Source of the DNA: Bolinopsis microptera
Taxonomy: Eukaryota; Ctenophora; Tentaculata; Lobata; Bolinopsidae
Direction: 5' to 3'
Assembly (NCBI RefSeq): GCF_026151205.1
Contig: NC_087076.1
Location: 22,686,828-22,750,827 of the forward strand
Length of the DNA: 64,000 bases
Shown: positions 1-64,000 of the stretch, piece by piece
How positions within the stretch are numbered: position 1 is the stretch's first letter
How the letters are laid out: each line of letters starts with the position of its first letter
Position numbers and translations under genes: made by a program
Notes under the pieces: model-generated
What the model was told of the DNA's origin: nothing
The model's input: only the letters and a program-made list of their open reading frames with translations
Database searches by the model: none

Positions 1-2276
1 ACAAGTCTGCTGGTTATTGAGAATTTAACAATAAAATATGTCCCGGCCCTTTGAATCATCCGCCGAATGATCAACTGAATGATTGCAACAAACAAACGAA
101 CAAGCAAAATTTGTTAAATGGAGTGCATGATCAAAGAAGGTATATTAGCTCCCTACAAAAATCTAATCCAATGAGAAAATAAATCCAAAGTCCAATTGCA
201 AATGACAAAAGTGTAGTAAGGTAACTGGTAACAAGTCTGCTGGTTATTGAGAATTTAACATTAAAATATGTCCCGGCCCTTTGAATCATCCGCCGAATGA
301 TCAACCGAATGATTGCAACAGACAAAGAAACAAGCAAAATTTGTTAAATGGAGTGCATGATCAAAGAAGGTATATATTAGCTCCCTACAAAAATCTAATC
401 CAATGAGAAAATAAATCTAAAGTCCAATTGCAAAAGACAAAAGTGTAGCAAGGTAACTGCAGGTAACAAGTCTGCTGGTTATTGAGAATTTAACATTAAA
501 ATATGTCCCGGCCCTTTGGATCATCCGCCGAATGATCAACCGAATGATTGCAACAGACAAAGAAACAAGCAAAATTTGTTAAATGGAGTGCATGATCAAA
601 GAAGGTATATATTAGCTCCCTACAAAAATCTAATCCAATGAGAAAATAAATCCAAAGTCCAATTGCAAATGACAAAAGTGTAGTAAGGTAACTGGTAACA
701 AGTCTGCTGGTTATTGAGAATTTAACATTAAAATATGTCCCGGCCCTTTGAATCATCCGCCGAATGATCAACCGAATGATTGCAACAAACAAAGGAACAA
801 GCAAAATTTGTTAAATGGAGTGCATGATCAAAAAAGGTATATTAGCTCCCTACAAAAATCTAATCCAATGAGAAAATAAATCTAAAGTCCAATTGCAAAA
901 GACAAAAGTGTAGCAAGGTAACTGCAGGTAACAAGTCTGCTGGTTATTGAGAATTTAACATTAAAATATGTCCCGGCCCTTTGAATCATCCGCCGAATGA
1001 TCAACTGAATGATTGCAACAAACAAAGGAACAAGCAAAATTTGTTAAATGGAGTGCATGATCAAAGAAGGTATATTAGCTCCCTACAAAAATCTAATCCA
1101 ATGAGAAAATAAATCTAAAGTCCAATTGCAAAAGACAAAAGTGTAGCAAGGTAACTGCAGGTAACAAGTCTGCTGGTTATTGAGAATTTAACATTAAAAT
1201 ATGTCCCGGCCCTTTGAATCATCCGCCGAATGATCAACTGAATGATTGCAACAAACAAAGGAACAAGCAAAATTTGTTAAATGGAGTGCATGATCAAAGA
1301 AGGTATATTAGCTCCCTACAAAAATCTAATCCAATGAGAAAATAAATCTAAAGTCCAATTGCAAAAGACAAAAGTGTAGCAAGGTAACTGCAGGTAACAA
1401 GTCTGCTGGTTATTGAGAATTTAACATTAAAATATGTCCCGGCCCTTTGAATCATCCGCCGAATGATCAACTGAATGATTGCAACAAACAAAGGAACAAG
1501 CAAAATTTGTTAAATGGAGTGCATGATCAAAGAAGGTATATTAGCTCCCTACAAAAATCTAATCCAATGAGAAAATAAATCTAAAGTCCAATTGCAAATG
1601 ACAAAAGTGTAGCAAGGTAACTGCAGGTAACAAGTCTGCTGGTTATTGAGAATTTAACATTAAAATATGTCCCGGCCCTTTGAATCATCCGCCGAATGAT
1701 CAACTGAATGATTGCAACAAACAAAGGAACAAGCAAAATTTGTTAAATGGAGTGCATGATCAAAGAAGGTATATTAGCTCCCTACAAAAATCTAATCCAA
1801 TGAGAAAATAAATCTAAAGTCCAATTGCAAATGACAAAAGTGTAGCAAGGTAACTGCAGGTAACAAGTCTGCTGGTTATTGAGAATTTAACATTAAAATA
1901 TGTCCCGGCCCTTTGGATCATCCGCCGAATGATCAACCGAATGATTGCAACAGATAAAGAAACAAGCAAAATTTGTTAAATGGAGTGCATGATCAAAGAA
2001 GGTATATATTAGCTCCCTACAAAAATCTAATCCAATGAGAAAATAAATCTAAAGTCCAATTGCAAAAGACAAAAGTGTAGCAAGGTAACTGCAGGTAACA
2101 AGTCTGCTGGTTATTGAGAATTTAACATTAAAATATGTCCCGGCCCTTTGAATCATCCGCCGAATGATCAACTGAATGATTGCAACAAATAAAGGAACAA
2201 GCAAAATTTGTTAAATGGAGTGCATGATCAAAGAAGGTATATTAGCTCTCTACAAAAATCAAATCCAATGAGAAAA
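1..2276. repeat. 233-bp tandem satellite, about 9.8 copies
   Basis: The phrase ACAAGTCTGCTGG recurs at 1, 231, 466, 698, 931, 1164, 1397, 1630, 1863 and 2098, giving a unit of 230-235 bp. The array enters from beyond the left edge and ends inside a partial unit near 2276. Units fall into at least two variants, one with CAGACAAAGAAAC plus GGTATATATTAG and one with AAACAAAGGAAC plus GGTATATTAG. Apparent minus-strand ORFs here repeat with the unit and are not taken as genes. Confidence 0.95.
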
Positions 2277-2640
2277 TATTGTTCTCCGATATTGCAATCA
2301 CAATCCACGGACATGACTAAAAATGACTGACACGTCCCGCGCGGCATCAGAAATATGGGAGGAAATCTGGCACCACGATTTGTGGTGCCAGTTTGTGGCC
2401 ATGGATAGAGCCCTCTTTGCCGCCTCCGGCGGTCGCGCGCTACTGCAAGCGAGAGGGCTCTGGTTAGAGCAAGTCACGACGTGATACAAGGTTTTTATAG
2501 TTTTGCAGCCGTACAAAACGGTTTTACATAAACCCTAATCCCAACCCTAACAACCATAATATATAATCCCGAAGCTATCCGATACCCTTACCACAACCCT
2601 AACCCGAGCCCTAGCCCTAAACAATCGAATTCAAAAAAGG
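2277..2640. repeat. Transposon-like junction with two hairpins and degenerate telomere-like DNA
   Basis: No gene is seen. There is a perfect 8-bp stem at 2369-2389 (GGCACCAC/GTGGTGCC) and a 10-bp stem at 2407-2461 (AGAGCCCTCT/AGAGGGCTCT) whose loop contains CCGCCTCCGGCGG. From about 2530 to 2615 the DNA is rich in CCCTAA-like words (ACCCTAA, GCCCTAG) and ends in CCCTAAACAATCGAATTC, which recurs near 21030. This looks like mobile-element remains of unknown family. Confidence 0.5.
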
Positions 2641-2649
2641 AAAAGGAGA

Positions 2650-2750
2650 AGGAGGCGGAGACGGAGACGGAGGCGGAGGCGGAGACGGAGACGGAGACGG
2701 AGACGGAGACGGAGACGGAGACGGAGACGGAGACGGAGACGGAGACGGAG
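2650..2750. repeat. (GGAGAC)n array
   Basis: A hexanucleotide array, impure at the left (GGAGGC variants) and pure GGAGAC to the right. A second short block lies at 3484-3512. It borders the 762-bp duplicated unit. Confidence 0.95.
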
Positions 2751-4176
2751 TATCATATCAAATTGTTGTTATTCTCTAGCCGACGGCTTGCTAGTTAAAT
2801 AAATCGTACGCGTAATCAGTTTTAATCCCGGCCTCACGGAAAATCCCGAAACACGCGGTATCATAAACGTATTCGTAAACGGATGAAAGGCGACCATGTT
2901 ACTAGTTCTATATAGATTATAGCTATAAGTATTAGTAGAAGTGTTACTGAGAGATGTGCACTTTGTGTTCATGTGTCGGCTTGAAGAGAATAACCTCATT
3001 TGATCTCCTTTTCCTTCTCCTTGTCTCCTTGTTTCATTGTCTCCTTGTCTCCTTGTGTCCTTGTCTCCTTGTGTCCTTATCTCCTTGTGTCCTTGTCTCC
3101 TTGTCTCCTTGTCTCCTTGTCTCCTTGTCTCCTTGTCTCCTTGTCTCCTTGTGTCCTTGTCTCCTTGTCTCCTTGTGTCATTGTCTCCTTGTGTCCTTGT
3201 GTCCTTGTCTCCGTGTCTCCTTGTCTCATTGTATTCTTGTCTCCTTGCCTCCTTGTCTCCTTGTCCTTGTCTCCTTGTCCTTGTCTCCTTGTCCTCGTCT
3301 CCTTGTCCTTGTCTCATTGTCCTTGTCTCCTTGTCCTTGTCCTTGTCTCCTTGTCCTTGTCTCCTTGTCCTTGTCCTTGTCCTTGTCTCCTTGTCCTTGT
3401 CTCCTTGTCCTTGGCCTTGTCCTTGGCCTTGTCTCCTTGTCCTTGTCCTTGTCTCCTTGTCTCCTTGTCTTTGTTCTTGTCTCCGGAGACGGAGACGGAG
3501 ACGGAGACGGAGTATCATATCAAATTGTTGTTATTCTCTAGCCGACGGCTTGCTAGTTAAATAAATCGTACGCGTAATCAGTTTTAATCCCGGCCTCACG
3601 GAAAATCCCGAAACACGCGGTATCATAAACGTATTCGTAAACGGATGAAAGGCGACCATGTTACTAGTTCTATATAGATTATAGCTATAGGTATTAGTAG
3701 AAGTGTTACTGAGAGATGTGCACTTTGTGTTCATGTGTCGGCTTGAAGAGAATAACCTCATTTGATCTCCTTTTCCTTCTCCTTGTTTCCTTGTTTCATT
3801 GTCTCCTTGTCTCCTTGTGTCCTTGTCTCCTTGTGTCCTTATCTCCTTGTCTCCTTGTCTCCTTGTGTCATTGTCTCCTTGTGTCCTTGTGTCCTTGTCT
3901 CCGTGTCTCCTTGTCTCATTGTATTCTTGTCTCCTTGTCTCCTTGTCTCCTTGTCCTTGTCTCCTTGTCCTTGTCTCCTTGTCCTTGTCTCCTTATCCTT
4001 GTCCTTGTCCTTGTCTCCTTGTCCTTGTCTCCTTGTCCTTGTCTCCTTTTCCTTGTCTCCTTGTCCTTGTCTCCTTGTCCTTGTCTCCTTGTCCTTGGCC
4101 TTGTCCTTGGCCTTGTCTCCTTGTCCTTGTCCTTGTCTCCTTGTCTCCTTGTCTTTGTTCTTGTCCTTCTCCTTGT
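2751..4176. repeat. 762-bp direct duplication carrying CTCCTTGT minisatellites
   Basis: The phrase TATCATATCAAATTG begins at 2751 and again at 3513. About 246 bp of complex sequence follows each and is nearly identical between copies, then a variable pyrimidine minisatellite of CTCCTTGT, GTCCTTGT and CTCCTTGTCCTTGT words. Long ORFs in several frames here are products of the short period, not genes. Confidence 0.93.
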
Positions 4177-4181
4177 CTTTC

Positions 4182-4516
4182 TCCTTGTCCTTGTCCTTGT
4201 CCTTGTCCTTGTCCTTGTCCTTGTCCTTGTCCTTGTCCTTGTCCTTGTCCTTGTCCTTGTCCTTGTCCTTGTCCTTGTCCTTGTCCTTGTCCTTGTCCTT
4301 GTCCTTGTCCTTGTCCTTGTCCTTGTCCTTGTCCTTGTCCTTGTCCTTGTCCTTGTCCTTGTCCTTGTCCTTGTCCTTGTCCTTGTCCTTGTCCTTGTCC
4401 TTGTCCTTGTCCTTGTCCTTGTCCTTGTCCTTGTCCTTGTCCTTGTCCTTGTCCTTGTCCTTGTCCTTGTCCTTGTCCTTCTCCTTGTCCTTGTCCTTGT
4501 CCTTCTCCTTCTCCTT
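4182..4516. repeat. (CCTTGT)n array
   Basis: A nearly pure hexanucleotide array that continues the pyrimidine-rich block, with a few CTCCTT variants at both ends. It translates as dipeptide repeats in every frame and has no protein-coding signal. Confidence 0.96.
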
Positions 4517-4837
4517 ATTACCAACATCTTATCATCGTTGTACAATTTTTGTGGTTGCAAACTTTCAGTTCTCTGGCAACAAGGATTAAGATAGATCGCT
4601 AAATATTATGTCAATGTGTACAGTGTAACCATATATTTCCATATAACATATAGTGAAACAAATGTAATTAACTCAAGATTAAGAAGCGGTTGTAATTTAT
4701 CAAAACGCAAATTATTAAAAATCAAAACGCAAATTATCGTCATGACGGCAAAAGATATATCTTTTATTTCCAATTTGCTGCGAAAATATTGGCAGATGTG
4801 CAAAAAATCCCAAGCTTTCCTAGAATTCATGTTTTAC

Positions 4838-5040
4838 TAGCCTGTCACGTGACCAAAACGGTTTTTTTGCTTATAACTCTCCAGGGAAGCATTTTACCCT
4901 ACGTCATGGGGGGTGATTCGGAATTAGCGTCCAAAAATACATCGATTCAGATCAATTTCATACCCAAAGGGCCTTTTCACAAGCATTTTCTTAAAATTTG
5001 GGCGAGCGATTTAGTATGAGCGCGCCGAGCTATGTCATTT
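4838..5040 (+). repeat. Dispersed repeat, copy 1
   Basis: Starting at TAGCCTGTCACGTGA, this stretch matches 21060-21262 along its length (CTCCAGGG, CCTACGTCATG, GATTCGGAAT, GCCTTTTCACAAG). A diverged inverted copy lies at 43240-43450. The other two copies adjoin CCCTAA-rich DNA. No coding signal was seen. Confidence 0.75.
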
Positions 5041-5045
5041 ATAAT

Positions 5046-6005
5046 ACCTTATAGTTATAATCGCTTATAGTCCAGTCATTTATGGAAATGAACCTGCAAA
5101 TTTTCAGATACTCACGAAAATTTGCACAGACCTTCCCAAAGGTATGAATAAACGATTTTCGGTTGGAGACATTTTTTTACCATGGGGAAAACCCAGGAGG
5201 GCTACGCACATATTGACCCAATAACGTAACCGACCCTTTGCTTCTGAAGGTCGTAGAGACTTCAAAATAGGCTTAAACGAAGCCGCATATGCATGTTTAT
5301 ATAGAAGTTATTGATCAACACATGGCCTAAAATCCTTAATTTTCGAGAAATTCGCCAAAAACCATTTTGGGCGAGGCGCTGAGCCAATTTGCTAACTTTT
5401 GATATAATCGTGATAGAGTCCTCGGACAAAGTGCAAAAGAACCGCAATTGGCATATTTATATATGACTTATGAAGAAACATGTGCCTTAAAGTGCTTACT
5501 TTTTCAGTTATTGGCGAAAAACTGATTTTCGGTTCCAGAAATCATGCAAAAATATGGGTATCTGGTAAATTGAGCTATGAAGGCCATAGAGATTTTTGAA
5601 TGAGTGCAAATTGTGCAGAATGGCCATGTTTATATACAACTTATGAAGCAATATGTACCCTAAAATGCTCACTTTTCGAGTTATTTGGGGGAAAACCAGA
5701 GAAAATTTTCACGCAATAGAGCAAAATTGGTTATATCAGCCATTTTTGCCTCCCGTTCTATGTTAATAACTCGAAAAGTCTCTACGACTTTCAGAAGCAA
5801 AGGGTCAGTTACATTATTGGATCAATATGGGCGTGGCCCTCCTGGGTTTTCCCCATGGTCAACAAATGTCTCCAACCGAAAATCGTTTATTCATACCTTC
5901 TGGAAGGTCTGTGCAAAGTTTCGTGAGTATCTGAAAATTTGCAGGTTCATTTCCGTAAATGTCCATTAATAACTGGACTATTATTATAATATCGCGTAAT
6001 TTTGT
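5046..6005. mobile_element. Foldback element with about 190-bp inverted ends
   Basis: The stretch from about 5078 to 5262 (GAACCTGCAAATTTTCAGAT through CCCTTTGCTTCTGAAGGTCG) reappears inverted at about 5780-5969, with a few mismatches. Shorter similarity (TAGTCCAGT / ACTGGACTA) extends outward. The middle of about 520 bp has no recognisable gene. This fits a non-autonomous foldback or MITE-like element; target duplications are not clear. Confidence 0.7.
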
Positions 6006-6890
6006 TGTTAATTGTGTCCTCGTTCCAAATACGTAAAAAATTAAGCGCTCATAATCGTTTATAATCGCTTATATACCCCGCTTACATAATCGCTTATATA
6101 CCCCAAATAAATCAAATCAAAACATATTTTGATCATAGTTTTAAAATGCGTCAAAAAGCGCTTTTCATCGTTTATAATCGCTTATAAGCGACAATTGAAG
6201 ACAATAACATTTACGATACTTTATAATCACTTATAATCGCTTATAATATCTCGTACCTGACAATTTTTTCCTCGTTTCAAATACGTAAAAAAGCGCTTAT
6301 AATCGTTTATAATCGCTTATAGACAGCAAATAAATAAGCGCTTATAAACGCTTTTCAGTAGGAAAATTTCAAGAAAAGCGGTTATAAGCGCTGATCATAG
6401 TGAAAATATCGCTTTTTAGCAGATTTCAAAAAATCGCTTATTGTCGCTTATAATCGTTTTATAATCGATTTAAACCGCTTTTTAACTTAAAATAAAAAAG
6501 CGGTTTTTTAACGATTAGTAGGCGCTTTTTAATTTGGAACTTTCCCTAGTGAATATAATCGCTTATAGTCGATTAAAAGCGTTTTAAAAACGGTCCAAAA
6601 AACGGTTTATAAGCGTTTTTTTGAAAAGCGCTTACTGAGCGATAATAATCGACAACCCTAAAATAAAAGCGTTTTTTTATCACTAATAATTTTAATTCGC
6701 GATTTATTATCGCTTTTAAAGCGCTAATAATCGCTTTTGCAAAAATATTTTATGGAAAAAGCGATTATAATCGTTTTTAACCGTTTATTAACGGGACCGT
6801 TTATAATCGCTTTATAATCGCCAAATAACGGTGGGTTTTATCAATAAGCGCTTTTTTAGCGTAAAAAAAGCGGTTATTACCGCTGATCAC
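6006..6890. repeat. Degenerate CGCTTATAA / TTATAAGCG motif field
   Basis: About 900 bp with no gene, packed with variants of CGCTTATAATCG, AAGCGNTTATAA and AAAAAGCGGTTT on both strands. The spacing is irregular, so it is not a simple tandem array. The motif is close to self-complementary. Confidence 0.75.
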
Positions 6891-7705
6891 AAAAAATTAG
6901 TTATGGAAACTTGCCGAAAACTGTCCGCGGTAGATTAGCAATGCCAATAGCATGACATTTGCCATCAGTATTATTCTAATTCTCAAGAATAGTCCACTTA
7001 TTTCAATGGCTTTGTTTGTTATAGTGCACCGATTTAGAATTGGTGGTTTTTAAGATTCTCAGTAAGGTCAGGTCGGCCAATAAAAATACTCATTAACATC
7101 AAATCAATCATTACCGGACCACTTTTATTCGATTTCGATTCTACCGTCAAAAATACGTAAGGTAAAATGAAATATGTTTAGAGTTCATGGCGTATCCAGT
7201 ATAAAAACTATAAAAACCACAAGTATAAAAACCATAAGGCCTATCCAACTGCATATCCAACATATCACAATACAAGGCCATTTAACTGCAAATTCTAAAT
7301 CGGTTAACTACAGTGCAATACTTTTGCTTGTCACTTGAGCATCCTCTGGAAAACTATATGGAATAAATTTTAATATTTATTAAATACTTTTCAAATTTTA
7401 CAGAGTACAGCAATAGATGAATATAAAATAGAATCGTTCAAAATATCGCCCCCATCTGTAAAATATGATGGGCACCCAAACACGGTAAACACATAGTGAA
7501 CTATGTCCGCAGTAACTTGGACCCATTACATCGAATTAATCTAAATCCAAAAATTTATGAAAAACTATTTAATAACAAACAAATCCATGGTGAATAACTG
7601 TGGATATATAGTCAAAATTGGTATTTCAATACGTCAAATTCCAGATACATTAGATACAGGTCTGATATGGTCATTGATTAATAGATAAAGTCAAAATTAT
7701 CTTAC
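6891..7705. other. Presumed receptor intron; dispersed repeat at 7370-7520
   Basis: No exon could be recognised on the minus strand downstream of the GAIN exon. Bases 7370-7520 (TTATTAAATACTTTTCAAA, then GCCCCCATCTGTAAAAT, then CCAAACACGGTA) match 58085-58245, so this is a dispersed repeat copy. The rest is AT-rich unique sequence. Confidence 0.55.
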
Positions 7706-7824
7706 CTTGAAGTAGGTTTCAGATTCATTGTATTTGTTCGTGCTACCTTTTATTACGTTAGTTTCACCCGAAAGCACTAAAACATTGGTTACCTCATCCT
7801 CCAAAACCTCTGCAACAGCAAACC
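7706..7824 (-). CDS. Receptor exon 30: start of GAIN subdomain B
   Basis: 119 bp, phase 1-0, residues 1627-1666: GFAVAEVLEDEVTNVLVLSG through NESETYFK. Acceptor TTTTCTAG, donor CAAG|GTAAGATAA. The GPS and seven-transmembrane exons that should follow were not found between here and position 1; they may lie beyond the left edge. Confidence 0.68.
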
Positions 7825-10800
7825 CTAGAAAACAGTAGTTTTACTTTTTCTTTTTTCTTTTTTTTTCTTTTTTTTTACATTTTTGAATGCTGATAAACTT
7901 ACTCTGTAACGATTCACCCGAGAAGCCGCGCAGCTTATAACAAATTTGATTCCATTCAATTGAATCAAGTATGATAACCATAATTAGTTTTATCTTGTTC
8001 AGCGTTCGTGAAAACATAAGGTCACATGAGCATGAGAATTCATGCTCCACCGGTAGTCCCTACACGTTTGAAATAGAAACCTGGGCCTAGGAAGACATTT
8101 TACCGATAATATAAGCATAAGCAATAAGGTATGATAAGGCATGGTAAGGTATGATAAGGTATGACAAGTATGAAAAGGTATGAAAAGGTATCTGATCTAA
8201 AGTTCGTGCTAGTTATATATATGAAATATATTTTTGTCTGCATTAATTGATACTAAATAAAATTTTTGTTTTCTTGAAATTGTTGTTTTCTTGACAAGGT
8301 ATGACAAGGTATGATAAGGTATGATAAGGTATGATAAGGTATGATAAGGTATGATAAGGTATGATAAGGTATGATAAGGTATGATAAGGTATGATAAGGT
8401 ATGATAAGGTATGATAAGGTATGATAAGGTATGATAAGGTATGATAAGGTATGATAAGGTATGATAAGGTATGATAAGGTATGATAAGGTATGATAAGGT
8501 ATAATAAAGCCGTACTTCAACTACAAGGCTGTATACAAGGCCGCATACATTATACAACGTTATAACAATAAATCGTGCAAAAAACGATTAAAAGATGTAC
8601 CTCACTGGACTTCATTTGAACGGACATTAATTGGACGCTAGGGGCCAAGGTGTTCATTTTAATTTCCGTTGAAATAAAGCCTGCCCATCACGGTTCGTCC
8701 AAATAAAAGTCCGTTAAAAATGTTCCACTTCCACTACGAACTTATTGTCCAGGATATAACTACTTTTTAATTTCGATCATTTCAAATTTCTACCATCGAA
8801 CTAAATTTAACACGTTCAGCTTTGCCACTTATTGCTTTTCTTGGTCAATATTATTTGTCTACTTGAACTCAACCTAGAAATTTTGGATTTTACGGGTTTG
8901 GATGCCTTCGAGTGTTCATTTTAGTGACCGGTCAAAATTGTGTCCGTTCACGCAATGTCTGGTCATATAAAATCACCGTGTTATGACAATAAACGAAGGT
9001 AAATGAAATGTTACATCGGCCCTGGCCTTATCAAGCATATGATAGACTTAAACTAACCAACAGAGTTGAGAGATTTCAAATCTGCTTTACTCTCACTTTT
9101 CTTCACAAGAGCACGAGTGAGACTCACAGCAGATTGTCTGAACTGGTCACTAATTGTATCGTTCTCCCTTAATTCTCCGAGCTCGGTTTTAGTTTGTACA
9201 TTGTCCATCGTGGCAATCACATTATTAAGGGTGTCGTCTGTAATTATCGATAAGTTTACGAGATCATCAATAATTTGGACAGTTTTCTTAACGTCAAGGG
9301 AACTCATTTGAGTTCCTTGATTAGCTGTTATGGTCCTGATGTCATATGATATAGAGTCCGCTGTTATTTTCGTCACATCATTCTGCAATATTTGATATAT
9401 TTGCAACAATTTGATTTATTGTATCGGCATTGCAGAAAGAAAAAGTGCTCTTCTATGGTACAGGGTGCACCATAGAAAATGTGACTTTTTTGAGAAATGA
9501 TACAAAATATTACGAAGGACAGTGCTGTACACCGCCGGCGGCGGCGTAATTGGTGTGAGGTCACGTGATTCCGCAGATTCAATTGTCCTCTAGAATAATG
9601 CCATGCGGAGAGCAATTTTTAACAATCTTGAATTTTGGCCTGAAACGGCGCATTCGGCGTATAAACAGGTTCACGCCGTGTGCGCCGTTTGAAAACGGCG
9701 GCGGCGGCGCGTGGCCGGAAAATCGATGGCGGCGTTCGGCGTTCGGCGGCGGCGTTCAGCGGCAGCGTTCAGCCTTGATGAAGGAGAAGTTGCTGAAAAC
9801 TGAAAACTCTTCATCACATTGTGTCAATATGTTACGAATTTATGCATACCAAGTTTCAAGTCCCAATCAATTTTTGATTTCTCACAAATAGCTATTTTGT
9901 TATGGTGCTACCTCAGGAACTTAAGCTTCTTGTAATTAAGGGGTCTCAAGAAAAATATATTCGAAATCAACATTTTAGTTGTTTTTGATAGAAAATATAA
10001 TATGTATATGGTTCTCTTTACATCTAATATATGGTTCCTCTGCTACCTTACCTCAGATATTGCGTCAATTTTAGATGTAACTGCTGAAGGGCAAGAGGAA
10101 AAGTCTGTGTCACCAAAGCCTTGCTTCATTACAGTTGAATCTTTGATTGGGCTGCTTCTTGGACAGAACTTCTGAGCATAGAACATTTCCTGAAATCATT
10201 ATTATTTGTCAGCGACTCGACACAAAGTCCGATGAACGATGGCATGGCATGGAATATAGCTGCTACTAACCAGTTTTACTGTGAACTTCAGGTAGCAATA
10301 ATTGTACCTGTTAGATATGAATTATGGATTTGTCAGGTACAAAAAAAGTAATACTAAGCTACTGAAACCCAGCGAAAATTCTGTGAAATACAGGACAGAA
10401 CTAAAACGAAAAATCAACTAGCTCACAAATCACATCAATGAGCGACTAAAACAGCTCTGGCAAACTAGCTTGCTGATAGCATTAATTCCACTGACGATAC
10501 AATGAAGATGTTTGAAGCTTCCATTAAAGAAGCAGCACCAATTTCTGTATACAACTCACAGGAACATCTAGTTGCTAGTGATACGAGCAAAAAGCTACTA
10601 TTATCAGGGAGTGGTTTCTTCAACACTGCAAGTGCACAAACTCTGACCCTCCTTTCCTTTTAGAATCCTTCTCTGGGCCTGTTTTACCATTGAATACACA
10701 ATTTTCCAAATCCACTCAATCTTGCAAATTGTCTTAATGAGATTGAGAAGTAGCAAATAAAACATCTCTTAATTGAATTAATCAAATAGTATAAATTCGA

Positions 10801-13800
10801 TCTCATGATTAACTTACGTCGTGGACGCAGGGTTGTACTGCGTAAGTATTTGGGTTAGTGCTCGGCCATGTATAATCACCGTACACTACGTTCACTTCGT
10901 CTTGTGATGGGCAGCCACCTGTTGATACTAGATTATATAATAAATAACAAGACAATTAAAATGAGATGTAATTTTTGAACCAGAAATTAATGTTCACCAT
11001 CAAACTGTCAGCAGTGTGTGCTCAACAGTTGTATTATTAGTGATCCAACGAACACTCAAAAGTTTTCCACAAACTCCAAAGATGATGCAGTTTTACACTT
11101 GAAATTTCAATGATGAGAACACATTTGGGTAGTCGTACTCGTATAAAACGATTTTTATTAAACGTGATAAAGGGACAAAAATCTGTCACAATGTTTTGGG
11201 ACACAACTGTGGAGGACATCGTTGCTTCGCGCCACGCACATTGTCATGTTTGCTTCGTTTTAAAGAGCAAAGATCTGAAAGGGCGGTTGGCAACGTCAAT
11301 CAAGGCTAGAATTTTTAGCATCGCGTTCAACACAGGTCCCTAAGTTCGTAGCAAAAGAGAAAACGTTTGCGGTGCGAAGTTACAAAATCAGAAAACAAGT
11401 TCGATACAAAAGGAAAAGCTTTTTTTGCTTACCACATTTGTTACTGTTAGCTAGATCACAGTTATCTGAAAGAAAATGTATTTTTATTTAAAACGCTATG
11501 TCTCAGGGCCGTGCCCACAATAAAATAATTCTCAATGATAAATTTATTTAACCATCAAATGAAATTTGTATACGATCTGGTTGTTACTATCGATATCGGA
11601 TTCAAACTTGTAAGCAACAACATCCAATGGTTGCAAGGTGCAGACCTTATCAAGACCGATCCATTCCCAAAAATGTAAAACTCCACAATATGAATTAACT
11701 ACCAAGAAACCAATTGATCTAGTTGAATTGGGTTAAAGGTACATAATGAAAGGAAAATATTTAAGACGTGGTTGTCACTCACTGTTAAACAACAACACCC
11801 AATGGATGCAGGTTGCAGACCCTATAAACACCGGTCCATATCGGAAAATTAAGAGACCCACTAAGGCCAAAAATGAATCAAATTGTGGTGGTTGAAGTTG
11901 AAAGAAATGTGTTGAAGGTATGAGATGAGGGATGAAACATACCTGGAACCTCCACACATTCAATGTAATCGCCCCATCCTGCGGCAAGGCACAAGACAGA
12001 GGTAGTGGTAGCGTTTCCTAGCAGTTCAGTTACACTGTCAACTATGTTAACAACAAGGTCACCCTGGAGCGTGGGAACTTTTTATTGTCAAACAACCTAA
12101 AACTAAATATATGTACACGAACACCGGAGTTTGTGATATATTGTCTATCAAATTGTCTGTACTGAAGTATCGAAGAGAAAGGCTGTGGAAGGATAAAATT
12201 TAATATAAATTTCGGGATATCAAGTATTCTGAAGAGGTGAATCAAGTCTTACCGGACAGGTGAGCGTGAAAGGCACGTTACTATCTGGAGACAAAAAGTC
12301 TGAAACGACTTGTTCGCTATCTTCCAAACTCACGGTTACTCCCGCGTCCGTCAAAGTAGATTTACTACAGGCATCTGGAGAGGGAGGTTTAAAGGTTACA
12401 AAATAATAAAATGGAAGGAAATAATAATAAAATGGACATAATGAGTTGGAGTTTCGGTTTCAAACAGAAGGGTGTAAGCAGTTATTTAACAAGGTAGGGA
12501 AGAATTAAAACGTTGCCAAGGAGAACTAAAAATCAAAAAGTTATGCGGTGGCAGAGAAGGTGGCTAAGTACTGTAGTGTGAGTAAAATCTCTATAATATG
12601 GAAATATTAAAGTGATGATCAACAATCAAAAAAACTTACAAGTTGTAACTTCAACTTCAACAGGATCACTTGTCAGTACTGTTTCCGTTTCACCAACATT
12701 TCCCTCGGAGGTCATTGAAATTTTGTAGGCAACATTTGATTCTAGACCTGTAAATTTATGACTAACTGGTGTAACATCACGCTTTCTTCGTGAAGGTAGG
12801 TTATCATCCCCACTTTCGCTGATGGTATTAGCTGGTACAACTGGCTCAGGGTAAACATACTCCATCACAACTGTCCATATTTCGGCAACCTTTTTGGATA
12901 CCTTTAAGCGGTAAGTGAAACCTTCTTCTGGCACGAATTCTACTGTAGCAGTATTGTCAGTCAACACTATTTTTGAGGAATCTATTGGTGTTGGGAGTGT
13001 TGGTCCTGAGAAAAATTGTTCGTTTAATTTCGTGTCAAAAGACTTATTTTATCTTTTTATGGTGATTTTGGTGCCAATTGCTCCAGTCCCGATATCACAA
13101 ATGGCAAAACTTTTTTTTCCTAGTAGTGTCATAATACAAGATACAACAAGAATTGTGCTACATAACACCATTTATCCTCACCTTGAGTGAAAGAGTGTGT
13201 GACTGTCTCGGAGGGTGTATCATCATCAGTCAGAACCGTGACAGTGAAAGTGTACTCTGTGAGTGGAGTAAGATCATCGTACGATATAGTAACTTCCTTA
13301 GCGGCACCAAAATCTTTTTCTTCAATAACTTCGGCCTTGCTACTCAGAGTATACTGAAATTGTTATGATTGTCCTAATCTACGTGAATAGCCAGGCTTGA
13401 GTTTGATGCAGACAAGATTGTGGTGACAGTTCAACAAAGTTGGTTAAGGGGGCAGAGGGGGTCTTCATAATAAATACGAATCAAGACTTACCTTGACTTT
13501 GGTGTTGCCTCCTGGACTGGTATCGGCTAACTTGATTGTCACATCGCGGGCGGTTGAGGAAACTTCAACGTCCGTGATGGTCGCAGAAGCGTGACCTAAA
13601 AACAGTTCCTCAGTTTAACCAAAAATTGACATTAACTCCAAACATGTTCCGACATATCGAATAAATATTTTGCATACATAATGACATGTACGCAAGCTTA
13701 TGAGACTATTACTCTATTTAAAAGTGTTCAACAAAAGTATTTTTAAAATGTAGAATTAAAAAATATATAATATACACTATACAGTGCGAATAAGTACACA

Positions 13801-16800
13801 TTTTTTATTAACCTCAAAACATTGTACTCCTATTTAAAACTTTGAAAAACATAAAATTACCAGTGTTGAATTCTTTGGTCATATCTCCGCCGGGTCCTTT
13901 GTCAGTGCTGGAAGATATCACAACAACATAGCTCTTGAGAGGCTCTAGGACACTGCTCCAATCGTATTCGGTCTGGCTTACAAGATCGGCTATATCTAAA
14001 ACAACGTTTTATTAAGTTGGGTACGATAGAGTTATCTTTGTAATTGTATGGTGCAAACTGTTGGGAACAGTCCACGTTACAATCGCAATTCTTCTATATA
14101 AACTGGAAGCCAGTTCTAGAAACGAATATTAGGTTATTTTTTAGGTTATTTTAGTTAACTCTGGAGATAAGTTCCTTAAATCATAATTTTAATGATGACA
14201 AATATCAACAACAGCTCAGATGTATAGCTGTTTAGTAACGTTTATTTCTCAAACATGGAGATTATGATTCACAGTTACACAAATTAACTTACTCTTATCA
14301 TCGTAAGCTTGTTTCTCTTCACCATCCTTCTCACTTATCTTCATTGCATACACTGGTTCGTATGAGCCGATTGCGGTAATTTCTCCAATATCAGCAGGCA
14401 AAGTGTCTTTGAAAATCATAGTTACAGTTTTAGCGCCGACAACACTAATCGTGACGTCACCTGAAGAAATGACAAAAATTAGGAAGTTACGAATCAAATA
14501 CATGTACAGTAAATAATAGCACTAGACGGCAACACTGTTAATAATAGCGGCTGTTAACTAGTCATACAGCACATCGTGAGTTTTATCGAAATATATGATA
14601 TGTGAGTACATATTATATAGCAAATACCTGCGTCCAAGGGCGGAGGTCCAACATAAAATCCGGTAACGTCATTTTTAGTCAGATAAACTATATCTTGGCT
14701 TGGATATATGATCTGATAGACATGCAGTGAGAAACCATTTTTTAATTTGGCTTTCCAATCAGCATCAGAAGTAGATAGAGTGTACGGGCAATCGTAAGTA
14801 TCGGAGTCTGCGTTGATAGTAGTAATGGTGCAAATTATATCACCAGTACTGTCCGCGACTTGCACTGCGAATATCTTCCAATCATCAAATCTGAATTGGT
14901 TATAAAGTTAAAATTCGGTTGAGGGAAGCGAAGAAACTTTTTCCAAACCTTTTGAAGATTACAAAATGAAGCAATGAACATGACCCATGAATACGGATGT
15001 GTTGTTTTGCATGTAACAATGATACACGGTGTTTTGAAACAGCTGATTCCGTGATTCGTACCAGATTGGGCGCTGTCTCACAACAAAATACTTCGGGTCC
15101 CCAGTCGTAGTTAAGTCTGTAGTCAAGCACAGATTTTATTTTGTTGAAACTGATGGTATCTAAAAAAGGTATCCAATAGACTTACGTATCTCTGTCTGAA
15201 GGCAATACCACAGAAGCTGTAAAGGTGTACGATCCGGTTGACGCTGTTGGTGCACCCAACTTTGGGACAGCTGAAGTAATTTAATTTGTTACTGACGCAG
15301 AGATTATACAAGGCCGTTCACAAAAAAACTTTAGACTTGATAATGGCCCATGGTAAAACTATCCATAAAAATGGTATCTTAGTCCCCGGATCTTGGCTAG
15401 TCGGAGAGCTGGAACGAAGAAATCGGAGACAGTGCAGTACGTACTTTTCAATTTGAAGAAATTATCAGGAAAAAAGCAGAGAAAAATAAACACGTCGTGA
15501 CTGTACACAGTTAGGTTTTGGAAATGAGACATGTGTTGCGTGCCTCAGAACATTTTGTATTGCTATGAAAATGGCAGGGATTATTTTTTTGGCGAGAAAA
15601 ATTCTTCAATTCTGTTCAATTTAGTTTAACTTTCGTTTAATTTTCTCTTTGGAAGCATAAATATCTAAATTCAGTTATCCGTAATGAGACATGTTTTGAA
15701 AAAGTTGGGACCGGAACTGGACATCATTAGTCTCTGTGTCCCACTTGTTTTAAATTCGTACACTTACCAAGGCACCAATCTTTGCCAGCAATATGTGTTC
15801 CTGCCTCCTTCAATTCTACTTTTGTATTATCGTTAGGATCTTTCTTACACTCAGCATAAGACCCAATTGCTCTTTTGGTAACATCGAAAGCCATGACATA
15901 GTCGTCACTAGAACAAGTAATTTCCACCTGTTCACCCAAGGCAACTTTGGTTCCGGTCTGACTTCCTGCGGCGCTAACGATGGTGTTGGCGTTAGGGTTG
16001 GGAATCTCAGTTACCTGAAAAGAGGGAGAATTACTTTTCAAAATGTTTTGTCTTAAATCCATCTCCAAGATATTATTTTCACCTAACAACTATCACGCTG
16101 ATACATTTAAGAATTGCATAGTGCATGTAACCATATCGGTTCAAAGTTTGTCGGTAAAACTTGATTTAGTGCAAATCAGACTTGACAGACTCGAAATCTT
16201 TTACCAAATTTGAAATAGAATTAATGTTAATGAGATGGCTATTTTAAAAGTCACTTGCAACGTAACCATGGTAACAATGGTAACAGCGGTTCTCCTCTGT
16301 ACCAAAGGTAAACCTAAATAGTAAAATTGTGTTACAATCAACACTGTCACTACTAAAACACTTACCGAACACGAAGGGTAGCATTTCTTTAAAACTATAT
16401 CATCTCCGTTTGTTCCACATTCAGCCTCAAATATGTTCCCTGTAGTTCCTTCCACTGTCATCGTTTGATCTTTACATTGGAATTGCACCTGGTAATTATC
16501 TCGTCACATGAGAGAGTACAACTAGAAAAGATCACTTTGAATAAATCATCGACAATTGCACAATGTTTAATGTTTATACATTGAATCATGCACGCGTAAA
16601 AATCAAAATGAGCAAATCCTTATAAAAATAATGTACGATAAGAGCGTCCCTTTGTTATTTCTCAAGATTATTTCATGGATGTAAATTTAGAATGTGAACT
16701 TAGTCTTTTCACTAATGTCGAAAGGTAAATAACCAAAGCTTTTACAATTCGAGTTCAGGCAACTTATAACCGTGATCAATAGTGAATAGAGTGCTCGGCC

Positions 16801-19800
16801 TTGTTCAAGAAAACCAGCCTTCGGTTTGTCAAGGCCCACAGTACAATTTTGAGTTATTACCTTCTTTGACATAGGTTTAAAATCCTACCATTCTACCCTC
16901 CTACCGGCCTCTTGGTCAAAATGAACGGTTATACGATTTAACTTACTTTCTCTCCCGGATTAATCAACATGCGATTGTATATAGTCCGTGGGTTGCCAAT
17001 CAGGAATGTTGCAACTAAAGAATAGTCCAATCCGATAAGAGAGCAAGGTTCTGAAAGATAAAAGTAACATGCGACATGCAGCTAAACGTGCAGAGATATT
17101 TTTTCAACAGCGAAGCTTGCCTTTGTGTTGGGAGGTATGGAAGTGGCTTCGGGTGCTAATGCGGCAAAAGTAGTATCGCCACCATTGTCTTTGACTTTAA
17201 GGAAGTCGAAGAACTGGTCGAGTTCATTTTTGGTTGGTAATTTGCACATGTCTGAAAAAAATATTAGATAGTTCATCATCTATTTAGGAATCCTAAAACT
17301 TTGTTTAAAAGTACTGAATCTTTCCCACTACCCAGGATGTACGTTTGCCGACATACATCTATGCATGCATTTTTCGTCAATATGACCCGTACAACTATAT
17401 AATAGACAGTATGTCTATACACAATACACATTTATAACAACCTTTAATCCAGACACGAACTCAAAAATCATATTTTAATGGGTGGGAGATGCATACCTCG
17501 AAACATGACACATTTTAATAACCATATACATCCCCCGGCGATCTCTGACATCGTATAATCTATATATAAATTTACAACAGCGCCCAGCGGACAAATTATG
17601 TTGGACTAAATAGTCCGACGACAATCGTTACCTTGGTTACGACTCATAACCATGGTCACTGGTCAGGTGTCACCTTTATAGTGCTATATTGCTATGAGGT
17701 TTAAATGTGAAATTATTAGAAATATTTTAAATTTTATTTTAGTAGACGTGTTTTATTTGCTTCTTAAACAGCAAACATGCTCTTTAACTTTGAAACTATC
17801 TGCAATCTTATTATTATAGTCTGTTTTACTTTTCCGAATTTTTCTTGATTCCCATTTTAAGACTGTTTTAAGGCCGTTATATTTCTCACTCCTATCCATA
17901 TTTTTCGTCCTTATACTCTAATCATAATCTGCCTAACATTATGTTCAAAAATCAAAACAAAATGCACATGACTTACTGTAACACTTTATGAGGTCTTTGA
18001 ATTGAGCATTTTCAAAGTCGTATTTCGATGCATCACAAAAGAATTTGGTGTTTGCTTCAACGTTCTCGGTAAACAGAAACACTTTGTCGTGTTTGCAACC
18101 AATAATGAGTAGTGGTGTGTTGAGAGCAACCTCCACTACATTTAAGGCAGCCCGAAACCCGCTAGCGATCTTAGCGTATTCGACGTTATATTCTGTCTTG
18201 ATGATTGACTGCGAAAATGAGGTTTGAAAAAGTTGGGTTACGGCTATAAACCGATCGGATAGTTCAATCTTTACTCAATCCCAAAAATGGGATAGAGTGG
18301 ACCGATCAGCCGAGGTCCAAGGATCGACCGGAACCACTTTTTACGGAACCCGTAAAAGGAATGATTTAAAATTAACTTAAACTAGTGTTCCCAAATGGCA
18401 CCTAGGATAACACCGCGGTCGCTCGCCTGACACAGGAACAAATAAAAGACGATGGTACAATCGCAGAGAAGTAAATGTGGTGCATGTAATGTTCATGAAT
18501 AGAGGAGTTGAAAGGCTTAAACAGTGACTATCAAAATAAAATCGTCTGATTAAAAAATTATCAGAAACGTATTAACTTACAATATCACAAGGAGCGTGGC
18601 ACGATTGAACGACAATTGCACTTGGCGATGCTCCATCGGCCACCTCTTCACATTCGATTTCATCCTCTTGCCCATACGGTAAATGATAATCGCCATCTTG
18701 GCACTCAAGTTCATATTCTTCGTCTTGAGGGACCGACAATATTGTTGCAATTTCATTGTCAAATTTGAACAATATTCCATGATCTGCAAGTACCGTCAGC
18801 GGGCAGTCCTCTGAAAGAAATAAAAGTTATTGGTCTATATTCTATAATACTGGTAATAGTCTTTAAATTTATGGGTTTATGCATTTGAAAATATCGTAAG
18901 CACGGAGTAGTCTAAAAACAATCTTTTTAATCGGAACGAAGAATTACTCTTTTATCTAAGAGCAAATTTGGAAAATGCAAACAGACTCAGAGTAATATTG
19001 TCGAAAAAATCGTACTCAGGTGTGATATTCTTTCTGATAGCAATGCACGATTTAACCAGCCTGATTCTCTGTAGGTTGAAAAGATACAAGATCAATTATC
19101 CGTTTGTGGAAATTGGATGTTATTTGAGCCGATATGGAAGGTTAGGGTAACAATGATGACTAAACATTTTTTGTTGATATGAAATATTTGTCAAAGCACG
19201 AAAAATAGTATGTCCGAATAGTACATAATCAACGGGTCTTGAAGCTTATCCGTTAGAATAAGTCCCCGTTATGTCATCAGAAGTGACAATCTCTTCTCCT
19301 TTCTTTGAGAAAATTCCCACTCTATTTCGCATTTTGCAGTTTTTCATTATGACAAAAGCGGAAGTCCTAATTTCAGGAGTAATGCAAACTTCTTCAATTC
19401 GATTGGGCGACATCTGTCCGACAGCGACATCTGTCCGAAAGCTGAATTAGGGATTTCGGACAGATGTCGCAGTCGGACAGGAGTCGTTTTTGGCGACATC
19501 TGTCCGAATTTCGGATCATATTGTAATTTCGGTTCACATTCGTATTTCACAAGCTCACGGGTAATCTCGTGACGTTCTAAAGCTGATGTGATCCCTTAAG
19601 ATCTGATCCATCGATACGTGATTGACTAGTTGAGAACATGATCGTGCTAGCCGTACCCAGAAAAGCAGCTAACAGACACCCTTCTAACCCGAGAGATCTG
19701 GAAACGCTCTCCATTCCTGCAAACTACATCCTCTCTACCGACAACGAACCAATGATGCTCTGGGACTCTGGATGGGACGAACAGACTATAACAGCAACCC

Positions 19801-22800
19801 TATGGATTTCCTTAAAGCTATCGGAAATTTGACTATGCTTTAGATTTGATTCTGTGATATTGTATTATATTGAATTAATTTATATCATTTAAATAACATT
19901 GAAACTATTGTCTAATTTATCGACATCAAATGAAAATAAACTGTGGTAGTAAACTATGGCTCAGATCATATCTCAAATTGGACATGTTACGTATACAATT
20001 TAGCAAGTAACAGTTTAGATCATGTTTCTAATTGGAAATGTGTCGTATTGAAATCAGGTCACAATTTCGGACAGATGTCGTTTTTTTCTGGTACCCTGAT
20101 TCGGACAGATGTCGCTGTCGGACAGATGTCGCTGTCGGACAGGAGTCGTGTTACCTTCAATTCCACCTCCACTACCCATTAAATCTTACCATCATTTTAA
20201 AGGCAATGGATAGAAATATTTAAAGTAACGTACCTCTACACTTCTTGATGTCGTAAATCCCTGATAAGGTTGCACTGGTAGTGCCACTACTATAAATGCA
20301 ATCCAGCTCTTGTGTGTTTCTGAACTCGGATTTGACTTTGTCTTCAAATGAAGTTCCAGTGTCACATTGGTAGTTGATTTTTTGACCTACCAATGCCGTT
20401 GCAGTTAAAAAGTATGCCTTTGCGTCGGCTTCCAGTGTCACTTCAGATGTGGCACATTCTGAAAACAATAGAAATATAAAAAATTAGAATAAGGTCAAGA
20501 TAAAATTTACAGCTAACAGCTGGCTATTTATTTGCGTTAAGTGGAAGGTATAGACTATTTAAGGCGAGCTCACATATACTTGTAGACATATGTTCAACGA
20601 TTTATCCTAACTAGCAGGAACCCGTTAAATATAACGGTGTCAAGACTCAAGATACTGAAATAATTATTACCTATTTAATTGGCGTTTTTGACACCACTTG
20701 GGGGTCCAAATTTTCGGCTCTAAAATCATTATTCCTCGGCCAATTTTTTATTTTTTCATGCTGATTTGGAGGATATTAAAGCATTTGACCCAGCCAAAAA
20801 AGTTTCAGTTGTATATCTTTTACGGTTTTTGCAGAAAGTTGCGTTAAAGTCGATGCCGTGGTGTCAGTAAAATGGCACAGATATATATATATCGTCTCGC
20901 TTTATATATAGTAAGATTTCATCAAGATAGCTTCGTCAGGACACGATGAACTAACACCTGGTTTAGTCTCTTAGTGGTAAAATGTTAGGGAAGCTATCCA
21001 TAACCATAACCACAGCCCTAACCCTAGCCCTAAACAATCGAATTCGTGTTTTACTACTACTAGCCTGTCACGTGAAGAAAACAGTTATTTGCCCATAACT
21101 CTCCAGGGTATCATTTTTATCCTACGTCATGAGGCCGAGGATGATTCGGAATCAGTGTCCAAAAATACACCGAATTAGATAATGTTTATACCTTAAGAGC
21201 CTTTTCACAAGACTTTTCTTAAAATTTGGGTGAGCAATTTAGTGGGAGCGAGAATATTTACCATTCCAACGATAAACACACCGTAGCACTATATGGTATG
21301 ATACTTAACCTTTCATCACCAGGATATATAACCAGTGTACCGTAGTGTGTTTTGTCGAAGCTGTGTTGCAAAACGTCGACATTTTAATCGTCATTACATT
21401 GACAGTAGTCAAATCATACTGTCAACTTTTCGCTGTTTCCAAAACCTTTCAGGAAAAAAGAAAGTCGTAGAAGGCAATAACTTAATAAGAACTTACGATA
21501 ACACTTTTTGTCACTGTAATTTGTTACAGCGCCACTACATTTAATAGCATCAAATGCGGTGGTACCATCATCACGCCCATACCCTGGTTTGCATTCCAAC
21601 TGAAAAGAAATTCAAATCATTAATTTGCATTTAATCAAATGTTAAATCTTATCCCAATTCCAGACCTTAATTCGAGGTGTCTATCTGCAGATGTAGGGGT
21701 GACGGGGGTCTCTCTGCAGATGGCACCCCTATCAGGCGGGTACAGTTTCATCCAATGTTTATGTTGGACTGTCCAGTTGAAAGATTCTATTTCACTAATT
21801 TAACTAATAAAATGACCATTCATAAATTATGTGATAAATTAAAACTCACGTTTATTTCTGTACCAGCGGGATAGAACGTCTCTGTTTCAAAATCGAGATC
21901 CATCACCACGGTATCGTCAATGGTTGGTTTTGTACACGCGGCTGAAAAATTGCGTTCGTTCAACATTACAGAATGAGAAACCACCAATCGTTTGGACACA
22001 TGCACATTTGAAACTCGAATTAATATAAAATTACACGTGATGCCCATATTAGGCGATGAAATGGTTAGGCACGGCGGTTGGATTTTTCAGATAACTCACC
22101 TTCACATTTTACGAGGTTATACATAGCCATGATATCAGTGGTTTGAGCAACGTCCTGTATACAATTAAAGCTGACACTCGTGAAATCCCCAAAATCTGAA
22201 AAGTCCGTAAGGCTGTCGTCTTTTCTTAACATATACCTGGAACAATTTACAGCTATTTAATCGAATAATATAAATTGTGATTTTCTCATTTTATCCGAAA
22301 CCCACAGTAGCTTTATTTAATTGTTTTAACTAGCAAGATCCCGTTTAGATCTAAAGTCAAGAGACAACAGTATTTATAAGTTTACGATTATAAAACCACT
22401 TGGGGTCAAAATGTGGGGACTTCTTATTACTTGGTCAATTTTTTAGTTCTTCGTACTGTTCAAAAGGCCATAAAAGCATTCGACCCAGTCAAAAAAGTTC
22501 AATTTTCAATTGAGCCGCTAAGGTCATCCCTCTTTTATATCTATGTTATCTAAGTTATCAAGTAAGTATGTTATCAATCATGTCACATGTGATATGGTGA
22601 GTGCTGAAATCTGCCATTTGTTGGCTGTAAATCAGATTTTCACCATTTTTGTGTCAAACCAAAAATAAGTAAACCAGAGATACAACTGTCGACAGACTTA
22701 TTTGAGCGTAATATTTACTTACATTGTATTTGGATTCGAGTCTTGTTTACATTTAAACGTAACTGCCTGCCCCAAGTATATTCTGTCGTAAGAGTCGTAG

Positions 22801-25800
22801 TTACCAGGAACTATTGCCACTTCATCTATTATCGTTTGGGTAAAAGGGTTGTCTGCAAGATCCTTTGCACTGTTGCCCTCCAGTTTGCAGCCTGAAGGTT
22901 GCAATTTAAGTAACATATAAAAAGGAGTCTTAATAAAGATTCTTGTACTATACAAAATATGTACTAGACAAATGGATTAAAATCCCATAACACACAACCC
23001 TTTGCTCGATAAATCACAATTAAGGTGTGAAGTTGGCAAGCACTTACTTGATGTTTGAGCTGCAACACATCTGCTACTGTCACTGACCCAACAACAATGT
23101 ATAAGGTTGCACTTCCCTACAAAAAATCTAAGACAGCTAGCGCGCTCTAGCTGTCTTAGGAGGCAATTTCTAAGACAGCTAGAAATGAGGGTTGATGCGC
23201 GCTAGCTGTCGTAGGTAGCTGTCTTAAAAAACTGAGCTAGCTACGACAGCTAGCAATGACAGTTTAACCCCCATTATAATGAGGGTTTATAGATTTTGCG
23301 TCGCGCAAATAATGCCACGTAAATTGTTGTCATTATCACGTTTATTTATAAAATACAGGTTCGGTTTCCGCGCGCAGAGAATTAATCCGAAATTTTGGCC
23401 TAGTTTTCGAAAAAAATTTGTCAATTTTTAAGGCCCGATATCCTTTATTTTGTTTATAAACTGAGTTGAATTTGCTTTGGTATGATAGGTGGCATATGAA
23501 CTAACCTTTCCAGCCAGTTTTGAATGATTCTAGGTCTCTTTGCCTAACTGGACTAGCGCCTAAATCCATGAATTAGGCCATAAGACCAGTTAGTTCAGGC
23601 GACCGTTTGGGGTCTAATACTACTTTAAATTGAAGTTTAACAGACCAACAGTCCACCTTTAGTCGCTTGGCCTAACTGGACTGACGGGCTACAGTGTGAT
23701 GAGACCCGTACGTGCACCGTTTTACTCACCATGAGCTGACAAAGCATGCTATATGAGCCCGATGACGTGCTTCGACGAGTAAGTGGCCATGCTGACGTGA
23801 TCCATGTCTATATCTCTCATCAATAAAGAGCTCGTTAGCTCACACATACACAAGGGAATCAGCTGTTTTCAGGGGGATCACCAATATTTCTGGACGCTGC
23901 GCTGGATCCAAAAGGACCCCTTTCCTCAACGGCTATATACTTATATAATATGTACTTGACTAATTAATTTGGTCCATGTCATCGAGCTAGGATATAGCAT
24001 GCCCTGTCAGCTCATGTTAAGAGCAATACAGTGCACTTACGGGTCACATCACTCATGCAGTTAGGCCAGGTGACCTCAAGTAGACTATCGGCCTAAAATC
24101 TGCCCTAAGTTAGGAATAGGCCATCCGTCCGTTTGTTCAGTATACTATTACTTGTTAGGCCATTAGTCAAGTTAGGCCAAGCGTCCAGTTAAGCCAACAG
24201 ACCCGGTACCCTCTCTACCATGCCAGATTGATTACAAGTCAGCCCTGGCATACCTATTGCCTCAAATTTCTGTCCCAAATTTGTCTCAATGTGCCAAAAT
24301 CCGGGATTCATGAGTGCGGCAAAAATTGCGACAGAAAGTGGCCGCCAGTCACCGTTGAAATAGTAACACGGTTCAAATACCTGACTGCATGAATTATACT
24401 TCTTTTTGTAAATCAGATACAAGCCACTTTCCATCTATTCATTACTTCCGATACAGTTACCCAAATGATGGAATACAAATTAAAATAACAATCAAATTAT
24501 ATGAAATAATATGAGGGCATTTAAGTTTCAACCAATCCGACAACCAACTATGCTGTCATAATCAGTTTCTGTATTATATGCCATGATTTGAGGATATAGT
24601 GTAAAAACCAATCCGAGGCCGATGATAATAATACGACATTCTTGCTCGTTGCGAAGCTAATTTTCAGTCTTTTGATATTTTGTAATGCTTTAACGAAAAC
24701 GCTTTTATATTCCAATTTTCAAAGTGAATGTTATTTATAAAGAAGTACACAGAAGTTCCGAATCTCAAAATGTCAAACTTTAAATATTATACGTTCTGCA
24801 GATATCGCCAGTCTTGTAATTGGCTCTTAAAAATTGACTGATATTCAAAATATCCAATATAATGTAACTCATTTTTTGTTTTTAAATAATAGTCCTTTTA
24901 TCCTAATAACACAATTTCAGCTGTCGTCGGCGACCATTTGTTCAGAAGATAATCACGTTTCTTGGCTGCCACTCTTTGTAACTTCGTAACCTGGATAAAA
25001 AGGTGGATTAATTGTGGTTTATCTGATTCTGTTCTATCCGCGATTGTTTTATATCAAGACAAGGTGGACACTGAGGTTGATCCAGCGACCAATCAAATAT
25101 GGAGGGCAAGAGCCAAGAGGAAGCAAATGTAAGTAATATTGACAAACCAGTTGTGTCGCTGTCCAGTGTCTTTGCTGCGTGGATTTATCTTGTCGACACA
25201 GCGGTTCGTGTCAAATTGACCACATTTGTGAACGCTGAGGAAGGGAATTCGGATTACAAATTTATAATAGGGGAAGTACGGCTCTTTATAAAGATATGAT
25301 TTAGTAAAAGTAATTGCTGAATCATTAACACAATGAAAATGTGCATTGTATTGTAGATTGTATTTAACTGCAGTCAATGAATAAAAAAAGTCTGGTTCGT
25401 AGCTGAAACTTTTTCCGCCACAGTAAATGTTTTTAAATCGGATAGAATATTTAAAGGGGAAGCCAAGGGGTATTTTTGGGTACTTTGGGGGATTTCATTC
25501 TGGGGGATTTCGAAGGCGTTCATAGGCTATCGCTATCCATTATCGGTATGAAATCTTTTATCTAGATAAACAGATAAAGATTTAGGTTTTATCTAGACAA
25601 AACCGATCATTTTTCTGCTGAAGGCTAAAGCCAAAATGTTATCCAAATTTCATAAAAAACTAATTGTCGACTTTAAACATTGTTTTACCAGTAATCTTGG
25701 CAAATAAAAGTACCACTTCCTTTCTTTGAAAATAGTAAAGCACCAGTTTTCTTCTCCTAGAAAAGTAGTGCACCATGACCATTTCTCCTCAAAACAATAG

Positions 25801-28800
25801 ACCAACGGTTTCCTTCTCCCGAGAACATGAACAGTAGTGCACCAGTTCTCTTCAAAATAGTAGACCAACGGTTTCCTTCTCCCGAGAACAGTAGTGCACC
25901 AGTTCTCTTCAAAACAGTTAAGCATTAAATAATTCAGTAAACCGTTTCCTTATCCTGTGGATAACTTGGAGCAACAGATTCCTTCTCCTGGGAACAATGT
26001 TTCACGCCCAGAACACTTACGGAATACAATTGAGTGCCCTGCCGGTATTTTTGACTCTCGTTAACAGTAACATGCTCGGCCCATGCCCGTCTCCAGAATG
26101 GTTACAAAGGTAAAACGCCAGCACCCTCAAGAGAACAATACCAATAACCTTCTCTGGATTTCTACAGTTCATACAGTTCTACAGTTCCATAGGTATACAA
26201 ATGTAAATAAACCTCTTAAGCACACATCCAAGTAAAATGACATCCAAGGAATGACATAAAGATCTCTTCTCTGTGGGGGTAGTCAAACAATATGATGACC
26301 CTATTAAAGCTGAACGAATAACAACATAGTTGAAGGAATTACAACATGAGTTGGGTAGGGCAAAATGTCAAAGTTACACCCCTCTCATCCTGAGCTGTAT
26401 TTTACTAAACTAAACAGTCACACCCTGCTCCTGTTACACTAAGCTAACAGTTACACCCCGGCCCCTGTGTTACAATAAGCTAACAGTAACACCCCGCCCC
26501 CTTTGTAACACTAAGCTAACAGTTACTTCCTGCCCCCTGTGTTATACCAAGCTAACAGTTATCAGGTGTGCGCAGGATTTTTGAAAGGGCAAAGCGCCGG
26601 CTCTGAGGTTACCGTTGCGAGCAGCCCCCGGAAAATTGTTCGACTGGATTATATACTAAACCAATAGGATATCATACAGAAGGTTCAAAGCAGCAGTTGA
26701 TTAGACAATTTGTTATTAGTAATATTTTGAATTAAAAACTTGGACAAATTAAAATTAAAGATAGCACGAGTTTTAAGTTATTCTGGATATCTCCAGTCTG
26801 AAAAGATGCCGTATGGCTTAGCGTACGCTTTTTGGTACTGGATCGTGATGTCCCATGATTCTGAAATAATGATGTTTTTTGACCCTTCTGATTAAGACTG
26901 AGGCTGATCCTCAGAGCTTTCCAATTATATTAATCTGCCTATCTCAAATCTCTTTTGAGCCTCATCATACCCACTCAACTATGAGGATTGGCTTCCTAGA
27001 TTTAGGAGCAGCCAACCCATGGAAATTATATATGCACAAGGCATGTGTATCGACCTAATTAATTCGAACCTACTATATTCGTTTAAAAATAAAACTTTTG
27101 CATCATGTCATTAACGCAAATGTTTGTGAAAATGTTTATAAAATTGTTTATAAAATTATTTTGTTGCTCTGTAGAAGGCAATTAAAAAAAATTCTGGGTC
27201 AGCATTTCAAAAAGGGCCAGGGGCGGGGGCCGGCGCGGGGGGCGATCGCCTACATCGCCACCCGCCTGCGAACCAGGCCTCCCACCCTCAAATTCCCTAA
27301 AATTCTAGGTTTTAAAGGTGGTTTTCTTGGTTTTCAAACCCCTTAATTCAAGGTTTTCAGATAGCCATTTTCAAGGTTTTCAAGGTTTTTTAAGACGAAT
27401 ATGTATGTTTGCACTACGAAAACTTGTTAATTTTATCTATTTTCTCAAAACTAATGAATGAAATAATATAACCTGGACTAGGTTAGGATTGCTCAAAACA
27501 TAAATGAGGGGACTGGTGGGGCAAAGGATATGATTTTAAGCAAGAAAACTGCCGGAGGCGAAATTTATAGTTGAAATTCAAGGTTTTCAAGCGTTTTTGT
27601 GAAAATCCAAGGTTTGCAAGGTTTTTGATTCAAAATATCAGAAATCAAGGTTCTCAAGGGTTTCAAGGTTGGCTGCTGCCACACGCCCATGACAGTTACA
27701 CCCCGGCATCTATGTTACAGTTAGCTAACAGTTTCACCCCCCGGCCCTGTGTTCAGATAGCTGTATGCAATGTCTCTCAAAACTTGATTTTATAAGCTGT
27801 TCCTGATAGAATGATATCCTATCAGGAGCTCCCATGGAAAAATATTGTTCCTAGCCAAAGTTGCCCCATAAAGTTATCAGCTTTTCAAATAAAATAATCA
27901 AAAAAAGGCCTATTTTAAAATTTTGATGAGACATAATTTTTCTAAATGGTCCTTAGAACATATCCTGAAAGTTTCAAGGTGATTGCTCAAAAATGTAGGA
28001 GAAGATGGAATTTTAGTTTTCAAGGCGCGCCTAATTAAAACCGCTTGCGCAAATACACTTACATGTAATGAGCGATGACCTTTTGACGGTCATACCCTTT
28101 GACTAGGAACAATAATTTTCCTTAGCAGCAATGATTCTAAACATTTCAATGCTCACGTTTGACTAATTAAGCTAATGATTGATCTGAAAAGAAACATATT
28201 GTATGAAGTAAAGTCACTGGTAATTTGAACAGCTAAGAGCGTAAAATGGGGTTGGCTAATTAACTCAACAACCAGAAGCCTGAGGACTAAATAACAAGCC
28301 TCTACCCCACTAATATCTGAATTTTTGAACATCCAGTTACCCAAGTTTAGATTATATTCCTAACTATAATCAGCAGTAGAGTTATTTTCATTTTCTCTAT
28401 TATCACCACAGGCTAGAGCATAATTTAAGTAGGTTTTGGTCTATTAAATCGACAGCCAGCATGATGCCTGAGGAAGTTTAAACTAGGCTTTACCCCACTT
28501 AATATGATCATTTTACTACTCAATTTACGCCCCTAACTTCAATCAGAAAACCGAGTCATTTTGATTTTAAGTGCAGTGGTCGCCACATGCTCAAACTGCA
28601 GCATAAATTTTGGGTATTATGAGGACCTTTTTCACAGATGATTTCCAATGCCCATTAAGGCATTCCCAATAATACCCCTTGGTTCCTCCATAGTTCTAAC
28701 CATATAATGGCCAAACCATATGTTCTAACATAATTATTTTAATGACCAAACCTTAGTTGATTACATCTTTCATCCCGAATTGAAGCTTGACAGGATATTC

Positions 28801-31800
28801 CGCCTTTTTTCTGCCTGCTGAAATTCTTGTTACTCCTTCGAAGCTTGCAAAGCGTGTATATGTCACTTTGTGTCTAAAGTTCCTGGTCCCTGAAGGATTT
28901 TGATTGAGCAGCAGTTTAAATACGAATTTTTTAGAATCTAAAGTCCAATGATTCACAGATAATTAAGAAAACAGAAATTACAAAGTAAAAAGCAGTTATT
29001 TAGACCTTTATGGAAGCTGTGAATGTTGTGCAATAATCTTTGTGATGTTCTTATCATAATCTCACTATTCTAACACTCCTCAGCATATCAACTCTTTCAA
29101 CCTGAACAGAAATGTAAAATAAAAAGCTTTTTCGTGGCACACCTGTGCATTTTGAGTTTGTGCCACAATATTATAAAAGTTAAAATTATTATTTATATTT
29201 CATATGTAACAATCAAAGCGAGATATTACTTTTAGGTAATTAGTGGTTATCTCCCAAAAGGATTCTCACCAGTATATAATTTGAATAATCAAATTGAATA
29301 ATCAAATCTGAAATCAAACACAAAATACCTTTCTTTTACAGAGCAAATGTGTGACTTTCGTGGTGAATCATATGAAAACTTTCCCAAGTCTGCTATCCTT
29401 GTTACCAACTGACCATATCATAGCATAGACAAACCGTATGAAACATCCTAGATTATTGTAGTTTGAGAAGTCAAAACATGAATAATTAGCTCACACCTCT
29501 GAAGAGGCAATGAAGGAATAAGAATATCACGCATCGAATGGACCAAAGTGCATCAACTTTATATCAAAAGTGTATCAAAGTATCAACTTACTGCCAACGA
29601 TACAGTAGTTCTTTACAAAAAAATTCGTTTTTAGATAGAAGGTAATTCTTGGCAGACGACATTGCAAAACTAGACAAGAAAACCAAAACTTTCATGATAA
29701 ACTACTATTTACTGGCCAGTCTGAACTAACAAAATAGTCTGAACTAACAAAATAAACCTCGCTGGTCGATTAGGAGGATGAGAGAGACAACAATAACATG
29801 CACCTGAAAAAAACAGCAGGTTTGTGGCAGGTATAATGAGTGGCGAGAAGGTTAGCGCTCGATTCATAGGTGATTTTAAATTATATTATAGTTGGTGAGC
29901 CGCGCGCCAAATGAAAAAAAATTTCATAAATGATGAATCCAAAATCTAAATTTAGTTATATTCATAAGTCATTTGAAAATACCAAATACTGTCACAGAGT
30001 ATTAGAAATAAAATTAAACAAACAAATCAAAATTTGTACTTAACCCAAGTACAACGGAAATCATTTTAAAATCATCTAAACTAAACTTTTGATTTTGAGC
30101 CTGCAGCTTACTTTGTTAACTTAAAATAAATTTAAAATGCTAAACAATTTTTCGCGGCGGTCATCAAGATAAATTCGAATTTTTAATCTAAAATAAGCCC
30201 CCCCCCCCCCCCTCCCCTATTGTTTAGGAAGTTGACAGACATAATAAAAATCACATAAACATAGTGCCAAAAATGAAAATAATTTAGCAAATCTAAAATA
30301 ATATATTAATCCACATTACATTTATATTTAAAAAACATAAAAGTAATTGTATGAAATGAATTAACATGATTTTGTAAAATGAAAAAATAATTGCCGAATT
30401 CGTTTTCGGAATTAATTAAACTCAGCTTGTACATTTGTTTTCGTGTGGCTCAGATAATATTATTTTAAAATGGCATGGCTTGCATTATAATTATATAAAA
30501 GTGTTTGATAGCAAAATCATTTCAATGACAACTATAAACTTTTCTTAAACTAGCGGGGTTGATTTTGAGAGTTTTCAATTTTGGCTTTGAAAAAAGTGAC
30601 ATGTGACAGCTCCGTTTAAATTGTTTAGCAATATTATATGATATAATATAAAAATTGAAAAAAGGCAAAATAAACGATGGAGCCATGCTGCAGTATGCAG
30701 TTGCATTTATTAAAAATAATATTGTTGTTTATTTATTTGAATTTTAATATTCTTAAAAATGAATACAATTCAATTTGCAATTCATATTCAATATTCATGA
30801 TTTATGAATATGAAACTATTTTTCATTTTTTTTCATTTGGCGCGCGGCTCACCAACTATAATATAATTTAAAATCACCTATGAATCGAGCGCTAACCTTC
30901 TCGCCACTCATTTTACCTGCCACAAACCTGCTGTTTTTTCAGGTGCATGTTATTGTTGTCTCTCTCATCCTCCAATCGACCAGCCGAGGTTTATTTTGTT
31001 AGTTCAGACTATTTTGTTAGTTCAGACTGCCAGTAAATAGTAGTTATCATGAAAGTTTTGGTTTTCTTGTCTAGTTTTGAAATGTCGTTCTGCCAAGAAT
31101 TAGCCTTCTATCGTAAAACGAATTTTTTTGTAAAGAACTACTGTATCGTTTGCAGTGGTATTCTTGTGGCAGTAAGTTGATACTTTGATACACTTTTGAT
31201 ATAAAGTTGATGCACTTTGATCCATTCGATGCGTGATATTCTTATTCCTTCATTGCCTCTTCAGAGGTGTGAGCTAATTATTCATGTTTTGACTTCTCAA
31301 ACTACAATAATCTAGGATGTTTCATACGGTTGTCTATGCTATGATATGGTCAGTTGGTAACAAGGATAGCAGACTTGGGAAAGTTTTCATATGATTCACC
31401 ACGAAAGTCACACATTTGCTCTGTAAAAGAAAGGTATTTTGTTGTTTGATTTCAGATTTGATTATTCAATTTGATTATTCAAATTATATACTGGTGAGAA
31501 TCCTTTTGGGAGGATAACCACTAATTACCTAAAAGTAATATCTCGCTTTGATTGTTACATATGAAATATAAATAATAATTTTAACTTTTATAATATTGTG
31601 GCACAAAACTCAAAATGCACAGGTGTGCCACGAAAAAGCTTTTTATTTTACATTTCTGTTCAGGTTGAAAGAGTTGATATGCTGAGGAGTGTTAGAATGG
31701 AGATTATGATAAGAACATCACAAAGATGTATTGCACAACATTCACAGCTTCATAAAGGTCTAAATAACTGCTTTTTACTTGTAATTCTGTTTTCTTAATT

Positions 31801-34800
31801 ATCTGTGAATACATTTGGACTTTAGATTCTAAAAAATTCGTATTTAACTGCTGCTCAATCAAAATCCTTCAGGGACCAGGAACTTAAGACACAAAGTGAC
31901 ATATACACGCTTTGCAACTTCGAAGGAGTAGACAAGAATTTCAGCAGCAGAAAAAAGGCGGAATATCCTGTCAAGCTTCAATTCGGATTGAAAGATGAAA
32001 TCAACTAAGGTTTGTCATTAAAATAATTATGTTAGAACATATGGTTTGGCCATTATATGGTTAGAACTATGGGGGAAGCCAAGGGGTATTATTGGGAATG
32101 CCTTAATGGGCATTGGAAATCATCTGTGAAAAAGGTCCTCATAATTACCCAAAATTATGCTGCAGTTTGATGCATGTTGCGACCACTGCACTTAAAATCA
32201 AAATGACTCGGTTTCTGATTGAAGTTAGGGGCTTAAATTGAGTAGTAAAATGATCATATTAAGTGGGGTAAAGCCTAGGTTAAACTTCCTCAGGCATCAT
32301 GCTGGGCTGTCGATTTAATAGACCAAAACCTACTTAAATTATGCTCTAGCCTGTGGTGATAATAGAGAAAATGAAAATAACTCTACTGCTGATTATAGTT
32401 AGGAATATAATCTAAACTTGGGTAACTGGATGTTCAAAATTCAGATTATTAGTGGGGTAGAGCTTGGTTTTTAAGTCCTCAGGCTTCTGGTTGTTGAGTT
32501 AATTAGCCAAACCCCATTTTTACGCTCTTAGCTGTTCAAATTACCAGTGACTTTACTTCATACAATATGTTTCTTTTCAGATCAATCATTAGCTTAATTA
32601 GTCAAACGTGAGCATTGAAATGTTTAGAATCATTGCTGCTAAGGAAAATTATTGTTCCTAGTCAAGGGTATGACCGGTCAAAGGTCATCGCTCATTACAT
32701 GTAATTGTATTGCGCAAGCGGTTTTCAATAGCGCGCCTTGAAAACTAAAATTCCATCTTCTCCTACATTTTTTGAGCAATCACCTTGAAACTTTCAGGAT
32801 ATGTTCTAAGGACCATTTAGAAAAATTATGTCTCATCAAAATTTTAAAATAGGCCTTTTTTTGATTATTTTATTTGAAAAGCTGATAACTTTATGGGGCA
32901 ACTTTGGCTAGGAACAATATTTTCCATGGGAGCTCCTGATAGATATCATTCTATCAGGAACAGCTATAAAATCAATTTTGAGAGACATTGCATACAGCTA
33001 TCTGAAACACAGGGGCCGGGGTGAAACTGTTAGCTAACTGTAACATAGATGCCGGGGTGTAACTGTCATGGGCGTGTGCAGCAGCCAACCTTGAAACCCT
33101 TGAGAACCTTGATTTCTGATATTTTGAATCAAAAACCTTGCAAACCTTGGATTTTCACAAAAACGCTTGAAAACCTTGAATTTCAACTATAAATTTCGCC
33201 TCCGGCAGTTTTCTTGCTTAAAATCATATCCTTTGCCCCACCAGTCCCCTCATTTATGTTTTGAGCAATCCTAACCTAGTCCAGGTTATATTATTTCATT
33301 CATTAGTTTTGAGAAAATAGATAAAATTAACAAGTTTTCGTAGTGCAAACATACATATTCGTCTTAAAAAACCTTGAAAACCTTGAAAATGGCTATCTGA
33401 AAACCTTGAATTAAGGGTTTGAAACCAAGAAAACCACCTTTAAAACCTAGAATTTTAGGGAATTTGAGGGTGGGAGGCCTGGTTCGCAGGCGGGTGGCGA
33501 TGTAGGCGATCGCCCCCCGCGCCGGCCCCCGCCCCTGGCCCTTTTTGAAATGCTGACCCAGAATTTTTTTTAATTGCCTTCTACAGAGCAACAAAATAAT
33601 TTTATAAACAATTTTATAAACATTTTCACAAACATTTGCGTTAATGACATGATGCAAAAGTTTTATTTTTAAACGAATATAGTAGGTTCGAATTAATTAG
33701 GTCGATACACATGCCTTGTGCATATATAATTTCCATGGGTTGGCTGCTCCTAAATCTAGGAAGCCAATCCTCATAGTTGAGTGGGTATGATGAGGCTCAA
33801 AAGAGATTTGAGATAGGCAGATTAATATAATTGGAAAGCTCTGAGGATCAGCCTCAGTCTTAATCAGAAGGGTCAAAAAACATCATTATTTCAGAATCAT
33901 GGGACATCACGATCCAGTACCAAAAAGCGTACGCTAAGCCATACGGCATCTTTTCAGACTGGAGATATCCAGAATAACTTAAAACTCGTGCTATCTTTAA
34001 TTTTAATTTGTCCAATGTTTTAAATTCAAAATATTACTAATAACAAATTGTCTAATCAACTGCTGCTTTGAACCTTCTGTATTGATATCCTATTGGTTTA
34101 GTATATAATCCAGTCGAACAATTTTCCGGGGGCTGCTCGCAACGGTAACCTCAGAGCCGGCGCTTTGCCCTTTCAAAAATCCTGCGCACACCTGATAACT
34201 GTTAGCTTGGTATAACACAGGGGGCAGGATGTAACTGTTAGCTTAGTGTTACAAAGGGGGCGGGGTGTTACTGTTAGCTTATTGTAACACAGGGGCCGGG
34301 GTGTAACTGTTAGCTTAGTGTAACAGGAGCAGGGTGTGACTGTTAGTTTAGTAAAATACAGCTCAGGATGAGAGGGGTGTAACTTTGACATTTTGCCCTA
34401 CCCAACTCATGTTGTAATTCCTTCAACTATGTTGTTATTCGTTCAGCTTTAATAGGGTCATCATATTGTTTGACTACCCCACAGAGAAGAGATCTTTATG
34501 TCATTCCTTGGATGTCATTTTACTTGGATGTGTGCTTAAGAGGTTTATTTACATTTGTATACCTATGGAACTGTAGAACTGTATGAACTGTAGAAATCCA
34601 GAGAAGGTTATTGGTATTGTTCTCTTGAGGGTGCTGGCGTTTTACCTTTGTAACCATTCTGGAGACGGGCATGGGCACGAGCATGTTACTGTTAACGAGA
34701 GTCAAAAATACCGGCAGGGCACTCAATTGTATTCCGTAAGTGTTCTGGGCGTGAAACATTGTTCCCAGGAGAAGGAATCTGTTGCTCCAAGTTATCCACA

Positions 34801-37800
34801 GGATAAGGAAACGGTTTACTGAATTATTTAATGCTTAACTGTTTTGAAGAGAACTGGTGCACTACTGTTCTCGGAGAAGGAAACCGTTGGTCTACTATTT
34901 TGAAGAGAACTGGTGCACTACTGTTCATGTTCTCGGGAGAAGGAAACCGTTGGTCTATTGTTTTGAGGAGAAATGGTCATGGTGCACTACTTTTCTTAGG
35001 AGAAGAAAACTGGTGCTTTACTATTTTCAAAAGAAAGGAAGTGGTACTTTTATTTGCCAAGATTACTGGTAAAACAATGTTTAAAGTCGACAATTAGTTT
35101 TTTATGAAATTTGGATAACATTTTGGCTTTAGCCTTCAGCAGAAAAATGATCGGTTTTGTCTAGATAAAACCTAAATCTTTATCTGTTTATCTAGATAAA
35201 AGATTTCATACCGATAATGGATAGCGATAGCCTATGAACGCCTTCGAAATCCCCCAGAATGAAATCCCCCAAAGTACCCAAAAATACCCCTTGGCTTCCC
35301 CTTTAAATATTCTATCCGATTTAAAAACATTTACTGTGGCGGAAAAAGTTTCAGCTACGAACCAGACTTTTTTATTCATTGACTGCAGTTAAATACAATC
35401 TACAATACAATGCACATTTTCATTGTGTTAATGATTCAGCAATTACTTTTACTAAATCATATCTTTATAAAGAGCCGTACTTCCCCTATTATAAATTTGT
35501 AATCCGAATTCCCTTCCTCAGCGTTCACAAATGTGGTCAATTTGACACGAACCGCTGTGTCGACAAGATAAATCCACGCAGCAAAGACACTGGACAGCGA
35601 CACAACTGGTTTGTCAATATTACTTACATTTGCTTCCTCTTGGCTCTTGCCCTCCATATTTGATTGGTCGCTGGATCAACCTCAGTGTCCACCTTGTCTT
35701 GATATAAAACAATCGCGGATAGAACAGAATCAGATAAACCACAATTAATCCACCTTTTTATCCAGGTTACGAAGTTACAAAGAGTGGCAGCCAAGAAACG
35801 TGATTATCTTCTGAACAAATGGTCGCCGACGACAGCTGAAATTGTGTTATTAGGATAAAAGGACTATTATTTAAAAACAAAAAATGAGTTACATTATATT
35901 GGATATTTTGAATATCAGTCAATTTTTAAGAGCCAATTACAAGACTGGCGATATCTGCAGAACGTATAATATTTAAAGTTTGACATTTTGAGATTCGGAA
36001 CTTCTGTGTACTTCTTTATAAATAACATTCACTTTGAAAATTGGAATATAAAAGCGTTTTCGTTAAAGCATTACAAAATATCAAAAGACTGAAAATTAGC
36101 TTCGCAACGAGCAAGAATGTCGTATTATTATCATCGGCCTCGGATTGGTTTTTACACTATATCCTCAAATCATGGCATATAATACAGAAACTGATTATGA
36201 CAGCATAGTTGGTTGTCGGATTGGTTGAAACTTAAATGCCCTCATATTATTTCATATAATTTGATTGTTATTTTAATTTGTATTCCATCATTTGGGTAAC
36301 TGTATCGGAAGTAATGAATAGATGGAAAGTGGCTTGTATCTGATTTACAAAAAGAAGTATAATTCATGCAGTCAGGTATTTGAAACCGTGTTACTATTTC
36401 AACGGTGACTGGCGGCCACTTTCTGTCGCAATTTTTGCCGCACTCATGAATCCCGGATTTTGGCACATTGAGACAAATTTGGGACAGAAATTTGAGGCAA
36501 TAGGTATGCCAGGGCTGACTTGTAATCAATCTGGCATGGTAGAGAGGGTACCGGGTCTGTTGGCTTAACTGGACGCTTGGCCTAACTTGACTAATGGCCT
36601 AACAAGTAATAGTATACTGAACAAACGGACGGATGGCCTATTCCTAACTTAGGGCAGATTTTAGGCCGATAGTCTACTTGAGGTCACCTGGCCTAACTGC
36701 ATGAGTGATGTGACCCGTAAGTGCACTGTATTGCTCTTAACATGAGCTGACAGGGCATGCTATATCCTAGCTCGATGACATGGACCAAATTAATTAGTCA
36801 AGTACATATTATATAAGTATATAGCCGTTGAGGAAAGGGTCCTTTTGGATCCAGCGCAGCGTCCAGAAATATTGGTGATCCCCCTGAAAACAGCTGATTC
36901 CCTTGTGTATGTGTGAGCTAACGAGCTCTTTATTGATGAGAGATATAGACATGGATCACGTCAGCATGGCCACTTACTCGTCGAAGCACGTCATCGGGCT
37001 CATATAGCATGCTTTGTCAGCTCATGGTGAGTAAAACGGTGCACGTACGGGTCTCATCACACTGTAGCCCGTCAGTCCAGTTAGGCCAAGCGACTAAAGG
37101 TGGACTGTTGGTCTGTTAAACTTCAATTTAAAGTAGTATTAGACCCCAAACGGTCGCCTGAACTAACTGGTCTTATGGCCTAATTCATGGATTTAGGCGC
37201 TAGTCCAGTTAGGCAAAGAGACCTAGAATCATTCAAAACTGGCTGGAAAGGTTAGTTCATATGCCACCTATCATACCAAAGCAAATTCAACTCAGTTTAT
37301 AAACAAAATAAAGGATATCGGGCCTTAAAAATTGACAAATTTTTTTCGAAAACTAGGCCAAAATTTCGGATTAATTCTCTGCGCGCGGAAACCGAACCTG
37401 TATTTTATAAATAAACGTGATAATGACAACAATTTACGTGGCATTATTTGCGCGACGCAAAATCTATAAACCCTCATTATAATGGGGGTTAAACTGTCAT
37501 TGCTAGCTGTCGTAGCTAGCTCAGTTTTTTAAGACAGCTACCTACGACAGCTAGCGCGCATCAACCCTCATTTCTAGCTGTCTTAGAAATTGCCTCCTAA
37601 GACAGCTAGAGCGCGCTAGCTGTCTTAGATTTTTTGTAGGGTTGGATTCCTCTGTTACAGGGTCTGCATGGGCCGGCATTAAACAATCAATAGTGTTTAT
37701 CCCACTCCTATCAGCAGGGCACTTTTCATCTCCCGATGAGGCATCGGATGCATATTGGTCTGAAATAAAGGGAATATTTATAAAAGCAATTAAATCACGG

Positions 37801-40747
37801 GTAATGAAGAATTAACCACAATGCAATCATTAAAAACCACGTTAACTATATAGTCGTATATTGTGCATCCAGTTTCGCAAATGCGAGCAGTTACGAAAAT
37901 ATATAAATTTGAGTAGAAGGTGATAACTAGATGATTTCCAATTTACAGTAAAGAACGAAAAAGTATAGTGCTCTCATCTCGTCAGACTCTCGCTACCCAA
38001 ACTCTTTCATTGTTTTCCTTCGCTATAATAGAATGAATTCTAATTTCAGCGAAATTGAAACTGAAACTGAAATTGAAACTGAAACTGAAACCCCTTTCAA
38101 GGTGCTCGTATGGGGTGAGAAGTAAGAATCATACAGCTACAGATAACACCGGTAACAAGTCAGAGTGAGATGTGATGAGAGTGGGAATAGAAACATACAC
38201 TCCCACCAAGTGCAGTGACTTGCATAATCACTGGAGTTACCATGACAACACTTCCTGCATTCCCTAAACAGTAATGTCCCATTTAAAAAGTTTCTCATCA
38301 ATTATGTAAGCAAGAAAAGGTATTATACAAACACACAACACTTAAATTTAGTTTTGTGTGTTTGCTCAAAAATTTTTTATTCAATTTTGAAAATATTGGA
38401 CCTCGATTTTTTACGATTTTTCGATGTCCAGGATTTTCAAAATTGAATAAAAAAATTTTAAAGGCCTATCTCCAAATTTTGTATGAGCAATTTCTTCTAA
38501 ATGGTCCCTAGAACATATCATGAAAGTTTCAGGGTGATTGCTCAAAAAATGTAGGAGAAGATAGATTTTTAGACTCGATTTTCAGAACTTGCGATTGAAA
38601 ATCGCTCGCGCAATACATTTACACATAAGCGCTGACCTTAGACCGGCGATAATTTCGGCTAGAAACAATATTTTTCCATGGGACCAAAAGCAGCTGGTAG
38701 ATATCACTCCCTTCTATTAGAAACAACTATAAAGTCAATTTCGAGAGATTTTTGATGAAGACCCCCCGGCCCCCATAACGCATATAAACGCATATTAACA
38801 CATATATAAACGCATATTAATCTTTAGATTTAGTACTCACAGTTGGCAATGTTGATGCACGTATTGGTATCGAAGCTATAAGCTTTTTTTGCGGCGGCGT
38901 TGCCGGTGTTCGTTCTCTTATCCAAAACATAGGAAGTTAAACCTTCGCTATTGTAATTGTCCACAATCACGACATTACTCCTTTCAAACGGCGCTTTTAC
39001 AGGGTCGTAAGTGGACGCTGAAATTTGTTTGTTATTTCATATTCATAAATCAATAAATTAGTTGTTAGGCTTATCCAAGTGCCAGCACAATCTACAAAGT
39101 TATATACCGAAATGAATCGGGATCAGCTTACTGGTAACTATTTAAACAAACGTTTTCTAAACGTCGTTTTTAATAGTTTAAAGTTAAACGTTCCGCCCGA
39201 ACTTTTGAGGGGGTCACGGACTCCGTGCGCCCAAAAAATCACCTTGACGTACCTAAAACCAAAATTTGGCGACAAATGTTTTTACAATATGATTCTGCAC
39301 CGATTCCGATCTGCGCAATTTCGGTACTAGTTTGTTGGTCAAATGCCATCTCGAAAACAAGTTCCATAAAAAATACGTGAACTCCCACCTCCCCCCCCCC
39401 CCCCCCCCCCCCCCCCCTTTCCCCCATTTATGTTAAGATATTATATTATCGAAATAAAATATTTCTTTTTCAGATTAACTTACGGAACATCCATGTGATT
39501 TTGGCTGGTAGAACAGTTGCCTGATCGGTAAATATGGTAAGGAAACGTCCGTCAAGTGCAGAATTAGCTTTTAACGCTGCAGTACAATCTGCCGAAATAG
39601 TATCGGAAGTAGTCAGTTGGATGGTGCCAAGATAAGCTGCTAACGTGTCTGGGGTATCAGCGATAATGGCATACGTAACATCGAAGCTAGCTGATGGCTT
39701 CGGAGCGTCTTCAGGTAAAACAAACGTAAGGGCTGACTCCACAAAGACGTCTTCAACAGCTGCACGGCACTCGAGTGTAACCTTATACTGCTCAAGATTA
39801 TCACTAGATAGACCAGTGAATGCAGCTGTTAATTTGACTAGGCCTTCTGCTCCAGCAGCATCAGACGTGTGTACTGTGTGGATAACTTCAGACTCCACTA
39901 ATGTTATCTCACTTTTTAGAGTCAGATCATAACTAAGCAAGTCCCATGAAATTGTCATCTTGTTAGCGGCGTCATCCACGGTTTGAACGTCGACTTCAGC
40001 AGGTTGACTGTTAGAGATAAGACCTGAAATAAAATTAAAAAATTAATCACCAAATAGGAAATTCAGAGCTATATTTATAATAATACTATAATATATTATA
40101 CAACACGCCAAATAACTATAAGATGCAGCTCTAGTGTGTAGGTATATCATTAAAACGACTCACCATCCGCGCTCTCTGGGAGTTGACCAACTTCACGCCC
40201 AAGGAAAAAAAGGTCCAATGGTCCAGCTTTCGTAAAAGCGAACGCCTCTGCTCCGGTCCACTCAATTTGTTCAGGGAAACAAAAATGTGCTGTTTCAGTA
40301 ACGCCAATCAATAGCAAAACCAAAGTCCAGGTCTGATAGAGAGCAAAGAATTTAGTATCAAATTTGGTGCATATGCCCAAATATGGGCATATGGTTTTTG
40401 GCTCATAACTCAGTCATTTTTTGTCCAATTTGGATGAAAATTGGCCAAATTTGGCTCAAATATAGGTGCGGCTGCACTGCGGGCACCGGTGGACGGTTGG
40501 GGTCCGGGACCCCCTCAAAAGTTTGGTCATGGGTCTTAGTTTGTCGGTCAACTGCTATGTCAGAATCAAGTTTCATAAAAATTTCAGACTGGACGGCGGA
40601 CAGTTCAAACATTAGGTAATGGATATTATATAAGCCATTTTTGACCTTATCTCCGCTGGACTGACGTACGCAATATGTGAAAAGATCCCTTGTGTAACCA
40701 TGGTAACAATACTGTAACCATGGTAACAATACTGGACTCACCTTCAT
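7706..40747 (-). CDS. Adhesion-GPCR-type receptor ectodomain, 30 exons, 3' part outside window
   Basis: A cell-surface receptor gene threaded by hand from exons whose GT-AG sites and phases all agree, about 1,666 codons. Exons from start: 40742-40747, 40164-40332, 39484-40023, 38841-39017, 37642-37759 joined to 23048-23112 (split by the palindromic element), 22723-22891, 22100-22236, 21850-21941, 21497-21599, 20234-20458, 18581-18810, 17977-18208, 17121-17251 or 16947-17050, 16366-16488, 15768-16014, 15186-15270, 15082-15116, 14628-14864, 14293-14460, 13861-13995, 13492-13595, 13182-13353, 12640-13005, 12253-12374, 11943-12063, 11433-11465, 10818-10918, 10052-10189, 9058-9382, 7706-7824. Domain order: signal peptide, FN3-like, trefoil-like, CCP/sushi repeats, FN3 repeats, CCP-like, HRM, GAIN. 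HRM plus GAIN is typical of adhesion GPCRs; GPS and 7TM were not found. As sequenced, the trefoil exon is interrupted, so this allele may be non-functional. Confidence 0.8.
8128..8505. repeat. (ATGATAAGGT)n decanucleotide array
   Basis: About 21 nearly perfect 10-bp units at 8292-8505, plus a looser patch at 8128-8190. It lies in the intron between receptor exons 29 and 30. Minus-strand ORFs over it are period artefacts. Confidence 0.97.
8603..8990. mobile_element. Degenerate MITE related to the 42-44 kb TA element
   Basis: The left end (TGAACGGACATTAATTGGAC, then GCTAGGGGCC) resembles the subterminal repeats at 42040-42110 and 42830-42893. The right end (GTGTCCGTTCACGCAATGTC) resembles the inverted right end near 44370. 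No coding sequence. The boundaries are approximate. Confidence 0.45.
9058..9382 (-). CDS. Receptor exon 29: GAIN domain, subdomain A
   Basis: 325 bp, phase 0-1, residues 1519-1626. A helical stretch with VKKTVQIIDDLVNLSIITDD and SDQFRQSAVSLTRALVKK resembles the helical first half of GAIN, which holds the self-cleavage domain of adhesion GPCRs. The donor is taken as GTTG|GTTAGT because it keeps phase with the next exon. Confidence 0.78.
9455..9905 (+). repeat. Dispersed repeat with a hAT-type insertion
   Basis: Outside 9520-9777 this matches the inverted copy at 60000-60185: ATAGAAAATGTGACTTTTTT on the left and TCTTCATCACATTGTGTCA, TTTATGCATACCAA on the right. It lies in the intron between receptor exons 28 and 29. 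Confidence 0.8.
9520..9777. mobile_element. hAT-type MITE, 258 bp, with 8-bp target duplication
   Basis: The ends are CAGTGCTGTACACCGCCGG and, inverted, CAAGGCTGAACGCTGCCG, similar to each other and to the CAG-start of hAT elements. Flanks are ACGAAGGA (9512-9519) and ATGAAGGA (9778-9785), an 8-bp duplication with one change. The copy at 60000-60185 lacks the insert and reads ATGAAGGA once. The interior is GC-rich, made of GGCGGC and GTTCGGC words, with no transposase. Confidence 0.82.
10052..10918 (-). CDS. Receptor exons 27-28: HRM (hormone-receptor motif) domain
   Basis: Exons 10918-10818 (phase 1-0) and 10189-10052 (phase 0-0), residues 1439-1518. The sequence GGCPSQDEV, YGDYTWPSTNPNTYAVQPC, FYAQKFCPRSS and FSSCPSAV carries the Cys and WP-x-T spacing of the HRM domain that precedes GAIN in many adhesion GPCRs. 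The acceptor of exon 28 (GATTTCAG) and both donors are good. Confidence 0.82.
10390..10720 (+). mobile_element. Decayed LINE fragment
   Basis: Plus-strand reading around 10470-10640 gives pieces such as DDTMKMFEASIKEAA, which parallel DDARKMFEASRSLAG in the LINE fragment at 41028-41699. Frames are broken. It lies in the intron between receptor exons 27 and 28. Confidence 0.5.
11433..11465 (-). CDS. Receptor exon 26: 33-nt microexon
   Basis: Acceptor TTTCTTTCAG, donor TGTG|GTAAGC, phase 1-1, encoding DNCDLANSNKC with two cysteines. Both neighbours are also phase 1 at these junctions, so the exon can be included or skipped without changing frame. Confidence 0.65.
11600..11960. repeat. Degenerate tandem duplication of about 180 bp
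   Basis: AACAACATCCAATGGTTGCA, GCAGACCTTATCAAGACCG at 11607-11655 recurs as AACAACACCCAATGGATGCA, GCAGACCCTATAAACACCG at 11785-11835. Intronic, no coding signal. Confidence 0.6.
11943..12374 (-). CDS. Receptor exons 24-25: CCP-like domain
   Basis: Exons 12374-12253 (phase 1-0) and 12063-11943 (phase 0-1), residues 1347-1427. They hold YACSKSTLTDAG, VPFTLTCPGDLVV, TSVLCLAAGWGDYIECVEVP: four cysteines and a Trp before the last Cys, as in CCP modules. This isolated module lies between the FN3 block and the HRM. Confidence 0.76.
12640..13005 (-). CDS. Receptor exon 23: FN3 domain with furin-like site
   Basis: 366 bp, phase 1-1, residues 1225-1346. Opens GPTLPTPIDSSKIVLT and closes with KFTGLESNVAYKISMTSEGN and VEVEVTT, a clear FN3. 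A basic run, LPSRRKRDVTP, lies in a long loop and matches the furin consensus R-x-K/R-R, so the ectodomain could be cut here as well as at the GPS. That use is inferred. Confidence 0.88.
13182..13595 (-). CDS. Receptor exons 21-22: FN3 domain
   Basis: Exons 13595-13492 (phase 1-0) and 13353-13182 (phase 0-1), residues 1133-1224. They read SATITDVEVSSTARDVTIKL, then LTPLTEYTFTVTVLTDDDTP, the Leu-x-Pro-x-Thr-x-Tyr signature of FN3. A two-exon FN3 split in the middle is common in metazoan receptors. Confidence 0.85.
13861..14460 (-). CDS. Receptor exons 19-20: FN3-like domain
   Basis: Exons 14460-14293 and 13995-13861, both phase 1-1, residues 1032-1132. They read GDVTISVVGAKTVTMIF, EYDWSSVLEPLKSYVVVISS and GGDMTKEFNT, the strand order expected of FN3 (L.P...Y.V.I). 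The splice sites are good. Confidence 0.78.
14628..15270 (-). CDS. Receptor exons 16-18: first domain of the FN3 block
   Basis: Exons 15270-15186 (phase 1-2), 15116-15082 (35 bp, phase 2-1) and 14864-14628 (phase 1-1). Readable parts are GAPTASTGSYTFTASVVLPS, TLNYDWGPEVFC and QVADSTGDIICTITTINADS, ending VGPPPLDA. The small middle exon and the start of the third were chosen because no other pair of sites keeps the frame. The fold is FN3-like but weak. Confidence 0.66.
15768..16014 (-). CDS. Receptor exon 15: CCP-like module 7
   Basis: 247 bp, phase 0-1, residues 831-912. Starts VTEIPNPNANTIVSAAG, with LGEQVEITCSSDDY, GSYAECKKD and GKDWCL. The GxxVxxxC signature fits CCP. It is the last of the tandem CCP-like block before the FN3 block. 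Confidence 0.83.
16366..16488 (-). CDS. Receptor exon 14: second half of CCP-like module 6
   Basis: 123 bp, phase 0-0, residues 790-830: VQFQCKDQTMTVEG, FEAECGTNG, LKKCYPSCS. It supplies the last cysteines to exon 13a or 13b. Acceptor TTACCAG, donor TTCG|GTAAG. Confidence 0.8.
16947..17050 (-). CDS. Receptor alternative exon 13b
   Basis: 104 bp, phase 1-0, first half of a CCP-like module (PCSLIGLDYSLVATF through LINPGEK). Acceptor ATCTTTCAG, donor GAAA|GTAAGT. Joined to exon 14 it gives a normal four-Cys module, so this may be the default choice. It lies only 70 bp after exon 13a. Confidence 0.72.
17121..17251 (-). CDS. Receptor alternative exon 13a (GC donor)
   Basis: 131 bp, phase 1-0. 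It encodes the first half of a CCP-like module (MCKLPTKNELDQFFDFLK through SIPPNTK). The only donor that keeps the module intact is AAAG|GCAAGC, a GC-AG type. The next exon downstream is another first half with the same phases, and exon 14 is a second half, so 13a and 13b can only be used one at a time if the module is to be whole. Confidence 0.6.
17977..18208 (-). CDS. Receptor exon 12: diverged CCP-like module 5
   Basis: 232 bp, phase 0-1, residues 678-754. Three cysteines are in CCP-like context (LLIIGCKHDK, TKFFCDASKY, DLIKCY). The expected first Cys is missing and may be supplied by the end of the previous exon. Acceptor TTTTCGCAG, donor TACA|GTAAGTC. Confidence 0.78.
18581..18810 (-). 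CDS. Receptor exon 11: CCP-like module 4
   Basis: 230 bp, phase 1-0, residues 601-677. Reads EDCPLTVLADHG, YELECQDGDYHLPYG, DEIECEEV, QSCHAPCDI. It is acidic and Cys-rich with CCP-like spacing plus one extra Cys near the end that may serve the next module. Confidence 0.83.
19409..20150. mobile_element. MITE with CGACATCTGTCCG terminal repeats
   Basis: The left end has CGACATCTGTCCGACAGCG and repeats of it, and the right end has the same words inverted (CGGACAGATGTCGCTGTCGG), about 740 bp apart. Internal copies of the 13-mer occur near both ends. No transposase. It lies in the intron between receptor exons 10 and 11 and ends 84 bp from exon 10. Confidence 0.65.
20234..20458 (-). CDS. Receptor exon 10: CCP/sushi-like module 3
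   Basis: A single symmetrical 1-1 exon of 225 bp, residues 526-600, starting QCATSEVTLEADAKA and ending GIYDIKKC. Four cysteines sit at CCP-like spacing (VGQKINYQCDTG, ELDCIYSSG). Acceptor GTTTTCAG and donor AGAG|GTACGT. Confidence 0.83.
21057..21262 (+). repeat. Dispersed repeat, copy 2, with CCCTAA-rich left flank
   Basis: Matches 4838-5040 (TAGCCTGTCACGTGA through GGGTGAGCAATTTAGT). Just to the left, 20995-21050 has CCATAACC, ACAGCCCTAACCCTAG and CCCTAAACAATCGAATTC, as near 2600. It is intronic in the receptor gene. Confidence 0.75.
21497..21941 (-). CDS. Receptor exons 8-9: CCP/sushi module 2
   Basis: Exons 21941-21850 (phase 1-0) and 21599-21497 (phase 0-1), residues 461-525. This is the most canonical CCP: ACTKPTIDD, then YPAGTEINLECKPGYG, AIKCSG and YSDKKCY, with cysteines and the GxxI..C..GYG signature in place. 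Such modules mediate protein or glycan binding outside the cell. Confidence 0.87.
22100..22891 (-). CDS. Receptor exons 6-7: CCP/sushi-like module 1
   Basis: Two exons, 22891-22723 (phase 1-2) and 22236-22100 (phase 2-1), encode residues 359-460. The four-Cys pattern fits a CCP module: CKLEG, GQAVTFKCKQ, SVSFNC and LVKCE. Splitting one CCP over two exons recurs in this gene. The intron contains no other coding signal. Confidence 0.8.
23048..23114 (-). pseudogene. Receptor exon 5, second part, beyond the palindromic element
   Basis: Reading minus strand, the exon resumes right after the element and encodes KCNLIHCCWVSDSSRCVAA, the CCW core of a trefoil-like domain, then a donor TCAA|GTAAGTG (phase 1). 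Bases 23113-23114 are the second copy of the 2-bp target duplication. There is no GT donor at the 37642 junction, so removing the element as a simple intron looks unlikely, although its exit end does resemble an acceptor (TTTTTTGTAG). Confidence 0.8.
23115..29922 (+). repeat. Left arm of the palindrome
   Basis: Begins with terminal hairpins built of AAGACAGCTAG motifs (23115-23270). Then come a field of TTAGGCCA / AACTGGACT words (about 23500-24200), a 60-bp-period minisatellite at about 25700-25920 (GAGAACAGTAGTGCACCAG) and a 35-bp-period one at about 26390-26560 (AAGCTAACAGTTACACCCC). ORFs are short. The ATG at 25099 followed by 10 codons and GTAAGT looks like a first exon, but no second exon was found. 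Confidence 0.88.
29923..30824. other. Loop of the palindrome, about 900 bp single-copy
   Basis: Very AT-rich, with a poly-C tract at about 30199-30217. The sequence next to both arms (TTCATAAATGATGAAT on the left, ATTCATGATTTATGAATAT on the right) is weakly similar, suggesting the palindrome once reached further in. The longest ORF, 64 codons at 30677-30871, runs into the right arm and shows no family features. Confidence 0.7.
30825..37641 (-). repeat. Right arm of the palindrome
   Basis: Inverted copy of 23115-29922. Small differences are visible, for example an extra T near 36384 against 24366 and frame-changing indels at about 31840-31925 relative to 28805-28925. The latter argue that the 67-codon ORF in the left arm at 28753-28956 is not under protein-level selection in both copies. 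Confidence 0.88.
37642..37759 (-). pseudogene. Receptor exon 5, first part (trefoil-like), cut by the palindromic element
   Basis: The exon starts after TTATTTCAG and reads open through KCPADRSGINTIDC until it runs into the terminus of the 14.5-kb element at 37641. The rest of the exon is at 23048-23112. The two parts give 183 bp with phase 1-1 only when one copy of TT is counted. The Cys pattern of the rejoined exon (C-x11-C-x14-C-x4-CC-W-x6-C) resembles a P-type trefoil domain. Confidence 0.8.
37760..38840. other. Receptor intron 4; dispersed repeat at 38420-38760
   Basis: No exon was found. There is a GAAACTGAAACTGAAA-type run at about 38051-38091. Bases 38420-38760 (GGCCTAT, AAATGGTCCCTAGAACATAT, TGAAAGTTTCAGGGTGATTG, CAATATTTTTCCATGGGA) resemble segments inside both palindrome arms (27840-28100 and 32660-32940), so the same repeat exists outside the element. 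Confidence 0.6.
38841..39017 (-). CDS. Receptor exon 4
   Basis: Phase 1-1, 177 bp, residues 239-297, bounded by ATTTCAG and AACT|GTGAGTAC. It contains VVIVDNYNSEGLTSYVLDKR and a single Cys (NTCINIAN). No family was recognised. It directly precedes the trefoil-like exon. The frame is open throughout and the phases match on both sides. Confidence 0.75.
39387..39424. repeat. Poly-C tract
   Basis: A run of about 27 C with flanking C-rich sequence, in the intron between receptor exons 3 and 4. It is prone to length errors in sequencing. Confidence 0.9.
39484..40023 (-). CDS. Receptor exon 3: FN3-like domains
   Basis: 540 bp, phase 1-1, residues 59-238. The first half reads as an FN3-like beta sandwich (TISWDLLSY near the start, FTGLSSDNLEQYKVTLECRA near residue 140). 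The second half, after PEDAPKPSASFDV, looks like a related immunoglobulin-like fold. A long clean frame with good splice sites on both sides makes this one of the surest exons. Confidence 0.85.
40164..40332 (-). CDS. Receptor exon 2: signal peptide core and N-terminus
   Basis: The acceptor is a good pyrimidine tract ending CTATCAG and the donor is GATG|GTGAG (phase 1). It encodes residues 3-58: the hydrophobic core of the signal peptide, a likely cleavage after TETA, then a mature N-terminus with one Cys (HFCFPEQIEW). The mature part matches no family I know. Confidence 0.75.
40742..40747 (-). CDS. Receptor exon 1: start codon (2 residues) after 5'UTR
   Basis: ATGAAG is followed directly by a strong donor (GTGAGTCC). 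Joined to the next exon it gives MKTWTLVLLLIGVTETA, a textbook signal peptide. The open frame that continues upstream of exon 2 has no ATG (it would need TTG), which is why the start is placed here. The 5'UTR presumably covers about 40748-40800; no clear TATA box was seen. Confidence 0.7.
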
Positions 40748-41027
40748 GTCTAATAGCTGTGCACCGTCAATAGTCGTTACTGTTTTGATCAATCCTAGCC
40801 TATAATGATATTCAAGGTTATAATGCTTTTGGAAACGAAGGGAAACACAAAATGCAATGCTTGAAATCTTCGTAAATTTACATCATTAGAGCCTGTAAAA
40901 CATTTAAGATAAGCACTCAATCAAGTAAAATTCATATATATAATCATCATAGTTTGTTAGATAGATAGCACTCAGTTTGACTGTTCAACTCTCTACTAAG
41001 ATAAAGAACTCAAACATAAATATCAAA
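40748..41027. promoter_or_regulatory. Probable 5'UTR and upstream region of the receptor
   Basis: The minus-strand sequence just upstream of ATGAAG (about 40748-40800) is probably 5'UTR. I see no TATA box or other sharp promoter element, and the start site is not fixed. Confidence 0.35.
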
Positions 41028-41699
41028 GTGCGATTGCTGAAAGGTTATCGGGTAAAACTTATTTAAATGACCCAAATGAGAAAATGAATGAACTTTTTAG
41101 TGACATACGTGCGTGTGCTGAAGAAACTATACCACTGAAAGGGAAATCCTCTAAAAAAAATTCTCCAGTGATCTAACAGTAGCTTCATTAGTTGCTAAAA
41201 AGCTCAGACTCTGAAGATAAAATCAGCCCCAAGTGGTAGTGATGATAGGAGAGAAGTTAGAAAGATTCAGAGTAGCATTTCTAAGAGACTTGTGCAAATA
41301 AATAACATTAAGGCTGACGCTCTAGCAAAAGAAAGAAATAACATTGATGATGCTAGAAAGATGTTTGAAGCTTCAAGATCTTTAGCTGGAATAAAAAAGT
41401 CGGGTAACATACTGGTCAATGACATCAACAACAACCCTATTGGTACTGATTTAGGGAAAGCAAACACAGCGAAAGCTTTCTTCGAAAAACAACTAACAAA
41501 AGGAGTTGAAGCTGGCCTGCAACCTTTCACCTGCGATCCAAAACCACTTGATAACCCCATTACACCAGTTGACGTTAAACTTGCTGCAAGTAAACTCAAA
41601 TCAAACCGTGCCAGTGGTCCAGATAATCTCCAGAATGAGTTGATAAAGTACGCCCATCCAATTATTTTTGAGAAGTATGCTGAGGCAATCAATGAGTGA
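41028..41699 (+). mobile_element. LINE fragment: linker and start of reverse transcriptase
   Basis: The plus frame reads IAERLSGKTYLNDPNEKMNE early on, then after broken sequence an open frame at 41292-41699 with ARKMFEASRSLAGIKK and ASKLKSNRASGPDNLQNELI. The last resembles the conserved block just before the fingers of LINE reverse transcriptase (S-x-GPD-x-L-x-x-E). It stops abruptly at 41699, so the catalytic blocks are missing. Confidence 0.75.
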
Positions 41700-42036
41700 T
41701 ATAGTGGGAACAAATACATTAGTTCGATAGGACAAGGTATTGTGACTCCTCGACTGTAAATGCCTCGAGCTCCCACTTCTACTGTCTGGAGCTTGCAATC
41801 CCATCCGTTGGCTTCTATCTCTTTTGTCAGCTGCTGATATCTCTTCATCTTTCGCTTCTCTTGATCAGCAAAGTTCTGCTCATTTCCACAAGTCAGCTCC
41901 ATTAAATAAACCTTCTTTGCTTTATCTGAATAGATCACTACATCAGGTCTTAGTGGTGTAGCTGCAATGTGCTGCGGGAAGTTCCTCAGTCTCTCATCCT
42001 CATCAAATATTATCAAATTGGAGTTTTGTAAGTATA
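41700..42036 (-). mobile_element. Fragment with PD-(D/E)xK-like domain, retroelement-associated
   Basis: The minus frame reads PLRPDVVIYSDKAKKVYLME, then LTCGNEQNFADQEKRKMKRY and LQTVEVGARGIYS. The RPD-x13-ELT arrangement resembles a PD-(D/E)xK or restriction-like endonuclease core. Similar C-terminal segments occur in invertebrate LINE-type ORFs, which is recalled knowledge and not checked. It faces the LINE fragment at 41028-41699 and ends at the TA element. Confidence 0.55.
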
Positions 42037-42271
42037 CCTTATCGGACCTTATTTGGACGGACATTACATGAACGGACATAATTGTGAACGGACATTAATA
42101 TGAACGCTCGAAGGCATTCAAAACCATCAAAAATCCGAATTTTTTTCAATTTTTGACGTTTTTTAAATTTCAGCAAATGATTTTTTAATCCATTTTTTAT
42201 ACAGTAAGTAAGAATAGCAGTCATTAAGCAGTAAAAATGTTAAAATATGTGTACATGATCAGTGTCTAATA

Positions 42272-42733
42272 TCACATATCATCTTCATTAAATGGGTTTT
42301 CGTGCATGAAATAGTCCATGCTTAAACAAGCATCAGTGATTTCTAGCTTTGTGGAAACCTTTTTTATCATACTACCCCGGTCCTGCCTTTCAGTGTTAAC
42401 TTTTACAAGCCATTCGGCGTGAAGTGGTTTTATCTTAGACAACTTTAGGTTAACCTTAACATCACGTGAAGCTTTCCTAGCACTGTTTCATTACCTCCCC
42501 TCAGTAATATGAACTATAAAAACGTCGGACAATGTCCTTGGCAACACGATTTACCGTAATATCTAGAGGCTGGAACAAGTTTGTCATGTTGGCGGGGACT
42601 AGCTCATGAACTATGTTGTTGAGTGCCATGATTTCGTTGACTTTTTCCGCCAAGTGACCCTTGAAAACATTATATACTAGTAGAGTTTTCTGTGCTTCCG
42701 GCAGACCAAGGAGAACCTTTCCGTCGTTAACTT
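42272..42733 (-). pseudogene. DDE-type transposase C-terminal remnant (pogo/Tigger, CENP-B-like)
   Basis: The minus frame gives LLVYNVFKGHLAEKV, NNIVHELVPANMTNLFQPLD and ITVNRVAKDIVRRFYSSYY, then a stop. After a frame disturbance it continues with LEITDACLSMDYFMHENPF and a stop at 42272-42274. The P-A-N-x-T-x-x-x-QPLD block and the FKGH motif belong to the DDE_1 superfamily endonuclease. In that family the residue before VFKG is the second catalytic Asp; here it is Asn. With the internal stop this copy should be inactive. The N-terminal DNA-binding part and first Asp were not found. Confidence 0.8.
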
Positions 42734-43239
42734 ACGGCACAATAAAGTTCTCATAGTTGTCATACTCATATTCTGGGTAAAAAGTTCGAAATGGAAAAAT
42801 GTTTGAAAAAATTTCAACGGACTTTAACTTGGACGGACATTAATTGAACGGACTTTATTTGAACGGACATTAAGATGAACGCTAGGGCCCCAGTGCGAAA
42901 TTATTTCAAAGCCAGTAGGAATAATTTTTTAGCCTAAAAACCCAGCAGTAAACCAGTAAATAACAATTAATAGTACATAGTAATACAGTGAATTTTTGAC
43001 CCTTTTCAGACTGAAACGTTTTTCTTCTCAGATGTTTTCTATTCTTCAAAAGTAAGTATTGTTTTCAGAAATTCGCAATATCTGAGGTACAACGTATTAA
43101 AGGCCTTTTGTGGAAACATACTTACTCACTGTCTCCCTACTTTTTAAGGCTAAAGGTGCACGGCTTAAACTTCACTTATGACCAATGACGATAAATACAA
43201 AATTGAAATCTATGTAATACAAATTCAACCGTGCTCAAT

Positions 43240-43450
43240 CACTCAGTCGATTTTCGAGAATTTTCTAAAAGGGCCCCCGGCAGTTAAAACCAATTTGAAT
43301 CGATGCATTTTCGAACGCTGATTCCGAATTACCCTTCATCATGAAGGCTTCATGACATGGGTTAAAATGCTCACAGTACATGGCAAGATATAAGGGAAAA
43401 ACTGTCTCAATCACATGATATGACCGTATAATGAAGTTGGTCTAATTTCT
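43240..43450 (-). repeat. Dispersed repeat, inverted diverged copy 3
   Basis: Read on the minus strand it has ATTCGGAATCAGCGTTCG, ATGCATCGATTC and GGGCCCTTTTAG, matching 4838-5040 and 21060-21262. The adjoining 43452-43515 (GTTAGGGTTAGTGGTTAGGG) is the telomere-like companion sequence, inverted. Confidence 0.6.
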
Positions 43451-44157
43451 CGTTAGGGTTAGTGGTTAGGGTTTCAGTGTATGCTTTTTAAAGATTGGGC
43501 TAGGGTTGGGATCAGATTAGAGGGCTAAAATTTCGAATAGTCATTCAGGGCCAGCTAGACAACGTGTTTATAAAGTCCGTGACAGTCGAGTGTAGAGTAA
43601 TTAATTATCATCATTCATCCATACAACTTTCTGATCGTGATTAAATTTATATTGTTACATGTTATGTCATCAATTTAGTAATTTACGTTGCATCAGTTCT
43701 AGTTTATAATTATGTTAAGACGCGCAGCTTAAGTCATGCGCGTGCGTTACGTACTTTATTTATCAACGTGCATATGCGTATATAATAATCAAAAAGTGGT
43801 ACGTGACAAGCTTGTTTTACGAAAAAAGACAATTTCGATTGCCAATTACGGTCACGCGCGCTATTGCAAGTTTAAAAGCTAAAATTGCCCGGGGTAGGGC
43901 TCCACAAATATGATACAACAATAAATGTTTATGGTACCATGCACATGTAATTATTTATTTGTCCATTATTAATTGATTTATGGGTCGTTCACATATTACA
44001 AAATACGTTATCATTTATGAATTTATGCTCCAAAAAGTGAAAACGTAATGTATTAATATGTGATCAACCCCTTTAATTAAATTTTTCATGTAATGAAATG
44101 GGTAAATATAGCAGCTGCGCAATTTTATTTTTCATAACGAGAAACGACTGACTATTA

Positions 44158-44290
44158 TTTTGTAGGTTTACAACCTACCAGGACGCGCTCAGAGTTGGAC
44201 TCGTCGACGGTCCTATATACGGTTCCAATATATTGAACAGATTTTTTACGAGTATCACCCGTTAAACTATTATCCTGATGATGATAAGAA
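44158..44290 (+). repeat. Dispersed repeat, copy A
   Basis: TTTGTAGGTTTACAACCTAC, CAGGACGCGCTCAGAGTTGG and ACTCGTCGACGGTCC recur almost unchanged at 49033-49131, followed in both by ATCACCCGTTAA. TTGTAGGTTTACAACCTACC also contains a short palindrome (GTAGGTTTACAACCTAC). Possibly the end of a DNA transposon. Confidence 0.7.
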
Positions 44291-44508
44291 CAGAGTTTAT
44301 TTAAACTTGACATACAGAACTTATTGTCCTTGCGTTTCAGCCTAGGGCCTCCAGCGTTCAAGTAATGTCCGTCCAAATAAGGTCCGATAAGGTAACTTCT
44401 ATTTCTTGGCCAATTTTTTATTTTTTCATGCTGATTTTAAAAAGTTTCAGTTGTACATCTTTTACGGTTAAAGTCGCGTAAATTTTATATTACGGTTTTT
44501 GTATCCCA

Positions 44509-45456
44509 GGGTCAGGGTCAGGGTCAGGGTCAGGGTCAGGGTCAGGGTCAGGGTCAGGGTCAGGGTCAGGGTCAGGGTCAGGGTCAGGGTCAGGGTCAGG
44601 GTCAGGGTCAGGGTCAGGGTCAGGGTCAGGGTCAGGGTCAGGGTCAGGGTCAGGGTCAGGGTCAGGGTCAGGGTCAGGGTCAGGGTCAGGGTCAGGGTCA
44701 GGGTCAGGGTCAGGGTCAGGGTCAGGGTCAGGGTCAGGGTCAGGGTCAGGGTCAGGGTCAGGGTCAGGGTCAGGGTCAGGGTCAGGGTCAGGGTCAGGGT
44801 CAGGGTCAGGGTCAGGGTCAGGGTCAGGGTCAGGGTCAGGGTCAGGGTCAGGGTCAGGGTCAGGGTCAGGGTCAGGGTCAGGGTCAGGGTCAGGGTCAGG
44901 GTCAGGGTCAGGGTCAGGGTCAGGGTCAGGGTCAGGGTCAGGGTCAGGGTCAGGGTCAGGGTCAGGGTCAGGGTCAGGGTCAGGGTCAGGGTCAGGGTCA
45001 GGGTCAGGGTCAGGGTCAGGGTCAGGGTCAGGGTCAGGGTCAGGGTCAGGGTCAGGGTCAGGGTCAGGGTCAGGGTCAGGGTCAGGGTCAGGGTCAGGGT
45101 CAGGGTCAGGGTCAGGGTCAGGGTCAGGGTCAGGGTCAGGGTCAGGGTCAGGGTCAGGGTCAGGGTCAGGGTCAGGGTCAGGGTCAGGGTCAGGGTCAGG
45201 GTCAGGGTCAGGGTCAGGGTCAGGGTCAGGGTCAGGGTCAGGGTCAGGGTCAGGGTCAGGGTCAGGGTCAGGGTCAGGGTCAGGGTCAGGGTCAGGGTCA
45301 GGGTCAGGGTCAGGGTCAGGGTCAGGGTCAGGGTCAGGGTCAGGGTCAGGGTCAGGGTCAGGGTCAGGGTCAGGGTCAGGGTCAGGGTCAGGGTCAGGGT
45401 CAGGGTCAGGGTCAGGGTCAGGGTCAGGGTCAGGGTCCGGGTCAGGGTCAGGGTCA
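44509..45456. repeat. (TCAGGG)n telomere-variant array, 158 units
   Basis: 948 bp of GGGTCA in perfect register, with one variant unit (GGGTCC at 45433-45438). TCAGGG differs from the canonical metazoan TTAGGG by one base. The array is internal, with complex sequence on both sides, and its reading frames (VR, DP, TL dipeptides) are not genes. Confidence 0.97.
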
Positions 45457-45639
45457 GTGCCACGACTGATCCAGCCATTGTCGTGCGAAGTACCTACAGC
45501 TTTACACGTCACGAGGCATACTGTTCCTACTCAAGTATTGTATCCTACAAATCTTCTCTCCAGATACTATTTATTCAGGCAATACTATCGAGAATATATC
45601 TATTTATATTTAAAACTTGACGAAAAAATCCATAATTTC

Positions 45640-46735
45640 GGCAGAGTAGGAGCCACATTATCAACACAAATAAACAATCAACGGAGTTACATTATAACTT
45701 ATATTTATAAAATATAGTACACCGTATCAGATAAAGAATTTTGTGTCATGAAAGAACTCAAAACCTTATAAGCTTATAGTTTCGCATATCCAATCCTCTC
45801 TCTCTGAATAATAATTCCATTATTATAATATTATTTACATCCATCTTGTTTATAACAGATACCACTCATATGATCTGTTCACAATCGGTGCACCGACTGG
45901 TGCACCGACTGGGTCGGGCTTCTTGAATACTGAAAAAATTACACAGTATTACTTTTTTTGAAAAGATCGAAATATGAAGAACCTAAGTCAGCGAAGTGCA
46001 CGAGCCTGTTTGATGTTAGCTATAAGTATAATGTTAGATTTGCTCCATATGCAATGTTTGGTATATGGTTATACAGATCATGCGACAAACCCGCACTAAA
46101 TACTGATATTAAGTTGGAACTCTCCGCTCAGTCCAACGTGGAGGGAGATACTGTCTAATATCCAAGTTTCATGATTGTATCAGTATTGGATAAATGTATT
46201 GTGCTGTTTCAATATTTCTCGTGCTAGTGTAAATGTAAATGATGACGTACTACACGCTCACAACTATTAAAAATTGTTGGTAATATCACTGTGAGACACT
46301 TGGCTTGGGCAGCCAGCAACGCCCAGGTTGTAAAACAACGTGGTATGGTAACGCCCAGGTGGTATGGGAACGTGGTATGGCCCCCGTTTACAGAACATTT
46401 AAACATAAGTTGAAGACTGGACCCTGAATATCACCCTGTAAATTAGCGGAACCAGACTGTGACCCTACTTCCCTTGCCCTTATTGACCCACTGAGGCACT
46501 GACCGTCTGTACAAAAAACAACCTGTCTAACCATCGTGGCTGGCACTGTCGAAGCACTCTCGTGGCTCTGTCGTGGCACTGTCGCGGCACTATGGCGGCA
46601 CTCTGGCGACATAGTGCCAACTTTCAATCATGTTCTTTTAAAAGCATAAGACAATCATTATACATTTATTATTATCTTTCCACAATAACCACGGTGTCAT
46701 AAAATCATTACTCTTTATGTTAATCAACATTTAAT
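45640..46735. repeat. 1.1-kb duplication, copy 1
   Basis: From GGCAGAGTAGGAGCCACATT to AACCACGGTGTCATAAAATC this is repeated at 47128-48375. It includes GGTGCACCGACTGGTGCACC, a palindromic doublet. Short ORFs shared by both copies (45958-46158 and 47440-47709) differ by substitutions that change residues, so I do not call a gene. Confidence 0.85.
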
Positions 46736-46748
46736 TAAAAGTATAATG

Positions 46749-46804
46749 GCACTTAAGCACTTTTGTGAGAAAACGAGCTCGTTTTCACAAAAGTGCTTAA
46801 GTGC
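46749..46804. repeat. 56-bp near-perfect palindrome
   Basis: GCACTTAAGCACTTTTGTGA on the left is matched by TCACAAAAGTGCTTAAGTGC on the right, with AACGAGCTCGTT at the centre. The halves differ by a 2-base insertion. It lies in the spacer between the two 1.1-kb duplicates; shorter versions of the motif occur at 46955 and 47108. Confidence 0.9.
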
Positions 46805-47127
46805 AATAAATTGTTTTTTTCCAGGCCAAAAGACCCACGATCACCAAATTGCCATCACTAGGCAAGTTTTGGACGTAGAAAACAATGCCACCATTTTCAG
46901 TTCCCGAAATGGCACCATTTTTGAAATAAACGGCTCCCGTTTTCCAAAATGTTACTTAAGCACTTTTCTCAGAAAAATGACCATTCTTTGCATTTTAGGG
47001 GGTTCCAAAAAGGGGGTTTCGGGGGGTGAATGTATCCAATGGTCCTCAGGGACAGTTCTTGACCCAAAAACAAAAGTTAGACCAAAAAACCCGAAATTTC
47101 CAAAATGTTAAGCACTTTTGTCAGAAA
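46805..47127. other. Spacer between duplicates
   Basis: No gene signal. Contains AAAATGGTG/CCATTTT-type words and ends with TTAAGCACTTTTGTCAGAAA, echoing the palindrome arm at 46752. Confidence 0.5.
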
Positions 47128-48375
47128 ACGGCAGAATAGGAGCCACATTATCAACACAAATAAACAATCAACGGAGTTACACTATAACTTATATTTATAA
47201 AATATAGTACACCGTATCAGATAAAGAATTTTGTGTCATGAAAGAACTCAAAACCTTATAGTTTCGCATATCCAATCCTCTCTCTCTGAATAATAATTCC
47301 ATTATTATAATATTATTTACATCCATCTTGTTTATAACAGATACCACTCATATGATCTGTTCACAATCGGTGCACCGACTGGTGCACCGACTGGGTCGGG
47401 CTTCTTGAATACTGAAAAAATTACACAGTATTACTTTTTTTGAAAAGACCGAAATTGGAAGAACCTAAGTCAGCGAAGTGCACGAGCCTGTTTGATGTTA
47501 GCTATAAGTATAATGTTAGATTTACTCCATATGCAATGTTTGGTATATGGTTATACAGATCATGCGACAAACCCACACTAAATACTGATATTAAGTTGGA
47601 ACTCTCCGCTCAGTCCAACGTGGAGGGAGATACGGTCTTATATCCAAGTTTCATGATTGTATCAGTATTGGATAAATGTATTGTGCTGTTTCAATATTTC
47701 TCGTGCTAGTGTAAATGTAAACAGTAATTAGTAAATGATGACGTACTACACGCTCACAACTATTAAAAATTGTTGGTAATATCACTGTGAGACACTTGGC
47801 TTGGGCAGCCAGCAACGCCCAGGTGGTAAGACAACGTGGTATGACCCCCGTTTACAGAACATTTAAACATAAGTTGAAGACTGGACCCTGAATATCACCT
47901 TGTAAAATAGTGGAACCAGACTGTGATTACTGGGCCGCGCTCAGCCTGTCATTCCGCCAAATCTTTATTCTATTATGTTAATGAACATAATAGCCTGGGG
48001 TCCTCAGGTAAGACTGTGACCGTACTTTCCTTGCCCTTATTGACCCACTGAGGCACTGACCGTCTGTACAAAAAACCTGTCTAACCATCGTGGCTGGCAC
48101 GGTCGAGGCACTCTCGTGGCTCTGTCGTGGCACTGTCGCGGCACTATGGCGGCACTCTGGCGGCATAGTGCCAACTTTCAATCATGTTCTTTCAAAAGCA
48201 TAAGACAATCATTATACATTTATTATTATCTTTTCACAATGTTTGTTTGGGGACCGGTTTTTGGTACACCGGCCAATGTTTACAAAATCATATGATACAT
48301 AACAATATAATTGTATTTAATATACGTGAATATTAGAATAGAAATGACCACGGTGTCATAAAATCATTACCCTTT
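47128..48375. repeat. 1.1-kb duplication, copy 2, with insertions
   Basis: Direct repeat of 45640-46735. It differs by an 85-bp insertion at 47927-48011 and a second one near 48239-48345 (GTTTGGGGACCGGTTTTTGG onward). Confidence 0.85.
47927..48011. mobile_element. 85-bp insertion with 8-bp target duplication
   Basis: GACTGTGA at 47919-47926 and 48012-48019 flanks an insert absent from copy 1, where GACTGTGA occurs once. The insert contains CTATTATGTTAATGAACATAATAG and CGCTCAGCCTGTCATTCCGCC. An inverted relative lies at about 50125-50195. It is a very short non-autonomous element. Confidence 0.8.
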
Positions 48376-48428
48376 ATTTACTAACCTTGTCGAAGCCTTG
48401 TGATTTACAATCCTGATCATCTGGTTCC

Positions 48429-48830
48429 GCGACAGTGCCGCCATAGTGCCACGAGACTGCCACGAGAGTGCCACGACAGTGCCACGATAGTGCCACGACG
48501 GTGCCACGATAGTGCCACGACAGTGCCACGACAGTGCCACGATAGTGCCATGAAAGTGCCATGACAGTGCCACCACAGTGCCACGACAGTGCCATGATAG
48601 TGCCACGACAGTGCCACGACAGTGCCACGACAGTGCCACGACAGTGCCACGACAGTGCCACGATAGTGCCACGACAGTGCCACGACAGTGCCACGACAGT
48701 GCCACGACAGTGCCACGACAGTGCCACGACAGTGCCACGATAGTGCCACGACAGTGCCGCGACAGTGCCACGACAGTGCCACGACAGTGCCACAACAGTG
48801 CCACGACAGTGCCACGACAGTGCCACGACT
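48429..48830. repeat. 11-bp minisatellite (AGTGCCACGAC)n
   Basis: About 36 units, with ATAGTGCC and AGTGCCGC variants. Short inverted patches of the same unit occur at 46550-46612 and 48110-48165, at the end of each 1.1-kb duplicate. ORFs on both strands are period artefacts. Confidence 0.95.
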
Positions 48831-49032
48831 TTAATTAACATTTAACACCATGGGTCTATCGCAATAAAAGCTTTTTCGGGTTGGATCATAGATTAATTAT
48901 AAAGTTAGTAATGTTGACTGTTGAAAGCATTAAAACTCTAATGCATTTTATAGTCATAATGGTTGTTTTTGATCCCATACTAATGCTATTAGTGTATTCC
49001 ACTACAAACTTTTTTCCCAGGATACGAATAAT

Positions 49033-49131
49033 TTTGTAGGTTTACAACCTACCAGGACGCGCGCCGAGTTGGACTCGTCGACGGTCCAATATATGGAACA
49101 GATATTTTAAATTTACAAGTATCACCCGTTA
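49033..49131 (+). repeat. Dispersed repeat, copy B
   Basis: Matches 44158-44290. See copy A for the shared words. Confidence 0.7.
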
Positions 49132-49453
49132 AGAATAATTTTTAATTTCGGTCAAATTCAATTTATATCATTGGACTAAATTATATTTATATCAAACAAC
49201 TGTTTTTGAATGTTTAAAAAAAACCAGTTGTTTAAAAAATTTATTGAAAATTTATTTGATAAAATTGGGAACAACCGCGCCCAAAAAGATGAACAATAAC
49301 TTCCGATAAGGTAGTATAGAGAGAGAGAGAGAGAAAATAGTTCTGGGGACGAGTTGTGAGAAGTTGTCGTTTCGTCGCTTCGTTGCATTATCATGCTTTC
49401 TTCGCTGAAGGACGCTTTTGGCTAGTAGTAACTACTAGCACCATCGGCATAAG

Positions 49454-49618
49454 GTCTCCAGGGTGAACCTCTTCCGTCAAGGGTTCGCATGAAGTCTCCA
49501 GGGTGAACATCGTCCATCAAGGGTTCGCATAAAGTCTCCAGGGTGAACATCGTCCATCCAGGGGTCGCATATAAGGTCTCCAGGGTAAACATCTTCCATC
49601 AAGGGGTCGCGACGTCCA
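49454..49618. repeat. 42-bp tandem repeat, 4 copies
   Basis: The unit is like GTCTCCAGGGTGAACATCGT, CCATCAAGGGTTCGCATAAA. A (GA)n run lies nearby at 49318-49335. No gene. Confidence 0.9.
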
Positions 49619-49689
49619 TTTCAATTGATGGTGTTATTTTTGCGGTTGCTTGATCGAAGCGGGTCAATTCTAGAATACAGCCTGTAAAG

Positions 49690-50110
49690 TGTAATTATCA
49701 ATGAAACAAGAAATTTCAATGAAACAAGAAATTTAATTTTCGCACATTTTACAGAATAAAAAGATGTAAAACAATTCATAAAATATAATGTCCATTTGGT
49801 GTATGACTTTTTGAGTTTTTGTCCTTGACTGCTAGTTTGGTTTTGGAAGGACAGGTTACTAACGGGACAAGGAATGCGCGCGTGCCTGAAAGCTTTTGCA
49901 AACACCGAAACGCTATAAGTTTAGTTAACTTAAGTTTTTAAAGACAAGGCTCATATTAGGACTACAATAACTGAAAAAGATTTTTAGTGGACATTAGGGC
50001 CGGTTGCAATTTGCATTATTATTATATAGATTGCAGTCTTGTTGTGATAAAAAGTCTACACTAAAACATGCTTTAGTTTATATTGTGTAGTTCAAGGATA
50101 TGAAATGCAG
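49690..50110 (+). repeat. Inverted repeat partner of 54580-54990
   Basis: AATGAAACAAGAAATTTCAA, TTACAGAATAAA, GTGTATGACTTTTTGAGTT and GTAGTTCAAGGATATGAAAT appear inverted, in reverse order, at 54580-54990 with moderate divergence. That partner is the sequence just 3' of the class A GPCR, so this may be a fragment of a second copy of that locus. Confidence 0.7.
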
Positions 50111-50199
50111 CTTGAAGTTGAACCCAAGCTATTATGTTCATAAACATAAATAAAAATTCGGTGGAATGACAGGCTGAGCGCAGGAGCGCTACCCAGCGA

Positions 50200-51347
50200 A
50201 GAAATTGTAGATTGTGAGTTATTTCGAAAAGTGTGATTTTGGGCTGAATAAAAGATCGCAGCTTTATAACTTTGCAAATTAATTTGGTTTTGATGACTCC
50301 ATAGATGAATGCAGGTTCAAGGTTGTAACACACGTGCAGAGCAACAAGCTTTACGTCACGTGCGACGACAAACAGGCTATTGAAAAATTATCACCTCTAG
50401 TAACACCGCCAGTCAGTAAGGTTTTTTGGTTATGTACATTGTTTGACCATTGTTAATGATAAGGCCCGGCGCGCGCTACTTCGTAGCACTTGTGACTTGC
50501 CATCGGGCCAAAATTTCGAGAAGAAAGCGGCGCGCGCTACTTCGAAGAAATTTAGACTAGTAACATCCGTCAATAGGTTATGATAATACAAACTGTAAAG
50601 CATAAAGTAATTTAGCACGCTTGTAGGAGGACCAACCACTCAAAATTTAAAAGTAAATAAGTTCCAATCGGATTTTTTACCTAGCTGGCTCGCTAATCCA
50701 TGTGCGCGGCGCTCTTTTCATGCTTACTTATCCTAATCATATTGCATACATTTATTAAAAATGACAGAGTCCTTAATGTTATGTGGAAAAGATTACATTC
50801 ACACCACTGGTATTTAGTACTGCAGGAGGAATGGCGTTTTAGGCTTCACAATTCCTGAAATATCTTTGATCTTGCTGAAAAGATCACCTTTAATAATTAA
50901 GGCCAAAGAAAGCTCCGTCAAGGATCGTAAGCTGAAAGCTCTAGCAAGTCTCTAAAGTATGTTATATACCCTATATAAAAAAAACCGTGCTTAAGGAAAA
51001 CATGGGGTTACAGAAAGGTATATCAATATTTAGGAAATCTAGAGGAAATGATATGTGACACTGTGATGTGATGTCATTTGTCAGGCAGAGACTATGCTTG
51101 AATTTGCTCAGAACCCTGCCAGGATATATAAAAAATAAAAATGAACCTGTATAATCTCTATCATATCAGGGGTTACAGAGGTACCATAACTCTTTCATCT
51201 GCGGCAATAAATGATTTGCACCTAATCAATACTGCTAGTATATAGTAAATCTTAAAAGGTCAGTGAGTGCTTGTTCGGTGAGGTTCTGAACTGGTTGTTG
51301 TTGTGATGTGAGCTTGTACATTTGCGAATTTTTAAAAAAAAAAGCGC
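50200..51347. other. No gene seen
   Basis: AT-rich sequence. GCGCGCTACTTCG occurs twice (about 50473 and 50532). Nothing with coding potential or a recognisable LINE endonuclease domain was found upstream of the reverse transcriptase. Confidence 0.5.
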
Positions 51348-53380
51348 ATGAGAAAGAACAAAGATAAAGCATGGACTGCATTTGATATTGAACCTTCTAG
51401 TGTTAATCTTAGTCATGCAAGTAGTAAACAGCTCATCTATGAAAATGAGGAAGTGAAAGCAAAGATAAGATATGAGAAGAAGATAACTTCCAATTTAAAG
51501 ATCAATTGTAAATCATTTTATTCTTATTTGAGAAATAAGAGAAAGGTTAAAGCTTCGGTACCAAGTTTAGATAAGGAAGACGGTACAAGGACAACTAGTG
51601 CAGGGGAGTCTGCAGAGGTACTTGCAAGTGCCTTTAGTTCTGTGTTTGTTAATGAGCCACTCGGCCCATTACCTAGAAGTTATAGTAAGAATACTAATAG
51701 TATATCTGATATTGTTATTACCTTTGATAATGTTAAAAAGGAACTATTAAAGCTTAATATTTTTAAAAGCACTGGCCCAGATGGGCATCATCCAAAGCTG
51801 CTTAAGTCCCTAGCTGGAGATGCTAGTTTTGTAACAGCTCTTACTAAATTATTTAGTGCCTGTAGTGATACTGGAAATCTTCCGGAGGTATGGAAGTCGG
51901 CATCTGTAGTTGCACTTTTTAAAAAGGGCTCTAAGTCTGACCCTCTTAACTATAGACCAGTTTCTCTTACTTGTATTCTTTGTAAAGTTTATGAACAGTT
52001 TGTTAGATCCCATGTGTTAGAATTTTTAGAAGACCGTATTTCAAAGGACCAACATGGGTTTGTTAAAGGAAAATCTTGTTTGTCAAATCTTTTGGAGACT
52101 TTCGACACTATACTTAATTTAATAGATGAAGGTGCTCCGGTGGACTTATTTTATTTTGATTTTAGTAAAGCTTTCGATTCTGTTCCCCATTATCGCTTGA
52201 TTAACAAGCTAGAGAGTCTAGGGATAACTGGTAAAGTTTTAGATGTAATTACAGATTTTATCTCAAATAGAACTATGAGAGTGTGTGTAGAAGGTGAAAC
52301 TTCAGAGTGGAAGATTGTATGGTCAGGAGTTCCCCAGGGATCAGTCCTTGGACCATTACTATTTGTGTTATTTATTAATGATTTACCAGATAACATTAAA
52401 AGTAAAGTTAAAATATTTGCTGATGATCTTAAGCTTATAGCTAATGCCTCCGAGCATGAAACTATAGCTAATGATCTGAACGAACTAGAGATGTGGGAGA
52501 GTAAATGGCTTTTAAAGTTTAATCCTACTAAGTGTTCGATAACCCAAGATCAAGTTATTCTCTTAATGGAGTTACATTGGCAGAATCTGTACAGGAAAAA
52601 GACTTGGGAGTTATAACCCATAACTCTCTGCTTTGGAATGAACAGATTAAGGCTTCAATATCTAAAGCCAACAGAATGATATGTTGGATTGTTAGAAATC
52701 TGATTATCAGGGAAAAATCTGTGATGATATCCATTTACAAAGCTTTAATAAGACCCCATTTAGAGTATTGTGTTCAATTGTGGAGTCCAGTTGCGGCTCA
52801 TGGAAGTTGGGGGATCATCTTGGAGCTGGAGAGCGTCCAGAGGCGGTTTACCCGTCTGATTGACGAGGTGGGTACTCTTCCATACAGTCGTCGACTGGAA
52901 ATCCTCAATTTAACAACGCTGGCAGAGCGGCGAATACGTGGGGACCTCATTGAATCTTTTAAAATGATAAGTGGTTTGGCCAATTACGGAGCTGGTTTGT
53001 TCAGTATGAGCAGATCTGGTTTTAATGTGGTATCAAACAGTAGATGCAGTAAAAGTAGCAGTAAAATAAAGAAAGTCCACAGTTCTTTTCTTCCGGAGAG
53101 GGTGAGACCTTATTGGAACAAACTCCCCTCGGATGTCAAGAATTGTGGGACTGTGTTAAGTTTTAAAATAAGATTAGAAGCTTTCAAAAAAGAGACTATT
53201 TTAAACGGATCCGTAAATGATATTCATTTTTGGTATGTTTCGGACGAAGTATTAGGAAAGATTGAGGGATTAAATTATGCTACTAATAAAGAGAAGCACA
53301 ATGAATATCTTGTGTGTAATCCTCATGTTGCTAAGAAACGCTTTATTAACTTATATAGTAGTGGAAAGTATGTAAATTAG
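51348..53380 (+). mobile_element. CR1-like non-LTR retrotransposon, 5'-truncated, frameshifted
   Basis: The first frame (51348-52616) holds the reverse transcriptase: STGPDGHHPKLL, NYRPVSLTCILCKVYE, FYFDFSKAFDSVPHYRL (first Asp), GVPQGSVLGPLLF, and the catalytic FADD box (VKIFADDLKL). The second frame (52532-53380) continues with the thumb and C-terminus: EKDLGVITHNSLLW, LIRPHLEYCVQLWSP, LESVQRRFTRLI, RVRPYWNKLP. The frames overlap after WLLKFNPTKC, where a small deletion with frameshift seems to have occurred. No endonuclease domain lies upstream. Family features point to the CR1/jockey group. This copy should not be active. Confidence 0.9.
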
Positions 53381-53480
53381 ATTCATTTTATCTTGGTTGT
53401 TTAGGCCAATAGATTTAAGATATTTTTAAAACTTTAGTAGATATATTTTTGATGATGTGTGATGATGTTTGTGTCATTAT

Positions 53481-53505
53481 ATTTTGATTTGATTTGATTT
53501 GATTT
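53481..53505 (+). repeat. (TTTGA)n tail 3' of the CR1-like element
   Basis: About four units of TTTGA/TTTGATT, placed where CR1-group elements carry a short 3' microsatellite instead of poly-A. It probably marks or lies near the 3' end. Confidence 0.6.
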
Positions 53506-53922
53506 TAAATTGACCAATTTTTATATTATAAAGGGTTTATTATGATATAAGGTTTTCTATCCTTGTTTTTAACATTTTCTACCGTTTTATCGCATTTATT
53601 GTGTTATTTTTTGGGGGTGTCCAACTTTATTGCTGGACAATGACCATTGCTATATTGTGTGTATATTATTTGAATAATTCCTCCAAAGTATGATCACTTT
53701 TATGAATGATAAACTGTAATTTGTCTTCCTTTTATCTCCAGGAAGGTCATGTCAGCTCAAGCCTAATCTCATTTGTTGATTCCCAATCTGAAGGTAAGTG
53801 TTTTCCATTTTGTTTTATATTTCGTAATTTCATGTACGGCCTATTTATTCATTGGAGAGTTACTGATAACTCAGTACGAACTGGATAGAGAAGTGAACAA
53901 AAGGGTGGACTTATCAGCACAG

Positions 53923-54000
53923 TTTGTGATTTAATGGTTAGAGCTTCCACCTTCTGAGCAGTAGGTCCAGGCACCAGGGTTTGAATCCCAGTGTCGGCTA
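53923..54000 (+). ncRNA. tRNA-like sequence (SINE head or tRNA pseudogene)
   Basis: A B-box-like GGTTTGAATCC lies about 45 bases after an A-box-like TGATTTAATGGTTAGAGC, tRNA-like spacing for RNA polymerase III internal promoters. The T-arm pairs imperfectly and the acceptor stem is not convincing, so a functional tRNA is unlikely. Confidence 0.5.
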
Positions 54001-54039
54001 GTCTTGGAAGAAAGGTCCATTGGATAAATGCAAATTTAG

Positions 54040-54140
54040 ACATACGCAAAGTTTAACACCCGGAGAGAGCTTGTTCCAATACAGTCTAGCTCTGTCTAGA
54101 AGAAAAGAACTCCTTAATTTATTAGCACACTTACTATGTA
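54040..54140 (-). mobile_element. CR1-like reverse transcriptase C-terminal scrap
   Basis: The minus frame reads LRSSFLLDRARLYWNKLSPG, clearly parallel to the stretch with HSSFLPERVRPYWNKLPSD in the full-length copy (53080-53140). It is in opposite orientation and broken on both sides. Confidence 0.7.
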
Positions 54141-54579
54141 GCACTCTTATTATTTGATTTAATCGATAAATGGGCTCCTGTTCACTTATTTTATTATCAC
54201 TCAAATATAGTGTCAGAATTCAGATGTCTCTGAAAACACAAGCTGTTTGAAGATTTTACAAAGAAATACAGGTTAAAGATACTGGTCGATAATTATATTA
54301 TAGAGTTAGACAAAGAATACATTTTAAAAAGTGGCTTTTTAACATAATAAATCTCTAATGGAATACTATTAGCCAGCACTCATCCCATATACAGGTCTAA
54401 TAAATTCAAATTATTGGTAACCAAAGTAGCATATATTGACAGCAAGCTTATCATGCAAATATACAATAGATAATCTATATTCTGTATGTGCACTAGATAA
54501 ACATGAATATTGAACAGTGGTTTTGTTCTCAGTTATTCTCGATTCTTCAGAAGACAATAGTCTGTTTTTCATCAGCTCT

Positions 54580-54990
54580 CCAATATCCATCTTAAAGTTG
54601 CATCTTATATCCTCAAACTACACAATTTAAACTTAGGCATATATAGTGTAGACTTTCTGTCACAACAAGACTGTAACCCATAGTAACAAACACAAACAGA
54701 ACCCCTAACGTCTGCTAACAATTTTCTTCTGATCCTCATATGAGCCCTGTCTCTAAAAACTCAACTGAACTAGCGTTTTGGTGTGTGCACGCACATTCCC
54801 TGCCCCGTTAGTTACCTGTCCCTTCAAAATCAAACTAACAGTCAAGGACAAAAAGTCATACACCAAATGAGCATTACATTTTTATAAATTGTTTTACATC
54901 TCTTTATTCTGTAAAATGTGCTAAAAATTAAATTTCTTGTTTCATTGAAAAATTTCTTGTTTCATTGTTTCCACAGCATGGGCTAGATTC
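54580..54990 (-). repeat. Inverted repeat partner of 49690-50110
   Basis: It lies directly 3' of the GPCR. Shared words include GGACAAAAAGTCATACACCA and TTTCTTGTTTCATTG (twice). Could be 3'UTR of that gene. Confidence 0.65.
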
Positions 54991-55099
54991 CCGTTTCATC
55001 GACTTCTGTTCCACCCCTTCTTTCAGTTAAAACTGTTTCCTTTACTTCCTCCTGCCGCCTTCTTTGAGTTGGATCTGTATGTAGCAATTCGTTAATTGC

Positions 55100-56100
55100 T
55101 TAGGCCCTAACAATTATAGGATGTATTTGCCTCTGGGTAATGAAACACGAAAACATCGCAACAAACTTTGCCTTGATGAAATTCTGAAAGCTTGTTAGGG
55201 ACATCATGTAGATGAAAACATTGGCAATGTTGTTCAAGTATGGAATACACTGACAAAACATTGCCAATTTAAGGTTTCTGTCACTATCACTGGCAATCAC
55301 CTCAAGGACATAATATCCAAAAAGAGGCAACATACTAATGCAATAAACAGCAGCTATTAAGATTACAGTTAAGGTTCCCTGAATATTAACTGATCTCCCT
55401 TGTCGGTGATTCAGCCTTATAGCAATCACTATCAGCCAGATGCCAGAAATCACTACTGTAATGGTACAGAGTAGTGCAACACTAAATACTACAATAGCTG
55501 ATTTAATAAACAATTGATATTCAATCAACATGTCACAACTTAGATTACTATTATAGTATACAACGTTAATTTTATCTTTTTGCAGAACAAATATTAAATT
55601 AAGGGCTAATGAGAGAGCCCAGATGCAGCATGCTATAATGTGTCCTTGTCCACAAGTCCATGTTGCACTCCTAAATGGAAACAGGATAGAAGCCAGTTTA
55701 GAACAGTTCACAGCAGTAATCAAAAAACCAGTAGCAGACACCAAAAACCATCTGGAGTATGCTTGAAAAGCACAGAATTGTTTGCCTAGCAACCAATGGT
55801 CCGTGATGGCAGCCAAGCAAGTGGGGAAGAGAACTGCAAATGTAGTTAAGAGGTCCAAAACTGCAACATGTTGAATCAATGCAGTTGTTATCTTGCCCAA
55901 CCTAATTAGCTAATTGCTTTCTGTTTAGTAGCGATTAAGATTACAGTACTTCCAATCAGTCCAATAAGTGTACCAAGAAGGAAAAACGTAGAGAAGAGTG
56001 AACGAGCCAAAACAGGGTTCACATTGTTATCAAGCCACCAGTTCTTCGCGTATCCTCCAAACAAACTGTAATTGTTTGGAGGGGCCCATATTTTCCCCAT
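55100..56100 (-). pseudogene. Class A (rhodopsin-like) GPCR, intronless, one frameshift after TM1
   Basis: It begins MGKIWAPPNNYSLFGGYAKN (ATG at 56100-56098), with TM1 around FLLGTLIGLIGSTVILIAT, then hits a TAA at 55908-55906. A second frame takes over directly (LIRLGKITTALI) with TM2 (AVLDLL, Asp2.50), the extracellular Cys (GKQFCAFQAY), TM3 (FLVSATGFLITAVNCSKL), a Cys in the second extracellular loop (LSCDM), TM5, TM6 and TM7 with NVFIY in place of NPxxY. The DRY position reads NCSK, unusual for class A. Length, about 330 codons, is normal. The break is one site in the first intracellular loop, at TTAGCTAATTAG, and everything after it is clean. It may be a recent mutation or a sequence error. 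The ligand is unknown. Confidence 0.8.
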
Positions 56101-56514
56101 TTATCGTTACTAAGGGTACAAAATCAAGGGTTAACAACCGTTTTGAATAATGGACACCAATTATTTAAAAACCTGTAAAGCTGAACTTGCTAAGGCTGTA
56201 ATAGCAAATGTCAAGGAATCCATTTGATAGAGACAAGAAAATTGATTCCTTTTTTAAATGTCATTATATACCATAACATGAGAAAAGACAATTTTTGTAT
56301 GAGAAAAGACAATTATACTATTTATCATAAATACAAAAATAGTAATATATATTCGGAAAATTGCTCGTTAATTCCACGGTAGTAAAAAGACATAAATGAA
56401 AAAACGAAGACACATACTTCAGCTGGTACACAAATTATGCGTTAGTCGACTTTTAGTAGCACAGACGGTGACACAGAGAGGATCCATTAGATTTCATAAC
56501 ATAATGGTCAATCA
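56101..56514. other. Upstream of the GPCR; nothing recognised
   Basis: AT-rich sequence with no clear promoter element. The phrase ATGAGAAAAGACAATT occurs twice (56278-56315). Confidence 0.45.
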
Positions 56515-56516
56515 TA

Positions 56517-57641
56517 GGGTAAAGCACATAATTTTGTCATTTTTTGGCAATTTTCCGACTGCCTGATATAAACCATGGGTTTTAACCTCGTCTGAAATTC
56601 CGATTTAGATGAAACCTCCACCATGTTATAGTAGACAGTCTAGGCAAGTTCTAACACAAAAATGATCGAAATTGCTGGGGTTGAAGATGTTTAAAAAAAT
56701 TATTTTGAAAAAATGACAAAATTAGGTGACTTTACTTAATTTTGTCACCCCGAACCTAATTTTGTCACTTGAAGATTGTGCAAAAAGTAACCGTTTCTCG
56801 GTATTTTAGACTACCTGGATGCATCATTCGAGCGCTTTTTTACCAACATTGACCTCAAAAATCCCAAAGATATGATGTTTTCATAGTTTTGTAGCTTGAT
56901 GAAAAGATGACACTTTTTGGGTATCTAATCTTAGAAAATAGCCCCCAAATGCCCCTGAAACCACTGGCATCTTGAAAACTTTCTATGAAGCATAAATCAA
57001 TATTGGTTACTGATTCACGAAACTATATTTACCAATAGCTCTTTAAAACCCTGAATTACAGTATATTTCTCGGCGAAAATATGCTATTATAAGTGTTTAA
57101 ATGCTATTATAAGTGCCTTATACATATCCTATGGGCAAAAAAACTTCAGAATAGTTGTATAAGGCCATTTTCAACACAATCTGTGATTTACAAGAAATTT
57201 GAGAAAGGTCGATTTTTTTGTCAAAATTAGGTACTTTTGGCAAAATCGAACCTAATTTTGTCACCCTCTGTAACTTGAACAATAATTGCGCTAGAGACTT
57301 GAAAATTTGTAGGTATACTTCTGCTGTAGAAGATATTTGAAATATGCAATGGCATGAAGCTAGCTCAATTACTTTTGAAATAGCAATAAATCAAAATTTT
57401 GAAAATTCCTTAAGAAAACTTTAAGGATCTTATTTATTTTTCGGGTTAACAGTTTCGCCTTCTTTTTTGACACAGATGCAAAAGAGCTAGAAATTTAAAC
57501 TTTGTAGGAGCAGTTTCAGCAAAGTCTAAGCTTTCTTTTTATACACAAACCTTTTCTTTCAAGCTGAAATTCCGAGCCGAGGCAGTTTTTCAGAGCAAAA
57601 TGACAAAATTAGGTACCCTGACAAAATTACGTGCCTTACCC
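56517..57641. mobile_element. TA-flanked MITE, 1.1 kb
   Basis: The left end GGGTAAAGCACATAATTTTG and, inverted, the right end GGGTAAGGCACGTAATTTTG differ at two positions. TA lies on both sides (56515-56516 and 57642-57643). Inside, TGACAAAATTAGG and its complement CCTAATTTTGTCA recur near both ends and at 56710-56770 and 57225-57265. There is no transposase. It fits a Tc1/mariner-type non-autonomous element. Confidence 0.75.
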
Positions 57642-57649
57642 TAGCTATA

Positions 57650-59990
57650 ATTACTAAAAGTGGCCCTTGCATTAGTAATGAGAACGACCGAAAACTGAAT
57701 ATTAGCAAACAACAGAATGCTCAATCATTCCTATAATCTCTTTTAAGCTTTTGTGAGCCTTGGTTGACTATTAAGGTATTAAGATTACTTAACACCTGCT
57801 CTATTTCACTTCTTTGTGCTCTCATTAGATCATTAGATTTACAACAGAATGGTTAATCATTCCTGTATAATCTCTTTCCTTTAGAGGTAAAGCGGCCTTT
57901 GCATCAGTAATCAGGACTGAACATTAGCAGAGCTACTACAACACGGGTGCTAGATCATCAGTTAACACGTGCTACTTACTTTGAGATGGAGAGTAGATCT
58001 TAATGTGTGGTACTCATGAGAAATTTGAACATACATGATTTTACATTGCCTACTAGCAGGTGTCTAGTAGGCTATATTACACATTTTTATTAAATACTTT
58101 TCAAACTTTACAGAGTGTGCAATTATAATGTATAAAGGTATGAAATAAACTCGAATAAATTATTGTTATTGCCCCCGTCTGTAAAATCTGACGGGAGACC
58201 AAACACGGTACTGTACAGTAAAATGTGCCCGCAATTACATGGCCCCGATAAAATAACAAAAATGTGAAACAAAATTGTGATAAAATAAATGTGTGTTGAA
58301 GAATGTAAAGCAGTTCAAATGTCATAATAAAATATATATATTATCATTATCAATACAGAAATTGCATGAACTAAGCCAGAACTCTTTTTGGAAAATCTCC
58401 AACTGACCAAGCTCTAAGTTAATGTTAAATTCCGACTCTCACATCAAATGCTGGTCTTTATATGATATTAATTTATCACCTTGTAAGATGGTCATTCAAG
58501 AAAAATTCAATCAAAACAGTGAAATTTGGGTCTCGGAAAGCTGAAATTTGAATATGTCCTACCGGTACAGTAGGACATATTCAAAATTTCAATTGCATCA
58601 TAACATTATGTATAATTTTTTCCTTTGATCGATCATCAACGGCTTGTTCAGTTAAGCGGTCTTACGATTTATTCTGGTGAATAATTGTTCTCCCTTTCAT
58701 AACAATTTCTTCACCTCATTGCCTCATTATTGCTTTGCAATATCTGCCGTTTATGTAAGGAGTCTGAAAAAGTGGCAATGGCGAAAATGCTGATTAGAAA
58801 GGGGCTTATGAGTAATGGTCAAGATATAAATTAAAAAACGTCCGATTGAAAAACGTATAGTAAGATTTAAAACATATCACACGTAATGAATAAACTCGTT
58901 ATGCTTCATATCTCGGTCATCTGAGAAGCTAAAGTTCTAATTTTTTCAGGACACACGTAATTCGAATGGCCAACACGATTCAATAAAATTTAGCTTGATC
59001 CGACTATCCAACCTATCAAATAAATGCAAAAATGAACCTTCATTTGAAACAAATGAACTCGAATATTTTTCGATTTGACAAATTCCTCAAACCAGTGATA
59101 GTAGTAAGTCATACCAGAAAGAATTATTTCAATTGGGCAGTCAGTGACTGAGCTATTAAGGCCAACGTATGCCCACTGACTTTTGGCCCACCCTGTATAT
59201 CAGATTAAAAAACGTAAGATTTAAAACATATATCAGATTGAAAAACGTAAGATTTAAAACATACGTATATCAGATAAAAACGTTAGATAAGTTCTAAATT
59301 GAAGAGCAGTTGAGACATTTGTTCTTGAATAGAATATGAGAAATAATGAGCCCTTAATTAAAAGCGTATAAAGCAAAACTTAAAAACTAAATGAATCACC
59401 ATAGGAAAGAAAGGTCCATGTAAAAGAGAGATGTTGGCCAGGTGTAAATTTAAAACTATACCAGCACGGTTCTATTGTTGATATTTTAATTAAACCTTAT
59501 TTGTTAGAGCTTTTTGTTATACTCTAAAGTTTTTGGGAGACGACTGTACTTCATGATCTGTGCAAAGAACAATAGCATTATCATAGTCTAATCGTTTGAG
59601 GGGTTCCCAATTGAATAGAGAACAAACCTTACAATGTGTAATAAGGCGCCAGTTATTTTAAGGTTTGTCTTACAGACTCAGCACTGTATTCCGTTTATGT
59701 TATAATTATGAAAGATATTATATTCGTAAACATTGACTGGCTAATAAGTAATAGACCAGTCCCCAAACAAACAAATGTATCGTGATGGAAATATTTTAAG
59801 CGAGTAAAAGCCTGTCCAATCCCAGGCTACATAATATGATGACTTTGCTGTAAGTTAAGCTGTCACCAGCTTAGTAATTTTAAGGTTTGTCTTAAACAAT
59901 AAACCACAGAACTCAGCACTGAATAATAGAAAATAATAGTATACGGAAGAGCAGTTATCTTATCAAGTATCAAAGTAATAAAAACGTTTT
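57650..59990. other. Repeat-bearing intergenic DNA
   Basis: No gene seen. ACAGAATGGTTAATCATTCC-type words recur at 57713 and 57843. 58085-58245 is a dispersed repeat shared with 7370-7520. A 33-bp tandem repeat (CAGATTAAAAAACGTAAGAT) lies at 59192-59283. Confidence 0.55.
58085..58245 (+). repeat. Dispersed repeat shared with 7370-7520
   Basis: TTATTAAATACTTTTCAAAC, GCCCCCGTCTGTAAAATCTG, CCAAACACGGTA. Roughly 75-80 percent similar by eye. Confidence 0.7.
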
Positions 59991-59999
59991 AAAGACCTT

Positions 60000-60185
60000 C
60001 CTCAAAATAGCAATTTGTGAGAAATCAAACATTTATGGGGACTTGAAATTTGGTATGCATAAATTCGACACCTAGTGACACAATGTGATGAAGAGTTTTT
60101 AGCAACTGTTCCTTCATAATATTTTGTATCATTTCTCAAAAAAGTCACACTTTCTATGGTACACCCTGTATAGGGTGGATGATTA
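60000..60185 (-). repeat. Dispersed repeat, intact relative of 9455-9905
   Basis: The minus strand reads ACCATAGAAAGTGTGACTTT, TATTATGAAGGAACAGTTGC, TTTATGCATACCAAATTTCA. It keeps the empty site of the hAT-type MITE. Confidence 0.8.
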
Positions 60186-60531
60186 ATGATAGAGTTATCG
60201 ATTTTTGACAAATGATTGGTTTGTTCATTAACAATTCCCTTTGTAATAGTTACTCTGGATGTACCGTTTATTAAGAGTGTTCATCCAGAGTCGGGGAGGC
60301 GGGGGGCGCCAGAGTCACCCTAACAATACATCATAATAATTAATAATATGCAGATATTATATCGTTTTGGCCAAGAAAAGAAGGAACATTTCGAACATTT
60401 CGAACATTTCTCTCCTGGAAAATTCATTTAACCCGTCCTGATGTGCAACGTAATTCGAATCTAAACACATTTCAGAATTCAGAGCAATCGCCAAATAACA
60501 TTATTGTATGTTATCAGGTTTTAACTGTAAA

Positions 60532-60658
60532 TTACCTTACTCGGGAATATTATAGCGGGTTAATTTATGACTGGGAAAATTAATGATCAGGAAAAATATG
60601 GCGAAATTTTCCAAAACCCACCACTTTATCCCAGTCATAATATTCCCGAGTAAGGTAA
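60532..60658. mobile_element. 127-bp hairpin MITE
   Basis: TTACCTTACTCGGGAATATT is repeated exactly inverted at the other end, and GACTGGGA/TCCCAGTC is paired further in. It lies about 340 bp upstream of the Argonaute TATA box. Target duplications are not clear. Confidence 0.8.
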
Positions 60659-60960
60659 GTGAAGTTAATACTTACCGAAACCTTTTTGAATCATCCGCCA
60701 ACACTCAACAGTTAAAATAACACAGTTATAATAAGAAGGCAGCTAACTTATGGCAGTTAACCGCATAATGATAAAACGTGAGCGTATATTATACATTCCT
60801 TTTGCTCAACTCTGACAATTACTCGTGACTTCACCCTGCCAGTTACTTTGACAGTCAAACGAGATGTGAGATGAAATGTGCAATCTGTAGCGCGCTAAGC
60901 TAAATTCGCTAATTTACTGTTGGGTGCGGCGCGCGCACTATCACGTGACAGTCACGTAAA

Positions 60961-61035
60961 CCAATCCGAGCCCTGACAGCCAACCGAGTGCTCCTGGTCT
61001 ATATAAAGCCTGTCTCAACCATTACATCATTTCGC
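60961..61035 (+). promoter_or_regulatory. Argonaute core promoter (CCAAT, TATA)
   Basis: TATATAAAG at 61000-61008 and CCAAT at 60961-60965 stand in the usual order. A start near 61031-61036 (TTCGCAGTCA) would be about 30 bp past the TATA. GCGCGCGC-rich sequence and CACGTGAC lie just upstream. Confidence 0.65.
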
Positions 61036-61122
61036 AGTCATACGTTTTGAATTTGTTACCTCTTTTCCACTGTACGCTAGTCGAGACAATTACCTCAGTA
61101 TACTCTCTCCTTCTCACTAGAG
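61031..61122 (+). other. Argonaute 5'UTR exon
   Basis: Runs from the predicted start to CACTAGAG|GTACTT. The next exon would begin at 61867 after CCTTTTTCAG. That exon opens with a TAA in the frame of the ATG, which fits UTR. Inferred from splice signals only. Confidence 0.5.
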
Positions 61123-61718
61123 GTACTTATCTTACTTTCTGTTTGTTTTTTACTTAATTAATCGTTCTAAGAGTGTACTGTGTAGTATGTACTTGTTTGT
61201 ACTTTGTTTGTTTATAGAACCCGTCCCCAAACTCAGTTCTGGATGTGAATACGGGTGGTATCTGCAAGTGTGTTCATTAAGCATTTTCAGTTCTGTAGTA
61301 TGTACTTACATATTAACTTATCGTTACACTTAGCACTGTTGCTGTCTCGAACCTACTGTCTCGGTTATCAGTAATGCTGCATTATTAGTTTAGGATGTAG
61401 ATCTAGCATCCTGTCGGCTCAGAATCACATTTAAAGTCAAAGAAGATGCACTGAAATTAAGTTTATCAAGCTCCAGTCAGTTATTGTGAGTTCTTCAGGG
61501 TATTGAGAGTCTAGTCAGTTGTGCGATTGGAATCTTGAAATAAGACTTGGTCTGACAATCAGGGATCGTTCATATTAATTAATCACTGATGGCAAGGGGT
61601 GGTGTTTCTCCGATAAGAAAAAGATAATACAACAGCAAAAACAGTCTGGACTAAAAACTAATCTTTTAAATCGTTCCTCCGGCTGCTACTTCAGTGCATT
61701 ACTGTTCACATGACGTCA

Positions 61719-61766
61719 CAGTTACCATCCCCTGTTCGCGAACAGTTACCATCCCCTGTTCGCGAA
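61719..61766 (+). repeat. 24-bp direct duplication with TTCGCGAA palindromes
   Basis: CAGTTACCATCCCCTGTTCG plus CGAA occurs twice in tandem, each with CTGTTCGCGAACAG. A full TGACGTCA (CRE-like) site lies at 61711-61718. Both are in the first intron of the Argonaute gene, and a regulatory role is possible but not shown. Confidence 0.7.
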
Positions 61767-61944
61767 CAGGGCCGTCTCGTGTACCCAATATCAAACATGT
61801 GTACAATTGTTCCTTCAATGTTCAACTTGTGCAATGAACATGGTATCTTACTCATTCCTTTTTCAGTAAAACGAATCAAGAACTCTACAGATAGATATAC
61901 AACTACAGAAACAGCATAACTTACTGAAACATCTACATTCTACG

Positions 61945-64000
61945 ATGCAATCTTCATCAGGTAAGAACTTTAATACTTTACTTTACTTTAACATTTATCT
62001 GCTTTGTTCTAATTATTACGCACTCAGTATTTCGACACGGAATAATGCGTTCCTCTACATTGCCAGTCCTAATTAGTCAGCATATTATGTTAATGACAGC
62101 ATATTATGGTAATGACAGCATATTATGTTAATGACAGCATATTATGTTAATGACAGCATATTATGGTAATGACAGCATATTATGTTAATGACAGCATATT
62201 ATGTTTATGACACTTGTTGAGGTTAGTTAAACATTTGATAGTACGTCGACGACTGAACATTAGTCAGGTAGCAATGTAGCATGACTAGAAGATAACTGCT
62301 TCGTCTAGATAACTATTGTTTCTTAATTTTTAATGTGATAATATATTAGCGTTTGTTAAATATGATAAAGTTTATCAACATGTCAGTTTATCCAACTCCA
62401 CCATTTCCATGATTTCAGGAACTGTCACCCCTCCCCCAAAGAACAAGATGATCAGGCAGAACGCTACAGGAACAAAAGGCCGGAATGTCGCGCTGATCTC
62501 CAACAGCTTCCAGATTAACTTCAAGAAACCCTCCCTCAGTATCTTCCAGTTTGACCTGTCCATCGTGAACCCCAACAGGAATAACGATAATAACGCTAAC
62601 AGTGTTCCCTCTAGAGGAGTTTGTGATGAGGTGTACAAACAGCTGAATCTCGGAGCAGAGTGGGCCTACGATGGAAAGAAGAACCTGTACTCTCCGTCAG
62701 GAGAGGGCGTCCATATATCAAGGTAATTTATGTTTTGCCTGATTCACGTAGTTAGGGATGATTGTAAATCGAGACGGTGCCCGGGTGGTTCTAATGGGAT
62801 TTTCGATAGCTGGTTTTAACAAAGAGGTAACAATATTTACCTCTTTACATATATATATATATATATAGGGCAGTTTCGGAATAACCGTGCCCCAGGTGGT
62901 TTTGCCCGAGATGTGCCCCAGGTGTGCCTGAGATGTGCCCCAGGTGTGCCCCAGGTGGTCCTGCCCGAGGTGTGCCCGAGATGTGCCCGAGATGTGCCCG
63001 AGATGTGCCCAGGTTCTTTTCCCAAGGTTTCCCAATTACCATGCCCGAATTTTGCCCGAGATGTGCCCGAGGTGTGCCCGAGGTGTGCCCGAGGTGTGCC
63101 CCAGGTGGTTCTGCCCGAGGTGTGCCCGAGGTGTGCTTTGTGCCCGAGGTGTGCCCGAGGTGTGCCCGAGGTGTGCCCGAGTTTGTGCCCCAGGTGTGCC
63201 CGAGGTGTGCCCCAGATGTGCATCGGCAGATTACCGAGTTACCGCTGAGGAAATAGCCCTGTTATTCCGTCAAATAATTGGTGTGTGGTTCCGGGATCCG
63301 GATGTTTGTAAGGCAGTTTCGGTAACCCTAATTAGCTGTGGAAATAGCCCTGTTATTCCGTCAAATAATTGGTGTGTGGTTCCGGGATCCGGATGTTTGT
63401 AAGGCAGTTTCGGTAACCCTAATTAGCTGTGGAAATAGCCCTGTCATTCCGTTAAATAATTGGTGTGTGGTTCCGGGATCCGGATGTTTGTAAGGCAGTT
63501 TCGGTAACTCTAATTAGCTGTGGAAATAGCCCTGTCATTCCGTTAAATAATTGGTGTGTGGTTCCGGGATCCGGATGTTTGTAGGGCAGTTTCGGTAACC
63601 CTAATTAGCTGTGGAAATAGCCCTGTCATTCCGTTAAATAATTGGTTTTTAGGAAGTATAGCCTCATAAACTAAGATTGAGCAGTCAACCAGCTTGACTT
63701 TTGACAGCTGTGTACCTTTGTTACAGTATAGTAATCTGGTCGAAGTTGAGATTTTTGGATAATCCTAATAAGTCTGGGGGATAAGTAAACTAGGTTCTGA
63801 GCAAATGAGCAAATGAGAACTATGATTTCTCGACTTCGCAACAAGGGTTACTAGATACTTGTGTGATTTTTCAAAAAGCTTTTGGTGCCATTCTAACCAT
63901 CAATAACTTGTACATCATTGCTACGTTAATCTCCGTCTTCTTCTTCAGGAAAATAAAGCTCGGCAGAACTGAATTCGAGGTAGAAGTGCAGGGTCCGGTG
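61945..64000 (+). CDS. AGO: Argonaute, N-terminal exons, truncated by window end
   Basis: Argonaute proteins bind small RNAs and silence matching transcripts. Coding exons are 61945-61960 (ATG, five codons), 62419-62722 and 63949-64000, with GT-AG sites and continuous phase. The protein starts MQSSSGTVTPPPKNK, then GTKGRNVALISNSFQINF, the GxKGRxxxLxxNxF block that opens the ArgoN domain, FQFDLSIVNPN in place of the YxYDVxIxP strand, AEWAYDGKKNLYSPSGEG (the AYDGxKNLY signature) and KIKLGRTEFEVEVQG. The GTKGR block and YDGKKNLYS favour the AGO clade over Piwi. The linker, PAZ, MID and PIWI domains lie beyond the window, so slicer residues cannot be judged. An upstream in-frame TAA at 61867-61869 with no later ATG fixes the start. 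Confidence 0.88.
62079..62212. repeat. 19-bp tandem repeat, about 7 copies
   Basis: CAGCATATTATGTTAATGA units with GG variants, in the Argonaute intron between the first and second coding exons. Confidence 0.93.
62882..63228. repeat. 11-bp minisatellite (TGCCCGAGGTG)n
   Basis: About 30 units, with TGCCCCAGGTG and TGCCCGAGATG variants, in the intron after the second Argonaute coding exon. Long ORFs in several frames are artefacts. Confidence 0.94.
63250..63650. repeat. 91-bp tandem repeat, about 4.4 copies
   Basis: GAAATAGCCCTGT begins at 63250, 63341, 63432, 63523 and 63614, an exact 91-bp period. Each unit contains TTCCGGGATCCGGATGTTTG. Same Argonaute intron. Confidence 0.96.

Follow-up and report, generated by a model that had tools for sequence, protein, structure and literature searches.

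A giant palindromic element with dispersed, diverged relatives in the genome of the ctenophore Bolinopsis microptera

Long-TIR or foldback elements are a known kind of transposon, and the FB foldback elements are flanked by target-site duplications (TSDs) of 9 bp. Among the examples in the literature consulted, the closest to the locus described here is a 9-kb copy of Galileo, a member of the P superfamily, in Drosophila willistoni, which measures 9,021 bp, has 4.2–4.7-kb arms (terminal inverted repeats, TIRs, of 4,246 and 4,680 bp) and lacks a transposase segment; the same text describes three copies with significantly extended TIRs and gives a TSD of 7–8 bp (PMC4168063). Recruitment of internal sequence into the TIRs and exchange of TIRs have been proposed for Galileo in the part of a second report that we could draw on (PMC3573991). 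The original prediction for our locus, an undescribed class of giant foldback element, stands with regard to size, while the form itself has known relatives in Galileo (PMC4168063). As in Galileo, the non-autonomous copies consist almost wholly of inverted repeat, but the ends are unrelated, the arms are longer, the TSD is 2 bp instead of 7–8 bp, and the long form, exceptional in the Galileo text with its three copies, is found here in seven of eight two-ended copies. Measured against foldback elements such as FB and Galileo more generally, the copy under study is mostly inverted repeat (the arms make up 94% of its length), but all eight copies have a 2-bp duplication and not one of 7–9 bp.

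Among transposons with other ends, those of the CMC group (CACTA/EnSpm, Mirage, Chapaev) carry clusters of subterminal repeats and encode a DDE transposase with C2C and H3-4H motifs, and piggyBac duplicates TTAA. According to the accessible parts of the respective sources, TSDs are 2–4 bp in CMC (PMC4482050) and 2–5 bp in the wider CMCT group, the ends of which are mostly CA..TG (PMC12730594). The elements described here are similar to CMC in TSD length and in their subterminal repeat clusters, but their ends are CCC..GGG and the arms of the large copies reach about 7 kb or more, so that the placement appears to fit in part, with the sequence-variable 2-bp TSD speaking for CMC and the ends against it. 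ISL2EU (PHIS) has a 2-bp TSD, AT (PMC4482050), and Tc1/mariner a 2-bp TSD that is TA in general (PMC10045372), as these sources have it in part; the length is alike, but AT is seen in none of our eight copies and TA in only two, whereas piggyBac, with CC..GG ends, differs through its 4-bp TSD (PMC10045372).

The locus lies in a 64,000-nucleotide stretch of B. microptera contig NC_087076.1 (positions 22,686,828 to 22,750,827; the window). Self-comparison bore out the predicted near-perfect 14.5-kb palindrome with 6.8-kb arms and a 0.9-kb loop: an inverted repeat of 14,527 bp occupies 23115–37641, with a left arm of 6,808 bp (23115..29922, plus strand), a loop of 902 bp (29923..30824) and a right arm of 6,817 bp (30825..37641, minus strand) that is an inverted copy of the left, the identity between 23115–29922 and 37641–30825 being 98.5% across an alignment of 6,852 columns that includes 79 gap positions. 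The terminal inverted repeat core, CCCTACAAAAAATCTAAGAC, is found at 23115..23134 on the plus strand and 37622..37641 on the minus strand, and this 20-bp end has one match per strand in the window, at 23115 and 37622. Direct reading places the predicted TT duplication at 23113..23114 and 37642..37643, where the match holds for 2 bp and fails for 3 bp. Close to the left end, at 23130..23253 (plus strand), a motif search located a cluster of AAGACAGCTAG, three in each of two orientations, with no occurrence elsewhere in the arm at one mismatch or fewer. This cluster may possibly serve as a set of transposase-binding sites; two related families, B and C, carry other repeated or palindromic motifs in the equivalent subterminal position (judged by eye for family C).

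Searching the genome with the terminal sequence uncovered a dispersed family. The first 16 bp of the end have 15 exact matches in the genome, all at element ends of family A or B, and the terminal 300 bp recur as inverted-end pairs at four further places, which excludes chance as the source of the palindrome. Eight two-ended copies of 1.1–36 kb were found at different loci with fixed ends, each an inverted-end pair: family A on C5 (the window copy), C8, C6 and C4, together with a 1.1-kb copy on C12, family B on C3, and family C on C10 and C11. Seven of these have the giant long-arm form, and the palindromic form extends to about 26 kb or more in this genome. The ends are CCCTA or CCCTC. Flanking duplications (TT, TG, CA, CA, TA, TT, CT and TA) match over 2 bp in 8/8 copies and over 3 bp in 0/8, where base composition gives an expectation of about 0.07 per random site for a 2-bp match, and the left and right flanks of each copy are unlike and joined by the 2-bp repeat. 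The locus had been proposed to be a single inserted element, and the dispersed copies, fixed ends and uniform duplication length agree with this; the loci examined included no empty site. A further pair on C11 (8323222/8361115) matches the end at 15/16 positions and was rejected, as its inverted repeat extends beyond the putative ends.

The three families are diverged, yet all retain the palindrome, and their arms are largely collinear. Aligned arm pieces are 64–82% alike between A and B and 63–76% between A and C, corresponding to a divergence of roughly 20–35% in long aligned blocks and 18–37% across the aligned pieces. The best-conserved arm block common to A, B and C in a six-sequence alignment is noncoding and lies at 24562..25475 (plus strand). 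An RNA structure for this block was rejected, since the covariation terms were positive (unfavourable) on both strands; two-sided change was seen in 4/100 and 1/78 pairs on the two strands.

Within a copy, the outer arms differ at 0 (window), 2 (C8), 3 (C6) and 5 (C4) of about 2,970–2,990 sites, while 3–23 outer-site differences separate the large A copies from each other. Among 6,545 sites readable in all eight arms of the four large A copies, 91 are variable; at 43 of these the arms agree in all four copies and the copies differ, at another 43 the change is confined to one arm, and 5 fit neither class. Since copy-specific changes are common to both arms, and a tree of the large A arms pairs them by copy with support of 0.92–1.00, the arms appear to have been homogenised or remade repeatedly. 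This was not uniform, given that arms are less alike in family B (97.0% across one stretch of 4.9 kb and 94.2% across another of 2.8 kb) and in inner family C (98.4% for the outer 3.3 kb against 83.2% for one gapped inner stretch of 0.8 kb). A comparable pattern is described, in the part of the report available, for conserved inverted repeats of Caenorhabditis, in which arms are alike within species and diverged between species, the spacer changes faster, and gene conversion was proposed (Zhao 2007; PMC1803023); those repeats are similar in arm identity pattern and faster spacer, but they are not mobile and have shorter arms.

In the window copy, the inner left arm (27515..29922, plus strand) holds a cluster of changes: 20 of the 22 arm substitutions are found past position 4400 of the 6,808-bp arm (binomial tail 8e-8). 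Set against six other arms, 15 of the 22 occur in the left arm alone. The predicted contrast of similar outer and diverged inner arms thus holds for this copy but not for the other three large A copies, none of which has a clear gradient like it. Gene conversion, which had been put forward as acting from the ends, is consistent with the data in general terms, but divergence of the inner left arm is, on this comparison, local to the window copy.

Both halves of the family A loop match the same segment of the family B arms (scores of 145.5 and 97.0, against maxima of 61 and 62 in 60 shuffles), and for this reason the loop is read as a decayed palindrome centre and not as foreign sequence. When the two halves are compared with each other, the signal is weak (65, with 60.5 as the shuffle maximum), and of four reverse-orientation controls on B one exceeded its shuffles (63.5 vs 56). 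Each of the four large A copies has the asymmetric loop, which an insert divides in C6, and the decayed centre is, judging from these alignments, a feature common to them.

As predicted, no transposase or other protein was seen in the window element, the longest stop-to-stop frame being 133 aa (frames of at least 90 aa listed), and the loci read yielded neither a recognisable transposase nor an autonomous copy. Coding arms were rejected as well: the likeness to B and C is spread across many frames, stops included, and is not gene-like. The window gave no match in an Rfam search at gathering thresholds or in a tRNA search, nor did two ORFs in a PHROGs scan, and the PF02992 profile, used to look for a CMC-type transposase, had 0 matches here, as in the controls. 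LOC134824296, an ORF in a one-ended copy on C12, matched only its own entry in a protein search, a second search with an alignment gained only one further Bolinopsis entry, and no Pfam family scored above cut-off; on these searches it is not an evident transposase. The predicted structure of P0001 has a mean pLDDT of 33.

We consider it likely that the window element is a young copy of a multi-family, non-autonomous cut-and-paste DNA transposon that normally exists as a giant palindrome. A transposase encoded elsewhere in the genome would bind the element at its CCCT ends and at the clusters of subterminal motifs, moving it by cut and paste; copying from arm to arm, through gene conversion or template switching and perhaps during repair of excision breaks, would keep the arms identical, and the centre would escape this copying and decay, which may ease replication of the palindrome. 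The loop of the family B copy on C3 contains a gene that could be taken for the transposase, as it is open and its model of 11 exons and 753 aa has GT donors and AG acceptors at all introns. However, this unit has inverted ends of its own and occurs at nine or more other loci lacking CCCT ends, and in C3 it sits between (TCTG)n runs; it was rejected as part of a nested transposon, and a role in moving the palindromes is very improbable. Least credible is an assembly or long-read foldback artefact: such artefacts are on record, in the available part of PMC12870357, but unlike flanks are joined by a 2-bp repeat in the two-ended copies, and the large A copies have differing lengths, nested inserts and copy-specific variants in both arms.

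Had a single event, either inverted dimerisation of an ordinary transposon or extension of its TIRs, created the palindrome, and had simple cut and paste moved it from then on without anything to maintain the arms, arm differences within a copy should equal those between families (18–37% in aligned pieces); the observed values are 0–5 sites per 3 kb in A, about 3–6% in B and 1.6% in outer C, and the changes common to both arms in the A copies disfavour it further. The recruitment of internal sequence proposed in the part of the Galileo report available (PMC3573991) makes one origin event plausible, and the A copies are young and near identical, but we regard this explanation as rather improbable, and the one-off palindromic dimer of the original prediction does not account for a palindrome retained in every one of the diverged families, with arms that are identical in a copy-specific manner. 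We hold it to be just as improbable that the palindrome is remade at each move from a strand foldback or a copied hairpin-ended intermediate. Each insertion would then start with identical arms, accounting for the outer arms and the copy-specific sharing, and one-ended copies would be incomplete products; yet the asymmetric loop is inherited in all of the four large A copies, so remaking would need to begin beyond the loop, and no replicative enzyme was seen. More ambitiously, the elements might form a new transposon lineage outside the described superfamilies, with CCC..GGG ends and a sequence-variable 2-bp duplication, that works in palindromic form: a hairpin intermediate would rebuild both arms from one, and the 15–26-kb palindrome would be selected and inherited, not just tolerated; this we think unlikely.

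In eukaryotic chromosomes, a long perfect palindrome would be expected to be unstable. The mobile family described here, which belongs to an early-branching animal phylum (Ctenophora), apparently has a giant palindrome as its normal state and has kept it while at least three families diverged. Its copies are natural replicates in which the age of the insertion, the divergence of the arms, the decay of the centre and the loss of arms can be measured, making the persistence of long palindromes directly testable, and the well-preserved copies, with near-identical halves, provide useful natural cases of how palindromes are copied, moved and maintained. Such elements could also cause inversions and long double-stranded RNA.

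Ends with no partner are common, with at least 11 encountered in the genome searches. They speak against the preferred reading of a maintained cut-and-paste palindrome, which has arm loss as its sole explanation for these one-ended copies; one such end is 98–99% identical to family A and stops at arm position 1649.

Self-comparison of the window resolves an inverted repeat of 14,527 bp at positions 23115-37641, whose arms (23115-29922 and, inverted, 37641-30825) are 98.5% identical over 6,852 columns and enclose a loop of 902 bp. The ends read CCCTACAAAAAATCTAAGAC and are flanked on both sides by TT, and the longest stop-to-stop frame within the element is 133 aa. We conclude that the element is genuine and young, one member (of family A) of a group of non-autonomous transposons that normally take the form of a giant palindrome. 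In searches of the 264.65-Mb genome (232 contigs), which give lower bounds, the terminal 300 bp recurs as inverted pairs on contigs C8 (15,660 bp), C6 (brought to 36,391 bp by insertions), C4 (14,877 bp) and C12, the last a diverged family A-type copy of 1,096 bp flanked by TA. The terminal 16 bases match the genome exactly at 15 sites, every one of them an end of a family A or B element; allowing up to one mismatch raises the number to 31, as against 9 for a reversed control pattern. The 1.1-kb C12 copy sits within another palindrome, of 6.8 kb and 88% similarity (C12:9225948-9232755; L027:948-7755), a few bases from its centre.

Two diverged families share this architecture. Family B is represented at C3:1925931-1952238, by a copy with ends CCCTACAAAAAATCTAGCCAGG that spans 26.3 kb together with its nested transposon, and family C at C10:5599477-5614419 (14.9 kb) and C11:18204457-18224800 (20.3 kb), both with ends CCCTCATAAAAATA. 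Where they align, arm pieces of A are 64-82% alike to those of B (78% in the longest well-aligned block, of 0.8 kb) and 63-76% alike to those of C, mostly in collinear order. The exception lies near arm position 4650-5017, where matches occur in either orientation and are found beyond the C element as well; this stretch is therefore a dispersed repeat. Short motifs, repeated or palindromic (in C as judged by eye), crowd the outer 100-180 bp or so of all three families and differ from family to family. A 2-bp target-site duplication was present in all eight two-ended copies found (TT, TG, CA, CA, TA, TT, CT and TA) and a 3-bp duplication in none; from the base composition of the window, a 2-bp match is expected by chance at approximately 7% of random sites. 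No target motif was seen by eye at the insertion sites of these eight copies, and the loci examined showed no empty site.

The two arms of a copy have evolved together. In the four large A copies, arms of the same copy differ at 0-5 of some 2,970-2,990 outer sites, with 3-23 differences between copies over a like number. Across the eight arms, 6,545 sites were readable in all (263 of 6,808 were omitted for gaps), and 6,454 of these are invariant. Among the 91 variable sites, 43 separate the copies while the arms agree in every one, another 43 are changed in one arm only (15 in the left arm of the window copy), and 5 fit neither pattern; in a tree the A arms pair by copy with support of 0.92-1.00. 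Within the window copy, 20 of the 22 arm substitutions lie beyond arm position 4400 and the left arm alone carries 15; a comparably clear gradient was not seen in the C8, C6 and C4 copies, and a local patch is the simplest reading of the inner left-arm changes. In family B the two arms align at 97.0% (4.9 kb) and 94.2% (2.8 kb). For the first C copy the figures are 98.4% in the outer 3.3 kb and 83.2% in one gapped inner stretch, and in the second C copy the outer 129 bases are identical between arms. The families differ by roughly 20-35% in long blocks, yet arms within each copy are far more alike, which argues that the palindrome was homogenised or remade after the families split, unless each family built its palindrome anew. 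The palindrome was homogenised or remade once more after the A copies split.

The family A loop appears unique at first sight; its left half and its reverse-complemented right half both match a single shared segment of the B arms. Scores for the two halves were 145.5 and 97.0 on the B right arm (maxima of 60 shuffles, used for each comparison, 61 and 62), 103.5 and 72.5 on the B left arm (65.5 and 66), and 106 and 81.5 on the family C reverse strand (64.5 and 74.5). Of the four reverse-orientation controls on B, three scored within the range of their shuffles and one above it (63.5 vs 56). At one place in family C the left half scores above shuffles in both orientations, as expected at a palindrome centre, and the right half in one (59.0 vs 70 in the other). 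Compared directly, the loop halves are weakly alike (65 vs a shuffle maximum of 60.5). We read the loop as the decayed centre of an ancestral palindrome that was once complete, with the outer arms kept alike.

The searches left at least 11 ends unpaired, of which six are A, three B and two C; the partner of the one on C213 may have been lost at the contig end. One such copy is 98-99% identical to A and breaks off at arm position 1649, and no runs of N occurred in the 15 loci checked. Our explanation for the one-ended copies is arm loss, the alternative being incomplete copying. The one on C12 has a 284-aa open frame inside or beside its arm (L022:6261-7112, minus strand), which corresponds to LOC134824296 of Bolinopsis microptera (99%; 370 aa in the record), a single protein entry with sub-threshold Pfam matches only. 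A separate near-perfect palindromic element of 1.3 kb, without a loop (97-99%), was observed at L020:3626-4939 and L028:1907-3232, one of these loci lying inside a one-ended A copy.

In the loci read, we recognised no transposase of the palindromes. An open gene (11 exons and 753 aa in the gene model; C3:1935971-1940456, loci L031 and L032) lies in the loop of the B copy and is identical to LOC134820989 along most of its length. It was rejected as the palindrome transposase: the unit of approximately 6.4 kb that holds it recurs at at least nine other loci with its own inverted ends and without the CCCT ends of the palindromes. In C3 this unit sits between (TCTG)n runs, and we take it to be a nested transposon; its gene product, which had no Pfam or PDB match, possibly represents an undescribed transposase family.

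Because no transposase was recognised, superfamily placement draws only on the duplication and the ends. ISL2EU, Tc1/mariner and piggyBac do not agree with the duplication, nor Galileo/FB with its length of 2 bp; CMC fits in duplication length but not in its usual ends. We assign the elements to the foldback/long-TIR kind, within which they are unusual in size, in palindromy in all three families, and in ends and duplication. Among the papers compared (PMC4168063, PMC3573991, PMC4482050, PMC12730594, PMC10045372, PMC12221973, PMC1803023), the nearest case is a Galileo copy of 9,021 bp (PMC4168063), and the literature matches listed included no giant palindromic transposon of a ctenophore.

At C11:8323029-8361300, a further inverted repeat whose halves stand some 36 kb apart (96% over the 0.75 kb seen) is not an end of these families. 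The window itself also carries a 233-bp tandem repeat (1-2278; 9.8 units, 97% alike, extending to the window start), a (CAGGGT)n array (44507-45457; approximately 158 units, 99% regular), and tandem arrays of 11 bp (48430-48829; 36 units) and 91 bp (63244-63646; 4.4 units). A reverse-transcriptase frame of a LINE-like element lies at 51336-52613 (RVT_1, 4e-34), overlapped by a second frame reaching 53377, and a rhodopsin-type GPCR reading frame lies on the minus strand at 55103-55909 (7tm_1, 1e-15).
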